DNA of 64,000 nucleotides from Legionella birminghamensis (GTDB lineage: Bacteria > Pseudomonadota > Gammaproteobacteria > Legionellales > Legionellaceae), in the NCBI RefSeq assembly GCF_900452515.1, contig NZ_UGNW01000001.1:3307501-3371500 (forward strand), given 5' to 3'. The notes below the pieces were generated by a model that worked only from the letters and a program-made list of their open reading frames with translations, was not told the DNA's origin and did not search any database. Shown here piece after piece: positions 1 to 64,000 of this stretch. Made by a program: the position numbers and the translations under genes. Every line of letters begins with the position of its first letter. Within the stretch, counting starts at the first letter, position 1.

Positions 1-1461
1 CTCTAGAACGCCTGCAAACTTATACAATACTTCATCATTGCCAGAATCAAGCACTAATGCTTGACGATAAAGGAATAAACTGCAAAACGAAAGCTGGGCT
101 TTTAAACCATCAGCTACCAGTTCAAGAACTTTTGCATGATAGGACTTGCTGTAAGGAGTGAAATGCTGCAATGTTGTAACCAGGGCATTACTTACTTCAC
201 TCGCAGTGTAGATCTTTTCACTGGGTCTTACAGGTGACGGCGAGTTTCGATGACTCGCAAAGAAGCCTCCTTGTACAAGCGTTGAAGAACTGGAAATCGG
301 AGTTTGAGGCATAACGACATCAACATCTAAATTAGCCATCGATGCCAGATCATTAACCGCATCGGTACTATTGTACAAACCAAGCGCTCTCTTTTTAGTC
401 GCAGGAGTATGCAATTCCTCTTCGTTTTCAGTTTCGCTTTCCGTTTCATTATCAGACAGAATGATATTTCTTCTTTTTCCATTGACGGAGCCATTCTGAT
501 TATTACGCAGAACAGCATATTTTGCTTTTAATGTAATCTCAGCAGGTGAAAGTTCAGAATCACTTTCACTGTTCATTTCCATAGGGAGAAGCTCGCTTTT
601 TTCTTCGGATTCAGGCTCAGCAATATATACCTCATCATCACTGAGTTCTTCTTCCAGGCTTTCACGCAAACGATTTTCAGCAGGCAGCGCTTTTCTCTGC
701 TCATCAGCCATATATTGATTGACTAACTGAACAAAATCCTTAAATCTCCGCTTATATGCCTCTTTGTCTGCTCTTTTAGTGTTCTCATCATAGGGTAGAG
801 AGAGAGGAGACATTTCAGCAAAGTTAAGAATATGCTGAATCATCTGGCTTCGCTTCTCGTCCTCAGTTGAACTCGTTATCACATCCAGCGCAATTTCGAA
901 AAGCTCAACCAGATATGGCATGTACAATTTTTTTGCTGCATCTTCCAATAGTTTAGTGGTTTTAAACTTATTAAGAATCTTTTTAAAATAGATGGGTGCC
1001 TCTTTCTCATCGCGAGCCTGGTAATAAGCTATTTTTACATCAAGAAAATGATGATAGTAAGGAATAAATAACTGAGCATCTTCCAGATACTGGAAACCTC
1101 TGTCCCTCCATAGCATGACATCCTTAATCTTCAGCGTTTCACCCTCTTTTGGCTCGACCTCTTCCTTCACAATTGAAAGAATCCAGTCAGCAATATTGAT
1201 GCTCGTCTCAGCTAGTAACATCCAGGTATCGTTAACTTTCTTTTGCAAATCTTTTGATCTTAATTCACCAATGTTATCGTTTACTTTTTGCAAGTATGAG
1301 ATATCAGATTTCATTAATTCCCAAACGTTAACACATTCTGCTGCATCAAAAGGGCCGCCATTTACAAGATTGTCGCAATGGGTTTTTATTGTTTTACATT
1401 TCTTCGCTACCAGCCTGCGGTATTTTAGAAGTTCAGCCTTAGTCATTTTTTTACTACTCAT
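1..1461 (-). CDS. Effector-like orphan protein, 3' end outside window (partial)
   Basis: An open frame of 487 codons runs from an ATG at 1461 through position 1 without a stop, so the C-terminus lies outside the window. The protein is highly charged. An acidic stretch of Glu/Ser/Asp lies about residues 265-350, followed by a basic TKKR cluster. The last visible part (about residues 457-480, containing LFLYRQALVL) matches the end of the next gene upstream (LFLYRQANVL), so the two are paralogues in tandem. No enzyme motif or signal peptide is visible. An alternative start is the ATG at 1446; neither has a clear Shine-Dalgarno (SD) site. Function is unknown. A Dot/Icm substrate is an inference from the genus and composition only. 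Confidence 0.7.
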   Translation of the reverse strand, partial: MSSKKMTKAELLKYRRLVAKKCKTIKTHCDNLVNGGPFDAAECVNVWELMKSDISYLQKVNDNIGELRSKDLQKKVNDTWMLLAETSINIADWILSIVKEEVEPKEGETLKIKDVMLWRDRGFQYLEDAQLFIPYYHHFLDVKIAYYQARDEKEAPIYFKKILNKFKTTKLLEDAAKKLYMPYLVELFEIALDVITSSTEDEKRSQMIQHILNFAEMSPLSLPYDENTKRADKEAYKRRFKDFVQLVNQYMADEQRKALPAENRLRESLEEELSDDEVYIAEPESEEKSELLPMEMNSESDSELSPAEITLKAKYAVLRNNQNGSVNGKRRNIILSDNETESETENEEELHTPATKKRALGLYNSTDAVNDLASMANLDVDVVMPQTPISSSSTLVQGGFFASHRNSPSPVRPSEKIYTASEVSNALVTTLQHFTPYSKSYHAKVLELVADGLKAQLSFCSLFLYRQALVLDSGNDEVLYKFAGVLE

Positions 1462-1609
1462 ATAAAGAAGAGCAAGCATTATACCTTGAGATCTAATTTT
1501 GGTCAAAATGAAGGATTTTATATATGTATGAAGGAGTTAATAGTACTCTTACCGCGAATAACTATTGAAGTTCTTCAAAGTTTGGATAGCCAACCTATAG
1601 CTTTTATCT

Positions 1610-1670
1610 CCGTTCAGCCTGAGGCCACCGCCTTTAGTAACGGGGCTTTACTCCTCCTCAGGCCGAACGG
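1610..1670. repeat. Hairpin repeat between the paralogues
   Basis: Arms at 1610-1624 (CCGTTCAGCCTGAGG) and 1656-1670 pair with a single mismatch. The same motif (CCGTTCGGCCTGA) forms another hairpin at 6882-6927, so this is a dispersed repeat. It lies just past the stop of the 656-residue gene and could act as a 3' end structure. No U-tract follows. Confidence 0.7.
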
Positions 1671-1688
1671 TTCTAAAACAATCCTGGC

Positions 1689-3659
1689 TCAGTTACCCGC
1701 TTGAGACATACCGATTATTGCATATGAAGAAGTCGCTGCTTTATTAATTTCCTCATTAAACTTCTCAATGAAAGCTTGCTTAAGTACAGATGGAGGGAAC
1801 TCTGACTTCCATGCTTGCAATTTTCGCTCTAAGTATTGCAGCAATTTTTCAACAAGAATTTTATATTCTTCCGCCTTGTCCTCAAACAGTCGGCCCAGTT
1901 TTGAATGAAGCATAATCAGCGTATTTGAATAAATTTTCTCATTGGCGACACAAGCATAGTTTTGCTCTTCATTTATTAGCTCGGGATGCTCTTTAACCAG
2001 GTTGAACATTCCCTTAAGCAACTTATTATTTTGAGGATGTAATACATTTGCCTGTCGATATAAGAATAAACTAACAGCCGGCTGGTTACCGTGTCTGGGA
2101 CTTTCCATAAAGTTAGCAATAAAGGACAAAATGATGGGCTTGAACTTTTCTCGTGATCTTTCTGCAATGAAATCTTCCAAAACCTTAATTAATGCGTGGC
2201 CAATGGCTGGAATATTATATGTCTTGTTTTCAATACCCGGCGCCGAAGCGGGCAAAGAGTTTGGGCTTCTTCTGAAAAAAATCACCTGGGCACTACTGGA
2301 AAAGTAGGCCGGCTGCTGCATAGCTGGTCTTTGCGCGGCAGTGGCAGACGGTATATCCTGCTCTTGCTGCAAGAGCCCATTATTTTCCTCAATAAGTATC
2401 ACTTCTTCTTCTATGACAACGGTATCTGGGGTTTCCAAACAGACTTCGATAATTTCAACTTCCTCTCTTTTTTGTTTCTTTGTCGAAGTTTTAGTTAAAA
2501 TGATATCTTCTCCAACCACCTGAGAAGCTTCTCTTTTTTTGCGGCCTTTATTTCCCTGACCAGTCTCCAAAAGTAAAGGCAGTGCTTCTTCATCGTCGAA
2601 TATCACAACGACTTCTTCGATAATCTCAGAAGAACTAGATGATTCACTGTTTGTACTTATATTAATAGAGGAATCATCAGTATCATCCAAATCAACAGGC
2701 ATTTTTTCTAAAGCTATATTGCTAAGAAACTGGCGCGGTTCGATTGCCAAATGAATTGCTTCTTCCCCTTCGGGTGTTACGCTGCGGCTGAAGAACTCAG
2801 CGGGTTCGATAGTAGACTCTCCCAAATTTTCTGCCAGCTGGTTTTGAAAAATATCCAACCAGTACTTTAAATATTCTAACTCCTCATCATTACCAGTTAA
2901 TATAGGAAAAGAAGATGAGGTTGAGAAATTCAATGCCGCTTTTACTATCGCAGTGCTTAACCTGGCTTCCGGAAAGTGTTTAGCCGCCTGAAGGCTTAAT
3001 GCAAAAAAGTAAAGACGTTGTGCTGGTGTGACGCCATGTGTTTTAAGAAGGTTTCGCTCTTTAATCAGCTCAAGCATGTCCAGAAAATTCTGTTTATCTT
3101 CAGAAAGATTGAAGCGATCACGCAAAATTTCAAGCTTTAGCAAGAATGCACTAAAACCCACCTTGATTCCTTGTTCATCGAATAATGATATGGAACGATC
3201 CACCCACTTCAGCGCAATATCCAACAATGGAATTTTCTCAGAAACTTCTTCGGCTTCCAGACAACTTTCAGAGGCTTTACCACTGGTTTTTTCACAAAAC
3301 TCAGCGCTAAGGGTAATAATTTTTAAAATGTCAGCTTCAGGAAATCTTTCGGATGCCTTTAGCATAACTCCGGTAATAGACGATATTAACTGCCAAATGT
3401 GCTCATATTCCACAATGTCAAAATCTGATTCTTTATATAAATTAAAATAGGAAGTTAATAAATATTCACTTACTGCGCTGTAGTCCTCATATAAAGCATT
3501 CGGAACACTTGTATTGTTTGCCGAAAATTTATCCATTCTGATATTCAGCTGATTAAGCATTGCTTGAAATTTATTTGCGGCTTCGCCATATGTTCCCGGC
3601 TTATGTAGTTTGACTGCATTTCTCCAATCGCTTGACTTGATATACTTCATATTTCTCAC
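1689..3659 (-). CDS. Effector-like orphan protein, 656 aa
   Basis: Predicted cytosolic or secreted protein with no signal peptide or membrane segment. It reads from a GTG at 3659, or from an ATG at 3650 that sits behind a GTGAG SD and gives MKYIKSSD. The N-terminal half is helical with many Leu/Glu. The middle (about residues 340-430) is acidic and Ser-rich, with two basic clusters (KGRKKR and KKQKR, about residues 370-396) resembling nuclear localisation signals. The C-terminal third contains LFLYRQANVLH, shared with the neighbouring truncated gene. No catalytic motif was recognised. The acidic and basic clusters suggest host nuclear targeting, but that is inference. Reading frame certain, function unknown. 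Confidence 0.8.
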   Translation of the reverse strand: MRNMKYIKSSDWRNAVKLHKPGTYGEAANKFQAMLNQLNIRMDKFSANNTSVPNALYEDYSAVSEYLLTSYFNLYKESDFDIVEYEHIWQLISSITGVMLKASERFPEADILKIITLSAEFCEKTSGKASESCLEAEEVSEKIPLLDIALKWVDRSISLFDEQGIKVGFSAFLLKLEILRDRFNLSEDKQNFLDMLELIKERNLLKTHGVTPAQRLYFFALSLQAAKHFPEARLSTAIVKAALNFSTSSSFPILTGNDEELEYLKYWLDIFQNQLAENLGESTIEPAEFFSRSVTPEGEEAIHLAIEPRQFLSNIALEKMPVDLDDTDDSSINISTNSESSSSSEIIEEVVVIFDDEEALPLLLETGQGNKGRKKREASQVVGEDIILTKTSTKKQKREEVEIIEVCLETPDTVVIEEEVILIEENNGLLQQEQDIPSATAAQRPAMQQPAYFSSSAQVIFFRRSPNSLPASAPGIENKTYNIPAIGHALIKVLEDFIAERSREKFKPIILSFIANFMESPRHGNQPAVSLFLYRQANVLHPQNNKLLKGMFNLVKEHPELINEEQNYACVANEKIYSNTLIMLHSKLGRLFEDKAEEYKILVEKLLQYLERKLQAWKSEFPPSVLKQAFIEKFNEEINKAATSSYAIIGMSQAGN

Positions 3660-4219
3660 TTACCTACTAAATAGAGCAAATATTTTACCCGATGAACTAA
3701 TTTAAGTCAAAATGGTTCATCTATCGGGTGCTATTAGTAGAGTCCCGCCTTGATGTACAGGTCTCTTTTTCCGCTCCGAATCCCCGCGGCTGCGACCCAT
3801 AGCTATCTACACAAGTGCATGAGAATTAAAAGCTATCGAATCCCCGCGACCGCGGGGCCACACGAAGCCAATTGAATGTTAAGCACACTTGTTTATGACT
3901 ACCTGTTAAATCTTATTTTTTGGCAACATTGAAACTTGTCTGACGGCCATGCTAATCCTACAGGCATGGGCCCCGCGGTCGATGCCGCGGGGATTCGGTG
4001 ATCGCAGTCGCGGGATTCGGTGGTCGCGGCCGTGGGGATTCGAAGGGGCTGCGCAGCGGGGGATTCGGATGGTCGTAGCTGCGGAGATTCGACTTAGACA
4101 AATACTTTGTTTGCGTCTGACCTGCGTTGGCTAAGCCAGATCGAAGCGCTGTTCAGGCATCGATCTGGATTGCTCCGCTTTGCTCGCAAAGACGGTAATA
4201 GGAAGTAAGGCGGGAGAAA
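3660..4219. repeat. 560-bp gap of GC-rich hairpin repeats
   Basis: No credible gene. The stretch holds (1) a 203-bp element at 3796-3998 that recurs inverted at 62199-62408, (2) several variants of the palindromic unit CCCCGCGGTCGATGCCGCGG with flanking GGATTCG, repeated at 3960-4090, and (3) a degenerate copy of the second half of the 92-bp array unit (ATCTGGATTGCTCCG...GCAAAGACGG) at about 4160-4196. A short open frame at 3949-4134 is only translated repeat. Confidence 0.75.
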
Positions 4220-4789
4220 TTATTCTTTAGCGCGGGAAACGTATTCGCCTTTACGTGTATCAACTTTGATCAGTTCGCCAGTTTGAATGAATAAGGGCAC
4301 GCGAACTACTGCTCCGGTTTCCAGAATAGCGGGTTTACCGCCGCCGCCAGACGTATCGCCGCGAACGCCAGGATCGGTCTCAGTGATCGCAAGAACCACA
4401 AAATTGGGAGGCATAACCTGGATAGGCTCATTATTCCACAAAGTGACAATGCAGATATCCTGCTCTTTCAGCCATTGTTTTGCATCTGCCAAAGTCTCTT
4501 CTGAAATTCCATATTGTTCAAACGTGTCGGGAACCATGAAGTGCCAAAGCTCTCCATCACTGTATAGATATTGCATTTCAACGTCGCTTACATCCGCAGA
4601 TGGCAGCGTTTCGCCTGATTTGTAAGTGCGCTCCACTACCCGGCCTGTTTTCAAATTCCGAATTTTAACTCGGGTAAACGCCTGGCCTTTTCCTGGTTTA
4701 ACGAATTCACAGTCAACAATACTGCATGGGGCATTATCAACCATTACCTTCAATCCATTTTTAAACTCATTCGTGCTATAAATAGCCAT
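4220..4789 (-). CDS. efp: Elongation factor P
   Basis: EF-P binds between the ribosomal P and E sites and relieves stalling at polyproline. The 189-residue length is typical. The start at 4789 (MAIYSTNEF) is preceded by GTGGAG; a longer frame to 4819 lacks an SD and adds non-family residues. The modification lysine is Lys34 in the loop KPGKGQAF, the position that receives beta-lysine in E. coli. The three beta-barrel domains of the family fit the length, and the C-terminal [18 protein letters not shown] segment is recognisable. The divergent neighbour is epmB, which makes the modifying group. A conserved substrate in this window is the polyproline protein at 45921-48614. Identification is secure. 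Confidence 0.97.
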
Positions 4790-4858
4790 TAGTACTCCAC
4801 AGTTGAGATTTTGTCGCATTTTCGTTAGAGTGGCGAGTTTATCAATTTTGTTCCATTA
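4790..4858. promoter_or_regulatory. efp / epmB divergent promoter region
   Basis: The 69 bp between the efp start and the epmB start must carry both promoters. On the minus strand a TTGATA lies upstream of efp at a plausible distance, but the matching -10 is poor, so no exact sites are claimed. Confidence 0.4.
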
Positions 4859-5839
4859 ATGCGAGATGCCTTTGTGAGTTGGCAAAAAATTTTAGCGCAG
4901 GGATTTGCCTCTTCGACTGAGTTGTTGCAGTTTCTGGGCTTGGCCACTCAAGACAGTTCGGCCGCGGAAAGGTTATTTAAAACCCGCGTTCCTCGCGGTT
5001 TTGCCGCCCGCATGCAAAAAAATAACCCAGATGATCCCTTGCTGTTGCAAGTCCTCGCTACTGAAAAAGAGCTTTTTGACGCCGAAGGCTATCAACAGGA
5101 TCCCCTGCAGGAAAACAACAGCAATCCTTTAAATGGCTTATTGCATAAATACAATGGACGCGTTCTATTAACATTGACTGGTACTTGTGCTGTCCACTGC
5201 CGCTATTGTTTCCGCAGACATTTTCCTTATCAGAAAAATAATCCTGGCAGAGAAGGCTGGCAAAGGGTTATTGAATATATCAGGACACATCCCGATGTAT
5301 CTGAGGTAATATTGAGCGGCGGCGATCCCCTATTAGCCTCTAACAGGGTTTTGAAAGAGGTGCTCGGGGAAGTTGATCAGATTGACCATGTGACAACGAT
5401 ACGTTTCCATACACGCGTTCCAATTGTGCTGCCTGAACGTATCGATGAAGAGTTTTCAAGCATTTTAAGTGCATTGCGAAAGCACAAGGTGGTGGTACTG
5501 CATTGCAATCATGCCCAGGAAATCAATGAAGACGTTGAAACAGCCTGCCGGCAATTGCGGGCGTCGGGTTGCCATTTACTCAATCAGGCGGTTTTGTTAA
5601 AGGCGGTGAACGCCGAAGCAAGCACTCTGGCGGAGTTAAGTAAACGCTTATTCAGCTGTGGAATACTGCCATACTACCTGCACGTATTGGATAAAGTCGC
5701 CGGTGCTGCGCATTTTGATTTACCCGATGAAAAAGCATCCGCGATTTTCCGGGAGCTGCAGACCTTGCTTCCTGGATACCTGGTGCCGCGACTGGCGAGG
5801 GAAGAAGCAGGAAAAAGCAGTAAAACTTTGCTTTATTAA
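4859..5839 (+). CDS. epmB: EF-P (R)-beta-lysine pathway: lysine 2,3-aminomutase EpmB
   Basis: Radical-SAM enzyme that isomerises L-lysine to beta-lysine, which EpmA then attaches to EF-P Lys34. The 326-residue protein carries the radical-SAM cluster motif CxxxCxxC at Cys110, Cys114 and Cys117 (CAVHCRYC), followed by FRRHFPY. It also has the SGGDPLL segment and, near the end, the PYYLHVLDKVAGAAHF stretch typical of the family, where PLP is bound through a nearby lysine. It is divergent from efp, a common arrangement. The epmA partner is not in the window. The start at 4859 has no strong SD. Confidence 0.95.
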   Translation: MRDAFVSWQKILAQGFASSTELLQFLGLATQDSSAAERLFKTRVPRGFAARMQKNNPDDPLLLQVLATEKELFDAEGYQQDPLQENNSNPLNGLLHKYNGRVLLTLTGTCAVHCRYCFRRHFPYQKNNPGREGWQRVIEYIRTHPDVSEVILSGGDPLLASNRVLKEVLGEVDQIDHVTTIRFHTRVPIVLPERIDEEFSSILSALRKHKVVVLHCNHAQEINEDVETACRQLRASGCHLLNQAVLLKAVNAEASTLAELSKRLFSCGILPYYLHVLDKVAGAAHFDLPDEKASAIFRELQTLLPGYLVPRLAREEAGKSSKTLLY

Positions 5840-5930
5840 AGCCTGGGCTTTCGAATTTACCCGGACAATATTGAATCAATGGCAATCCTCCGTATAATTC
5901 GCCTGCACTGTTTACTGCATTCTTAACGAT

Positions 5931-6794
5931 TCAGACTATGGAAGTAATAACATCTGCGAAATAGGATGGCGTTTCTGTTCTCGCATACCAGGCAAGTACG
6001 AGCTTATTCTCATAAAACTGACCTGAGTTAAGGACTATCAATTGTTCTTTCTCCAGAAAAGGCTGACAAAGTTCAGCCGATAAAACACCATAACCATACC
6101 CATCTTTAAATAAGCTGAGCAATGACTCATTAATATTCACAAAATGGCGTTCGGATTGAACGTATTTCAGCAGATCATAGTGTTTCAGATAATTGAGGGT
6201 CATGGGATCTGACTCATCAAAATCAATAATTCGTTCTGTTTGTAAAATATCTTTCAAATTCCGGCCAGCCCAGTCCGCTGTAGCCACCAGGACATAACGC
6301 TCTGGCCGGATCGCTTTCACTTGCATTTCTTTAAAGAGATGCTGCGGTTCAATAATTACAAAATGACTACTGCCCGTTTGCAGCGAGGCAATTCTGTGCT
6401 CAGAATCATTAATGTGGAAAGTAATAAGTAAGCGAGGATATTTTTTTAATAATGGGCGACAGGCAGGAATTATCCGTGAGGACATGATACTGGTGGGACC
6501 GCTGATGCACAATCGCACAGTCGCCTCCACCCCCGCCCCATGAATATTGGATAAGGTAATCCCTTCCAGCTCTCGAGACGCCTGGCAATAACGGAGCAAA
6601 GCCTCCCCTTCGGAGGTTAGCAAGACGCCGTGATGGCTGCGTATAAAGAGTGTGGTGCGTAATCTGGTTTCCAAAGCACGTATACGTTGAGTAACCGCTG
6701 TCTGACTTAAGTGCACCGCCTTGGCTGCTGCATGCATACTTTTATGCTGGGCGACAGCAAAGAAAATCTGCAATTGAGGATCCAGTAATTTCAT
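5931..6794 (-). CDS. LysR-type regulator, ArgP/LysG-like
   Basis: Transcription factor of 287 residues. An N-terminal winged helix-turn-helix (residues about 4-62: FFAVAQHKSMHAAAKAVHLS then TAVTQRIRALE) is followed by a LysR co-inducer-binding domain. The N-terminal wording MKLLDPQLQIFFAVA resembles the ArgP/IciA branch, which senses lysine and controls amino-acid export, but that subfamily call is tentative. SD AAGGATAA precedes the ATG at 6794. It lies downstream of, and codirectional with, the YcaO operon, separated by a 190-bp gap with a repeat hairpin. It may or may not control that operon. Confidence 0.88.
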   Translation of the reverse strand: MKLLDPQLQIFFAVAQHKSMHAAAKAVHLSQTAVTQRIRALETRLRTTLFIRSHHGVLLTSEGEALLRYCQASRELEGITLSNIHGAGVEATVRLCISGPTSIMSSRIIPACRPLLKKYPRLLITFHINDSEHRIASLQTGSSHFVIIEPQHLFKEMQVKAIRPERYVLVATADWAGRNLKDILQTERIIDFDESDPMTLNYLKHYDLLKYVQSERHFVNINESLLSLFKDGYGYGVLSAELCQPFLEKEQLIVLNSGQFYENKLVLAWYARTETPSYFADVITSIV

Positions 6795-6881
6795 TTATCC
6801 TTCTCAAATGACATTTTTTAAGCTCCACCTCCGCGGCTTGCCCTTGGAGCATTAAAGCGCAAAAGCCTGAGGGGCGTATCG

Positions 6882-6927
6882 CCGTTCGGCCTGATGTGCC
6901 GATTTAGCTCCGTCTCAGGCCGAACGG
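6882..6927. repeat. Dispersed hairpin repeat after the YcaO operon
   Basis: A perfect 13-bp inverted repeat (CCGTTCGGCCTGA at 6882-6894; its complement at 6915-6927). It shares its sequence with the hairpin at 1610-1670. It is placed downstream of the second YcaO stop and might end that transcript, but there is no U-tract. Confidence 0.7.
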
Positions 6928-6983
6928 TCCCAATACAATCAGATCCAGATTGTTTCTATTCGTTCAAAGCTTGTAACCATTTC

Positions 6984-8222
6984 TCAAGAGCAAGCTGAAG
7001 TACGCCGGTTGAGCCTGCTATTCCGAATAAAATTCATACCTCTTGTATTGGGTAGAATATGTTTTCCGATTTCTACCAGATAAAATTGCTCCAGGCCAGG
7101 AATAATATACTTCAGGCAATGAAAACCGCTATCAAGTTCAGCGATAGTAGTCTTGAATATAGAAAAATTCTGCTTGCGAATGCTTTGAATAATGCAATCT
7201 AACTGATGGCTTAGCGAAGAAGCCCCTTTATAATCAGGAAGCGAATCAAAATGCTTCATTTTAAATTGAGCTGACAGACTGGCAATATCCGCCATGGCAC
7301 ATTGAGCCAATAATGGCTTTTCCGCAAAATTGCTCAAGGTTTTCAGCTGATTTTGCAGCAAATGATCATTAAACAAATGCAATGGCTGTAAGGATTCCAA
7401 AAGTGCCCGCTCCAGAGCGTAGTCTTTATAAAGCGATGTACCACAACCAATGGGTTGAATGGGCATCGATTGTTTAGTCAGGCTGACCAGAACACTTGGA
7501 ATACCTATATCGCTGGTGATATCCACCAGAAGGAGCTCCTCGTCGTACACCTGCTCAATATGATTGATCATTTCTTTTAAATACTCAGGCACTGTATCTT
7601 TGTCGATGATCGAAACAGGTCCATGCAATAAAAACGCCTGAATGAGAAATAAAGAGTAAGCATCACGCTCTATCGCTTCATTCAGGGCATGAATACTGGC
7701 TTCATCCTCATTGGTACCCGAGGCAATGCCTGAATCACAGGCCTGCCAGGAATAAGGCTCATAATTAAATTCATCCCGGGCAGCCGGGCTTTTGGCGTAG
7801 CGCGGATCGATTAAATACAATGGATAATACAGTATTTCACCAGAGGCAATTTCTTCAAATCTGGCGAAGGGTAATTCTCCTGTTTCCTGATATATTGAAG
7901 GAGTCAGGAGTTGATGTGTTTTCAAGGGATTTGCAATCCGCGGATCACTTAAAGAAAAATAATTATTCTGATTTTTTTGACAAAAATCGAACACCGCATA
8001 ATGTTCCAGGGCTTCAAAACAAGCACTTACCATCGATTGAATCCCGATTCCTTTCCCGCAACCATAAAAGATGGAATGCGATTGATCATCAATTAATTTG
8101 CAATGAAAGGTCTTAATCTCACTGCCATATTGCTGGAAATCAGCATGTAAATTCAATTGGTTAAGGGTTAGCTTTGCTTTTCCCATAGCCATCCAGGATG
8201 GCATTTGTCTTTCATAATTCAT
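6984..8222 (-). CDS. YcaO-domain ATP-dependent cyclodehydratase-like enzyme (YcaO-1)
   Basis: YcaO enzymes use ATP to activate backbone amides of peptides, giving azolines, thioamides or amidines. This 412-residue protein has the family signatures: a glycine-lysine loop GCGKG (54-58) ahead of SACFEALEHY (Glu70, Glu73), then GIASGTNEDEA with NEAIERDAY (Glu182, Glu185, Arg186), then GCGTSLYKD and RALLESLQ (Arg272, Glu276, Gln279). These are the Mg/ATP-binding positions, so the enzyme looks active. It lacks the C-terminal PxPxP of azoline-forming YcaOs, and no E1-like or TfuA partner is nearby. It overlaps the upstream YcaO by 11 bp (SD GGAG), implying coupled translation. The natural substrate is inferred to be the 57-residue peptide encoded at 9502-9675. 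Confidence 0.88.
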   Translation of the reverse strand: MNYERQMPSWMAMGKAKLTLNQLNLHADFQQYGSEIKTFHCKLIDDQSHSIFYGCGKGIGIQSMVSACFEALEHYAVFDFCQKNQNNYFSLSDPRIANPLKTHQLLTPSIYQETGELPFARFEEIASGEILYYPLYLIDPRYAKSPAARDEFNYEPYSWQACDSGIASGTNEDEASIHALNEAIERDAYSLFLIQAFLLHGPVSIIDKDTVPEYLKEMINHIEQVYDEELLLVDITSDIGIPSVLVSLTKQSMPIQPIGCGTSLYKDYALERALLESLQPLHLFNDHLLQNQLKTLSNFAEKPLLAQCAMADIASLSAQFKMKHFDSLPDYKGASSLSHQLDCIIQSIRKQNFSIFKTTIAELDSGFHCLKYIIPGLEQFYLVEIGKHILPNTRGMNFIRNSRLNRRTSACS

Positions 8223-9444
8223 TTAATATACTCCATGCCCGCTGCTTAATCGCCACACATTTTGCGTCACGGATTAAACTAAAATTTTCAAGCTCTGGGA
8301 TTAAGGTGTAAGTGATCGTGACACCAGTGGATGACTGGTATAAATCAGCGACATAAATAGTCGCCTGACAAGCCCCTAAATGTTCGGCCATCAATTGAAT
8401 TTGCTGACTTAAGGTGTTTGGCAAACAATATGAAGGAACATCATCCCAATTGAGCTCTACACAGATTTTATTATCTACCAGCATTTGCAGATCGCCGATC
8501 ATCGCCTTTAACAGCAAAGGGCTTTTCTCAAAAAACCTGGCATTTTGCTCACGATAAACCCTGGCATTTGCATTGAATCGCTCTTTGTATTGTACCGACT
8601 CATACAGGGCCTGCTTCAATGCCGCTTCTTTAGAAAGTGAGGCGCCAAACCCCTGGGGCTGCAGCAGCATCGTCTGCCGGGTAAAACTGACAACGAAGGC
8701 TGGGATAGAATTATCACTGCTGATGTCTACCACTAATATATTTTCATCATAATGCTGCTCAATGGCCGCTATGATTTCAGTGACAGATGGAGGCAAGGTG
8801 TTCTTTCGCATCACCCTTGCAGGAACTGGCTTATGATGAAGCACTGTTTTTAGCAGAAACAACGAATAGGCGTCCCGCTCGACCCATTGATTAATGCCAT
8901 GGATGATCGCTTCTTCTCGCGTCGCTCCGATAGCAAGCCCGATATCATTGCTCAGTGAAGCAATGTTTTCATCAATAAAAGGATAAATTAAAGCCAATGG
9001 GTAATATATGCTGCCTCCATTAAAGAGGGGGTGCAATTCAATCCAGGGGTAAGGTTTTTTCTGGTAGCTTTCTTCCAGTAAACGTTTGGGCATTAGTTGA
9101 TGCTTCGTCAGAAAACTCGTGGATGGCGAACTCGCGGTAGAAAATGAATACTGGTTGAGTAAATTATTTTTATACAGACTGATGCCAATTGATTTTTCTA
9201 ATGATTCAAACAAGGCTTTTACTTTAGCCTGTTCCTCGCTGCCGCTTGCTCCCCCTAAGGAAGACAGCTCCAACTGATGGTTATTGGCAGCACATAGATA
9301 AGTACTTAAATGAATCCCCTTGTGCTTCAAACTGCCTATACATTGAAAAGCGGGCTTAATGTGATTTTTTAAAGCTTCATCAAGACCAATCAATAAAGCA
9401 TCATTAAGATTGTAAGCACGTTGTTCAACCTGTAAATTATCCAT
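8212..9444 (-). CDS. Second YcaO-domain protein, diverged active site (YcaO-2)
   Basis: A 410-residue homologue of the next gene, with the same order of blocks. Several key positions are changed. The GCGKG loop is replaced by LGGASGSEE, the first Glu of the EAIERDAY block is Gln (NQWVERDAY), and the Arg of RALLESLQ is Gln (QALYESVQ). FESLEKS keeps two glutamates (80, 83). It may be a non-catalytic partner that binds the peptide or forms a heterodimer with YcaO-1, or it may act on a different residue. The start at 9444 has a strong AGGAG. It follows the small peptide gene by 57 bp and overlaps YcaO-1 by 11 bp. No PxPxP tail. Confidence 0.85.
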   Translation of the reverse strand: MDNLQVEQRAYNLNDALLIGLDEALKNHIKPAFQCIGSLKHKGIHLSTYLCAANNHQLELSSLGGASGSEEQAKVKALFESLEKSIGISLYKNNLLNQYSFSTASSPSTSFLTKHQLMPKRLLEESYQKKPYPWIELHPLFNGGSIYYPLALIYPFIDENIASLSNDIGLAIGATREEAIIHGINQWVERDAYSLFLLKTVLHHKPVPARVMRKNTLPPSVTEIIAAIEQHYDENILVVDISSDNSIPAFVVSFTRQTMLLQPQGFGASLSKEAALKQALYESVQYKERFNANARVYREQNARFFEKSPLLLKAMIGDLQMLVDNKICVELNWDDVPSYCLPNTLSQQIQLMAEHLGACQATIYVADLYQSSTGVTITYTLIPELENFSLIRDAKCVAIKQRAWSILNEL

Positions 9445-9463
9445 AATGACTCCTAATTTCCCC

Positions 9464-9485
9464 TGGGGCCTGGCTTACAGCCCCA
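9464..9485 (-). promoter_or_regulatory. Intercistronic stem-loop between peptide gene and YcaO-2
   Basis: TGGGGC at 9464-9469 pairs with GCCCCA at 9480-9485 around a 10-nt loop, immediately upstream of the YcaO-2 ribosome site. There is no U-run, so it is more like a processing or stabilising structure than a terminator. Such elements often set a high precursor to low enzyme ratio in RiPP operons. Confidence 0.5.
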
Positions 9486-9501
9486 CTCGGGATAATACAG
9501 T

Positions 9502-9675
9502 TTACAGTGTTACATCAACGGCATCAGGATTTAACAATTCCTCAAGCGCTTTATACTTTTCCATATCAAACTCACCATAGCCAGGACCTGCAAACTTTGT
9601 CCGCCCATAGTCTTTATCCAGGGTTTTATAGCTGATGATAGTGTCTAAATTACTATTGTTTTCAAATGTATCCAT
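9502..9675 (-). CDS. 57-aa candidate RiPP precursor peptide
   Basis: A 57-codon frame starting MDTFENNSNLDT and ending LNPDAVDVTL. It has a good SD (AAGGA, 8 nt from the ATG at 9675) and lies first in the operon ahead of two YcaO genes. The peptide has no cysteine. Its centre is glycine-rich (FAGPGYGEFD, residues 28-37) between a polar N-terminal part and an acidic amphipathic C-terminal part (MEKYKALEELL). By position it is the likely substrate of the YcaO pair. The candidate modified segment is the GPGYG region, but leader, core and follower boundaries are guesses. It could instead be a small accessory protein. Confidence 0.68.
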   Translation of the reverse strand: MDTFENNSNLDTIISYKTLDKDYGRTKFAGPGYGEFDMEKYKALEELLNPDAVDVTL

Positions 9676-9790
9676 ATATTTTCCTTAGTGTTTTTATATC
9701 GCCAGAAAATAATAGGCAAATTAGAACGCTGAGCGTTAATGATAAGAATCAATCACGTGATAAGAAATTATGATTAGCAAAACACAGCGG
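9676..9790 (-). promoter_or_regulatory. Upstream region of the YcaO operon with operator-like repeats
   Basis: Between the ppk stop and the peptide gene. On the minus strand a TATAAA lies close to the start with TTGCCT 15 nt upstream, a possible but short-spaced promoter. Further upstream sits an exact inverted repeat AACGC-TGA-GCGTT (9725-9737). A 9-bp direct repeat TGATAAGAA occurs at 9740-9748 and 9758-9766, with TCACGTGA between its copies. These look like factor-binding sites; no factor is assigned. Confidence 0.4.
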
Positions 9791-11878
9791 CTATACTTTT
9801 TTGAACTCATTACTGGCTGTTTTTGCATAAATTTGAAGTAATTTTTCTTGCGCAGAATGGGAGCCATTGCACAAGGGCTTATAGCTTCCATCCGTTTGCA
9901 TTTCCCAGGCATACATATTGTCTTTTAAATAGTTTTTGAATATTTCCTGTTTAATGCGTTTCCTGATCCCTTCCTCCTGAATTGGAAACAATACTTCAAT
10001 GCGATTGTATAGGTTGCGCTCCATCAAGTCTGCGCTGGCACAATAATAATGTTCCTCGTCATCAATCCGGAAATGATAGACACGATGATGTTCAAGGAAC
10101 CGCCCCAATACAGAGAGGACGCGGATATTGTCAGATATTCCAGGGATCCCTGGTTTAAGGCAGCACATACTGCGTACAATTAAATTAATTTTGACCCCCG
10201 CCTGCGAGGCCAAGTACAGCGCCTGAATCATGGCTTTATCAGTCAGCCCGTTAATTTTTATGTTGATTTCCGAATTTTTTCCTTCTTTTGCCGCTTCACA
10301 GCAGGCTTCAATATGACTCATAATATTCTTTTGCAAGGTGAAGGGTGAATGGGATAATGCTTTCAGTTTGACCGTGCGGCCCAAACCGGTTAGTTGCTGG
10401 AAGATGATTTGGGTATCTGCAGTGATTGACGGATCGGAGGTTAGTAAGCCAAAATCAGTATAACGCTTTGCAGTTTGTTCATGGTAATTTCCTGTACCAA
10501 GATGTACATAGCGCTTGAGTTTGCCATGCGTCCTTCTCACCACCAGTGTCATTTTGGCATGTGTTTTATAGCCCATTACCCCGTAAAGAACTAAAACACC
10601 GGCTTCGTGCAGGCGGTTGGCTAATTTCAGATTAGACTCCTCATCAAAACGGGCACGAAGCTCTACAACGGCCGTTACCTCCTTGCCGGAACGTGCAGCT
10701 TCAACCAGGGCCCTCACCATTACGGATTCCGAATGTGTTCTATACAGAGTCTGTTTTATCGCCAAAACATTGGGATCAGCAGCAGCCTGGCGTACAAAGT
10801 CAATAATGACTTCATAGCTTTGGTATGGGTGATGCAGGAAAATATCCTGTTCATCCAGCACATTAAAAAGATTACGGCGCTGATGAATATAATCAGGGTA
10901 TTGAACAGTCAATGGCGGATAGTTCAAGTCGGGGCGATCGATTCGGTTAATAGCGCTGTAATAGCGCTGCAAATTCACCGGGCCATCGCAATAATAAGTA
11001 TCTTCATGGTGCAAATGATGCTTTTGCAAGAGGAAATCGACAATATGTTCGGGGCATTTTTTATCGACCTCCAGACGCACCACATGGCCATAATGCCTGG
11101 AGAACAGTTCGCGCTGTACTGCAACAGCCAAATCCTCAATTTCCTCTTCCCGCAAGAATAAGTCGCTGTTGCGTGTTAAACGAAAAGGGTAACAGCCATT
11201 AATTTCCATCCCCGGAAACAGGCTGCTGATATGCGTTTGGATAATGGAAGAAAGATACACGAAATAACTGCCGCCATCTGTACACAACTCAGAAGGCAAA
11301 TGGATCATCCGAGGCAGGGAACGGGGCGCATGGACTACGGCGTAATCAATATTCCGATCGAAAGCATCCTTGCCGCGCAAGGAAATAATAAAGTTGAGAC
11401 TTTTATTGAACAAGCGCGGAAATGGATGCGCCAGATCGAGAGCAATAGGGCTAACGATAGGCAGCACCTCATTTTTAAAATAATGCTTCGCCCATAAATG
11501 AATATCTTCAGTCCACTCCTCCACATCATAGAAGTGAATGTTTTCCTTGCGCATTTCCGGGAGCAGCTGTTTGTTGAAAATCTGATAAAGCTCATCGCTT
11601 AAACTATGGGCTTTTTTACTGACCTGACTAAACACTTCATCGGCCCGTAAACCGTCTATATTCAACTTAGGGGAGGAAATGGCTATTTTTTCTTTGAGGC
11701 CTGCGACCCGGATTTCAAAAAATTCATCAAGATTACCGCAGCAAATGCATAGAAAACGCATCCGCTCCAGCAAGGGAATACGCTCATCCTTTGCCAGTTG
11801 CAAAACCCTTTCATTAAACGCGAGGGCAGTGAATTCCCTGTTTATAAAAAAATCCGGATTGTCCAAAATCTTGCTCAA
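9791..11878 (-). CDS. ppk: Polyphosphate kinase
   Basis: PPK1 makes inorganic polyphosphate from ATP through a phosphohistidine intermediate. Its 695 residues match the usual length. Visible are the N-terminal REFTALAFNERVL segment, the GYKTHAKMTLVVRR block with the likely phosphorylated His, and HLGTGNYHEQTAKRYTDFGL with a second conserved His region. The start is a TTG at 11878 with a strong AGGAG SD six bases away; no better ATG fits the family N-terminus. It is the last gene of a probable three-gene operon, 37 bp after the ChrA-like gene. Confidence 0.97.
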   Translation of the reverse strand: MSKILDNPDFFINREFTALAFNERVLQLAKDERIPLLERMRFLCICCGNLDEFFEIRVAGLKEKIAISSPKLNIDGLRADEVFSQVSKKAHSLSDELYQIFNKQLLPEMRKENIHFYDVEEWTEDIHLWAKHYFKNEVLPIVSPIALDLAHPFPRLFNKSLNFIISLRGKDAFDRNIDYAVVHAPRSLPRMIHLPSELCTDGGSYFVYLSSIIQTHISSLFPGMEINGCYPFRLTRNSDLFLREEEIEDLAVAVQRELFSRHYGHVVRLEVDKKCPEHIVDFLLQKHHLHHEDTYYCDGPVNLQRYYSAINRIDRPDLNYPPLTVQYPDYIHQRRNLFNVLDEQDIFLHHPYQSYEVIIDFVRQAAADPNVLAIKQTLYRTHSESVMVRALVEAARSGKEVTAVVELRARFDEESNLKLANRLHEAGVLVLYGVMGYKTHAKMTLVVRRTHGKLKRYVHLGTGNYHEQTAKRYTDFGLLTSDPSITADTQIIFQQLTGLGRTVKLKALSHSPFTLQKNIMSHIEACCEAAKEGKNSEINIKINGLTDKAMIQALYLASQAGVKINLIVRSMCCLKPGIPGISDNIRVLSVLGRFLEHHRVYHFRIDDEEHYYCASADLMERNLYNRIEVLFPIQEEGIRKRIKQEIFKNYLKDNMYAWEMQTDGSYKPLCNGSHSAQEKLLQIYAKTASNEFKKV

Positions 11879-11914
11879 AATTGCTCCTGCTGTAATTAAA
11901 ACATTTACTCTCTA

Positions 11915-12451
11915 TTAGGTATGGACTAAAAAGAAGCAGATGCCAATATAGGCGATAAATCCCCAGAAAGGGGATAGTTGTAGGTATACCAAAGCCAGAA
12001 AAAATAAGATACAGGCAATAAGCACAGGCAAGGAATAATAAGTCTGTATAACCCCTTGCGCAACTGAATAGGAAGCAGCAGCCAGTAATGCCAATGCACC
12101 ATATTGCACCGCAATCATTATTTTCTGTGCAAGCGGCGAATTGTGATTATTTAAAAACTGATAGCCAAGCACCGCCAGAATTAATCCGGGTAAATTTAAA
12201 GCGAAAACTGCCAGCAGCAAACCAAGAAAACCAGCCAGCTTATAGCCAATTAAGGCGGATAATTTAACCGCAGTTAAACCCGGAAAAAGAAAGCTTGAGC
12301 CGACCATGGCAATAAACTCTTCCTGGCCTACCCAATGCCGGTGATTGACCACTTCTACTTCAATCAGTTTGAGCATGGAATTTCCGCCCCCTAAAGAGAC
12401 CACGCCGATTTTTCCAAAACTGGTAATCAGGTTTAACAACACATTATTCAT
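11915..12451 (-). CDS. Short ChrA-family chromate/anion transporter
   Basis: A 178-residue inner-membrane protein with about five hydrophobic helices. The N-terminal SFGKIGVVSLGGG and VGSSFLFPG (family pattern FxKIGxxxFGGG and GxxxPGP) mark the CHR family. Short CHR proteins usually act as pairs of two adjacent halves; here only one half is present, the upstream neighbour being soluble. The actual substrate is unknown. It overlaps the upstream gene by 8 bp (12444-12451), implying translational coupling, and ppk follows. Confidence 0.85.
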   Translation of the reverse strand: MNNVLLNLITSFGKIGVVSLGGGNSMLKLIEVEVVNHRHWVGQEEFIAMVGSSFLFPGLTAVKLSALIGYKLAGFLGLLLAVFALNLPGLILAVLGYQFLNNHNSPLAQKIMIAVQYGALALLAAASYSVAQGVIQTYYSLPVLIACILFFLALVYLQLSPFWGFIAYIGICFFLVHT

Positions 12452-13073
12452 GAAAATGAGTCTGTTTCAAAAAACGCACATAATCGCAGGGAATGTGCTG
12501 TCTCATCAATAACTGGCTTACCCGCGTTACCAACTGGTGGGAGCGTCCTTCAATGCAGACGCTGAAAAAGCCCTGGTCGGCAATGCGAATCTTTGCCAAT
12601 TCGAGCTTAATCGCAGGGGCAAGGGGTAATTTGTACTTAAGCGCCACTTTATCCACTCGAATCATGCGGCTTTCCTGCTCAATTTTGCTCAACATTTCCC
12701 TTACGGTAAGTGCTGGCTCGCCAAGCAAAAGTTCCCCCGGAGACTGGGTCAGCAGATTTATTTTATGCCCAAACCCCTGACATCCGCCGCGCTCTTCAAT
12801 CATGGGTTTGTACAGCAATTCATCGCGGCGATCTTTTATATTGTAATAGCCATCGTTCAGAAGATGATAAACATCCACTCGCTGTTTGATCTGATACCGC
12901 GACAAATCCAGAAACGCCTCTCCCAACCCATACAATGTGATAAAACTGTCTGCAGGCCAAAAATAACGGATCTCCCAACGTAGTATATCGGGTTCTTCAG
13001 ATGCCAAAGCAGAAAAATCAATTAAACCGTCAGAGTCAATTTCAAAATTCCAAACCAAGCGTTTGTTTGCCAT
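12444..13073 (-). CDS. Uncharacterised soluble protein, possibly CYTH-like
   Basis: A 209-residue protein with no signal peptide. Short charged strands (WEIRYFWP, YNIKDRRDELLYKPM, IKLELAKIRI, FSVCIEGR) alternate with turns, reminiscent of the CYTH/triphosphate-tunnel fold, in which inward-facing Lys/Arg/Glu bind triphosphate or polyphosphate. The diagnostic ExExK N-terminal motif is absent, so this is only a suggestion, strengthened a little by operon membership with ppk. SD AAGGAAAACTGAGG precedes the ATG at 13073. First gene of the operon, divergent from fadE. Confidence 0.7.
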   Translation of the reverse strand: MANKRLVWNFEIDSDGLIDFSALASEEPDILRWEIRYFWPADSFITLYGLGEAFLDLSRYQIKQRVDVYHLLNDGYYNIKDRRDELLYKPMIEERGGCQGFGHKINLLTQSPGELLLGEPALTVREMLSKIEQESRMIRVDKVALKYKLPLAPAIKLELAKIRIADQGFFSVCIEGRSHQLVTRVSQLLMRQHIPCDYVRFLKQTHFHE

Positions 13074-13206
13074 GCCTCAGTTTTCCTTAAGGAATTAAAA
13101 TCATTTGCCACGCTACTCTCGCAAAAATAACTGTAACGAGTATATACTACAAAATCAAATGCTTAATTGCTCATTTATTACTTCATAATATTTTAAAGGA
13201 ATAAAC

Positions 13207-15645
13207 ATGGCTACACTTCTGTTTCTTATTTATCTCGTGTTTACTCTAATCGTCTTGTATCGCGGTTTGCCCGCTATAGCCTGGGAAGTAGGGTCGGCCG
13301 TTTATCTGATTCTGGCTAGCTTTTTTATCGGGATGCATTGGCTGCCAGGCATTTTAATCTGGCTGGTTATCTTAGCAACCGTTGTCCTTTTACACGTGGA
13401 GCCGGTTAGAGCGGCCTTTGTCGACTTTATTTATAAACGCTCGGTCAAATCCATTCCCAAGCTTTCAAAAACAGAAGAGGAAGCCCTTAATACTGGCGAT
13501 ACCTGGGTTGAAGAAGATATCTTCACCGGTACTCCTGACTGGGATAAACTTTCTAACATTTCCTCAGCACTGACTTCTGAAGAACAATCCTTCCTGGATA
13601 ACGAAACCCAGGCGCTTTGCAACATGCTGGATGAATGGAATATTAGTCAGGAAGGAGACTTGCCTGAAGAAGTATGGAACTTTATTAAAGAGAAAGGCTT
13701 TTTGGGTCTGGTTATTGCCAAAGAATACGGCGGCAAGGGATTTTCTGCCAGGGCCCATTCCGATGTCGTTATGAAAATTGCCAGCCGCTCAGGAGTTGCT
13801 GCAGTTACGGTAATGGTGCCTAATTCCCTTGGGCCAGGTGAACTTCTGCATTATTATGGCACTGATGAGCAAAAAGCCAAATATCTTCCTAATCTGGCGA
13901 AAGGGATTGATATACCCTGCTTTGCATTGACTGAGCCCGGCGCCGGTAGTGATGCGACTTCCATCCAGTCAGAAGCTATTGTTACTCAAAAACAAGTCAA
14001 TGGCGAGACTGTCCTTGGTTTGACTATTAACCTTAACAAGCGCTGGATTACGCTTTCGCCGGTCGCCACATTAATTGGACTGGCGGTCAATTTGAAAGAT
14101 CCCCAGGGCTTGCTGAATGGTGTCGGTGAAGAGGGAATAACCTGTGTATTAATTTCTCGGGATACTGAAAACCTCGAAATTGGCAACCGTCACCTGCCTG
14201 CCGACCAGCCCTTTATGAATGGAACTATCCGTGGAAAAAATATTTTTGTACCCATTGATACTATTATCGGCGGTCAGAAAAATGCCGGTCATGGCTGGCA
14301 AATGCTGGTCGAATGTCTCTCCATCGGACGTTCAATTTCTCTACCCGCCCTGGCAGCCGCCTCTTCATCCATTTGTTATCTGGTAAGCGGTGCTTTCTCT
14401 CGCATCCGCCGCCAATTCAATGTGGAAATTGGGCAATTTGAAGGCATCGAGGAAAAGCTGGCTGAAATTGCGGGCTTGAATTATCTGATTAATGCCACCC
14501 GCCTGTTAACTGTTGCCGCCGTTAATCAGCATATGAAGCCGTCTGTAGCCTCTGCTTTGACCAAATATTTTAATACGGAACTGGCACGGAAGGTTATAAA
14601 TAACGCGATGGACGTTCATGCTGGCCGCGCGGTGGTTGTCGGGCCGAGAAACTATTTAACCAGTTTCTATGTGAGCCTGCCGATATCGCTTACGGTTGAG
14701 GGCGCTAACATCATGTCCAGGAACTTGTTGATTTTTGGCCAGGGTTCCATGGCTTGCCACCCTTTCGTACGCAAAGAGTTTTATGCAATTGCCAAGGAAG
14801 ATAAAAAAGAATTTGGCAATCTGCTTTGGCAGCATATTCATTATTTTCTGCAGAATTTTGCCAAGAGCATTTGTTCCGGATGGACAGGCGGACTATTTAT
14901 CGCAGCGCCTGATAATGCACTCAAAAAACAATATAGAAAATTGGCCCGCTTAAGTCATGCCTTCTCCTGGCTGGCGGATCTTTCACTGATTTATCTTGGC
15001 GGTGAATTAAAGCGCAAGGAGCGCCTCTCTGCACGCTTAGCCGATGCAATGTCCTATTTATACCTGGCAATGGCCGCACTCAGACTTTATCAGGATAATA
15101 AAGACAATGCCGATCAACAGCTGCACGCCCTTTGGGCGACATCCTATTGTTTTTATCATGCACAGCAGGCAATGATTAATTTCTGTCAAAATTTCCCCTC
15201 GAAGCTGATTGGCGGCTTAGTGCAGTTCCTAATCTTCCCACTTGGGCAAACCATGCGTTATCCCTGTGACCGCCTAGACAAGAAGCTTGCGAAATCGATG
15301 ATGAGCAATAATCAATACCGCGATGACATGAAACACTGGATTTTCTTGAGCGGCGACAGCAGTCAGCCTGTTGATCGCATGGAGGAAACCTTGCAATTGT
15401 TAATTCAAAATGCCGGTTTGTACCAAAAAGTGGGCGGTTTAAAACGTTACCAGTTTGACAAGCTGCATGACCTCCTGGAAACCAAGGTTACCAAAGGAGA
15501 GCTGACCCAAGAGGAAATGGACACCTTAATGAAGGTTGAAAAAGCGCGCTGGGATGCCATTCAGGTCGATGAGTTCACCTTTGACTCGATGAAAAACAAA
15601 ACGTATTCATCAGTAACCGATAAAATAGCGACGCCTTTTGATTAA
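13207..15645 (+). CDS. fadE: Acyl-CoA dehydrogenase FadE
   Basis: First oxidation step of fatty-acid beta-oxidation, FAD-dependent and membrane-associated. The 812 residues match E. coli FadE (814). Two to three hydrophobic helices occupy residues about 1-65. The acyl-CoA dehydrogenase core follows with FALTEPGAGSDA, the substrate/FAD-binding signature, and a long C-terminal FadE-specific region ends VTDKIATPFD. The start at 13207 has an AAAGGA SD. A small hairpin (AACAGTA/TACTGTT, 15644-15662) follows the stop. No fadR-type operator was identified. Confidence 0.95.
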   Translation: MATLLFLIYLVFTLIVLYRGLPAIAWEVGSAVYLILASFFIGMHWLPGILIWLVILATVVLLHVEPVRAAFVDFIYKRSVKSIPKLSKTEEEALNTGDTWVEEDIFTGTPDWDKLSNISSALTSEEQSFLDNETQALCNMLDEWNISQEGDLPEEVWNFIKEKGFLGLVIAKEYGGKGFSARAHSDVVMKIASRSGVAAVTVMVPNSLGPGELLHYYGTDEQKAKYLPNLAKGIDIPCFALTEPGAGSDATSIQSEAIVTQKQVNGETVLGLTINLNKRWITLSPVATLIGLAVNLKDPQGLLNGVGEEGITCVLISRDTENLEIGNRHLPADQPFMNGTIRGKNIFVPIDTIIGGQKNAGHGWQMLVECLSIGRSISLPALAAASSSICYLVSGAFSRIRRQFNVEIGQFEGIEEKLAEIAGLNYLINATRLLTVAAVNQHMKPSVASALTKYFNTELARKVINNAMDVHAGRAVVVGPRNYLTSFYVSLPISLTVEGANIMSRNLLIFGQGSMACHPFVRKEFYAIAKEDKKEFGNLLWQHIHYFLQNFAKSICSGWTGGLFIAAPDNALKKQYRKLARLSHAFSWLADLSLIYLGGELKRKERLSARLADAMSYLYLAMAALRLYQDNKDNADQQLHALWATSYCFYHAQQAMINFCQNFPSKLIGGLVQFLIFPLGQTMRYPCDRLDKKLAKSMMSNNQYRDDMKHWIFLSGDSSQPVDRMEETLQLLIQNAGLYQKVGGLKRYQFDKLHDLLETKVTKGELTQEEMDTLMKVEKARWDAIQVDEFTFDSMKNKTYSSVTDKIATPFD

Positions 15646-15735
15646 CAGTATGGTTTACTGTTCTTTAACACTTCAGCAGCTACTGATAATCGCCTAGTCC
15701 TGCTATCCTTTTGCTATACTTTTTAAACCTGATCC

Positions 15736-15760
15736 GTTTGCCAGCATTATGCTGGCAAAC
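15736..15760. promoter_or_regulatory. 25-bp near-perfect palindrome
   Basis: Arms GTTTGCCAGCAT and ATGCTGGCAAAC are exact complements around a single T. It lies 34 bp upstream of the 15795 gene. It could be an operator, or the hairpin of a terminator after fadE; no U-run follows, which favours a protein-binding site or mRNA leader structure. Confidence 0.55.
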
Positions 15761-15794
15761 CCTTAAGAATTCATCGATGTGAGAGTGCAATACC

Positions 15795-16562
15795 ATGGGA
15801 GAATTGAAGACAACAACCCGCGGCAGCAGTGTTGGCGAATACTTGCCTTATTCCGCCGCAATCAAGCAAGCCTGCCAGGTTGTCGCCTATAGTCCAGAGG
15901 GTGCAAGATACCTGGAACAGCAAACCATAAACAAAATGACGCGTTTGGGAAAGCTTGAAGAAGCGCAGCAAGTGCTTAAGGTCCTTGCCGATTTTCGCCG
16001 TAGTGTGGAGATGCAGCAAGATCGTCCTTCGCCACAATCAAATGAGGGGCCTGTCCGTTCTGACTTCCAGAATTTTCAACATAATTTTGCCCAATCCGCT
16101 ATAGAAACGATTAAAAAGCTGGCAAGCGGCCCAATAAAACTTGATTTTGCCCTTAACCAGGAAACCAAAATAATACGTGGATTTTCTTCTAATGGTAATG
16201 TCCTGCCAGCCGGAGATCCATTGCTGGCTGCCCTTGATCTGACCTTTAATGCCTGGCTGGCAGAAAGAAATATGATAAGCAAAGGGAGCAGGATTTACGA
16301 ATGTGATAGCAATGGGGATATTAAGAAAGACGCCGCCGGAAATCGAGTCAATGTCGATGCGGTTAAGCTGAGTAAAATGATTAGTGACCCGGAACATGGT
16401 TTTCAAAAGACCTTATCCAGCAAAGGAGTAAACGTTACTGTAGAGCAGCACCGCTATCCAGAGCAACGCGCCGAAGCCAAGCAGGCGGCAAGTGCCCAGG
16501 CACAGCGCGAGCCAGACCAGGAAGCCCCCACTTCAGGCTCCGGGATGGGCGCCGGGGGTTAG
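15795..16562 (+). CDS. Orphan protein with GxGMGxGG tail
   Basis: A 255-residue soluble protein, unrecognised. The N-terminal 75 residues are helical. A Gln/Ala/Glu-rich stretch (KQAASAQAQREPDQE) precedes a glycine-rich end, GSGMGAGG. The 897-residue WH2 protein at 45921 ends with the similar GPGMGG. No signal peptide or enzyme motif is seen. It is a single-gene unit between fadE and a degenerate repeat piece. A secreted effector is possible but unsupported. Confidence 0.75.
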   Translation: MGELKTTTRGSSVGEYLPYSAAIKQACQVVAYSPEGARYLEQQTINKMTRLGKLEEAQQVLKVLADFRRSVEMQQDRPSPQSNEGPVRSDFQNFQHNFAQSAIETIKKLASGPIKLDFALNQETKIIRGFSSNGNVLPAGDPLLAALDLTFNAWLAERNMISKGSRIYECDSNGDIKKDAAGNRVNVDAVKLSKMISDPEHGFQKTLSSKGVNVTVEQHRYPEQRAEAKQAASAQAQREPDQEAPTSGSGMGAGG

Positions 16563-16687
16563 TCCTCTCGTCTTTGCGAACGAAGTGAACCAGGCCGGAG
16601 CTAGAATAAGGCACTGAGAGCTGGATTGTTTATTGCGTCCGTAAAGGAAAGGGCCTTTATTTTGCCTACACAGCTACAAGCGTCCAG
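16563..16687. repeat. Degenerate fragment of the 92-bp unit
   Basis: TCGTCTTTGCGAACGAAGTGAA at 16566-16587 matches the start of the array unit at 23301-23836; the rest is diverged. No gene. Confidence 0.5.
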
Positions 16688-17344
16688 CTACGATTTATTA
16701 GCAGAATGCCATCTTTCGATTGAGCCAATATCAATCCAGTCACCCGCAAAATGCTCGCCGCTTATTAAGCCTTTCGCTGCAACCGCCCGCCAGAGGGGGG
16801 TCACAGAAAAGCGGCCTGGTTCATAGCTTTGGAAAAACGTCGGATGATAACAGGCGATTCCAGAATAGGTAAATTTTTTCTCATCGTTAATTACTTGCCG
16901 ATTCCCATTCAGCCCAAAATCTCCCCGGCTATTATGAGCAGGATTGTCGACCAGGATCAGATGGGCGAGTGATTCTTTTGGCAAGTGGATACTGGCAAAA
17001 TTAAAATTCGTATAGATATCTGCATTCACGGTAATAAACGGTGCGTTGCCGAGCAGCGGCAATGCATTGATAATTCCTCCGCCTGTTTCAAGGCCTCCGG
17101 GGGGCTCTGGCGAATAACAAATCTCTACACCCCAACGGCGGCCGTCTTGCAAATGGTGTCGGATTTGGCTCCCAAGATAGGCATGGTTAATCACGATTTT
17201 CTGAAAACCGGCAGCTGCCAGATTGGCCACGTGATATTCAATTAAAGGCATGCCCTGCACACGGCACATCGCTTTTGGACAAGTTTTAGTAAGGGGCTTA
17301 AGCCGCTCTCCTCTACCAGCTGCCAAAATCATTGCAGTTTTCAT
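16688..17344 (-). CDS. murU: N-acetylmuramate-1-phosphate uridylyltransferase MurU
   Basis: Sugar-phosphate nucleotidyltransferase that makes UDP-MurNAc from MurNAc-1-phosphate in murein recycling, bypassing fosfomycin-sensitive MurA. Its 218 residues begin with the pyrophosphorylase signature LAAGRGERLKPLT and KAMCRVQGMPLIEY, followed by GLETGGG and NADIYTN, where the Asp binds metal. The start overlaps the amgK stop by 4 bp. The pairing with amgK makes the MurU assignment much stronger than a generic nucleotidyltransferase call. Confidence 0.92.
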   Translation of the reverse strand: MKTAMILAAGRGERLKPLTKTCPKAMCRVQGMPLIEYHVANLAAAGFQKIVINHAYLGSQIRHHLQDGRRWGVEICYSPEPPGGLETGGGIINALPLLGNAPFITVNADIYTNFNFASIHLPKESLAHLILVDNPAHNSRGDFGLNGNRQVINDEKKFTYSGIACYHPTFFQSYEPGRFSVTPLWRAVAAKGLISGEHFAGDWIDIGSIERWHSANKS

Positions 17345-18309
17345 GGCAAATGGATCCTTTTTTGAATGAATTGGTAAAATGGTTTTAGCTCTTCATAACT
17401 TTCCAGACAATCAAGAACGTAATGAAGTGTTAACGGCAAGTCGTTTAGATAGCCAGGTTTATTATCGCGCAAATATAGCCTTGAGAAAACACCGAGTACC
17501 TTCAGGTGGCGCTGTAAACCGCATAAATCGAAAGCGCGGTGAAACTCTTTAAAGCTCATCTCTTCGGTGAGGGTCGAGCGTTCATAAAATAATCTCATCC
17601 ATAGGAGCACCTGCTCTTTCGGCCACTGGATATAGCAATCTTTCAATAAGGAAACCAGATCGTAAGTACAGGGCCCTTTCATTGCATCCTGAAAATCAAT
17701 AATACCAAGCGCTTCTTTTTCTCCGGGCAAAATCATCAGATTACGTGAGTGAAAATCGCGGTGAATCAGCACCTGCGGCTGTTCAGCCAACTGATTGACC
17801 AGCCAATCAAAGGTAGCAGCCAGCAGATTTTGCTCGGACTCATCCAGCGTGAGCTTCAAGTAGGCCTTGATAAACCATTCATTAAAAAGCGACAACTCCT
17901 GCAACATAAAGGACTTGTCAAATAAGGGCAGTTTTGTGATTGGGCATTGCTGCAGACGCAGTATGCTATCGATCGCTGCTTCGTACCAGCGGCTCGCGGT
18001 TTCCGCCTGCAAAGCGGGTAGAAGCAATTGATCGCCAAAATCTTCCAACACAATGAACCCCAGCCTCTGATCAGCTCGGTATATGGTTGGGACACGCAGC
18101 TCATTTTGTTTTAACAATTCTGCAATGACAAGAAACGAATCAATTTTTTCCTTTTCTGGCGGCGCATCCATAATAATACCTTTGAAGTTGCCATACTCAA
18201 TTCGGAAATAACGTCTGAAACTGGCATCGCCGGTCAACGCTTTTAATTGATACTGTCCGCCTACCCATGGTTTTAACCAATTGTGCAGTGCGTTTTCCCG
18301 TTCTTGCAT
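17341..18309 (-). CDS. amgK: Anomeric MurNAc/GlcNAc kinase AmgK
   Basis: Phosphotransferase of the aminoglycoside-kinase fold that phosphorylates the anomeric carbon of MurNAc for recycling. Catalytic motif IHRDFHSRN (HxDxxxxN) and metal-binding IIDFQDAMKGP are clear. TGDASFRRYFRI near the N-terminus is the nucleotide-binding loop. The preferred start is 18309 (MQERENALHN), with GGAG seven bases upstream, giving 322 residues; the frame is open to an ATG at 18360. It is the first gene of the amgK-murU pair and divergent from lptD, as seen in other Gammaproteobacteria. Confidence 0.92.
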   Translation of the reverse strand: MQERENALHNWLKPWVGGQYQLKALTGDASFRRYFRIEYGNFKGIIMDAPPEKEKIDSFLVIAELLKQNELRVPTIYRADQRLGFIVLEDFGDQLLLPALQAETASRWYEAAIDSILRLQQCPITKLPLFDKSFMLQELSLFNEWFIKAYLKLTLDESEQNLLAATFDWLVNQLAEQPQVLIHRDFHSRNLMILPGEKEALGIIDFQDAMKGPCTYDLVSLLKDCYIQWPKEQVLLWMRLFYERSTLTEEMSFKEFHRAFDLCGLQRHLKVLGVFSRLYLRDNKPGYLNDLPLTLHYVLDCLESYEELKPFYQFIQKRIHLP

Positions 18310-18404
18310 GCTATACTCCAAAACCTTGTTCATAGACGGCTGAATTATCTCAGCAATCATTCAAATGTAATGCACTTTGTGCTCGTGGATCATAAGGTAT
18401 TTTG

Positions 18405-20966
18405 GTGACGGTGAAAATCAGGTTTTATCAGAAGATCCTCTCAATGAACAGCAAAACGATTGCTTCTCTGTTTTGCGCAGGCGCTCTATCGACTATAGTT
18501 TCTGGCAGTCTATTTTATTTCCGAAGCGTAAATGCTGAGACTGCAATTATTGAACCGGTACAAGCCTGCGTAATTCGCCCTGATATGGAAGATAATAATG
18601 TCAACCGGGAATTATTTGCCCGCTGCCTCGGCTGGCAACCTGATTCAGCACATCCAGTCTGTCAGGGCAGTTATGCCGAAATAAGTATTCCCCCGCTGGA
18701 TGAAGATGAAATACGCCTGCAGGCCAACAACGTTTCATTTTATCGCCAAGGCCGCTCCACCCTATCCGGTGATGTCAGCGTCCAGCAAAACGAGCGCATT
18801 GTTAACGCGCAAACGGCTTATGTCTATCGCGATGACAAAACCAATGAAGTCAGCCACATTGAATTATTAGGCAATGTCCGCTACCTGGAGCCTGGACGGG
18901 TAATGGTGGCGCGGAAAGTCACCATCAATGTGAAAGATAAATCAGGCAAGGCAGAGAATGTTATTTACCGCTTTAATTCCCGTCAGGGAGCAGTTTTACC
19001 GGCCTGGGGGCGAGCTAATCTAATCGAGCGCTTTGCCAATAAAGATTATTATCTTAATAAGGCAACTTACAGCACCTGTGCGCCACAGGACAGAGCTTGG
19101 GAAATCAAGGCGGATGAAATTACTCTGGACGACTCGGAAAAAATGGGTGTTGCCCGCCACGCCCAGCTTTTAATCAGAAGGGTTCCGGTTCTTTATACGC
19201 CTTACCTGAGTTTTCCAACCTCAAAAGACAGAAAATCAGGATTTCTGATCCCAACTAAAGGTTATTCCAATGTGGGCGGCTTTGACTTTTCCCTGCCTTA
19301 TTACTGGAATATCGCCCCAAACTATGACGCCACCATTATCCCCCATTTATACACACGCCGGGGGTTGATGATGGGGGGACAATTCCGTTATCTGACCGAG
19401 AATTCGAACGGGACTTTTAATGGCCGTTATTTGCCTCATGATCGTGCCTACGCTGATTTTTTAAATGATAACCAGTTGAATTTTCCGGAATTACGCGGTC
19501 TGTCAACTGATCGCTGGTCGGTCCAGTTCTTTGATTTGACCCGAATTGCCCCTAACCTGAATTTGAAAATTAATTATCAGCAAGTGTCGGATGATTATTA
19601 TTTACAGGACTTCAGCAGTAATCTAGCGGTACTCACTGAGCGGCAACTGCTGCGTGAAGGGGAATTGAGTTATACGACGGATCACTGGCTGTTTCGGGGT
19701 TTGCTGGAGAGCTATCAAACCATGCAGCCCATCAATGAATCAAAAATCGCTGGTATTTATCAACGCTTCCCTCAATTGATGGCTCATGGAATTTATGAGG
19801 ATTTACCCTTTAACGGCAATTTGAGCTTGCATGGTCAGTTTGATAATTTTGACTGGCCAAACAGTTTAACCTATCAACCGCAAGGGCCTCGTTATTATTT
19901 TAATCCCTATTTATCCTTTCCGCAGCTGCGCCCCTGGGGATACATTACGCCCAATGTTGAGCTGGTTCAGAATTATTATGATGTGCACCGTTATTACAGC
20001 AATACCAGCAGGGATTTCAGCAATACGATACCCCGATATTATATTGATGGCGGTTTGTATTTTGATCGCTCAACGCAGCTATTTGGAAAATCGTTTAACC
20101 AGACACTCGAACCTCGATTATTTTATCTTTATGTACCTTATCATGATCAAACTGAAGTCCCTGTCTTTGAATCAGCCTTTACCATATTCAATGCCGATCA
20201 ATTGTTTAGAACCAACCGTTTTTCGGGTTATGACCGAATAGGGGACAGCAATCAGCTCTCCTATGCAGTCACTTCGCGCTTTCTTTCTGATGAAACAGGT
20301 GCTGAAAAAGCAAGTTTCACCATTGGGCAAATCCGCTATTTCTCAGATCGCCGTGTACAACTTTGTCAATCCCCGACAGGTTACTGTCAGGATCCGCCCC
20401 TGTCATTGGGGTATCTTTCCCCCACCGAGGATTATTCACCTGTCGCATCGCGCGCGATGTACCGGTTGAACCCTTCCTGGATAGTTACTGGCGATTACGT
20501 ATGGGATCCCGCTATCCGCTCTACGAACAATGGCCATATCAATTTCCATTACCAGCCGGAGGTCAATAAGATTGTTACGCTGGGATATACCTACATGGTG
20601 AACGGCGATGTGGTGGAGTTATCCGATTATCCTGTGCAGAAGAATGCACTCCACCAGGCCTCCGCCTCCTTTGCCTGGCCAATTAGTGACGCATGGAGTA
20701 CATTAGGAGCATTCAGTTACAATATCAGCAAACGCTACGATATGATGACATTTATGGGTATTCAATATGATAATTGCTGCTGGGCCGTCCGCCTGGTCGG
20801 CGGCCGCGCATTCAAGAGCTTAAGCCAGGAAGCACGCCCGCAATATAATGACAATATTTATCTGCAACTCTTGCTGAAAGGTTTGGGTTCAGTGGGGAAT
20901 AGTGATCCTGCGACCATTATTCATACTTATATTCCGGGTTATCGTGACAGTTTTCATCGAAACTAA
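18405..20966 (+). CDS. lptD: LPS-assembly outer-membrane protein LptD
   Basis: Beta-barrel that inserts lipopolysaccharide into the outer leaflet together with LptE. The start is uncertain. ATG 18444 gives a normal signal peptide (MNSKTIASLFCAGALS ending near VNA). GTG 18405 has an AAGG SD and adds 13 residues. An OstA/LptA-like periplasmic domain (about residues 90-250) precedes the barrel. Cysteines occur early (CVIRPDM, FARCLGW, VCQGSY) and late (the adjacent pair in NCCWAVRL), matching the inter-domain disulfides of the family. It is followed by surA and pdxA in the classical order. Confidence 0.95.
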   Translation: MTVKIRFYQKILSMNSKTIASLFCAGALSTIVSGSLFYFRSVNAETAIIEPVQACVIRPDMEDNNVNRELFARCLGWQPDSAHPVCQGSYAEISIPPLDEDEIRLQANNVSFYRQGRSTLSGDVSVQQNERIVNAQTAYVYRDDKTNEVSHIELLGNVRYLEPGRVMVARKVTINVKDKSGKAENVIYRFNSRQGAVLPAWGRANLIERFANKDYYLNKATYSTCAPQDRAWEIKADEITLDDSEKMGVARHAQLLIRRVPVLYTPYLSFPTSKDRKSGFLIPTKGYSNVGGFDFSLPYYWNIAPNYDATIIPHLYTRRGLMMGGQFRYLTENSNGTFNGRYLPHDRAYADFLNDNQLNFPELRGLSTDRWSVQFFDLTRIAPNLNLKINYQQVSDDYYLQDFSSNLAVLTERQLLREGELSYTTDHWLFRGLLESYQTMQPINESKIAGIYQRFPQLMAHGIYEDLPFNGNLSLHGQFDNFDWPNSLTYQPQGPRYYFNPYLSFPQLRPWGYITPNVELVQNYYDVHRYYSNTSRDFSNTIPRYYIDGGLYFDRSTQLFGKSFNQTLEPRLFYLYVPYHDQTEVPVFESAFTIFNADQLFRTNRFSGYDRIGDSNQLSYAVTSRFLSDETGAEKASFTIGQIRYFSDRRVQLCQSPTGYCQDPPLSLGYLSPTEDYSPVASRAMYRLNPSWIVTGDYVWDPAIRSTNNGHINFHYQPEVNKIVTLGYTYMVNGDVVELSDYPVQKNALHQASASFAWPISDAWSTLGAFSYNISKRYDMMTFMGIQYDNCCWAVRLVGGRAFKSLSQEARPQYNDNIYLQLLLKGLGSVGNSDPATIIHTYIPGYRDSFHRN

Positions 20967-21023
20967 TCGAAGTAACGACTTGAATTTTGTTTAAAAATAA
21001 CTCAAAATCCCAGGAAAAATAAA

Positions 21024-22334
21024 ATGAGGAAACCAGGCATGTTTAAACGTTTTGCAGTATTGGGTCTGCTGATATCCTTTTATGCGCCATCGCTTTTCGC
21101 AGAGCAGCTAGACAGGGTGGTCGCCGTTGTTAATGATGGCGTGATTACTTCCAGTGAATTAAATCAGCAGGTTTCAATTTTAAAGAAACAGTATGAAGCC
21201 AAGAATATGCAGGTTCCCTCGGACAAGGTCTTGCGTAAACAGGTTTTACAGCATCTGATTGATGTCGACTTACAGCTTCAGCTGGCTAAGCAGAACGATA
21301 TCACCATTGATAATTCCGAGTTGAATGAAGCGATTAATAAAATTGCGGAAACCAATCACATTTCACTAAGCGACTTGCGTGAGGCGATTGAGCATCAGGG
21401 CATCAGCTGGAATAATTACCGTGAGAATATCCGCAAAGAGATTTTGCTGGGCAGGCTGCAGCAAAAAGCAATCGGGCGCGATATCACTATCACCAATCAG
21501 CAAGTAGAAGATTATTTAAAAACTTCTTACCAGCAGGATAAGGATAAAAGCCAGATGACCTTTCATCTGCAAAATATAGTTATCCCCTTGCCCGAAGAGC
21601 CTACCACAGAACAATTAAAAAGCGCCCAGAAAAAAGCCAATGATCTTTTGAAAAAGCTTCATCAGGGCGCTGATTTCAGCCAAATTGCCATCGCTGAGTC
21701 CAGCGGTGAATTTGCCCTGGAAGGCGGCGATTTGGGCGAGCGGCATCTTGCAGAATTACCCGATGTCTTTGTCAGTGAAGTGGTCAAAATGAAGACGGGG
21801 CAAATTGCAGGTCCAATTCGCACTGGTAATGGGTATCAGCTGATTAAGCTGACTGCTATTGGCGGAGATAACAGCCAGCATCAGGTGGTGAAAACCCATG
21901 TCCGCCATATTCTGCTCAAGTCGGACTCCAGTCTGACTCCTGCTGAAGCAAGCCGTCAGGCGAATAATCTTTATCAGCAAATTAAGTCCGGTAAAGACTT
22001 TGCACTGCTGGCTAAACAATACTCGCTGGATGCAGCCAGCGCCGTTAAAGGGGGCGATCTCGGCTGGGTAACGCCAGGTGAATTGGTTCCCGAATTTGAA
22101 AAAGCAATGGATGGGCTGCCGCTCCATAAAGTGAGTAAACCGGTTAAATCAGTATTTGGCTGGCATTTGATTGAAGTACTTGAGCGTAAAAAAGTAGACG
22201 ATTCGGCCTCCTATCAGAGACAGCAGGTACGTCAATTCCTGCAGCAGAAGAAATTTACTGAAGCCGTACAAAACTGGCAGCAGCATTTACGTACGGACGC
22301 CTACATCAAAATTATGGACAAGGAATTGGCATGA
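21024..22334 (+). CDS. surA: Periplasmic chaperone / prolyl isomerase SurA
   Basis: Chaperone for outer-membrane barrels such as the neighbouring LptD. 436 residues: signal peptide (to about residue 26, SLFA|EQLDRV), an N-terminal chaperone domain with VVAVVNDGVIT, then two parvulin domains (about residues 180-285 and 290-390; the second shows KTHVRHILLK and GGDLGWVTPGELVPEFE). SD AGGAA precedes the ATG. The stop overlaps the pdxA start by 4 bp. Confidence 0.96.
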   Translation: MRKPGMFKRFAVLGLLISFYAPSLFAEQLDRVVAVVNDGVITSSELNQQVSILKKQYEAKNMQVPSDKVLRKQVLQHLIDVDLQLQLAKQNDITIDNSELNEAINKIAETNHISLSDLREAIEHQGISWNNYRENIRKEILLGRLQQKAIGRDITITNQQVEDYLKTSYQQDKDKSQMTFHLQNIVIPLPEEPTTEQLKSAQKKANDLLKKLHQGADFSQIAIAESSGEFALEGGDLGERHLAELPDVFVSEVVKMKTGQIAGPIRTGNGYQLIKLTAIGGDNSQHQVVKTHVRHILLKSDSSLTPAEASRQANNLYQQIKSGKDFALLAKQYSLDAASAVKGGDLGWVTPGELVPEFEKAMDGLPLHKVSKPVKSVFGWHLIEVLERKKVDDSASYQRQQVRQFLQQKKFTEAVQNWQQHLRTDAYIKIMDKELA

Positions 22335-23317
22335 AGCCGCTCCTGCTTAGCAGCGGCGAGCCTGCCGGCATTGGCCCTGATATTTGCCTGACCCTGGCAG
22401 ATTATGAGTATCCGGTGGTCATTGCCGGCGATATGAATGTGTTAGCAGAACGTGCCCGACAGTTAAATCTTTCGCTTGAGTTAAACGAGTTTCATCAGGG
22501 CAGTCCCTTTCAGTTCCGTAAAGGATGTCTGCAGGTTTTACATAGTCCCTGCGTAGAGAAAGTAACCCCCGGCCAGCTTAACCCGCGCAATGCCACGATG
22601 GTTATCAACATGCTCGCGCAGGCGATTGATGCCTGCCTCGCAGGCCATTTCAGCGCCCTGGTAACGGCGCCCGTTCACAAGGCGGTGATTAATCAGGCAG
22701 GGATCCCATTCACAGGCCATACCGAATTTCTGGCTGAGCGCTGTAATACCAATACAGTGGTGATGATGCTGACATGCCATGCCTTAAGGGTTGCTCTGGT
22801 CACCACGCATCTGCCGCTTCGAGCAGTTCCTGATGCCATCAATGAGCAGGCAATCAAGTCCGTCATTCGGCAACTGCATCAGTCTCTGCAAATTGATTTT
22901 GGTATTGGTGAGCCTACTATCCTGGTGGCAGGACTAAATCCCCATGCCGGAGAAGGCGGCTATCTGGGCCGGGAGGAAATCGAGGTGATTAGCCCGGCGT
23001 TGCAGCATTTACAGGCAGAAGGGATTAATGTTCAGGGCCCTTTTCCTGCAGATACGATGTTCACGCCCCAGCACAAAGCCGATGCTTTTGTGGCCATGTA
23101 TCATGATCAGGGCCTGCCAGTACTTAAATATGCCGGATTTGGCAATGCGGTGAATATCAGCCTGGGTCTGCCGATTATACGAACCTCAGTAGATCATGGA
23201 ACAGCGCTGGAATTAGCTGGAACAGGAAAGGCGGAAACGGGGAGCCTGCAGGCCGCGGTTAAAACAGCCTGGTCGATGGTTAAGCAACGGAATCAGCAGT
23301 CTTTGCGAACAAAGTGA
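22331..23317 (+). CDS. pdxA: 4-hydroxythreonine-4-phosphate dehydrogenase PdxA
   Basis: NAD-dependent enzyme of pyridoxal-phosphate synthesis. 328 residues with GEPAGIGPD at the N-terminus, TAPVHKAVIN, TGHTEFLAE (metal-binding His), GLNPHAGEGG and MYHDQGLPVLK. The last residues (about SLRTK) and the stop codon are encoded by the first bases of a 92-bp tandem repeat array, so the native C-terminus has been replaced or extended by repeat sequence. In many relatives rsmA/ksgA follows; here the array and folA do. Confidence 0.95.
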   Translation: MKPLLLSSGEPAGIGPDICLTLADYEYPVVIAGDMNVLAERARQLNLSLELNEFHQGSPFQFRKGCLQVLHSPCVEKVTPGQLNPRNATMVINMLAQAIDACLAGHFSALVTAPVHKAVINQAGIPFTGHTEFLAERCNTNTVVMMLTCHALRVALVTTHLPLRAVPDAINEQAIKSVIRQLHQSLQIDFGIGEPTILVAGLNPHAGEGGYLGREEIEVISPALQHLQAEGINVQGPFPADTMFTPQHKADAFVAMYHDQGLPVLKYAGFGNAVNISLGLPIIRTSVDHGTALELAGTGKAETGSLQAAVKTAWSMVKQRNQQSLRTK

Positions 23318-23836
23318 AGCAATCCAGATCAATGCCAGGGCAGAGCTCCGATCTGGATTGCTTCGCCAAGGCTCGCAATGACGGGAGGTTCGTCTTTGCG
23401 AACAAAGTGAAGCAATCCAGATCAATGCCAAGGCAGAGCTCCGCTCTGGATTGCTTCGCCAAGGCTCGCAATGACGGGAGCTCGTCTTTGCGAACGCAGT
23501 GAAGCAATCCAGATCAATGCCAGGGCAGAGCTCCGATCTGGATTGATTCGCCAAGGCTCGCAATGACGGGGGGTCGTCTTTGCGAACAAAGTGAAGCAAT
23601 CCAGATCAATGCCAGGGCAGAGCTCCGATCTGGATTGCTTCGCCAAGGCTCGCAATGACGGGAGCTCGTCTTTGCGAACGCAGTGAAGCAATCCAGATCA
23701 ATGCCAAGGCAGAGCTCCGCTCTGGATTGCTTCGCCAAGGCTCGCAATGACGGGAGGCCGTCTTTGCGAACGCAGTGAAGCAATCCAGCGCAGTGTCTGG
23801 ACAGAGTTTCGTTCTGGATTAACCAAGGTCCGCTGA
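23301..23836. repeat. 92-bp tandem hairpin array, about 5.7 copies
   Basis: Units begin CTTTGCGAAC at 23301, 23394, 23486, 23578, 23670 and 23762, a period of 92 bp with one of 93; the last unit is degraded. Each unit contains a 15-bp inverted repeat GAAGCAATCCAGATC ... GATCTGGATTGCTTC around a 19-bp loop, plus weaker outer pairing (TGCGA/TCGCA). Variants alternate (AAAGT/GCAGT; CAGGG/CAAGG), suggesting duplication of a two-unit block. Chained minus-strand frames across it are translated repeat. It overlaps the pdxA 3' end. Not CRISPR: there are no unique spacers. Confidence 0.95.
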
Positions 23837-23855
23837 CAGGGGAGAGGATAATTAC

Positions 23856-24344
23856 ATGAGCAAAATTAGTTTAATAGCAGCAGTCGACGAAAATAATGGC
23901 CTCGGCAAGGATAATCAATTGCTTTGTCATTTACCGGCCGATCTTAAATTTTTTAAACAGACGACATTGGGTAAGCCTATTATTATGGGCCGCAAAACCT
24001 TCACCTCTATCGGAAAGGCGCTGCCAGGGCGGCAGAATATCGTCATTAGCCGCAGCATGACGCCTGTCCAGGACATCGACATTGCCCATTCTCTTGAAGA
24101 TGCGCTAAGCATTGCCCAAGCGGCTGAAGAAGTGATGATCATTGGCGGTGCCAGTCTATATCAGCAGATCCTGCCGCAGGCTGAGCGCATTTATTTGACC
24201 CGAATTCATCATCGTTTCGCTGCCGATGTATTTTTTCCAGCGATTAATCCTGAAGAATGGTCCTGTGAACTAATTGGGGAGCATGAGAAGGATGAAAAGA
24301 ACCCCTATTCAATGAGCTTCTATCTTTACAGCAGAAAAGCTTGA
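23856..24344 (+). CDS. folA: Dihydrofolate reductase
   Basis: NADPH-dependent reduction of dihydrofolate to tetrahydrofolate, the target of trimethoprim. 162 residues with ISLIAAVDENNGLGKDN, LPADLKFFKQTT (catalytic Asp followed by FFK), GRKTFTSIGKALPGR and VMIIGGASLY, all typical DHFR landmarks. SD GGAGAGG precedes the ATG. It lies directly after the repeat array. It may be transcribed from its own promoter or by read-through from the lptD operon. Confidence 0.97.
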   Translation: MSKISLIAAVDENNGLGKDNQLLCHLPADLKFFKQTTLGKPIIMGRKTFTSIGKALPGRQNIVISRSMTPVQDIDIAHSLEDALSIAQAAEEVMIIGGASLYQQILPQAERIYLTRIHHRFAADVFFPAINPEEWSCELIGEHEKDEKNPYSMSFYLYSRKA

Positions 24345-24584
24345 TTCTAGGATACAGGCAATGGCTCTCCTGAGTCTCTGAGCCGCAATTTATGTTATAT
24401 TGTGGCGATCTATGAAATGCTTTAGGCCTCCTGCTGCCCCAGGTAGCACACCACATCTCAACTGCAATCTCCTATCCTAAACTTGATTTTGGTTCAGCCA
24501 GGATAAGTCATTACCTATATGTTTTATAATAGACCAACAATTGTTAATTCGCGATGATTAATTTTAAAACGCAGCTTTCGGTCT

Positions 24585-25070
24585 TCAATCGCGGAAATTT
24601 TCAAATTGCAATTCCAAAGGCATTTTTTCCTTTTTGAGTAAAGCAATCACCTCCTGCAAATCGTCGCGCTTTTTGCCGGTGACCCGTAGTTTATCACCCT
24701 GGATAGAGGTTTGTACTTTTAGCTTGGCATCTTTAATTATTCCGACAATCTTCTTAGCGTCAGGTTGATCAATCCCCTGCTTGAATTTCATGTTCAGGGA
24801 GAAGGTTTTTCCGCTATGAACTGGTTTATCTTCCATCTCTACGCCGATCAAACTGATGCCGCGTTTGGTGCAATGGTTGCGGAATAAATCTTCCAGCTGT
24901 CTAACCTGGAAATCTGATTCCGATTTAAGCGTAACTGTTAACTCTTTTAACTCCACACTGGACTCAACGCCGCGAAAATCAAAGCGTGTTCCCATTTCGC
25001 GGATGGCGTTATCAACAGCGTGCCGCAGCTCAACCAGATTGATTTCTGAGACGATATCAAAAGAAGGCAT
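24585..25070 (-). CDS. yajQ: YajQ family nucleotide-binding protein
   Basis: UPF0234 protein, RNA/nucleotide binding; relatives bind cyclic-di-GMP. The 161-residue form starting MPSFDIVSEIN at 25070 fits the family; four extra residues to 25082 lack support. Two ferredoxin-like domains are suggested by the MGTRFDFRG and KLKVQTSIQGD segments. Single-gene unit, converging with folA across a 240-bp gap in which only a weak GGCTC/GAGCC hairpin is seen. Confidence 0.93.
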   Translation of the reverse strand: MPSFDIVSEINLVELRHAVDNAIREMGTRFDFRGVESSVELKELTVTLKSESDFQVRQLEDLFRNHCTKRGISLIGVEMEDKPVHSGKTFSLNMKFKQGIDQPDAKKIVGIIKDAKLKVQTSIQGDKLRVTGKKRDDLQEVIALLKKEKMPLELQFENFRD

Positions 25071-25159
25071 AAATGTTCTCACATTAAGAAATGATCAATT
25101 GTAGCATTTGTGTAAAAACTGTTACATATTTTCTTAATAATGCCTTAATATTCGCACTT

Positions 25160-25165
25160 TATAAT
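25160..25165 (+). promoter_or_regulatory. Likely -10 element TATAAT
   Basis: A consensus TATAAT lies 29 bp ahead of the 25194 start. No good -35 at 17 bp. Confidence 0.45.
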
Positions 25166-25193
25166 TGGTCGGTCTAACAGAGCAGGAGTAGTA

Positions 25194-26756
25194 ATGTCTA
25201 TTGCAAAAATTGTTGAGCAAGCAATCGCCCATATGAAGAATGAGTTAAAACGTTTGCATCGCGTGAATGCAACGGCTTATACCAAAAATCTAAAAATTGC
25301 CAACGAAGAAGCGTATCAACAAGCTGAAAATGAGCGGATCAAGAGGCTGCAAGAGGCTGTTGATCATATGTTCGCTAAAACCATTAGCCAAGCCTACGAA
25401 GAAGCTGTGAACACGGTCGAAGAAAGCAAAGAGAGCATTAATAAAAAAGTCTATCAGCGATTCGCCCTGTTTTTACATCCTGACAGAATGGATAATGAAT
25501 TCAATGAGTTACTCAAGAGCGATTATGGGCTTGATCCCAAAATGGCCTTTCAACAGTTAGATGCAGCCAATAAAGGAACGAGGACATTAGGTAAATTATT
25601 TGATGGCGGTAATGTTATGGATAACATCGTGGAGTGGATTAAATTCCTTATGTCCGCGACACATTATTTCCTGTTTGCTGATGAACGATATCCACAGCCG
25701 CTTCGATTTATTGCGAAACTACTCAATGAGACAATTTCTGTTTTTATCATCGTCACAGGCATCGCAGCCTTGGTAGCATTAGGTTTTACCTATTTGATGG
25801 TCGAAAGTTATTCAATGATTGAACGTTTTATTTTCAATCTTTTTACCGGCGATGAATACGATAAAGCCATACTAGAAGACTTAAATGACGCGATCCATCG
25901 CGCTAAAAATGATCCAGAACAAATCGCCCTGGCCAAAGCAAATGTCATTGTAAACCACAGGATGAGGCTTTTAATACAAGGCATCGACCTAGGTAATGGT
26001 ACAGACGAGCAGATCTTTGATCGTTTAGTAGAGGCTGTCGCAAGAGAAAGAAGTATGCTGACTCCTGAAAAGACGCCAAGCGAAGAACAATTGCAAGATG
26101 CAAGGGTTTATTTAGAAGTGCAAATTAAACAAGAGGCGATTGAGGAAGCTAAACAAAATGTTTCTCAGCATCCAATCCTTTTTGGTCATCTCAAAAGAAC
26201 AGGACAGGCTTTGATTCGGAACATCTTTGGACCTTTCACAGGTGGATGGTTTAGCAGCACCCTGTCCTTTTTGATTTATCGGCCTTTCCTTATCGTGGCA
26301 AGCCCATTTTTCCTTGGACTGGCAGCAGCCGTTGAAACAGCCCGCTTACTAAATATTCTTGCCGTTGGCGCGCTTCCTATTTTGGCAATCGCCGCCAAAG
26401 TTGCCTCTACATTGGTAATCAATGGACCTATCTTCCTGATCGATGCCCTGGCAGCAGCAGGCCGCGGATTGAAAAACCTGTTCTGTGGTCCCAAAAATGA
26501 AAAGAGCCAGGAATTCGACTATTCTCAATACGAAGCAAATGACTTCAAATTCGTACCCGAGAATCAAAATGGTGGTCCGCAAGCGGCAGTCAGAGGCCTT
26601 GGCGTAAATGCTGATAAAGGTGCTGCAGAAACTAGCCATTCTCATGGCTCCAGACAAGAAGCCCATCATTCCAGAATGTTTGGCAAACAGCATCGCGTCG
26701 AGGAAGCAATCGAATTCGGCGATGAAGAAAAAGCATCCTGTTGTTTTGGCGGTTAA
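25194..26756 (+). CDS. Membrane protein with J-domain-like HPD motif, effector-like
   Basis: A 520-residue protein. The N-terminal 80 residues are charged and coiled. A helix ending VYQRFALFLHPDR (HPD at 95-97) followed by a helix with AFQQLDAANK matches helices II and III of a J-domain, which stimulates Hsp70 ATPase. Hydrophobic stretches lie about 183-210, 350-380 and 384-420, so the middle and end are membrane-inserted, probably as hairpins. The tail is hydrophilic, His-rich, and ends ASCCFGG. SD GCAGGAG precedes the ATG. It may recruit host or bacterial Hsp70 at a membrane. The J assignment rests on the motif only. Confidence 0.7.
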   Translation: MSIAKIVEQAIAHMKNELKRLHRVNATAYTKNLKIANEEAYQQAENERIKRLQEAVDHMFAKTISQAYEEAVNTVEESKESINKKVYQRFALFLHPDRMDNEFNELLKSDYGLDPKMAFQQLDAANKGTRTLGKLFDGGNVMDNIVEWIKFLMSATHYFLFADERYPQPLRFIAKLLNETISVFIIVTGIAALVALGFTYLMVESYSMIERFIFNLFTGDEYDKAILEDLNDAIHRAKNDPEQIALAKANVIVNHRMRLLIQGIDLGNGTDEQIFDRLVEAVARERSMLTPEKTPSEEQLQDARVYLEVQIKQEAIEEAKQNVSQHPILFGHLKRTGQALIRNIFGPFTGGWFSSTLSFLIYRPFLIVASPFFLGLAAAVETARLLNILAVGALPILAIAAKVASTLVINGPIFLIDALAAAGRGLKNLFCGPKNEKSQEFDYSQYEANDFKFVPENQNGGPQAAVRGLGVNADKGAAETSHSHGSRQEAHHSRMFGKQHRVEEAIEFGDEEKASCCFGG

Positions 26757-26772
26757 TTAATCTTCACTTGAT

Positions 26773-26797
26773 AAAGCCCCTTTACAGGGGCTTTTTT
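26773..26797. terminator. Rho-independent terminator
   Basis: AAAGCCCC-TTTA-CAGGGGCTTTTTT: a strong GC stem with a T-run on the plus strand and an A-run on the other side. It serves the 25194 gene and probably also the converging 26810 gene. Confidence 0.9.
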
Positions 26798-26809
26798 ATT
26801 ACTCTCGAA

Positions 26810-27028
26810 TTAGAGCGATTGTTTTGATAATTCCGCACATTTTTCTTCAGCATCTTTCTTACATTGCTCAATACAATCAGCAGGGCTTCCGCGCATACAT
26901 ACTGAATCCTGGCAATCGCGTACGGTTTCCTGAATACAGATATCCATATCAAATTCCTCATCAGACGCATAAGCGAGTAATGATAGACAGTTTAAGGATA
27001 AACAAAGACACATGGGAATGAGTTTCAT
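26810..27028 (-). CDS. Small exported Cys-rich protein
   Basis: A 72-residue protein with a signal peptide (MKLIPMCLCLSLNCLSLLAYA, cut about residue 21). The mature part of about 50 acidic residues holds six cysteines (CIQETVRDC, CMRG, CIEQC, EEKC), spaced as CX7C, CX4C and CX3C. Such spacing suggests a small helical disulfide-bonded periplasmic or secreted protein. Family unknown. It ends near the shared terminator at 26773-26797. Confidence 0.72.
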   Translation of the reverse strand: MKLIPMCLCLSLNCLSLLAYASDEEFDMDICIQETVRDCQDSVCMRGSPADCIEQCKKDAEEKCAELSKQSL

Positions 27029-27097
27029 TGTAGTTCTCTTCGTGGTTATCCCTTTTTAATAGTAGACGATTTTGGATTAGGAAGAGATATTTGTAGA

Positions 27098-27162
27098 CTG
27101 GGCTGTAAAGCCCAGCATGCTTACCAAAAGAAAGTTTATTTGTTGGGCTTTACAGCCCAACC
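27098..27162. repeat. Twin-hairpin repeat
   Basis: CTGGGCTGTAAAGCCCAG (27098-27115) and TTGGGCTTTACAGCCCAA (27143-27160) each fold on themselves and are also complementary to each other. The same pair occurs at 45855-45901. Confidence 0.75.
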
Positions 27163-27172
27163 TACTGTTAAT

Positions 27173-27481
27173 TTATTGGTAATCCCAGAGGACGTCAGAT
27201 TTGTCGCGTATTGCTGATTTGAGCATATTCACTAGCGGGAAGGCACGATTTGAAAGGCTTACTGGCTTTTCTTCGTCCTCATTTTCACAACCTTCTCTGG
27301 AGGGCGTTTGCCGGTTTTTTTCCAGAGCCAGCTGCAAACGGGCTAAGGCATCAGGGATCAGATCATCAGTGAGTGCACCGGGAATTTCACCAGAATGGCC
27401 CATCATGGTTAATAGTTGTCTGGCGACCTTTTCGAACATGACAATGTTTTCATAGGCATCGCTACTGAATTTAACTAACAC
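27173..27481 (-). CDS. DUF1840 family protein
   Basis: A small 102-residue cytosolic protein. It opens LVKFSSDAYENIVMFEKVARQLLTMMG and continues GEIPGALTDDLIPDALARLQLAL, the pattern of the DUF1840 family, whose role is unknown. The start is a GTG at 27481 with strong AAAGGAG upstream. The acidic linker CENEDEEKPVSLSNRAFPL is usual for the family. No operon partner is apparent. Confidence 0.85.
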   Translation of the reverse strand: MLVKFSSDAYENIVMFEKVARQLLTMMGHSGEIPGALTDDLIPDALARLQLALEKNRQTPSREGCENEDEEKPVSLSNRAFPLVNMLKSAIRDKSDVLWDYQ

Positions 27482-27635
27482 AGAAGTCTCCTTTGCGATT
27501 AAATTGGCCCTTAGGGAATGCCCTATTAACTCATTTTTCTACCGATAATGCTATAGTGAAATAAGGACTGTGAAATATTCACTTTACTGAATATTGAATC
27601 AGGAGCATGTGGAATGAAGGGAATCTCAATATGCA

Positions 27636-28160
27636 ATGAGCAGTTATGTGACGGGGTTTAAATCAGTAGAATCGCACTGGCCTAAAGGGCATGTCTGGGA
27701 TTTTGATACCCGGCATGTGCTTTCGACCCATGCGATACATCACAATGCACCGGAAATCCTTTTAACCCCCGGTTCACATCATAAAACCGGACAAGAAATA
27801 AATACTGGCAAACATTACAGGGAACTGGAAAAGTTCCTGCTCGACTGTTATCCTCAGGCGGAACAGGTTTATCGCTGGTCGGCCCAACATTACCAGGCAG
27901 CTGACGCTATCCCCCTTCCCCAAAAGAAATTCATCCAGGGGAAGGAAAGTAGTTGAAATTGAGCGTGAAAAATTTGCTGTATCGCGTGATGCAAGTCATC
28001 AGCTTCATGTCGGGTCCGCAGTTTGTCCACATATGAAATGCATTGTAAACTGGAACCATAGCGAACAGACCTGGGATTTGCCGCTGCCATGGCAGCCGTT
28101 TTAGCCCGGACGGCCGCATTCTGGAAGGTCGGCGACACAGGATCTGACGGTAAACCCTAA
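27636..28160 (+). pseudogene. Decayed FAD-dependent oxidoreductase with C-terminal Rieske domain
   Basis: Remnant of a DAO-type FAD oxidoreductase fused to a Rieske domain. Frame 1 (27636-27956) reads DTRHVLSTHAIHHNAPEILL, TPGSHHKTGQE, and RWSAQHYQAADAIPLP (family WSAQDY-PxDGLPYIG), then stops. A shifted frame at 27943-28080 gives EREKFAVSRDASHQLH and VCPHMKCIVNWNHSEQTWD, and a third frame from 28079 gives CRCHGSRFSPDGRILEG. Those are the two Rieske cluster motifs. The N-terminal FAD-binding GxGxxG half is missing. At least two frameshifts plus truncation make it non-functional. Confidence 0.85.
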
Positions 28161-28185
28161 TTTTAAAGATGAATAAGGAATTAAG

Positions 28186-28521
28186 ATGCGTATTTTATTG
28201 GTACTTCTCTTTTGTCTCACCGCTCTCGGAGGAGCCTACCTCGCAAGTTATGTGTTTGCCAACAAAGAAACCCCGAAAGGAGTCGCGCTAGCGCATGGTT
28301 CTTTAGGAGCCCTGAGTATTTTATTTTTCATTGTTATGGCTTTTTTTTACTCATTACCGCTAACCGCTTTGTTCATTTTTGTTCTCGCGGCATTGGGAGG
28401 GATTTATATTTTTCTTCGTGATATTCAGGGAGTCGCACCCTCGAAGTTAATGGTGCTTGGCCATGGCGGCCTGGCTTTGTGCGGCGTATTGATACTCATT
28501 GTGTGGATAGTGAAACAATGA
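28186..28521 (+). CDS. Small membrane protein
   Basis: 111 residues, mostly hydrophobic, with four predicted helices (about 2-22, 36-56, 58-77 and 88-109). No family recognised. SD AAGGAA precedes the ATG. The next gene begins 3 bp after the stop, and the HIT gene overlaps that one, so the three form an operon. A role in the envelope is likely but unspecified. Confidence 0.75.
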   Translation: MRILLVLLFCLTALGGAYLASYVFANKETPKGVALAHGSLGALSILFFIVMAFFYSLPLTALFIFVLAALGGIYIFLRDIQGVAPSKLMVLGHGGLALCGVLILIVWIVKQ

Positions 28522-28524
28522 CCT

Positions 28525-29115
28525 ATGCCAGAAATTAAAGGAAAAAAGATTAGCTGGTCTGCTTTGTTTGCAGCTGCCATTGGCGGGGTAGGCTTGAATT
28601 TTTTGCTTAATCTTCTGGCTTTAGCTTTCGGCATTAGCAGCTTTTCGGTTGAGGAAAATACCCATACCCGTTTTCTCATTAGCGGCTATCTGCTTTTCTG
28701 CCTGTCTGCTTTTATAGCCATGTTTTTTACCGGCTGGCTGGGAGGCAAACTCTCCTCAGGACAATTACTGCCGCGGGCCTGGGGAATAATCTACGGTTTT
28801 CTGGCCTGGTGCCTGCTGCTATTATTCACCATCATTTTAATTACCAATATGATTCAATATACTGCTTTTCATGCTAATTTTACCTCGAATCTAACAGGCA
28901 TCCACATCAGCGCTGATTCACCGATGATGACGGAAACGGTTTCGGAAAAAGAAGGGAAGCCAGCAATACCTGACAGCGAAAAAGCTCAGAAGATAGTCCG
29001 TCTGAACATTTATCAAACTTTTTTTCTGTTCCTGATTGGCGCATTGGCCAGTTGCATAGGCGGATATATAGGGTATAGACCTGGTCACTCAGGAGGCATG
29101 TATGAAAACCGCTGA
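28525..29115 (+). CDS. Membrane protein, 196 aa
   Basis: Four hydrophobic helices (about 10-32, 50-71, 80-105 and 164-185) with a longer hydrophilic loop (about 110-160, SADSPMMTETVSEKEGKP). No family recognised. It starts 3 bp after the preceding membrane gene and its end overlaps the HIT gene by 14 bp, so translation is coupled. Confidence 0.75.
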   Translation: MPEIKGKKISWSALFAAAIGGVGLNFLLNLLALAFGISSFSVEENTHTRFLISGYLLFCLSAFIAMFFTGWLGGKLSSGQLLPRAWGIIYGFLAWCLLLLFTIILITNMIQYTAFHANFTSNLTGIHISADSPMMTETVSEKEGKPAIPDSEKAQKIVRLNIYQTFFLFLIGALASCIGGYIGYRPGHSGGMYENR

Positions 29116-29530
29116 GTGTATCATTGACCGAATTGTCAACGGCGAGGAAAAAGCCTGGATCGTGTATGAGAACGAGCTATTTATAGCCTTTCTGGATCAT
29201 CATCCCCTTTTTCCTGGGCATGTTTTGCTTTCGCCTAAGGCACATATTGCCAATTTTGATGAATTGCCCGCCTCTCTGTCAGGGCCATTGTTTACTCTAT
29301 GCCAGCGGCTGAGCAAAGCGGTTATTGACGCAATGCAGGCAACAGGCAGCTTTATTGCCACTAATAATAAAGTCAGCCAGAGTATCCCTCACCTGCATGT
29401 TCATATTGTGCCGCGGAATAAAGGGGATGGTTTGAAAGGTTTTTTCTGGCCGAGAAGCCGATACCGGGATGATGAACATTTGCTTGAAACGCAGCAGAAA
29501 ATTATTGAAAGTTTGGCTGCGAATCAATAA
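29102..29530 (+). CDS. HIT-family hydrolase
   Basis: A 142-residue histidine-triad nucleotide hydrolase/transferase. The catalytic HxHxH motif is HLHVHIVPR; upstream are the family pieces FLDHHPLFPGHVLLSPKAH and ATNNKVSQS. Such proteins cleave AMP-linked or dinucleoside-polyphosphate substrates. SD AGGAGG lies within the previous gene, 5 bp before the ATG. Third gene of the small operon starting at 28186. Confidence 0.9.
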   Translation: MKTAECIIDRIVNGEEKAWIVYENELFIAFLDHHPLFPGHVLLSPKAHIANFDELPASLSGPLFTLCQRLSKAVIDAMQATGSFIATNNKVSQSIPHLHVHIVPRNKGDGLKGFFWPRSRYRDDEHLLETQQKIIESLAANQ

Positions 29531-29569
29531 GACTGTAGTGCTGATGAGCACCCCGTTTTGCAAACCTAG

Positions 29570-29645
29570 TATCCACACAAATGTATCTGAAATAAAGCTA
29601 TCGAATCCCCGGGCTGAATCGCTCACAGACTCGCAAAGACGGTTG
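29570..29645. repeat. Fragments of two dispersed repeats
   Basis: 29570-29610 matches the left end of the 203-bp element (TATCCACACAAATGTATC..., then AAGCTATCGAATCCCC). 29631-29643 (CTCGCAAAGACGG) matches the end of the degenerate 92-bp unit near 4190. Confidence 0.6.
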
Positions 29646-29657
29646 CAGCAGCGTATA

Positions 29658-30416
29658 ATGAGTCTTTTCCCAACGGTTAAATACGCTTTGTTCCAATTTA
29701 AAACCTTCCTCTCATTGATCAGCCAGGCCTGGAAATCCTATGAGGCTTGCCGTAAAACACTTTGGTGGCCATTTGCTTTTCTGTTACTCACACCCCTTGC
29801 TGCATTGATTCTTGCTTTTATTGTTCCCGGATTTATCGCCAAAATGGGATTCATTTCTGATCATTTTATGGATAGCAAAATTTATCTGTTTTTGCTGCTG
29901 CTCTTGTTTTTCGCGGTAGGCGGCAGGTTTGTGCATGCCTGTAATTGGGTATCCCGGAAGCATATTGAAAAAGAGACTATTGATGAGAACACCGGCTTTG
30001 TCCGTTTCGGAATAGCCTGGCAAGCGACCCTGCTTGTCGCATTATGCTCCCTGCTAACCAGCATAGGTTTTGCCCTTTCCTCTCTTTTAGGGATTGCGCT
30101 CTGGTTTGTTTTTCTATTGGCCGCGAATGCGGTCACTGAGCCGGCTGCTTCTTTTAAATCTTTCTGGAATAGCCATTTAAATTTATACAAAAATCATTAT
30201 GGAAAAATCATTGCAATGGGCTTGACCCGTATTCTGGTTTTAATTGTATTTTTAAGTCCTCTAATCATTTTCAGTTTCACCCTGCATGCGTCCCCCACTC
30301 TGCGTTTCCTGACGGGCTTGGTTGCATTCCCCCTGATGGTTTATTTACTAATTCGCCTTATTCCTTTTTATATCTTTCTCCCCAGTTACTTCTACAATAA
30401 CCTGCTAAGGTCTTAA
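29658..30416 (+). CDS. Polytopic membrane protein
   Basis: 252 residues from the ATG at 29658 (MSLFPTVKY). The open frame extends back to 29469 through the HIT gene and a repeat, so the downstream start is preferred though its SD is weak. Five or six membrane helices (about 34-58, 74-91, 116-150, 190-212 and 220-245). Asn/Lys/Ser loops, no known motif. Resembles uncharacterised inner-membrane proteins of Legionella in style only. Confidence 0.72.
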   Translation: MSLFPTVKYALFQFKTFLSLISQAWKSYEACRKTLWWPFAFLLLTPLAALILAFIVPGFIAKMGFISDHFMDSKIYLFLLLLLFFAVGGRFVHACNWVSRKHIEKETIDENTGFVRFGIAWQATLLVALCSLLTSIGFALSSLLGIALWFVFLLAANAVTEPAASFKSFWNSHLNLYKNHYGKIIAMGLTRILVLIVFLSPLIIFSFTLHASPTLRFLTGLVAFPLMVYLLIRLIPFYIFLPSYFYNNLLRS

Positions 30417-30441
30417 TCGAATTCCGTCATGGAATTCGATT
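30415..30441. terminator. 11-bp perfect inverted repeat after the membrane gene
   Basis: AATCGAATTCC-GTCAT-GGAATTCGATT begins at the stop codon. The stem is not GC-rich and no strong T-run follows, so terminator is a tentative call. Confidence 0.45.
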
Positions 30442-30485
30442 CTAAGCTTTGCGCATTCTTAACTCACAGTTTCCAAAATTAAAAC

Positions 30486-30491
30486 TATACT
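30486..30491 (+). promoter_or_regulatory. Possible -10 element TATACT
   Basis: It lies 39 bp ahead of the small exported gene at 30531. The -35 region (CTCACA) is weak. Confidence 0.35.
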
Positions 30492-30530
30492 TAGGTTGTG
30501 TGGAAAAAACTTTAATAAAAAGGATTCATT

Positions 30531-30770
30531 ATGAAGATACAAGTGCATAGTTTTTCTAAAGTTTTAGGCCCTATCGCCTTTGCTGCTCTCCTGATGTTGG
30601 GTGTCGGCTATTTTTCAAACGCTGAAGCAGCACAGGGATGCGGGTTTGGAAATCATATGAATTACTGGGGAAGATGTGTACCCAATGCACCCGGCCCATG
30701 GGCAAGACCAGCGCCTGGCAGACCTGATTGCTGGATTAATGATCATGGGAATTTGCGCTGTTACCGGTAA
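30531..30770 (+). CDS. Small exported protein with GCG/Cys motif
   Basis: 79 residues with a clear signal peptide (cleavage after AEA, about residue 34). The mature 45 residues read QGCGFGNHMNYWGRCVPN then a Pro/Arg linker PGPWARPAPGRPDCW and LRCYR. The GCG...GxCxPN pattern is that of small Cys-containing exported peptides with GCG/CRPN-type motifs; function unknown. Four cysteines probably make two disulfides. SD AGGA precedes the ATG. Single-gene unit. Confidence 0.78.
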   Translation: MKIQVHSFSKVLGPIAFAALLMLGVGYFSNAEAAQGCGFGNHMNYWGRCVPNAPGPWARPAPGRPDCWINDHGNLRCYR

Positions 30771-30804
30771 ACCTTAATAGACGTGCTATTCAAATGAGGA
30801 AGAA

Positions 30805-30945
30805 TTAGTGGGCTTACCACCGGCCTGTTATGTACAGGTGGAAGTCGGGTTACAAGCTTTAGGCGTCTTCATACAATGAAGCATGCACACCGCTTGCAAG
30901 AGCTAACCTCCTGGGTAAAAATTTGAGCGGTGTAAGCCCAACTAA
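30805..30945. ncRNA. Candidate structured RNA, strand uncertain
   Basis: A 141-nt region with no open frame. Its ends pair over 17 positions (TTAGT+GGGCTTAC+ACCG with CGGTGTAAGCCC and ACTAA, two single-base bulges). Inside lie CCACC/GGTGG, GGTTA/TAACC, AGCT/AGCT and a tight CTTCAT-ACA-ATGAAG hairpin at the apex. The long bulged rod with an A-rich internal bubble recalls 6S RNA, but no 6S sequence signature or flanking ygfA/zapA is seen. It could also be a non-autonomous mobile element. Confidence 0.45.
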
Positions 30946-31009
30946 TTCTTTGTACTACATTAGCGCAATTATTGATCTTTTACAAGATCCTGTGGTTCAA
31001 AAAAAGGCA

Positions 31010-32362
31010 TCACAGGGGAGACGGCTGCGCTTGTTTCCTACCCTCCAGACGCTCTAAGGGATTGTTGGTGGTTATACCATTGGCAAAATCAGCGATCCGG
31101 GTGTAGGTAGCAGCATCCCATTGGCCGTATGATCGGACATGATTAGCGAGCTGCTCAATAACAACGTCCCTATTGGCCTGATTAAAGCTGCGATACACAT
31201 AATCTCTCAATGATTGGCCGCCTGCCTTGCTGGTTAACAGCGCGTGCAATGCGGTTGCCTTGTCTTTTTCGCTCACTTTCTCGCTTTCAAAGATCTGCTG
31301 ATAAAATTGCGCACGCTGTTGTCCTAATTTTCCATGGTATCGAATACTAAAAAATCCATTGTGCACAAGCTGCAGGCCAGAATGGGATTTATAGTCAATA
31401 ATGTAAGCCTTGATTCCCTGCAATACGCGTTGATATACATCATCAATATTCTGCTGATTGATATGCAAGACAGCCGCATCATACTTCTTCATTTTTTCAA
31501 TGTAGCTGGCAGCAAGCTTCTGCATATCATAACCAGGTTTCGCTTTATAATTGCTGTCATCATAGGACTCAGTCATACCTTCATCTGAAACCTTGTACTC
31601 CACCTGTCCTTTTAAAGATAAGCGCCCTTCATCGATGATTTTTTGGCGATGGGGAATAACCAGTTCCGGAATGATGTGTTCCACCATTACTTGGGGCTCG
31701 ACACGTCTGGCGATAGGTAAGCGGGCGGGATGGAATTTATCGCGGGTACGCATGACTTCAAGGCTATCAGCCATATTAATCAGTTGCCTTATATAATCAT
31801 AAGCCAAACCATATTCCCCCATGAAACGGGCTTGATTGTCTTTATAACGGACTGCATCACCAAAAATCCTGGCCAGTTTCTTTATCCGCTCAGAGGAAGG
31901 TTTGACCTGAAAATCTGCCCAATACACTGAATTAAAATAGTGTTCACAATTATCGCCGCTTTGTTTATCCCAAAGATCAACCCCATCCCCTAAACGGCCA
32001 GTGTCATGAAAAAGGGTAGCAATTTCTACCATTTCCAGAAACTGCTCTTTGGTTATTTCAAACGCTTTACAGAAATCCGCTATTGCGCTGTCATAACTAA
32101 AAACATGGGTCGAATAAGCCTTATCAATCGCCGGAATTGCTTCCATTGCAGCCAGGGCATGAGGCAAACCATGCGACAGGCGAATATCAAACTCATAGTT
32201 TTCCGCTTTATCCTGAATTGCCCACCCTTCTCTTTTAAATCGAATTTTAGTAAGAGGAAGAAGTGAGAACGGGATCTGCAGCTTATTGAGGTTGACTACC
32301 CGCATCGGATGGGAATAATAATGGAAATTAGCGTAATTAACGGCTTTTTTGATATTTGACAT
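31010..32362 (-). CDS. SidE-type phosphodiesterase (HD-superfamily) domain protein
   Basis: 450 residues. Residues about 60-215 carry SHGLPHALAA (His64, His68), ATLFHDTGRLGDGVDLWDK (His119-Asp120) and MADSLEVMRTRDKF (Asp199), an HD-type metal centre laid out as in the PDE domain of Legionella SidE effectors, which cleave or transfer ADP-ribosyl-ubiquitin. There is no mono-ADP-ribosyltransferase domain. A stand-alone PDE like DupA/DupB, which remove phosphoribosyl-ubiquitin, would fit, but other HD hydrolase roles are possible. C-terminal half helical and unrecognised. No signal peptide. Confidence 0.68.
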   Translation of the reverse strand: MSNIKKAVNYANFHYYSHPMRVVNLNKLQIPFSLLPLTKIRFKREGWAIQDKAENYEFDIRLSHGLPHALAAMEAIPAIDKAYSTHVFSYDSAIADFCKAFEITKEQFLEMVEIATLFHDTGRLGDGVDLWDKQSGDNCEHYFNSVYWADFQVKPSSERIKKLARIFGDAVRYKDNQARFMGEYGLAYDYIRQLINMADSLEVMRTRDKFHPARLPIARRVEPQVMVEHIIPELVIPHRQKIIDEGRLSLKGQVEYKVSDEGMTESYDDSNYKAKPGYDMQKLAASYIEKMKKYDAAVLHINQQNIDDVYQRVLQGIKAYIIDYKSHSGLQLVHNGFFSIRYHGKLGQQRAQFYQQIFESEKVSEKDKATALHALLTSKAGGQSLRDYVYRSFNQANRDVVIEQLANHVRSYGQWDAATYTRIADFANGITTNNPLERLEGRKQAQPSPL

Positions 32363-32409
32363 AGGATACTCTTACAGCAAAAATGAGTTTATTTTATCCT
32401 ATTTGAGCA

Positions 32410-32736
32410 CTAACAAACAATAGTGTGATTGATAAAATCAACCGATATACTCGGGTACTTCACTATTCGTTTCCCCTTCCAGAGAGGGGAAATAGCATCC
32501 TCGTCGGCGTAAAAGCACTGTTGGCCATCACGAAGTACAAAAGTTGCTCCATCCGCACCGCTTAATTTTCTTGCCGCCCTGCGCACGATAAACATAATGG
32601 TTTCAAGATCTTTTGCCAAAGAAATTTTTTGCAAAACGTCCAGTATGAGTTCTAATTGGGTTGAAGAAAACGATCCTTCACGGGCAAAAGCATCAGTTGA
32701 AGCCTTCTCGCATGAACCTAAGATAAGCTTTGCCAT
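32410..32736 (-). pseudogene. Truncated GAF-domain gene
   Basis: The 108-residue frame begins like a GAF sensor (LELILDVLQKISLAKDLETI, ARKLSGADGATFVLRDGQQCFY, ISPLWKGKR) and then loses the family pattern at IVKYPSISVDF before stopping. The usual GAF continues for about 100 more residues and often a kinase. It is probably the 5' remnant of a GAF-containing signalling gene. An intact short product cannot be excluded. Confidence 0.65.
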
Positions 32737-32842
32737 CGCATAACTATCCTTAACAAATGTAATGTTAAGTATATAACAAGTATACCAATACGGCTTCCTG
32801 AATCTTACCCGGATTAGGTTACCCGGTTTTCACTTTTGCAAA

Positions 32843-33844
32843 TCAGGAGGACATACTTATGGAAGCACTGCTGCTTGTTTGACTATTGGTTTTCTCGTCG
32901 AACTTGCCCGAGACTAATAGCTTAGGATTATCAAAGCCCCTCGTTATTATTTTTTTGCAGGTTTGTCCAAGGGAAGAATTTATTTTTTCTGAATTAGACG
33001 AGCTTGCTTTTCGCGACTTATCAACAATTTCGAGACTACTTTTGACTGTATTGGGAATTTCATGACTTAATTCGTCAAGGGTATATTTTCCGCTAACCTG
33101 AATCATTTCCCATTGCTCTTCATCAGCGCACAGCGGGGTTATAATTTCACGGCGATTTTGTCCATGCACTGGCAAGCAAGCAATTTCAAGTTTGGTCTTA
33201 TCCAACTCTTCAGCTAAAGCGGGTAACTGTTTGTGGGAAATTGGCAAATATGTATTTGCGTTTAAGAAAAATTTAGACTTTAGAAAATTTTTTACCGGAT
33301 CCACCTGTACCTTCTTACTACCAAAAAAACCATGTTTCTGTTTTTGGATGGAGAATATTTTTTGAAACTGAATCACTTGGGGATAAGATAAAAATACTAA
33401 ACTTTTAACTTCTTTCCCTGGCTTATTCTGATCGGCCTTATCCTTCGTTGACTGCTCCCTGGCTGGCTCTTCTTTATCCAAATCTTCCTTGCATTGCCAA
33501 ACCATGATTGTTTCATTACCCAAGCCCTTCTTCGTAGGATCGACGGTTGGTATTGTGCCCTTGACATAGTACACAACGCCTGCAGTTAAGGCCTCCATAT
33601 ATTGGCAATGATTAGCGGAATCATGTTTTTTAATCCGGAAGGGAACCGGTTGAGGCTCTGTCATACCTACTTCGCCCTTCGGCAGGACACAAGCGAGGTA
33701 AACGTTCTTTTTCGGATGAGCTTTTTTAGACCCCTCCTCGGGTTTAATCTCGTCTTCAATATCTGAGACAAGCAATTTTTTATAATTGATTAAAATAGCA
33801 TTTCTTAACAGCCACTCGAGGCAGACGCTACGGGCAAAAACCAT
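32843..33844 (-). CDS. Orphan protein with Ser-rich tail
   Basis: 333 residues from the ATG at 33844 (MVFARSVCLEWLL), preceded by GGAAGAGGAAAT; the frame is open to 33886. Lys/Glu-rich throughout, with a charged linker (KEEPAREQSTKDKADQNKPG) and a C-terminal Ser-rich segment ending SSSASISMSS. No signal peptide, membrane helix or enzyme motif. It lies in the effector-rich region, so a secreted role is guessed from place and composition only. Confidence 0.7.
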   Translation of the reverse strand: MVFARSVCLEWLLRNAILINYKKLLVSDIEDEIKPEEGSKKAHPKKNVYLACVLPKGEVGMTEPQPVPFRIKKHDSANHCQYMEALTAGVVYYVKGTIPTVDPTKKGLGNETIMVWQCKEDLDKEEPAREQSTKDKADQNKPGKEVKSLVFLSYPQVIQFQKIFSIQKQKHGFFGSKKVQVDPVKNFLKSKFFLNANTYLPISHKQLPALAEELDKTKLEIACLPVHGQNRREIITPLCADEEQWEMIQVSGKYTLDELSHEIPNTVKSSLEIVDKSRKASSSNSEKINSSLGQTCKKIITRGFDNPKLLVSGKFDEKTNSQTSSSASISMSS

Positions 33845-33934
33845 ATTTCCTCTTCCAAAATCAACAAGAAAGAGACCATTATACACAAATTAGGCAAAAA
33901 TTACCCAGGAAATAGAAATTTTAGTACTTCTCTG

Positions 33935-34603
33935 CTATTTTTGACTTTTGCTGCCCTGTGCAACTAATGCGTTTACACGGTTTACAAAATTGGAGCCAGG
34001 ATCGGTCTTCAAGCGCTCATAGTCAGGGTCTTTTTCCAGCCACAGCGGCGTGTTTTTATAGCGCAGGTATTCATGGTGGCCAATTACATCCTTTATCCCC
34101 GGGTATTTATTTTTTAAATAGCAAACCAAAAAAGCATTGGCTTCAACCTGCTTTTCCGTCAAATCATCTTTGCCGTCAATGCCGCCCACATTTTCAATGC
34201 CAATGGCATAATGGTTCAAACCAATTACATGCCTGGCCATCCAGTTTTCCGGCATCAACTGATAGATACTGCCGTCGCGATCAACCAGGTAATGGCTTGA
34301 TACATTCAAATCATCCGGAATTTCCTGCCGGCGCGGTGAGTTAGCCGGTAACATTTCAGGGTTAAAAACGCGTAAGGCGAGCTCCAAAGTAGGCAGACAG
34401 GTCCAGTGCAGGATAATCATTTTAGGTTCGATCTCAATGGAAGAAGAGTCAATTCCATAGTGTGTCGACTGATAAAGCCGGCTAAGTTCAATTCGTTTTT
34501 TAGTAAATTCTATTGGTTTTTGGTGAATATTCTTCGAATCATAACAGGAAAACGCCTGTAGTTTGGCGGCGAAAAGAAAAAGAAAAAAACGAATCAATTT
34601 CAT
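33935..34603 (-). CDS. Exported N-acetylmuramoyl-L-alanine amidase (Amidase_2)
   Basis: Cleaves the amide bond between MurNAc and the peptide stem of murein. 222 residues from 34603 with a signal peptide (MKLIRFFLFLFAAKLQAFS). The zinc amidase core: IILHWTCLP (first His), SSHYLVDRDGSIYQL, WMARHVIGLNHYAIGIENVG, and IKDVIGHHEY near the end with the second zinc ligand region. N-acetylanhydromuramyl (AmpD-like) specificity is possible, but the export signal points to the periplasm. Divergent from the giant gene at 34736. Confidence 0.88.
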   Translation of the reverse strand: MKLIRFFLFLFAAKLQAFSCYDSKNIHQKPIEFTKKRIELSRLYQSTHYGIDSSSIEIEPKMIILHWTCLPTLELALRVFNPEMLPANSPRRQEIPDDLNVSSHYLVDRDGSIYQLMPENWMARHVIGLNHYAIGIENVGGIDGKDDLTEKQVEANAFLVCYLKNKYPGIKDVIGHHEYLRYKNTPLWLEKDPDYERLKTDPGSNFVNRVNALVAQGSKSQK

Positions 34604-34735
34604 ACAATATTGACAGTTATTGGAAAGCACTATTGTTGCAGATTTCCATTAAACAATACAGGTCAAAAAATCCTTAATAATTGGTTAAGGAAAAGTGCTT
34701 ACAATACCACCAGTTTCCAATCATGAGGCTGGTTT

Positions 34736-45920: not shown

Positions 45921-48614
45921 TTATCCTCCCATGCCCGGACCTGTCGCTTTAATATGCTCTTCCTTGTCAGTCATGCCGTCAGTCTTAATCATTTTTAAAG
46001 TATCACGCATCTCTTCAATACGCTTTGCAGAACTCTTACTCGACTCGAAAGGTGAAATGCCGGATAAAGCATCGCTAAGGACTTGCTTAAACTTGATGAT
46101 GGCATCCCAAAATCTCCCTCTTGATTGCGAGAGATGTTTAGTATTGCTGGGACTCATCGCCTCATTGCCGATTTCAATGAACTGCTTTGCACTGATTGGG
46201 TTTGCAGTATTTAAAAAGTCTTCCTTGCCATTTACTAATTTAGTACAGATTGATAGCGCCTCATTGGCTGCTTCATTATGACCCTGCTTAAACAAAAGCT
46301 GCGCCTTACTGGCAATTGACTGCAGGCGCTTATCAAAATTGAACTGCGACAGCATGGCCTCGCGTTTCGCCCGTTCGGCCGGGCTTAATCCCGGCGGAGC
46401 AGATTTTACAGGCTCAACAATCGGCACCTCTTCTGGTTCCTCTGCGATACTTGGCTCTCCCATCGCTACACTATCGGCATTGAATTCTGGTTGAGATACG
46501 GCTTGAACCTCTTCAGCGGCAATTGATAGTGATTCGGCTGCAGGTAATTCACTGACAGACTCTAAGGCTTCCGTTTGCAACTCCTCTGGCTGGGCCACCT
46601 CAACTTCAACGGGTACTGCAGCAGCCTGAACCTCTTCTGCAGGCGGTGCAGATGCGGCTGCTTCCAGCGCAGCTACGCGTAAACTTTCGGCCTCTTGCAA
46701 TTCCAATAGTTTATTATCCAATAACTCATCCAAAGAGGAAATGAAGTTGTCCGCTTGTTGCAGGTCGCTTTTTTTAGCTGAAACCTCCTCGATAACCTGT
46801 TTTTTTTCAGCCTCAGCCTGTTTCACTCCCTGCTGATCAACCTCTCCCCGTTTCACACCCATTGCCTGCAGTTTGGTTTGTACTTCAAGGGCCTTTCTCT
46901 CTTCAGCCTGGCGTTGTTTTTCCTCCAGTTCCCTGGCTCTTTCCACAATCATTTGGGCATCCGCCAGCTTCCGCGCCTCCTCAAGCTTGCGATCGACTTC
47001 ATCCTCCTGATGCTTAAGCATCTTACCGACTTCCAGTAACTTGCTCTCTCGTTGCGGCTCAAAACTAATAAACTTTTCGACAGCCAGCTTTATCTTGCCA
47101 TCATCTCTGTTTTTTCTTAGCGCATGCATATCAAATGTGTCCACTTGCTCGTCTTCGTCAGCCATCGCTCTTCGTCTGTTGAGCAGAGTTCGCGCCAGAA
47201 TATTGTCCGTGCTTTTGGGTAATTGCCTTATTTCAGTTTGGAGACTACCCTTCAATTGAGTAAATCCCTCCTCCCCCAATATATCCACCACTTGCTGCTG
47301 ATTGGCTTCAAAATCGACGTCGCTGAGATCTTCCGAACCAACTTTTAGCACTAAATCAATCAGTTGATCAACAACATAGGCCTTTACTGCATTTGCCTCC
47401 TGCCTCTTTAATGCCTCTTTTGCCTTTCGTTGAATGTCAGCTACATCAAAAGCCGCCGGTGCTGCGGCAGGCGGCTCTTTTTTAGCAGATGCATCAGCTG
47501 ACGCTGTGCTGGCCGCCTGTTCTTTTTCCTTAACAGAAGGTTCTTTTTTAATACCCGGTGGCGGGGGTGGCGGGGGTGCAGGCGGCGCTTTATTGACTAC
47601 AGGTGCTACACCTCCCGGTGATTCGACTTCTGCAACTTTAGCTTTCTGCCTAAGTCCCATTGGCGGAGGCGGAGGGGCTGTTGGAGGTGGGGGTGGCGGC
47701 GGCGGAGCGGCTTTTTTGGCATCCGCAAGCTCTACATCAGGCTGTACTACTGCTTTGGCTATTTCCGCAGCCTTTTCCTCAGCTGCTTTTAATTTCTCAG
47801 CCTCCTCAGCCTTTCTTTTCTCATCCAACTGACTTAGCACTGTTCCTACTTTTACTTTTACATCTTTTAGCTTCTCTTCCATGCCCTGTTTTTTTTGCAA
47901 TATCTGTTCAAGCAATACAGTCTGGCCTTCGAGTGCCTGCTCATACTCTCCTTTGCTGGCTTCTGCGGTTTTTAATTTGGCTGACATTTCCTCCACCTGT
48001 TTCATCAGACGTTCAATATCAGCTTGCTTTGTTTTGATACTGGACTCATAGCGCTGGATCTTTGCCTCCCGCTCTTGCGCCAGCTGCTCGCTGCTTTTCT
48101 CAACCGGCCCTTCTTTTGATTGGGTTTTCAAGACGACGCCAGACTTTAATTTTTCCAGCATTTCAGCACGCGGATCGGTACTTGGCTTTGCCGGCTCTTT
48201 CGCTTTCGCCACTGCTGCGGTCTGCGGCTTGGGTGACGCTTTTTTCATCATGGGGGGCGGCGGTGCCTTGGGTGGCGCAGGAGGAGCCGGCGGGGCAGGA
48301 GGAGCGCTGGGTATAGCTGCCGCAGGTTCACTCGGGGAAACTGTAGAAAGTTCTGAAGCGGCTGATTTGATCTCACTGGTTTTATTAGTTACTTTATTGA
48401 GCTCACCACGTAACTCTTTTTGCAAAGCGGCAATTTCTCTAAGCGTTTTTTCGATTTCCGCTTTATGGCGATTAACATCTTCCTTAGGTCTCTCCATAGC
48501 CGAAATATTTTCCCGCAGCCTCCTAACTTCGGCTTGCAGAACACTTGCCTGCTCAGTTAACGCCTGCTGTTTTTTCTCTAAATCTCGAATTGTGCTATCA
48601 ACTTTTCCGAACAT
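45921..48614 (-). CDS. Polyproline/WH2/coiled-coil protein, putative actin modulator
   Basis: 897 residues. Coiled coil 1-75; polyproline 105-121 (PPAPPAPPAPP); a WH2-like actin-binding helix at 149-164 (RAEMLEKLKSGVVLKT, matching LLxxIxxGxxLKxx); coiled coil 175-285; further poly-Pro blocks 303-318 and 343-354; then a long helical, Glu/Ala-rich region and a tail ending GPGMGG. PolyPro next to WH2 is the layout of WASP/VASP-type and bacterial actin nucleation factors, and polyPro binds profilin. EF-P, encoded in this window, would help translate it. No signal peptide; a Dot/Icm substrate is likely but unproven. SD AGGTGA. Confidence 0.82.
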   Translation of the reverse strand: MFGKVDSTIRDLEKKQQALTEQASVLQAEVRRLRENISAMERPKEDVNRHKAEIEKTLREIAALQKELRGELNKVTNKTSEIKSAASELSTVSPSEPAAAIPSAPPAPPAPPAPPKAPPPPMMKKASPKPQTAAVAKAKEPAKPSTDPRAEMLEKLKSGVVLKTQSKEGPVEKSSEQLAQEREAKIQRYESSIKTKQADIERLMKQVEEMSAKLKTAEASKGEYEQALEGQTVLLEQILQKKQGMEEKLKDVKVKVGTVLSQLDEKRKAEEAEKLKAAEEKAAEIAKAVVQPDVELADAKKAAPPPPPPPPTAPPPPPMGLRQKAKVAEVESPGGVAPVVNKAPPAPPPPPPPGIKKEPSVKEKEQAASTASADASAKKEPPAAAPAAFDVADIQRKAKEALKRQEANAVKAYVVDQLIDLVLKVGSEDLSDVDFEANQQQVVDILGEEGFTQLKGSLQTEIRQLPKSTDNILARTLLNRRRAMADEDEQVDTFDMHALRKNRDDGKIKLAVEKFISFEPQRESKLLEVGKMLKHQEDEVDRKLEEARKLADAQMIVERARELEEKQRQAEERKALEVQTKLQAMGVKRGEVDQQGVKQAEAEKKQVIEEVSAKKSDLQQADNFISSLDELLDNKLLELQEAESLRVAALEAAASAPPAEEVQAAAVPVEVEVAQPEELQTEALESVSELPAAESLSIAAEEVQAVSQPEFNADSVAMGEPSIAEEPEEVPIVEPVKSAPPGLSPAERAKREAMLSQFNFDKRLQSIASKAQLLFKQGHNEAANEALSICTKLVNGKEDFLNTANPISAKQFIEIGNEAMSPSNTKHLSQSRGRFWDAIIKFKQVLSDALSGISPFESSKSSAKRIEEMRDTLKMIKTDGMTDKEEHIKATGPGMGG

Positions 48615-48694
48615 AGTATCACCTGCATAAACAAAACGCGCAATGGCTTCTTATTAATCATAGCTGATTAATTTAAGTGCAGTGTGAAAGAATG

Positions 48695-48840
48695 GGCCCC
48701 GCGGTCAAAGCCGCGGGGATTCGTGTGCGGTGTCGCGGGGATTCTGCGTAGGCGGTGTCGCGGGGTGTTCGATGCAGTGGGGTGGGGTTGGTCAGCCGCG
48801 GGAAGCTGCATTCGAATCCCCGCGGCTTGACCGCGGGGCC
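48695..48840. repeat. GC-rich long inverted repeat
   Basis: Left arm 48695-48723 (GGCCCCGCGG...GGGGATTCG) and right arm 48813-48840 are complements with one deleted base. Between them lie three further GCGGGG-type copies. Same palindrome family as 3960-4090, 54170-54290 and 62180-62370. Confidence 0.8.
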
Positions 48841-48912
48841 TATAAATGGTGGGCAGAAAATACACTTTAATGAAAATGAAGCCGGTAATGGCGCAGATTG
48901 ATTATCGTAAGT

Positions 48913-48940
48913 TTGACATCCCGGTGAGATGGTCTAATTT
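48913..48940 (+). promoter_or_regulatory. Sigma-70 promoter of the KGG gene
   Basis: TTGACA at 48913-48918, 16 bp, TAATTT at 48935-48940. Good match; predicted 5' leader about 65 nt before the ATG at 49013. Confidence 0.65.
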
Positions 48941-49012
48941 TAAATGGTGAGTTGTTTTCATACTCAATGAACCATTTATTCTAACTATGATAAATAACAA
49001 GGAGAGTTTATT

Positions 49013-49162
49013 ATGGCTACTCAAAATCAAGGCGGTGGACGAGGTTCTAACCTGACTCAGGCTGATCGTAAAAAAGGTGGTGAACACTCCCATGGCGGCC
49101 AAGGCAAAAGCTCTTTGAAGTCTGGTAAAGGCAGCAAAGGCGGCAGTTCCAAGAGCAAATAA
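49013..49162 (+). CDS. Small KGG-motif stress-type protein, 49 aa
   Basis: A 49-residue basic, glycine-rich peptide (MATQNQGGGRGSNLTQADRK, then KGGEHSHGGQGKSS and repeated GKG/KGG). KGG motifs mark stress-induced hydrophilic peptides. It has a sigma-70 promoter, SD AAGGAG and a terminator directly after it, so it is a well-defined single gene. Function in this organism is unknown; nucleic-acid binding would suit its charge. Confidence 0.8.
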   Translation: MATQNQGGGRGSNLTQADRKKGGEHSHGGQGKSSLKSGKGSKGGSSKSK

Positions 49163-49194
49163 CTCCAGCCAGCTGGAAATTGTTATATAAAAAA

Positions 49195-49215
49195 CCCCGG
49201 AAAACCGGGGTTTTT
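49195..49215. terminator. Bidirectional rho-independent terminator
   Basis: AAAACCCCGG-AAAA-CCGGGGTTTTT: six-pair GC stem flanked by an A-run and T-run, between the KGG gene and the converging 976-residue gene. Confidence 0.92.
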
Positions 49216-49217
49216 CT

Positions 49218-52148
49218 TTACACATAAGCAGGATGATGCTCGTTATGTTCCTGTAGCTCGGGGTATAATGCGGTAAATTCCCTGAAAAAGGATTTTAAAT
49301 TGCCTTTATGCAATAACTCCAGATTCTCAAGTGTTGCAGGAGCTAGCTGCCGCCTGCATACAAGCAGCAAAGCCTGGGCCGCAGCCCTTTCATTCTGACA
49401 CTGCCGGGTATTGAAAAAGCAACCTCTTCGACGCAAAGCCTCATCCAGGCGGTTGATGTATTTTTCCAGTTTGTCTTCAAACTCCAGGCGATGGCTTTGG
49501 TTGTCGAGATGTGATTCTAGACTATTCAAAGGAGCCTGGGTTATCTGACTATAAGAAGCAAGCGCCTGTTTGCAAAGTGCACGGGTACTGCGGTTGATTT
49601 CCTCATTGGTTTGGCTGATAAAAAAATCAGCCAGGCGGGACCAGAATGTGGTCTGCTGGCGCACCTGGTACTGTATTTGTGCTAAAACCTGTATCACCAT
49701 TGGCACCCAGACTTGCGCATTATACAGCTGTCCCTGCAAAGCCATGGTGTGAAGGCAGGACACCAGCTGGTTCAGTTTTTTGAGTTCGCTACGATAATCA
49801 GGACGATAGCGTCCATTGATTAAATCCCACCATGACCCATAGGTTTTGCTTTGTCTGACCAGGGTCTGCTCGGCTAAAAGATCGCTAATAATGGCCTGGG
49901 TTAGATGCTGATGAAAGGGATTACCGCTTTTCATGAATAATCCCAGTTTTTGGCTAAAGGGCAGCGCTTTAATCAATGTCCGTTGGTTTGTGGAAGCTGC
50001 TTTTTGAGGATCCAGCATCTGCGAGGCGTTAAGATTAACTGCTTTAACCTGAGCGTCCAATTTATCTGCCAGGCGTCTGACTTCAACGATTACACGACTG
50101 GCAGAATTACCCGCTCTTTGCACCTTCAGATGATAATCCCGATAAGGGAAACTCTTCTCAAGTGTTTCTCTGACCCGCGCTAATACCTGCTCAGGGGTGC
50201 TCACAGAAAAAAAAGTCTCGGCGGGAAGGGTTACTTTGGCATGACTGATATCTTCAGGCTTATCAAGCAATAAATCCTGCACCAAAGAGTCCAGGGATGT
50301 ATAATGCTTTACCGGTTCTGGCCAAAATAATACAGGCTCATCGGATTTGTAGGATTCCGGCAGCTGTTTATTTTCACCTACGATTACTATTGAACTATCG
50401 TGCACCTGGGCGGCATGAAGTAAATTATCTTTGCTGACAAACTCGCTATTTCTGACTTTTTTTCCATTCGCTGCAGTGTATTCATTATCCAGAACGACCA
50501 CCGTGCCATGGGGATTCTCAGCTAATAAGGACTTTTCTATAGTCTCCAGGGGAAAAGCCCCATAATAAGAAGTGTTCCACACCGCAATGGGTTTTTGTGC
50601 GATGCGGGTTAATTCTTCCATCCAGTATTGAATCGCAGCAGGAGAGGTTTCCGCATTAATAACCAAGGTAAACCCGCTTTCTGAAAGCTGATATTTGGGA
50701 GTTAACTGGACATTGAATATCTGCTGCTGAATCAGGCTTACCGATTTATCCCGATCGATAGGCTGCAACAACAAGTTCGCTTTGTATTGCGTCTGCGAGC
50801 CATAAAGCTGTTGCGCATTCATAGTAACCCTGGCAGTTAGTTTTTCTGATTGGCCAGGTTCGAGTCTACGAACGGCTTTTGCTTCAATAACATTGTATTC
50901 AGGTGCGATGATCTGCAGGAAAACATCTCTTCCCAGCTCGGCACCCAACGGTTTTTGCGATATATTTTTTGCCTCCAGCTCCAGGCTTAATTCCTCATCT
51001 ATTCCGATAGCATAATGCATTTGCCTGTCCAATAATTCCACTGGATAGCGAATCTCAATAGTCTGGGCTGCCGATTCTGTATAGGGACGGTCGAGCCTGG
51101 TATTCATCAAACGAGCACTTACTGTCGCTTTCTGTACATAGGGCTTACTGCAATATCCCTCGGGAATTAGCGGGTCATCGATTACAAAGCTCAATGGTTT
51201 CAGTTGATTATCAGCCACCCCTCCGGCGGGAATATTACCCGCAACTTCTCCCGCTGTTTTTTCCATTAACACAGGATCCCTTGCCAGACGAACGGGCATT
51301 GCTTCAATGGGTGAAGGCATCGTCGATGCCTGATTGTAAACCTCAGTGGTTACATACACAGTATCACCGGGTTCAAACAAACCGCTTTGTTGCTCCGATT
51401 GGAGCTTAAGCGAAGCCATTGTTAAATGATACGGTTCGCTATGTGTGGATTGGACGCGCCCCTGGGAGGTAATGTAATAATTAACCGTTCCGTTTACGCC
51501 CGGTTTGCCAGGGTGTAAAGGAGTAGTGGGTGTAAAGCCGTCTTTACCAGACTCCCCATTGCTTCCCTGTGGCCTGTATATAAAGTGCGGCATGTCATGA
51601 TGAGGATGGTAGTGGTGGTGGCTGTCATGATGGTGATGGTGATCAGATCCATATTCCATGTATTGATCCCCCCCCTGACCGCCACGCCCCCCTTTGCCGC
51701 CTTTTCCATGGCTTCCTGCTTTTCCGGGAGTCCCTGCTGATACGTCAGTTTCTCGAATGATCCCTAACAGGGCTAAATCAGCATCCCCGACCGTTATTTT
51801 AATATGACCGCCATCACCAGCCGGCCCGCCGTCGGTTCCAGTCTGTCCGGGTTCACCATCTGTACCATTTTCACCAGGACCAGCATCCATGCACGCTGTG
51901 GCATCAGCTCCCTTTCTGCCATCCCTGCCGTCTCGACCATTGGCGCCCCTCACGCCATCATGGCCATTTCCACCTCGAGCCAATAATTGGAGATCATCTT
52001 TCTTGTGAACAGCAGCGTTTAATCTTTCTACCCCAGAAGAAGTCTCTGTAGTTCCGCTGTAGGCTACATGAGTTGGCGATTCCTCAGTCAGCGTAATATC
52101 GATATTACCCGCGGATTGCTCGGGCTTCCCTGAAACCGATAACTTCAT
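49218..52148 (-). CDS. Collagen-like / His-rich orphan protein
   Basis: 976 residues, no signal peptide. Gly-X-Y blocks at about 59-118 (NGHDGVRGANGRDGRDGRKG), 136-165 (GTPGKAGSHGKGGKGGRGGQ) and 194-222, interrupted by GGHIKITVGDADLALLG and by a histidine cluster at about 170-190 (HHHHHDSHHHYHPHH). Residues about 240-480 look like beta-sandwich repeats, with two TVY/IEIR-type strands; the C-terminal 450 are helical. The His cluster should bind metal. Collagen-like Legionella adhesins (Lcl) are exported; this one shows no such signal. Unusual in joining collagen, His and beta modules. Confidence 0.82.
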   Translation of the reverse strand: MKLSVSGKPEQSAGNIDITLTEESPTHVAYSGTTETSSGVERLNAAVHKKDDLQLLARGGNGHDGVRGANGRDGRDGRKGADATACMDAGPGENGTDGEPGQTGTDGGPAGDGGHIKITVGDADLALLGIIRETDVSAGTPGKAGSHGKGGKGGRGGQGGDQYMEYGSDHHHHHDSHHHYHPHHDMPHFIYRPQGSNGESGKDGFTPTTPLHPGKPGVNGTVNYYITSQGRVQSTHSEPYHLTMASLKLQSEQQSGLFEPGDTVYVTTEVYNQASTMPSPIEAMPVRLARDPVLMEKTAGEVAGNIPAGGVADNQLKPLSFVIDDPLIPEGYCSKPYVQKATVSARLMNTRLDRPYTESAAQTIEIRYPVELLDRQMHYAIGIDEELSLELEAKNISQKPLGAELGRDVFLQIIAPEYNVIEAKAVRRLEPGQSEKLTARVTMNAQQLYGSQTQYKANLLLQPIDRDKSVSLIQQQIFNVQLTPKYQLSESGFTLVINAETSPAAIQYWMEELTRIAQKPIAVWNTSYYGAFPLETIEKSLLAENPHGTVVVLDNEYTAANGKKVRNSEFVSKDNLLHAAQVHDSSIVIVGENKQLPESYKSDEPVLFWPEPVKHYTSLDSLVQDLLLDKPEDISHAKVTLPAETFFSVSTPEQVLARVRETLEKSFPYRDYHLKVQRAGNSASRVIVEVRRLADKLDAQVKAVNLNASQMLDPQKAASTNQRTLIKALPFSQKLGLFMKSGNPFHQHLTQAIISDLLAEQTLVRQSKTYGSWWDLINGRYRPDYRSELKKLNQLVSCLHTMALQGQLYNAQVWVPMVIQVLAQIQYQVRQQTTFWSRLADFFISQTNEEINRSTRALCKQALASYSQITQAPLNSLESHLDNQSHRLEFEDKLEKYINRLDEALRRRGCFFNTRQCQNERAAAQALLLVCRRQLAPATLENLELLHKGNLKSFFREFTALYPELQEHNEHHPAYV

Positions 52149-52180
52149 AACGACCTCTTCTTGGTTAAAACGATTTTTGT

Positions 52181-52852
52181 TTAATCAGCCACTTCCTTTT
52201 GCTCTTCCTTTCGCGAAATACCTAATTTTTCCTTAAGCCTGGCAACAGCATCCGGATCATATTGCTTCACCGTCTTGTGTTTAACAATAATATCAGCAGC
52301 GGATTTGGCTGTCTGTTGAGCGGGTGACGAATAATGGCGCTCGCCGGGCTGGTTGTAATCGTAGCTGGATGAATAATGTGTGTAATGGCTGCTTGGCGAT
52401 TTGATCGATTCCATTTTTGCGGAAGATGACAGTACCGGTTTTACTGTCTGTAATTTCCTGGCATTGCGTACGCTTTTCTCAACCCGCTTTTTAATTTTTG
52501 CAGCCGCCCGCTCTGCTTCTTCCTCGCTTACCTGGGTGGTTGGATTGCCCTGTAAATCGACCCGCATTTCCCTGGCCTTGAGACAGGCCAGATAATCCAG
52601 ACGGCGAGTAAAAATAACCACCGCCTCGCGCAATTTGCTGCGGGATATTCCAGCCTCATTAGCCTGGTCTGCATAAGCAAGAATATCGTCCATAATACCA
52701 TTTTTTAACGGACGGATACGCTGAGTATTGTCAAAAGTCTGAGGGAATTGCTCACTAAGCCATGCCAGAGCCTGATTGCGTGATTTTTTTGATTGATTTT
52801 TCTGTGATTTGTTGATCACCGCTGTTCGTGGATGAAGCTCTTGTCTTCTCAT
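52181..52852 (-). CDS. rocC: ProQ/FinO-domain RNA chaperone, RocC-like
   Basis: 223 residues from ATG 52852 (MRRQELHPRT), SD AAGG; the frame opens at 52912. The ProQ/FinO fold is clear at about residues 30-125: ALAWLSEQFPQTF, IRPLKNGIMDDIL, SKLREAVVIFTRRLDYL and MRVDLQGNPTTQVSEEEAERA. In L. pneumophila the ProQ-like RocC stabilises RocR sRNA to repress competence. The symbol is by resemblance in domain and size, not by search. A Ser/Tyr-rich linker follows and a basic C-terminus ends KEEQKEVAD. The leader carries ATCAAC-AATC-GTTGAT (52905-52920). Confidence 0.75.
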   Translation of the reverse strand: MRRQELHPRTAVINKSQKNQSKKSRNQALAWLSEQFPQTFDNTQRIRPLKNGIMDDILAYADQANEAGISRSKLREAVVIFTRRLDYLACLKAREMRVDLQGNPTTQVSEEEAERAAAKIKKRVEKSVRNARKLQTVKPVLSSSAKMESIKSPSSHYTHYSSSYDYNQPGERHYSSPAQQTAKSAADIIVKHKTVKQYDPDAVARLKEKLGISRKEEQKEVAD

Positions 52853-53179
52853 TATGATACCTTGAGTGGATAATGATTCGAGAATTGAAAAAATAACCTC
52901 GGCCATCAACAATCGTTGATTTAATCGCGAGGAAGGGAGCCATTCTACAAAACAAAAAATTAAAAGTAAATTTTAATTACCCAAAAAATACCCTTAATGA
53001 TCAATAAAATGTCTATTTTACCAAGAATATTTTCGCCTTAAGCCGTTTGTCATTCAGACTGCTTTTTCGAATTGTGATAAAAAATGCCAGGCCGGCTGAT
53101 TTGAGCTGATGTCGCCAAATGCTATCCCTCAGTATATAATACTCAATAAGTTGGGAACCCAAGCGTTAGGATATAGTCC

Positions 53180-53401
53180 ATGAGATGGTTAATGTCTTTA
53201 TTAGCACTTTTTTTTCCCTGGCTGGTATTATTAATCTATGACAACCCCGGCGGGGCAATTGTAGCCTTGGTCATGCAGGCAACCCTCTTTGGCTGGCTTC
53301 CTGCAAGTATGTGGGCACTGAGAGTCGTTCGGGAAAATTATAAAGTCAAGAAACAGGCCAAACAGGCAAGAAAGGCGGAAAAAAATAGTCAAGGAGAATA
53401 A
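53180..53401 (+). CDS. PMP3/UPF0057-type small membrane protein
   Basis: 73 residues: two hydrophobic helices (about 4-20 and 24-47) joined by DNPGG, then a basic Lys/Gln tail (YKVKKQAKQARKAEK). This is the shape of the PMP3/YqaE family of small stress membrane proteins. Its stop codon abuts the dapB start (TAA-ATG), so the two form an operon. SD TTAGGA. Confidence 0.72.
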   Translation: MRWLMSLLALFFPWLVLLIYDNPGGAIVALVMQATLFGWLPASMWALRVVRENYKVKKQAKQARKAEKNSQGE

Positions 53402-54145
53402 ATGACCACTCGGGTTATTGTGAATGGCGCCTCAGGCAAAATGGGGCGTCTTGCCTGTGAAACAATTCAGGCCCAAGCTGAGTTCCAGTTGGCAGCAGCG
53501 CTTGGCCGTGAAGACAATCTTGAAAGAGCGATTGCAGAAACTCAGGCAACAATTGTGATCGACCTGACCCGCGCTGATTCTGTTTATAAAAATACAATGA
53601 CAATTATCAGCGCCGGCGCACACCCTGTTATTGGCACCTCCGGTTTGCTGCCCGAACAGATTGAAGAATTGCAAACACTCTCTGCCGAACTGAAACTTGG
53701 CGGCATCATCGTTCCCAATTTTTCATTAGCGGCTGTATTGATGATGCATTTCGCAGCGCAGGCAGCCAAACTGTTCCAGCAGGTTGAAATCATTGAGGCT
53801 CATCATCAACAGAAGTTTGATGCCCCCTCAGGAACAGCTATTAAAACTGCGGAAATGATCGCGCAATTCCGACAGCCTGGCCCTGAAACAGAGACTTTGG
53901 CTCAGGAGTCCATTCTCGGTGTCCGCGGCGGCCAATGCGAAGGAATTCCCATCCACTCAATTCGTTTACCGGGTATTCTGGCCCGCCAGCAGGTCATTTT
54001 TGGCAGCCAGGGAGAAACCTTGTCCATTGTCCATGACAGCATCGATCGAAGTGCTTTTATGCCGGGTTTATTATTGTCCTGCCAAAAGGTGATGGAACTT
54101 GATCACATGGTCTATGGGCTGGAGAGTCTGCTGGGCCTCAGGTAA
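53402..54145 (+). CDS. dapB: 4-hydroxy-tetrahydrodipicolinate reductase
   Basis: Second step of the DAP/lysine pathway, supplying murein and lysine. 247 residues, slightly short for the family (E. coli 273). The NAD(P)-binding VNGASGKMGRLA (Gly-rich loop) and the catalytic EAHHQQKFDAPSGTA (His pair, Lys, DAPSGTA) are intact, with VRGGQCEGIPIHSIRLPG. Its start directly follows the membrane-protein stop, so translation is coupled. Confidence 0.95.
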   Translation: MTTRVIVNGASGKMGRLACETIQAQAEFQLAAALGREDNLERAIAETQATIVIDLTRADSVYKNTMTIISAGAHPVIGTSGLLPEQIEELQTLSAELKLGGIIVPNFSLAAVLMMHFAAQAAKLFQQVEIIEAHHQQKFDAPSGTAIKTAEMIAQFRQPGPETETLAQESILGVRGGQCEGIPIHSIRLPGILARQQVIFGSQGETLSIVHDSIDRSAFMPGLLLSCQKVMELDHMVYGLESLLGLR

Positions 54146-54149
54146 AGCG

Positions 54150-54284
54150 GAGACCACTGAATTCCCGGCAAAGACCTACCCGAATTCCCGCGGCAAAGAC
54201 CTATCCGAATTCCCGCGGCGAAGACCGCGGGACCCATAACAGAGCTCATACATGGGCCCCGCAGTCTTCGCCGCGGGGATTCGG
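54150..54284. repeat. GC-rich hairpin repeats
   Basis: Several GAATTCCCGCGGCAAAGACC units followed by GGGCCCCGCAGTCTTCGCCGCGGGGATTCGG. The outer parts pair with each other, and the core is the palindrome family also at 3960, 48695 and 62200. Confidence 0.75.
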
Positions 54285-54286
54285 AT

Positions 54287-56749
54287 TTAGCAGACCGGTA
54301 TTAAGCGGTTAGCCTCAAATGCCATATTCCTGACTTTAATTATACTATCCAGGCTATTTTGATAAACGTTATCAGCCGGGTTTGCTTTTCTTAGATCGAG
54401 AATTGCATTATAAACATCCAATGTTACAGGATCGCGATTGGGATCATCAGGGCGATTTTCCAGATTAAAATAAATTTCAGCCAGAATCCGGGTCAGATTA
54501 TCCTGCCTGCCAGTCGCTTTATACATAAAATCAATTCCTCCCGGCATCGCATTAACATATTTTGTTCGATTAAAAAAAGGAATATTTTTGCCTACGGCAT
54601 AGCGCTTCTCTTTCCAAAAGTCCGTTTCACCAGTTAATGTTCTGATCTCATTTAAGAGTTTTTTTTGCTGTTCCGAACTTAGTCGTTGTGCAGCAATCAG
54701 GCAGGAAGAGTAGCCATTGAAAATCAAATGATTTTTATTGCCATCTGGGACATATTTAGATGATCCTTGTTTGAATTTAGCAATTTTTTTCACTTCATTA
54801 TTGGTGGCATTCTTATCATCACAGGCCAGAGAATTTTTAAACGGATCCATTTTTTTCTGAATCGCCGCGGCAATGTCTGCCGGGTAATAGTTTTCAGGTG
54901 TTTTAATTCCTTCCGTACCCGGTGCATTTTCATCGGCAAACTCATGCGCATGGCGAGTTACATAAAGATCCGACACAATATCCACAAAATTGCCACGCTT
55001 ATCCTTGTTGAACTCGTTAAATTGCGGCCATTCATTATAAATTTCATAATAAATCTGCATTGCATCCGAATGAATAATTTCCAGAGCCTTCCTATCCTTC
55101 CCGCTTACGCAGGATCCATAGCTGACACCGCCAATATGCTCAACTAATAAGTGTTCGTAGGAGCTTAGGGATAATTCTCGGCCAGTGTAATCCCGCAAGT
55201 TGGTTGTGAGGAACCCGGAGTTAAGGGTAGCTTCATAACTCCTGATTAGCTTTTCCAACGCAGGCTTTTTTGGTGTTACCGCTTTTGCGGCAGCAAGCAG
55301 TGCAAGACAGTCAGGATCGCTAGCCCCGGTCCATATAAATCGCTTCGCCACATTATAGGGATGGTTTTTCGTATAAACCGTGAATCCATGCGAAGAGTTA
55401 TTCTGGATAACCCATTCACGCATTCTATCCAGATACTCATCCGGCACGTCGACCACTTCAGCCCCCGGCACAGGGCTGATTAAAGTCTGGATTAGAATGG
55501 AATACTTTTCATATCGAGTCTTGGCTATCTCTAGGATCTGTGCATAATTTCGTCTGGCATGCAATTGGCCGATTGGCTCAGGTTGTGATTTAACATCACG
55601 GGAAGCCAGATGGCTGCTTCGCAGCTTGGGTCCAAATTGTTTCTTTACATTGCAGTTGGTATCCAGAATAGCACAGTTATGTTCGGCGAGGTTGGCTAAG
55701 CCAGGAATTGTTCGCAAGCGGCTCGGCAAAAAATGAACTACATCCGCAACATTTTCGCTTTTATCGAGCGCCGCTTTGAGTAATTTTTGCTCGCTCAAGG
55801 GTAATTTAACAAACCAGCTGGGTAAACCGCGAATTTTTTTAATCAGCGCAGCAGTTGCTTCATCACTCTTTTCGCAGAGCTTTTTTGTCAAATCATTTAG
55901 CTTTTGCTCCACCTTTTCTTTATTATTCCCTTCGGAAATTAGCAAGGAGCGAAGAATCTGCTTGCGGTTCCCAGGCAACTCGCGATACCAGTCCGGCTTT
56001 TTCTTCTTGGTTCCATCAATGCTATATCCATCAATGATGGCTATATAATCATCATTACTTAAGGTCTTCGATCGCCATAAGTCAATGATATCGTTATTTT
56101 CACTATTGAGTTGGGTCACTGTCGTGCAGGTCTCTGGTGAAGTAAGGAAAAAAACCTGCTGGTAATAAGGAAGTTGCTCAAGCCAGTTTGGCAAATCCGA
56201 AAGATAAGTTTGCTTAATTTTTATAAGCTCATCTATCGTTTGCTTGGAACAGGAGGGAAGCGTATTTTCCCAGTTTAGGACGAAGCTGTCTTTTAATTGG
56301 GAAACTGTGCTTAAGGTAGCCAAATTCTGACGCCCTTTTTGCATAATGACATATTGCTCAGCTTTGTTAAGCAAACCTACAGCATCGCGGACGCGATACG
56401 GCCAATTCCAGTTATCAATCAGGGCATTGACCAGCATTCCGGTAAAATTGGTCAATATTTCCTGATATTTGTCCTGGTCGGCTATGTCTGGCAGCTGATT
56501 GAGTTGTTTACAAAATTGGAGATAGGCAGCAAGTTCCGCGGAGGTACAGCTGGAGGGGGTAATCGAGTTATAAATGAATTCAAACGCTTCTGCCAGAATA
56601 TCTATTCGGCGCTGGTAAATCTTTTTGAGATCAGGTGTCTTTATATATTCCCTGGTTTCAAAATCTCCGAGCAGAGATTTTAAATTTTTCCGCATTTCAG
56701 CAGTTAATACCGTTCCTTTTTCAACCCTCAAGATTGTCGTTTTTGCCAT
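54287..56749 (-). CDS. CX5R phosphatase-like effector protein, 820 aa
   Basis: Large soluble protein. At residues 547-553 lies CVSGKDR, a CX5R loop of the type CxSGKDR found in SopB/IpgD and Legionella SidP-like phosphoinositide phosphatases. Around it are HLLVEHIGGVSYGSC and an Arg/Lys-rich helix, and APGTEGIKTPENYY (608-621) resembles the APGAxGIK motif of those enzymes. The N-terminal 500 residues are helical and Trp/Leu-rich (LPSWFVKLPLSE, LPNWLEQLPYYQQ), unrecognised. No signal peptide. Activity is inferred from motif order only. SD AAGGA. Confidence 0.7.
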   Translation of the reverse strand: MAKTTILRVEKGTVLTAEMRKNLKSLLGDFETREYIKTPDLKKIYQRRIDILAEAFEFIYNSITPSSCTSAELAAYLQFCKQLNQLPDIADQDKYQEILTNFTGMLVNALIDNWNWPYRVRDAVGLLNKAEQYVIMQKGRQNLATLSTVSQLKDSFVLNWENTLPSCSKQTIDELIKIKQTYLSDLPNWLEQLPYYQQVFFLTSPETCTTVTQLNSENNDIIDLWRSKTLSNDDYIAIIDGYSIDGTKKKKPDWYRELPGNRKQILRSLLISEGNNKEKVEQKLNDLTKKLCEKSDEATAALIKKIRGLPSWFVKLPLSEQKLLKAALDKSENVADVVHFLPSRLRTIPGLANLAEHNCAILDTNCNVKKQFGPKLRSSHLASRDVKSQPEPIGQLHARRNYAQILEIAKTRYEKYSILIQTLISPVPGAEVVDVPDEYLDRMREWVIQNNSSHGFTVYTKNHPYNVAKRFIWTGASDPDCLALLAAAKAVTPKKPALEKLIRSYEATLNSGFLTTNLRDYTGRELSLSSYEHLLVEHIGGVSYGSCVSGKDRKALEIIHSDAMQIYYEIYNEWPQFNEFNKDKRGNFVDIVSDLYVTRHAHEFADENAPGTEGIKTPENYYPADIAAAIQKKMDPFKNSLACDDKNATNNEVKKIAKFKQGSSKYVPDGNKNHLIFNGYSSCLIAAQRLSSEQQKKLLNEIRTLTGETDFWKEKRYAVGKNIPFFNRTKYVNAMPGGIDFMYKATGRQDNLTRILAEIYFNLENRPDDPNRDPVTLDVYNAILDLRKANPADNVYQNSLDSIIKVRNMAFEANRLIPVC

Positions 56750-56934
56750 TTTGCATCGATCCTTGCCTGCTTTAGGTCATTTTATTATTGATTAAAAAGC
56801 CAGACTTAACAATTTTTTGTTAGTCTTTTCAAATAGAAAATTATCTGCTTTTCATTTTTTCAAAAAGAAGACCGGTTTTTCAACTGATTTCTTTCATGTT
56901 AAGATGCTTCTTTTCATCAAAGAAAGGTTAAAGG

Positions 56935-57120
56935 ATGACCCTCCTCAATACAAGAGATTACACCGGCTACTCAGACAGCAGCCTGGAAGATGCTATCGCT
57001 CAGGCGCTCGCCAAATCGGGAAAGGACCATGATCAGGTCAAAGTCATTGAGACCAGAAGTACTCAACCTCAGGATAGTAAACGGCATTACCAAGCAACCT
57101 TGACTACATTTAGTGAATAA
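56935..57120 (+). CDS. Dodecin-like small protein
   Basis: 61 residues. The pattern GYSDSSLEDAIAQALAKS (helix after a first strand) then VKVIETRSTQPQDSKRHYQATLTTF resembles dodecin (EDAI helix and xYQVTL strand), a small flavin- or CoA-binding dodecamer. It lies just ahead of mmsA, 31 bp upstream, so it may be co-transcribed with the catabolic operon. The family match is by eye only. Confidence 0.55.
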   Translation: MTLLNTRDYTGYSDSSLEDAIAQALAKSGKDHDQVKVIETRSTQPQDSKRHYQATLTTFSE

Positions 57121-57151
57121 TCCTTAGCAATTGCTTATACAGGAGTTAAAG

Positions 57152-58651
57152 ATGAGTGCTTCCATTGGGCATTTTATTGACGGTAAAATCGTACATTCAG
57201 AGAGTACAAACAAACATCAGGTATATAATCCAGCCCTGGGTGAAGTCATTGGCGAAGTTCATTTCGCCAGCCAGCAGGTTTGTGAAGAAGCCATTAATGC
57301 GGCGGAAAAAGCCGGTTCATCCTGGGCAGAAACACCCCCGCTTAAAAGATCACGTATTTTTTTCAAATTCCGTGAACTGCTGGAAAAGAATCAGAATGAA
57401 CTAGCCCAAATAGTGACACGCGAACATGGGAAAACCCTGGATGACGCCAAAGGCTCGATTGCAAGGGCGATTGAGGTTGTTGAATTCCATTGCGGGCTGG
57501 TCAACCATTTACAGGGTCAGTTTTCAGCGGAGGTTTCAACTGGAATTGACAGCCATACGATATATCAGCCGCTTGGCATATGCGCCGGTGTTTCGCCTTT
57601 CAATTTTCCGGTAATGGTTCCTGTGTGGATGATGATACCGGCGATTGCCTGCGGCAATACATTTCTGTTAAAACCATCAGAGCAGGATCCTTCCGCCCCC
57701 CTTCGCCTGCTTGAGCTGCTAAGTGACGCCGGATTGCCTCCAGGGGTCGCCAATTGCATTCAGGGCAATAAAGATACGGTGGATTATCTGCTCAGGCACC
57801 CCAAAATAAAGGCGTTTACAGCAGTTGCATCGACCCCGGTTGCCGAACATATTTATACCGAGGCCTGCGCAAATGGTAAACGGGCACACACCTTCGGCGG
57901 CGCCAAGAACCACTGCGTGATAATGCCAGATGCGGACTTCGCACAGGCGGCCCAAGCGGTTACCGGTGCAGCTTATGGTTCTGCCGGGGAACGATGCATG
58001 GCTATTTCTGCCGTCATTGCCGTCGGGGACGATACGGCTGAACGCTTCCTTAAAGAATTAACACCGCTGGTCAATGCCATCAACGTGGATGCAGGCGATG
58101 TTGCGGGATGTGATATGGGGCCTCTGATTAGCAAAGTACATAGAGAACGGGTGCTTGAGGCCATTTCCCAAGGTGTCGAGGAAGGTGCGAGCCTGCTGAT
58201 CGATGGGCGTTCCTATACCCATCCGCAACACCCGCAGGGCTTTTTTGTCGGCCCCAGCCTTTTTGATCATGTCACGGAATCCATGTCCATTTATCAGAAA
58301 GAAATTTTTGGCCCGGTACTGATTGTCCTTCGGGTTCAAAGCTTCGATGAGGCGCTTGCACTGGTTAACCGTAATCAATATGGAAATGGTACTGCGATAT
58401 TTACCCGCGACGGCTATACCGCCCGCCGCTACAGCCAGGAGGTTCAGGTGGGTATGGTGGGTATTAACATACCCATTCCGGTTCCCATCGTTAACCATCC
58501 GTTCGGCGGCTGGAAGCAGTCTGCATTTGGCAATACCAATATGCATGCGCTGGAAAGCATCCATTTTTATACGCATCGTAAAACAGTGACCAGCAAGTGG
58601 CCAATAACGAGATTGAAGCAAAGCGCATTTGTGATGCCGACCCACGATTAA
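57152..58651 (+). CDS. mmsA: Methylmalonate-semialdehyde dehydrogenase
   Basis: CoA-acylating aldehyde dehydrogenase of valine and pyrimidine breakdown, giving propionyl-CoA. 499 residues from ATG 57152, SD AGGAG; the frame begins earlier at 57131. Typical ALDH landmarks: FNFPVMVPVWM, FTAVASTPVAEHIYTEA, the catalytic Cys in GSAGERCMAIS, and EIFGPVLIVLRV. It is followed by mmsB, an acyl-CoA ligase and a co-directional operon layout. Confidence 0.95.
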   Translation: MSASIGHFIDGKIVHSESTNKHQVYNPALGEVIGEVHFASQQVCEEAINAAEKAGSSWAETPPLKRSRIFFKFRELLEKNQNELAQIVTREHGKTLDDAKGSIARAIEVVEFHCGLVNHLQGQFSAEVSTGIDSHTIYQPLGICAGVSPFNFPVMVPVWMMIPAIACGNTFLLKPSEQDPSAPLRLLELLSDAGLPPGVANCIQGNKDTVDYLLRHPKIKAFTAVASTPVAEHIYTEACANGKRAHTFGGAKNHCVIMPDADFAQAAQAVTGAAYGSAGERCMAISAVIAVGDDTAERFLKELTPLVNAINVDAGDVAGCDMGPLISKVHRERVLEAISQGVEEGASLLIDGRSYTHPQHPQGFFVGPSLFDHVTESMSIYQKEIFGPVLIVLRVQSFDEALALVNRNQYGNGTAIFTRDGYTARRYSQEVQVGMVGINIPIPVPIVNHPFGGWKQSAFGNTNMHALESIHFYTHRKTVTSKWPITRLKQSAFVMPTHD

Positions 58652-58677
58652 CTGCCTATTGCATAAGGAGAGGCCGA

Positions 58678-59559
58678 ATGGCGCGAATTGGATTTGTTGG
58701 ACTAGGCCATATGGGATTACCCATGGCCATCAATCTGGTCAAGGCAGGGCATGATGTGACCGGCTTTGATTTACAGGCCGCCGCACTCGATGCCTTAATC
58801 GATGCTGGCGGCTTTGCGGCGAGAAAGCTGCAGGAAGCGGCCGATGGTAATGAAATTATTATTACCATGCTGCAGTCCGGTGCGCAGGTCGAACAGGTTT
58901 GCCTGGGTGAAACCGGTCTTTATGCAGCAGCGAAACATGCCACACACATCGATTGCTCGTCCATCGATGTCCAGACGAGCAGAAAACTGCATCAACAGGC
59001 ATCAGAAAAACACCTTTTATCGCTGGATGCACCGGTTTCTGGCGGCGTGGCAGGAGCAAAAGCAGGTAGTTTAACCTTCATGGTTGGCGGCCGAGAGTAT
59101 GCCCTGGAAAAGGTAAAACCTGTCCTGAATAATATGGGCCAGCGCATTATTTACGCGGGGAATGCTGGAAGCGGGCAAGCGGCCAAGGTTTGCAATAATA
59201 TGATTCTTGGCGTGACTATGATTGCGGTTTCAGAAGCGTTTAACCTCGCACAATCCCTGGGATTATCTGCAGAAAAATTACATGAAGTAGTGAATTCTTC
59301 TTCAGGCCAGTGCTGGGTCACTTCGAAATACATGCCCGTTCCGGATGTCATACCGGACGTTCCGGCGAATAACAATTATCAGCCAGGATTTACAGTAGCA
59401 ATGATGCTAAAAGATCTATTGCTCAGCCAGAAAGCAGCCTCTATGACTGGCCTGCATACTCCTGTATCTGAAAGGGCTACATTACTCTATCAGCAGTTCA
59501 GCGATGCCGGATTCAGCGATCTGGATTTTTCTGCCATTATTAAGGCATTGAACGGATAA
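58678..59559 (+). CDS. mmsB: 3-hydroxyisobutyrate dehydrogenase
   Basis: NAD-dependent oxidation of 3-hydroxyisobutyrate to methylmalonate semialdehyde, the substrate of the preceding MmsA. 293 residues from ATG 58678 after AGGAG. GFVGLGHMGLPMAINL is the NAD loop with the family GxGxMG; DAPVSGGVAGAKAGSL and GQAAKVCNNM (catalytic Lys) are intact. Confidence 0.95.
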   Translation: MARIGFVGLGHMGLPMAINLVKAGHDVTGFDLQAAALDALIDAGGFAARKLQEAADGNEIIITMLQSGAQVEQVCLGETGLYAAAKHATHIDCSSIDVQTSRKLHQQASEKHLLSLDAPVSGGVAGAKAGSLTFMVGGREYALEKVKPVLNNMGQRIIYAGNAGSGQAAKVCNNMILGVTMIAVSEAFNLAQSLGLSAEKLHEVVNSSSGQCWVTSKYMPVPDVIPDVPANNNYQPGFTVAMMLKDLLLSQKAASMTGLHTPVSERATLLYQQFSDAGFSDLDFSAIIKALNG

Positions 59560-59568
59560 GGCTTTATC

Positions 59569-61404
59569 ATGAAAGAAGTCAACTTTTGGTCCGCCATAGC
59601 CGAGAAACAGGTCAGTTGGTATTCTCCCTGGACTAGGGCGATGGAGGGAGATTTCGGGCAGGGTTCTGTTCGATGGTTTGTTGATGGCAAATTAAATGTC
59701 TGCTTCAATTGTGTCGATCGACACCTGCCAGAAAAGGCGGAAAAGCCTGCCATCATCTGGCAGGGTGATGATGAAGACGAACAGCGGACACTCAGTTTTG
59801 CTGATTTGCATGAAGAAGTATGTCGTATGGCCAACGTCTTGAAAAAAATGGGCGTTGCTAAAGGCGATACTGTCGCCATTTATCTGCCAATGATTCCGGA
59901 AGCAGCGATTGCTATGCTCGCCTGTGCACGCATAGGCGCCATCCATACCGTTGTCTTTGCAGGATTTTCAGCGCATGCGCTCAGGCAAAGGCTTGAAGCA
60001 GCAGCCTGTAAATTATTAATAACCGTCGATGCTTACAAACGTGGCGGAAAAGCCTATGCATTGAAACAGCAGGCAGATGAAGCCAGTGCCAATCTGAAGC
60101 TCAAAACATTAATTGTTCGCTCAACCCACCACCCCATTGAGTTTGCTCCAGGCACTGACTTTTACTGGGATGAACTCAGGGGACAAGTCACTGCCGAGTG
60201 TCCACCAGAGTGGATCGATGCGGAAGATCCCCTGTTTATACTTTATACCTCCGGCAGTACGGGCCAGCCAAAAGGCCTGTTACATACAAGCGGCGGCTAC
60301 CTGGTGCAAACCGTTTATAGTCACCAGCTTGTTTTTGGCTGTGGCGAGAATGAGGTGTTCTGGTGTACTGCAGATGTCGGCTGGGTAACTGGTCACAGTT
60401 ATGTGGTATACGGCCCATTGGGTAACGGAACCACCACGCTGATGTTTGCCGGGATCCCTAATTGGCCAGATCCCTCCCGCTGTTGGAAGATTATTGATAA
60501 ATATAAAGTCAATGTATTCTATACGGCGCCTACCGCGCTAAGAGCTCTGAAGCGTGCTGGGGATACCTGGCTGGCAGAAACCTCCAGATCTTCACTACGC
60601 TTGCTGGGAACAGTAGGCGAGCCAATTAATCCTGAAGTTTGGGAATGGTACTATCAGCAGGTCGGTGGGCAACGTTGCCCGATTGTCGATACCTGGTGGC
60701 AAACTGAAACTGGCTCGATTATGATCAGCGAGCAACCGCCCTACCATCATCAGAAACCAGGGGCAGCCTGCCTGCCATTACCTGGTATAACTCCTGTTCT
60801 GCTTAATGAGGACGATGAAGAGATGGATGGTCCGGCCCAAGGCGCTTTGGCCATAAAACACCCCTGGCCCTCCATGGCCAGGACCATTTTTGGGGATCAT
60901 GAGCGCTACCTGAAAACCTATTTCAGAGGCGGTTATTATATCACAGGAGATGGCGCTAAACGGGATGAGGCAGGTGACTACTGGCTTTTGGGGAGAATTG
61001 ATGATGTATTAAATGTTTCTGGCCACCGGCTGGGTACGGCTGAAATAGAAAGCGCGCTGGTGTTACATCCCGCAGTAGCTGAGGCAGCGGTCGTTGGCAT
61101 TCCTCATGAGATTAAAGGAGAAGGGGTGTTAGCCTTTGTCAGCTTGAAATTGGGCTGCCAGCCTGGCGAGGAATTAAAGCAGTCTCTGGTGGAGTTGGTG
61201 ATTAGGGAAATTGGCGCCATTGCAAAACCGGATGTTATCCAGTGGGTCGCTGATTTACCCAAAACCCGCTCGGGAAAAATCATGCGCCGCATCCTACGCT
61301 TAATCGGCGCAGGCAAGGCGTCTTCTATTGCTGATTTTGGCGATATTTCAACCCTATCAAATCCCCAGGTGGTCGAGGAGTTGTTAAAAATTAAATTGAG
61401 CTAA
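59569..61404 (+). CDS. Acetyl/propionyl-CoA synthetase-type AMP-forming ligase
   Basis: ATP-dependent CoA ligase of the ANL superfamily. 611 residues. Phosphate loop YTSGSTGQPKGLLHT, acid/AMP pocket WWQTETGSI, hinge GRIDDVLNVSGHR and the C-terminal PKTRSGKIMRR, whose Lys is acetylated in bacterial AcsA. Its place after mmsAB suggests propionate or short branched acyl acceptance, but acetate cannot be excluded. SD AAGG. Confidence 0.9.
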   Translation: MKEVNFWSAIAEKQVSWYSPWTRAMEGDFGQGSVRWFVDGKLNVCFNCVDRHLPEKAEKPAIIWQGDDEDEQRTLSFADLHEEVCRMANVLKKMGVAKGDTVAIYLPMIPEAAIAMLACARIGAIHTVVFAGFSAHALRQRLEAAACKLLITVDAYKRGGKAYALKQQADEASANLKLKTLIVRSTHHPIEFAPGTDFYWDELRGQVTAECPPEWIDAEDPLFILYTSGSTGQPKGLLHTSGGYLVQTVYSHQLVFGCGENEVFWCTADVGWVTGHSYVVYGPLGNGTTTLMFAGIPNWPDPSRCWKIIDKYKVNVFYTAPTALRALKRAGDTWLAETSRSSLRLLGTVGEPINPEVWEWYYQQVGGQRCPIVDTWWQTETGSIMISEQPPYHHQKPGAACLPLPGITPVLLNEDDEEMDGPAQGALAIKHPWPSMARTIFGDHERYLKTYFRGGYYITGDGAKRDEAGDYWLLGRIDDVLNVSGHRLGTAEIESALVLHPAVAEAAVVGIPHEIKGEGVLAFVSLKLGCQPGEELKQSLVELVIREIGAIAKPDVIQWVADLPKTRSGKIMRRILRLIGAGKASSIADFGDISTLSNPQVVEELLKIKLS

Positions 61405-61433
61405 GAATATGGCTCTGCCATCACAGTGCTCGA

Positions 61434-62120
61434 TTACATAAGGTAGTTATTGAACCAGGCATTCGCCAGACGGGATACTTCTTCAAGTTTTCCAGATTCT
61501 TCAAACAAATGACTGGCGCCTGGCACAATATCCAGCTGAGTATGGCAGGTCATTTTTGATCTTGCCTCGCGGTTGAATTTAATCACCGCAATATCGTAAC
61601 TTCCCACTATTAGCAGCGTGGGCGCTTTGACCCGCGGCAGGTAAGCGAGGGCCAGATCAGGCCTTCCGCCACGTGAAACAATTGCCTTTACCTGATCAGG
61701 CTCTCTGGCGGCAGCCTCAAGCGCCGCACCGGCACCTGTACTGGCCCCAAAATAACCGATACCTGCAGTCATCGGATCCAATGTGTCCTGGCACCAGTGT
61801 TTAACATCAATTAAGCGGGAAGCAAGAAGGGAGATATTAAAGCGGAGCTCTCTGGTAAAACTGTCGATAGCTTCTTCTTTAGGAGTTAACAAATCAAAGA
61901 GTAAGGTGGCATGGCCCATCTCATTTAAAGCGCCTGCCACAAACTGGTTACGGATACTCAAGCGGCTGCTGCCGCTTCCATGTACAAATAATACAATGCT
62001 TTTGGCTGCTTCCGGGATAAACAAAAGACCATCCAGGCTGTCTTTACCACTGGGAATCGTAACAGCATGTTTTTTATTCCTGTCATATTTATTCATCTGG
62101 CTCACATTGGCAAAGCCCAT
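61434..62120 (-). CDS. Alpha/beta hydrolase (dienelactone-hydrolase type)
   Basis: About 220-228 residues. The start is either ATG 62120 or 62096; the frame runs to 62261 only through repeat sequence. Nucleophile elbow GASTGAGAAL (GxSxG), acid loop IVGSYDIAV, and GASHLF with the catalytic His. SIVLFVHGSGSSR is the oxyanion region. Substrate unknown. It converges on the CoA-ligase gene. Confidence 0.82.
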   Translation of the reverse strand: MGFANVSQMNKYDRNKKHAVTIPSGKDSLDGLLFIPEAAKSIVLFVHGSGSSRLSIRNQFVAGALNEMGHATLLFDLLTPKEEAIDSFTRELRFNISLLASRLIDVKHWCQDTLDPMTAGIGYFGASTGAGAALEAAAREPDQVKAIVSRGGRPDLALAYLPRVKAPTLLIVGSYDIAVIKFNREARSKMTCHTQLDIVPGASHLFEESGKLEEVSRLANAWFNNYLM

Positions 62121-62198
62121 ATGTTTAATTCTAGAACAACATAGGACAAAAATAGGTGAAGGGCTGAATTTAAAACCTGGGTTCCGCGGCACCGACCG

Positions 62199-62408
62199 CC
62201 GAATCCCCGCGGCACCGACCGCGGGGCCCATGCCTGTTGAAGTAGTATGGTCCTCAGACAAGTTTCAATGTTGCAAAAAAATAGGGTTTAACAAGTCGTC
62301 ATTAATAAGTGTTCCTAACATTAAATGGGCTTCGTGTGGGCCCCGCGGTCGATGCCGCGGGGATTCGATAGCTTTTAATTCCCAGGCACTTGTGTAGATA
62401 GCTATGGG
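62199..62408. repeat. 203-210-bp dispersed element, inverted copy
   Basis: Reverse complement of 3796-3998. Both copies begin GCCCATAGCTATCTACACAAG and end with the palindrome and GGATTCGG; they differ by scattered substitutions and small indels. Ends 15 bp from the engB stop. A fragment also lies at 29570-29610. Confidence 0.85.
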
Positions 62409-62422
62409 CTTGTCCGCAGGGT

Positions 62423-63031
62423 CTAATGATTGAGCTCATACCACTGATTCAATTGAGCAATCAATTCCTCTACTCCTTCTTTCTTAAGGCTGGAAAACGT
62501 TTGTACGCTGATCAGATCAGGGAGTAAATCGTATTGCTTTTTGACTTTTAACATTGTGTTCTTGGCTTCACTTTTACTAATCTTGTCGGCTTTGGTGAGT
62601 AAAATATGAACAGGAAGCCCGCGATCCAGTGACCAGTTGATCATCATTTGATCCAGCTCTTTTAAGGGATGGCGACAATCCATCAATAATATCAGGCCTC
62701 GAAGGCATTGACGAACCTCCAGATAATGCGCGAGATTCTCCTGCCATTCCTGCTTAGTCTTTAACCCGACTTTGGCAAAGCCATAACCGGGCAAGTCAAC
62801 CAGTCGGCGCTGTTCGTCGATGCTGAACAAATTAATCAATTGGGTTCGACCCGGCGTTTTACTAGTTCTTGCCAGCTGTCTAATGCCGGTTAAACAGTTC
62901 AATGCACTGGATTTCCCGGCATTCGAGCGTCCGGCAAATGCCACTTCATAACCGATATCCTCAGGTAACTGATTTACACGTGCTGCGCTTTTCAAAAAAA
63001 CAGCCTGGTTGTATGGATTCTTAATCATCAT
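62423..63031 (-). CDS. engB: GTPase EngB/YihA, ribosome-assembly factor
   Basis: Small GTPase needed for large-subunit assembly and division. 202 residues. G1 GRSNAGKSS, G3 DLPGYGFAK, G4 LTKADKIS are all intact. Start ATG 63031 or the next ATG at 63028. Divergent from cytochrome c4 and dsbA, a conserved Gammaproteobacterial order. Confidence 0.95.
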   Translation of the reverse strand: MMIKNPYNQAVFLKSAARVNQLPEDIGYEVAFAGRSNAGKSSALNCLTGIRQLARTSKTPGRTQLINLFSIDEQRRLVDLPGYGFAKVGLKTKQEWQENLAHYLEVRQCLRGLILLMDCRHPLKELDQMMINWSLDRGLPVHILLTKADKISKSEAKNTMLKVKKQYDLLPDLISVQTFSSLKKEGVEELIAQLNQWYELNH

Positions 63032-63158
63032 GTGAATTTCATTTTGGGATTTTTGCCGAGGCAGTGTAACATTATCCTTTGCGATAGGGAATTTGAGTTC
63101 ACTGTAAAAAATGTATGCAGCGAACTCTGAAGAGTCAGAACACTAGTCTTGGTGCAAT

Positions 63159-63767
63159 ATGAAAAAAATAGTCATTGCTGCAACTCTATTGATTTTTTCC
63201 ACAGGGTTTGCCGCCACAGAGCCCCAGCCAGCCGCCAGCCGGCCTGAAAAAATCAGCTTATGCTCCGCCTGCCATGGAGAAAACGGCAGCAGCAACAATC
63301 CCTTATGGCCTAATGTCGGCGGACAATATGCCAATTACCTGCTTAAGCAGTTGCAGGATTACAAGGCGGGAAAAACCCGCGCCGATGCCAGCATGACCGG
63401 CATTGCAGCGAGTCTGACCGAACCTGAGATGGAAATGCTCGCCAATTATTACTCCAAACAACCCATTGTGCCAGGCAAAACGCCCAAACGTTATGTGAAA
63501 CGCGGGGAAGAGTTGTATCGCGGCGGCGATTTTGACAAACACATTACCGCCTGTATTGCCTGTCATGGTCCCAAAGGGACCGGTAATGGGCAAGCGGGCT
63601 TCCCTGTGCTGTCGGGACAGCATGCCCCTTATACCATTGCGCAGTTAAAGGCATTCAAAGATAAAAAACGCAGCAATGATCTTAACCACATTATGCAGGA
63701 TATCAGCCGGCGCATGAGTGATGAAGATATGGAGGCAGTAGCTTATTATATTCAGGGCCTGCATTGA
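63159..63767 (+). CDS. Dihaem cytochrome c4
   Basis: Periplasmic electron carrier with two c-type haems: CSACHGENG and CIACHGPKG (CxxCH each). 202 residues with a signal peptide ending about GFAA. Two repeated cytochrome folds, the second after PGKTPKRYVKRGEELYRGGD. It probably feeds a terminal oxidase. Adjacent to dsbA and divergent from engB. Start ATG 63159. Confidence 0.93.
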   Translation: MKKIVIAATLLIFSTGFAATEPQPAASRPEKISLCSACHGENGSSNNPLWPNVGGQYANYLLKQLQDYKAGKTRADASMTGIAASLTEPEMEMLANYYSKQPIVPGKTPKRYVKRGEELYRGGDFDKHITACIACHGPKGTGNGQAGFPVLSGQHAPYTIAQLKAFKDKKRSNDLNHIMQDISRRMSDEDMEAVAYYIQGLH

Positions 63768-63841
63768 AATTGCTGCATCAGCGGATTTCAGAGTACAATT
63801 GGAATCTGCTATCTTTTTTTGATTAAATGCGAGAATTTATT

Positions 63842-64000
63842 ATGTTTAAAGCGCTTTTATTATCGATTTTGTTAGTTCCCGTACTCTGCTTTGCAGAAGA
63901 TTTCACTGCCGGCAAGGATTTTGAAGTTCTGGATTCCTCAGCTAAAACAGCAACAAACCAGATAAAAGTAACTGAATTCTTCAGCTATGGCTGCCCCTGG
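63842..64000 (+). CDS. dsbA: Thiol:disulfide interchange protein DsbA (partial)
   Basis: The first 53 residues only; the gene continues past the window. Signal peptide MFKALLLSILLVPVLCFA followed by EDFTAGKDFEVLDS and, at the edge, EFFSYGCPW, the start of the CPHC-like active site (here CPW plus the next residue beyond the window). It donates disulfides to exported proteins such as the Cys-rich ones at 26810 and 30531. The pairing with cytochrome c4 is conserved. Confidence 0.88.
   Translation, partial: MFKALLLSILLVPVLCFAEDFTAGKDFEVLDSSAKTATNQIKVTEFFSYGCPW

What the first reader, a model, noticed from the sequence alone, without database searches (positions are those of the whole stretch)
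6984..9675. Compact YcaO operon with a Cys-free 57-aa candidate precursor
Seen: a 57-codon gene with a good SD, an intercistronic stem-loop, then two YcaO genes overlapping by 11 bp. Known: YcaO enzymes modify peptide backbones, and bottromycin-type systems use two stand-alone YcaOs without E1-like partners. Inference: a RiPP-like system with an amide-backbone product (amidine, thioamide, or oxazoline from Ser/Thr) in the GPGYGEF region. No transporter, protease or E1/TfuA partner is encoded nearby, so it may act inside the cell or use unlinked export.
Basis: partly seen in the sequence, partly recalled or inferred. Interest (0 to 1): 0.9.

Follow-up and report, generated by a model that had tools for sequence, protein, structure and literature searches.

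The report
Portable peptide and YcaO cassette
A four-gene unit found at different places in a few Legionella species makes a small peptide with an almost unchanging middle part, two related YcaO enzymes, one of which seems to have lost part of its active site, and a gene switch; it probably makes a chemically altered peptide, but what the peptide does is not known.

Summary
In detail: a 57-codon peptide gene and two YcaO genes overlapping by 11 bp. Peptide and pair occur together in the same 5 of 143 Legionellaceae genomes. (2) YcaO-B has lost residues equivalent to E. coli YcaO K61, S71, E199, R286; YcaO-A keeps them. (3) A 28-bp upstream element occurs once per genome. Best reading: YcaO-A with degenerate partner B activates a backbone amide in the invariant block under LysR control. 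Chemistry is unknown; a TfuA-less Gly thioamide is my first guess. Unexplained: peptide residues 19-45 resemble a segment of actinobacterial siderophore-type binding proteins (59% identity). Exporter genes are not in the unit but lie close by in three carriers.

The parts
9737..9764 (-). 28-bp upstream element CTTATYACGTRATNNATTCTTNYCATTA, 62-89 bp before the peptide start codon; likely LysR-type binding site (inferred)
   Evidence: Shared by all five cassettes in upstream DNA that otherwise aligns poorly; with up to 3 mismatches it occurs exactly once in each of 5 genomes, 0 in the reversed-pattern control. The pattern was drawn from these five sites, so their recovery is by construction; the uniqueness is not.
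9502..9675 (-). 57-aa peptide gene, candidate substrate; invariant block Y16-L48
   Evidence: a weak model (mean pLDDT 59) suggests a helix at 38-48
8212..9444 (-). YcaO-B, 410 aa, YcaO family with degenerate motif (S67, K76, Q186, Q278 in place of K, S, E, R)
   Evidence: PF02624 4.9e-35; residues
6984..8222 (-). YcaO-A, 412 aa, all motif residues looked at intact; start overlaps YcaO-B stop by 11 bp (11 bp in three genomes, 17 bp in two)
   Evidence: PF02624 2.6e-35; overlap from coordinates; closest solved sequence MJ1094 YcaO, E 4e-12
5931..6794 (-). LysR-type regulator, 287 aa, ArgP/LysG-like, last gene of the cassette
   Evidence: PF00126/PF03466; ArgP/LysG models 104.6-106.2 bits, below their cut-offs; next to YcaO-A in all five genomes, the other four 76-92% identical
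5840..9790 (.). Extent of the inserted unit between epmB (ends 5839) and ppk (ends 9791)
   Evidence: epmB and ppk lie 18-98 bp apart (aligned ends) in 6 of 10 other congeners; the exact junction bases were not determined

Best explanation
A self-contained, horizontally moving operon that makes a backbone-modified peptide with a fixed middle part. Steps: (1) the LysR-type protein encoded at the operon's end acts on the single 28-bp element upstream of the peptide gene (inferred). (2) The 47-57-aa peptide is made; its block YKTLDKDYGRTKFAGPGYGEFD[MI]EKY..LE.LL is held by the enzymes, perhaps through its C-terminal acidic helix (shown: conservation; inferred: binding). (3) YcaO-A, which keeps the ATP/Mg motif residues, activates one backbone amide near G30-G34. 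YcaO-B, made with it through overlapping genes and lacking four motif residues, is the non-catalytic partner in the place that E1/ocin-ThiF or TfuA proteins hold elsewhere, as a heterodimer or peptide holder (inferred). (4) The change is most likely a thioamide or another small amide exchange at a Gly, less likely an azoline or an N-terminal amidine (inferred). (5) Because the block hardly changes and no export, protease or immunity gene belongs to the shared unit, the product more likely has one fixed role, inside the cell or as a signal, than that of a fast-diverging bacteriocin (inferred, and weakened by exporters lying near the unit in three carriers). The confidence is for steps 1-3 together.
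For: Peptide and pair occur in the same 5 of 143 genomes. 29 of 33 residues of Y16-L48 are invariant, cross-lineage pS is 0.87-1.07; the longest invariant run is 22 residues against 17, 16 and 17 in YcaO-A, YcaO-B and LysR. The four genes are the only ones shared by all five loci, in four different contexts, and fill the gap between ppk and epmB. YcaO-A keeps and YcaO-B loses K61/S71/E199/R286 equivalents; in 33 other YcaOs these are K or R in 33, S or G in 33, E in 33, R in 31. A and B group together (88/84, not starred) inside a 100/98 clade of stand-alone YcaOs. 2 of 5 carriers lack any TfuA match. TfuA-less thioamidation has precedent: M. jannaschii lacks TfuA yet has thioglycine (PMC5589413, passages), its YcaO MJ1094 is the closest solved sequence to A, and E. 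coli, which has no TfuA, thioamidates uL16 with YcaO (PMC13063428, abstract and passages). Small ORFs lie just upstream of related stand-alone YcaOs in four of five plasmid-collection records inspected (of 30 hits; the fifth was not scanned) and in G200.
Against: No product, mass or expression data. Over its whole length the peptide is not clearly more conserved than its enzymes: 54% of columns invariant against 52% (A), 47% (B), 69% (LysR); 33-column windows with 29 or more invariant residues also exist in A (6 of 391) and LysR (8 of 259), none in B; near-lineage dN/dS of the peptide (0.17-0.21) exceeds that of the YcaOs (0.12-0.15). Such conservation also fits a structural subunit. Residues 19-45 resemble a protein segment, which the substrate reading does not explain. 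Exporters near the unit in G107, G108 and G055 weaken step 5. Five cassettes, two lineages. B keeps E75, E78, E191, E202 and R203 equivalents, so it may still bind ATP; its model was too poor to judge (pLDDT 35.8). The A-B grouping is weak and long branches were flagged; 17 of the 33 reference YcaOs are near-copies of one type. An unlinked E1/ocin-ThiF partner was not searched for. LysR binding to the element is not shown, and by eye the related LysR clade has another upstream motif.
Confidence: 0.45

Rival explanations
1. The peptide is not a substrate but a small protein subunit, ligand binder or regulator of the YcaO pair, which modifies something else, as E. coli YcaO does with uL16. Its conserved block is an interface or binding loop, perhaps taken from or converged on the ligand-cleft segment of a siderophore-type binding protein.
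For: Residues 19-45 align without gaps to proteins of six actinobacteria (the two tested are Peripla_BP_2, PF01497), 59% identity in the profile alignment, hhalign P 4.5e-8; with the seed EFDMEKY held fixed, 0, 0, 0, 1, 0, 0 of 2000 shuffles reach the six scores and 0 of 40000 for the best. The six came out of 312 pattern-matched stretches and look like one family, so this is one draw of some 300. Helix predicted at 38-48. Protein targets of YcaO exist (PMC13063428, PMC5589413, passages).
Against: Gene order peptide then YcaO recurs in related loci; no Pfam match for the peptide at E up to 1; no YcaO found in the six actinobacterial loci; no similarity to uL16 (545 of 1000 shuffles as good); presence in 5 of 143 genomes argues against a housekeeping target.
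Confidence: 0.25
2. An exported RiPP antibiotic, loosely bottromycin- or streptamidine-like, in which both YcaOs may be active and export and trimming use genes outside the unit.
For: Two YcaOs without partner as in bottromycin (passage in PMC8442711). In G108 an ABC transporter (707 aa) and a C39-peptidase ABC exporter (696 aa) begin about 1.9 kb beyond LysR, with 94-95% identical counterparts in G107; in G055 an ABC transporter (600 aa) lies right after LysR.
Against: These genes are not shared by all carriers; none is in the window unit, and of the L032 flanks I looked up only one ORF (no Pfam match). No Cys, variable N-terminus, a block that does not diversify; YcaO-B degenerate.
Confidence: 0.17
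3. The product, or a basic amino acid linked to it, is the ligand of the ArgP/LysG-like regulator, so the cassette is a closed regulatory circuit (can hold together with the best explanation).
For: LysR most like ArgP/LysG, which use Lys, Arg or His as co-effectors (PMC5648196, passages). All 12 non-cassette homologues (45-50%) were inspected: an arginase-family gene is the neighbour in 8 and a DapF-like gene in 3, neither in 1. LysR has the highest share of invariant columns, 69%.
Against: Scores below the ArgP/LysG cut-offs; regulators of this type often sense a pathway input rather than its product (recalled); no ligand data.
Confidence: 0.12
4. A decaying remnant without function.
For: Rare; in G059 a YcaO-A fragment (residues about 235-314) is all that tblastn finds in the 15-kb locus.
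Against: dN/dS 0.08-0.15 in the YcaOs and 0.05-0.08 in LysR where computable; all four genes open in five genomes.
Confidence: 0.02

Closest known systems
Archaeal stand-alone YcaO of McrA glycine thioamidation (MJ1094, PDB 6PE3/6PEU)
   Same: Closest solved sequence to YcaO-A (E 4e-12) and to B (1.5e-8); stand-alone; M. jannaschii lacks TfuA (PMC5589413, passages; silent in the TfuA control).
   Different: Substrate is a large protein; single YcaO; YcaO-A scores 68.6 on the NCBIfam equivalog against a cut-off of 365.
Bottromycin biosynthesis (two YcaOs without partner proteins)
   Same: Two YcaOs and a short precursor.
   Different: Here the peptide is Cys-free with a variable N-terminus, the second YcaO is degenerate, and the unit has no tailoring or export genes.
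Streptamidine (ami) family, including two-YcaO subsets in Frankia, Rhodococcus and Clavibacter
   Same: Stand-alone YcaO(s) next to a short peptide not rich in Ser/Thr/Cys (PMC8442711, parts 1 and 2 of 5 read, plus passages).
   Different: No hydrolase, dehydrogenase or transporter genes in the unit; the paper reports the family from Actinobacteria and Firmicutes; sequence relatedness could not be tested here.
YcaO-TfuA clusters of Legionella (plasmids; G057, G098, G129)
   Same: YcaO, in three genomes in tandem pairs.
   Different: TfuA next to the YcaO in G000 and others (in G057, G098, G129 by eye); the members tested fall in another YcaO clade.
Fixed-sequence peptide-derived products such as PQQ and mycofactocin (recalled)
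   Same: Precursor with a nearly constant part.
   Different: Different enzymes; analogy of logic only.

Membership tests
YcaO superfamily (PF02624) | Profile match over the curated cut-off | tested here: met
   122.7 and 121.8 bits against 25.7
YcaO superfamily (PF02624) | ATP/Mg motif residues intact | tested here: inconclusive
   YcaO-A: kept; YcaO-B: K61, S71, E199, R286 equivalents changed in 5 of 5. That these four belong to the ATP/Mg site is recalled; only E202 was seen as mutated in a paper (PMC13063428, passages).
Azoline-forming (LAP/TOMM) systems | C-terminal PxPxP on the YcaO | tested here: not met
   absent in 10 of 10 A and B proteins; motif described in PMC12338566 (passages)
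Azoline-forming (LAP/TOMM) systems | E1-like or ocin-ThiF partner in the cluster | tested here: not met
   only four genes in the shared unit; an unlinked partner was not searched for
Azoline-forming (LAP/TOMM) systems | Cys/Ser/Thr-rich core | tested here: not met
   0 Cys in 5 of 5; invariant Ser/Thr in the block only T18 and T26
YcaO-TfuA thioamide systems | TfuA gene adjacent or in the genome | tested here: not met
   none in the unit; 2 of 5 carrier genomes have no TfuA match, 3 have one elsewhere
McrA-type TfuA-less thioamidation | Sulfur placed on a Gly amide | not testable with these tools
   needs mass data
Bottromycin class | N-terminal core with Cys, C-terminal follower (recalled) | tested here: not met
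   N-terminus variable, no Cys; no NCBIfam hit for the peptide at E up to 10
Streptamidine class | AmiA motif A/B and FecBCDE-like and ABC transporter genes | tested here: inconclusive
   transporter genes absent from the unit; the motifs were not available to compare
Peripla_BP_2 binding proteins | PF01497 domain | tested here: not met
   no Pfam match for the peptide; only a 27-residue segment resembles such proteins
ArgP/LysG regulators | Score over the curated cut-off | tested here: not met
   104.6-106.2 bits against 197-297
RiPP (general) | Ribosomal peptide that is post-translationally modified | not testable with these tools
   peptide gene shown by conservation; modification not shown

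The most novel reading that the evidence does not exclude
A portable one-molecule regulatory circuit: a peptide with a fixed core, which looks like the ligand-side segment of a siderophore-type binding protein cut loose as a separate gene, is altered by a YcaO working with a catalytically dead YcaO (a pseudoenzyme in place of E1 or TfuA), and the product is read inside the cell by the cassette's own ArgP-like LysR: a YcaO-made intracellular signal or metal/ligand binder rather than an antibiotic.
Probability: 0.12. Interest if true: 0.85.

Novelty: new variant of a known kind. Interest (0 to 1): 0.6.

Why it matters
Many stand-alone YcaOs have no known substrate. Here substrate candidate, enzyme, probable pseudoenzyme partner and regulator come as one 3.95-kb unit whose limits are marked by its insertion between two neighbouring genes. 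It makes testable the idea that a degenerate YcaO can stand in for the usual partner proteins, and it offers a peptide whose middle part is as constant as an enzyme's best-kept stretch, unlike the usual fast-changing YcaO-modified precursor.

Tried and rejected
I had dropped the binding-protein likeness as an effect of the search pattern; searches show it is more than that. I had called the unit free of exporters without looking at the flanks; one search shows exporters near it in G108 (and, by BLAST, G107) and in G055. For these reasons I lowered the best explanation from 0.50 to 0.45 and the novel case from 0.15 to 0.12, raised the subunit and exported-RiPP rivals, and lowered the LysR-circuit rival from 0.15 to 0.12.

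uL16 mimicry: the block aligns to E. coli uL16 no better than 545 of 1000 shuffles. Phage PaBG hit (E 0.1) lies between tail-fibre genes: taken as chance. No relative found in viral contigs, in phages for YcaO-A, or in plasmids for the peptide. YcaO-A against genome contigs found nothing; that only says its exact patterns gave no relative, as two carriers are in that collection. Peptide profile in 369 class genomes: G000, plus three matches at E 0.005-0.05 inside frames of 601-662 codons, taken as chance. YcaO-A profile in 369 class genomes: G000, G200 and G487. Weak peptide matches in G044, G046 (two), G058, G079, G090 and G134 (E 0.04-1) were dropped as chance; tblastn of the cassette on the G090 locus found nothing. 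Anti-phage defence: 0 PADLOC matches for four proteins. Rfam: 0 matches in 5800-10100. The model of YcaO-B (pLDDT 35.8) was not used; no fold search was run. Stem-loop as a conserved regulator: rejected. In one search nine reference YcaOs fell out through a strand slip in my script; one search repeats it with 43 of 43 rows kept (31 YcaO places for which loci were held, of more listed).
Full report
What is there. The window lies at G000:C1:3307501-3371500, a Legionellaceae genome of 3.79 Mb in two contigs. On the - strand run, in order, a 57-aa peptide gene (9502-9675), YcaO-B (8212-9444), YcaO-A (6984-8222) and a LysR-type regulator (5931-6794).

The peptide gene is real. It occurs in the same five genomes as the YcaO pair, of 143 Legionellaceae searched (YcaO-A at 63-100% identity; the peptide). 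Two further genomes gave only weak YcaO-A matches: G005 holds divergent YcaOs, G059 a decayed piece. A YcaO-A profile over 143 genomes of the order again gave the five carriers and the G059 piece. In the six comparisons between the two lineages of carriers (window, L029, L030 against L031, L032) the peptide has pS 0.87-1.07 and pN 0.12-0.16; the YcaOs have pN 0.21-0.26 and LysR 0.12-0.16. Residues Y16 to D37 are identical in all five, and 29 of the 33 residues Y16-L48 are invariant; the first 15 residues and the tail after L48 vary in sequence and length (47 to 57 aa).

How unusual is that conservation? As a control I counted invariant columns in all four proteins. Whole length: peptide 31 of 57, YcaO-A 221 of 423, YcaO-B 201 of 425, LysR 202 of 291. 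Windows of 33 columns with 29 or more invariant: peptide 1 of 25, A 6 of 391, B 0 of 393, LysR 8 of 259. Longest invariant run: 22, 17, 16, 17. Identity to the window copy is 78 and 74% for the peptide in the two distant carriers against 59-65% for the YcaOs, but 86 and 87% against 85-89% in the two near ones, where the peptide's dN/dS (0.17-0.21) is above that of the YcaOs (0.12-0.15). So the block is kept as well as the best stretches of YcaO-A, while the ends are free. A paper on E. coli YcaO says that YcaO-modified precursors tend to diverge fast even within a class (PMC13063428, discussion passage); this block does not.

The unit is portable and complete. Among ORFs of 80 codons or more in 18-20 kb around the five copies, the two YcaOs and LysR are the only ones shared by all, with the peptide before them; other flanking ORFs are shared only by G107 and G108, apart from 27-37% matches among ABC-type proteins of G107, G108 and G055. 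In the window the four genes fill the 3.95 kb between epmB (ends 5839) and ppk (ends 9791). In the other 10 genomes of the genus both genes are present; between aligned ends they are 18-98 bp apart in six (G105, G107, G108, G109, G110, G112) and 1.4-6.1 kb apart in four (G103, G104, G106, G111), and of the ten only G107 and G108 have the pair, elsewhere. So the four genes came in together at a site that takes other inserts too. The unit has room for no other gene of size; the exact junction bases were not found.

Flanks of other carriers. In G108 an ABC transporter (707 aa) and a C39-peptidase ABC exporter (696 aa) begin about 1.9 kb beyond LysR on the other strand, with 94-95% identical counterparts in G107; in G055 an ABC transporter without a C39 match (600 aa) lies right after LysR. 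They are not part of what the five share, but they keep an exported product possible. I looked up Pfam families for only one ORF of the L032 flanks (no match).

One YcaO is intact, one is not. Alignment with 33 other YcaOs (31 from genomes searched here, 17 of them near-copies of one type, plus one Streptomyces and one Pantoea) and, with E. coli YcaO gives the E. coli numbering. YcaO-A keeps the equivalents of K61, S71, E75, E78, E191, E199, E202, R203, R286, E290 and Q293 in all five. YcaO-B has S, K, Q and Q for K61, S71, E199 and R286 in all five and keeps the others. In the 33 references K61 is K or R in 33, S71 is S or G in 33, E199 is E in 33, R286 is R in 31. Changing ATP-binding residues of E. 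coli YcaO, E202 among them, gave incomplete thioamidation (PMC13063428, passages); that K61, S71, E199 and R286 belong to that site is recalled. In the tree A and B join (88/84, not starred) inside a 100/98 clade with stand-alone YcaOs of G200, Streptomyces and Pantoea; long branches were flagged. I read B as a pseudoenzyme partner that arose by duplication. The overlap of the two genes is 11 bp in three genomes and 17 bp in two (coordinates), which suggests coupled translation.

Control of expression. Upstream DNA aligns poorly except for a 28-bp block 62-89 bp before the peptide start (9737-9764). With up to three mismatches the pattern is found once in each of the five genomes; the reversed control finds none. 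It contains T-N11-A dyads, best TAAT-N11-ATTA, which I recall as typical of LysR sites; binding is inferred. The LysR resembles ArgP/LysG (104.6-106.2 bits) but stays below the cut-offs. Of 134 genomes searched, 17 have a LysR of this clade: the five carriers (76-100%) and 12 others (45-50%). All 12 neighbourhoods were inspected: an arginase-family gene beside it in eight (Pfam for one; the rest by BLAST to it), a DapF-like gene in three, neither in one. ArgP/LysG proteins use basic amino acids as co-effectors (PMC5648196, passages). This hints at a basic amino acid, or something like one, as ligand.

An unexplained likeness. The pattern scan of genome contigs with the peptide gave 312 stretches, of which eight passed tblastn: two Legionella carriers and six actinobacterial proteins with [YW]GEFDIEKYA. 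Two of the six were checked and are Peripla_BP_2 proteins (PF01497), a family that I recall as siderophore and cobalamin binders. The pattern contained EFD[MI]EKY, so part of the match is by choice. But with EFDMEKY held fixed, 0, 0, 0, 1, 0 and 0 of 2000 shuffles of the rest reach the six scores, 0 of 40000 for the best, and hhalign aligns residues 19-45 without gaps at 59% identity, P 4.5e-8. Set against some 300 candidates, and as the six look like one family, this is suggestive, not proof. No YcaO was found in the six loci. It may mean that the block descends from, or imitates, the ligand-side segment of such a protein.

Chemistry. TfuA is absent from the unit, and 2 of 5 carriers have no TfuA match. 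No A or B protein ends in PxPxP, the mark of azoline-forming YcaOs named in PMC12338566 (passages). The peptide has no Cys, and its variable N-terminus makes an amidine with the N-terminal amine unlikely. The closest solved sequence to YcaO-A is MJ1094 (E 4e-12), from a methanogen that has thioglycine without TfuA (PMC5589413, passages). My guesses: thioamide at G30, G32 or G34 about 0.35, amidine or other amide exchange 0.25, azoline 0.1, the rest for no change of the peptide.

Function. The shared unit holds no export, protease or immunity gene, and the block barely changes. This leans to one fixed role, inside the cell or as a signal, perhaps sensed by the LysR; it is inference, weakened by the exporters above. 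I inspected five of the 30 plasmid-collection records that match YcaO-A: a small ORF lies directly upstream of the YcaO in Streptomyces and Vibrio (annotated) and in Nonomuraea and Pantoea (mechanical ORFs); Acinetobacter was not scanned; G200 has one too. They are 38-53 aa and were not shown to be related to the Legionella peptide.

In print. Searches for YcaO with Legionella (6 papers, listing), YcaO with amidine and RiPP, two or degenerate YcaOs, YcaO with McrA/TfuA and YcaO or RiPP with Legionella names listed no paper that by title or start of abstract describes this unit. The one Legionella paper looked into (PMC3218107, one passage) draws a YcaO and a TfuA protein on conjugative elements. 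Many journals are not held.

Verdict. A real, sharply bounded, conserved four-gene unit: a new variant of the short-peptide-plus-YcaO kind, with a probable pseudo-YcaO and an unusually constant peptide core. Modification and role are not shown.

Noticed in passing
L036, L037 (G000:C2:81612-82963 and 200693-202044): The second contig (204 kb; 1.2 kb of it matches transfer genes of a Legionella hackeliae plasmid at 77%) carries two YcaO genes, each followed by TfuA. YcaOs of about 353 aa with similar scores recur in many Legionellaceae genomes; a YcaO and a TfuA gene are drawn on conjugative elements in PMC3218107 (one passage).
   Followed up: partly
L029 398-4605 (G108), counterparts in L030: C39-peptidase ABC exporter and a second ABC transporter, with a 115-aa ORF without a Pfam match beside them, a few kb from the cassette: bacteriocin-type export genes of unknown cargo.
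   Followed up: partly
L074-L079, segment matching peptide residues 19-45: Actinobacterial Peripla_BP_2-type proteins share an ungapped 27-residue likeness with the peptide.
   Followed up: partly
L116, L117, L118 (G057, G098, G129): Legionellaceae clusters with two tandem YcaOs, TfuA-like and ThiF-like proteins and, in G057 and G129, a 64-aa peptide ending in RGGSATS.TTTGAAVA and a short tail: likely thioamide or azole RiPP clusters (names by eye).
   Followed up: no
L119 (G200:C71): A stand-alone YcaO related to the cassette's, preceded by a 49-codon ORF and flanked by two sensor-kinase-like genes (identity by eye).
   Followed up: partly
window 6882-6927 and 1610-1670: Two copies of an inverted repeat CCGTTCGGCCTGA...TCAGGCCGAACGG (4 half-sites with up to 1 mismatch, 0.04 expected); one sits in the 189-bp gap between YcaO-A and LysR, which is 0-37 bp in the other cassettes.
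   Followed up: partly
L033 (G059:C22, locus 7426-7663, - strand): Decayed remnant of YcaO-A (residues about 235-314); tblastn found no other part of the unit in the 15-kb locus: probably a past carrier.
   Followed up: partly
between ppk and epmB in G103, G104, G106, G111: Gaps of 1.4-6.1 kb where six others have 18-98 bp: the site may be an insertion hotspot; contents not read.
   Followed up: no
window 15795-16562: DotY homologue (PF23131, 227.8 bits).
   Followed up: no
window 3958-4101 and L116 2463-2645: ORFs in two species share ESPRHRPRGP near their ends, perhaps a dispersed repeat of Legionella genomes.
   Followed up: no
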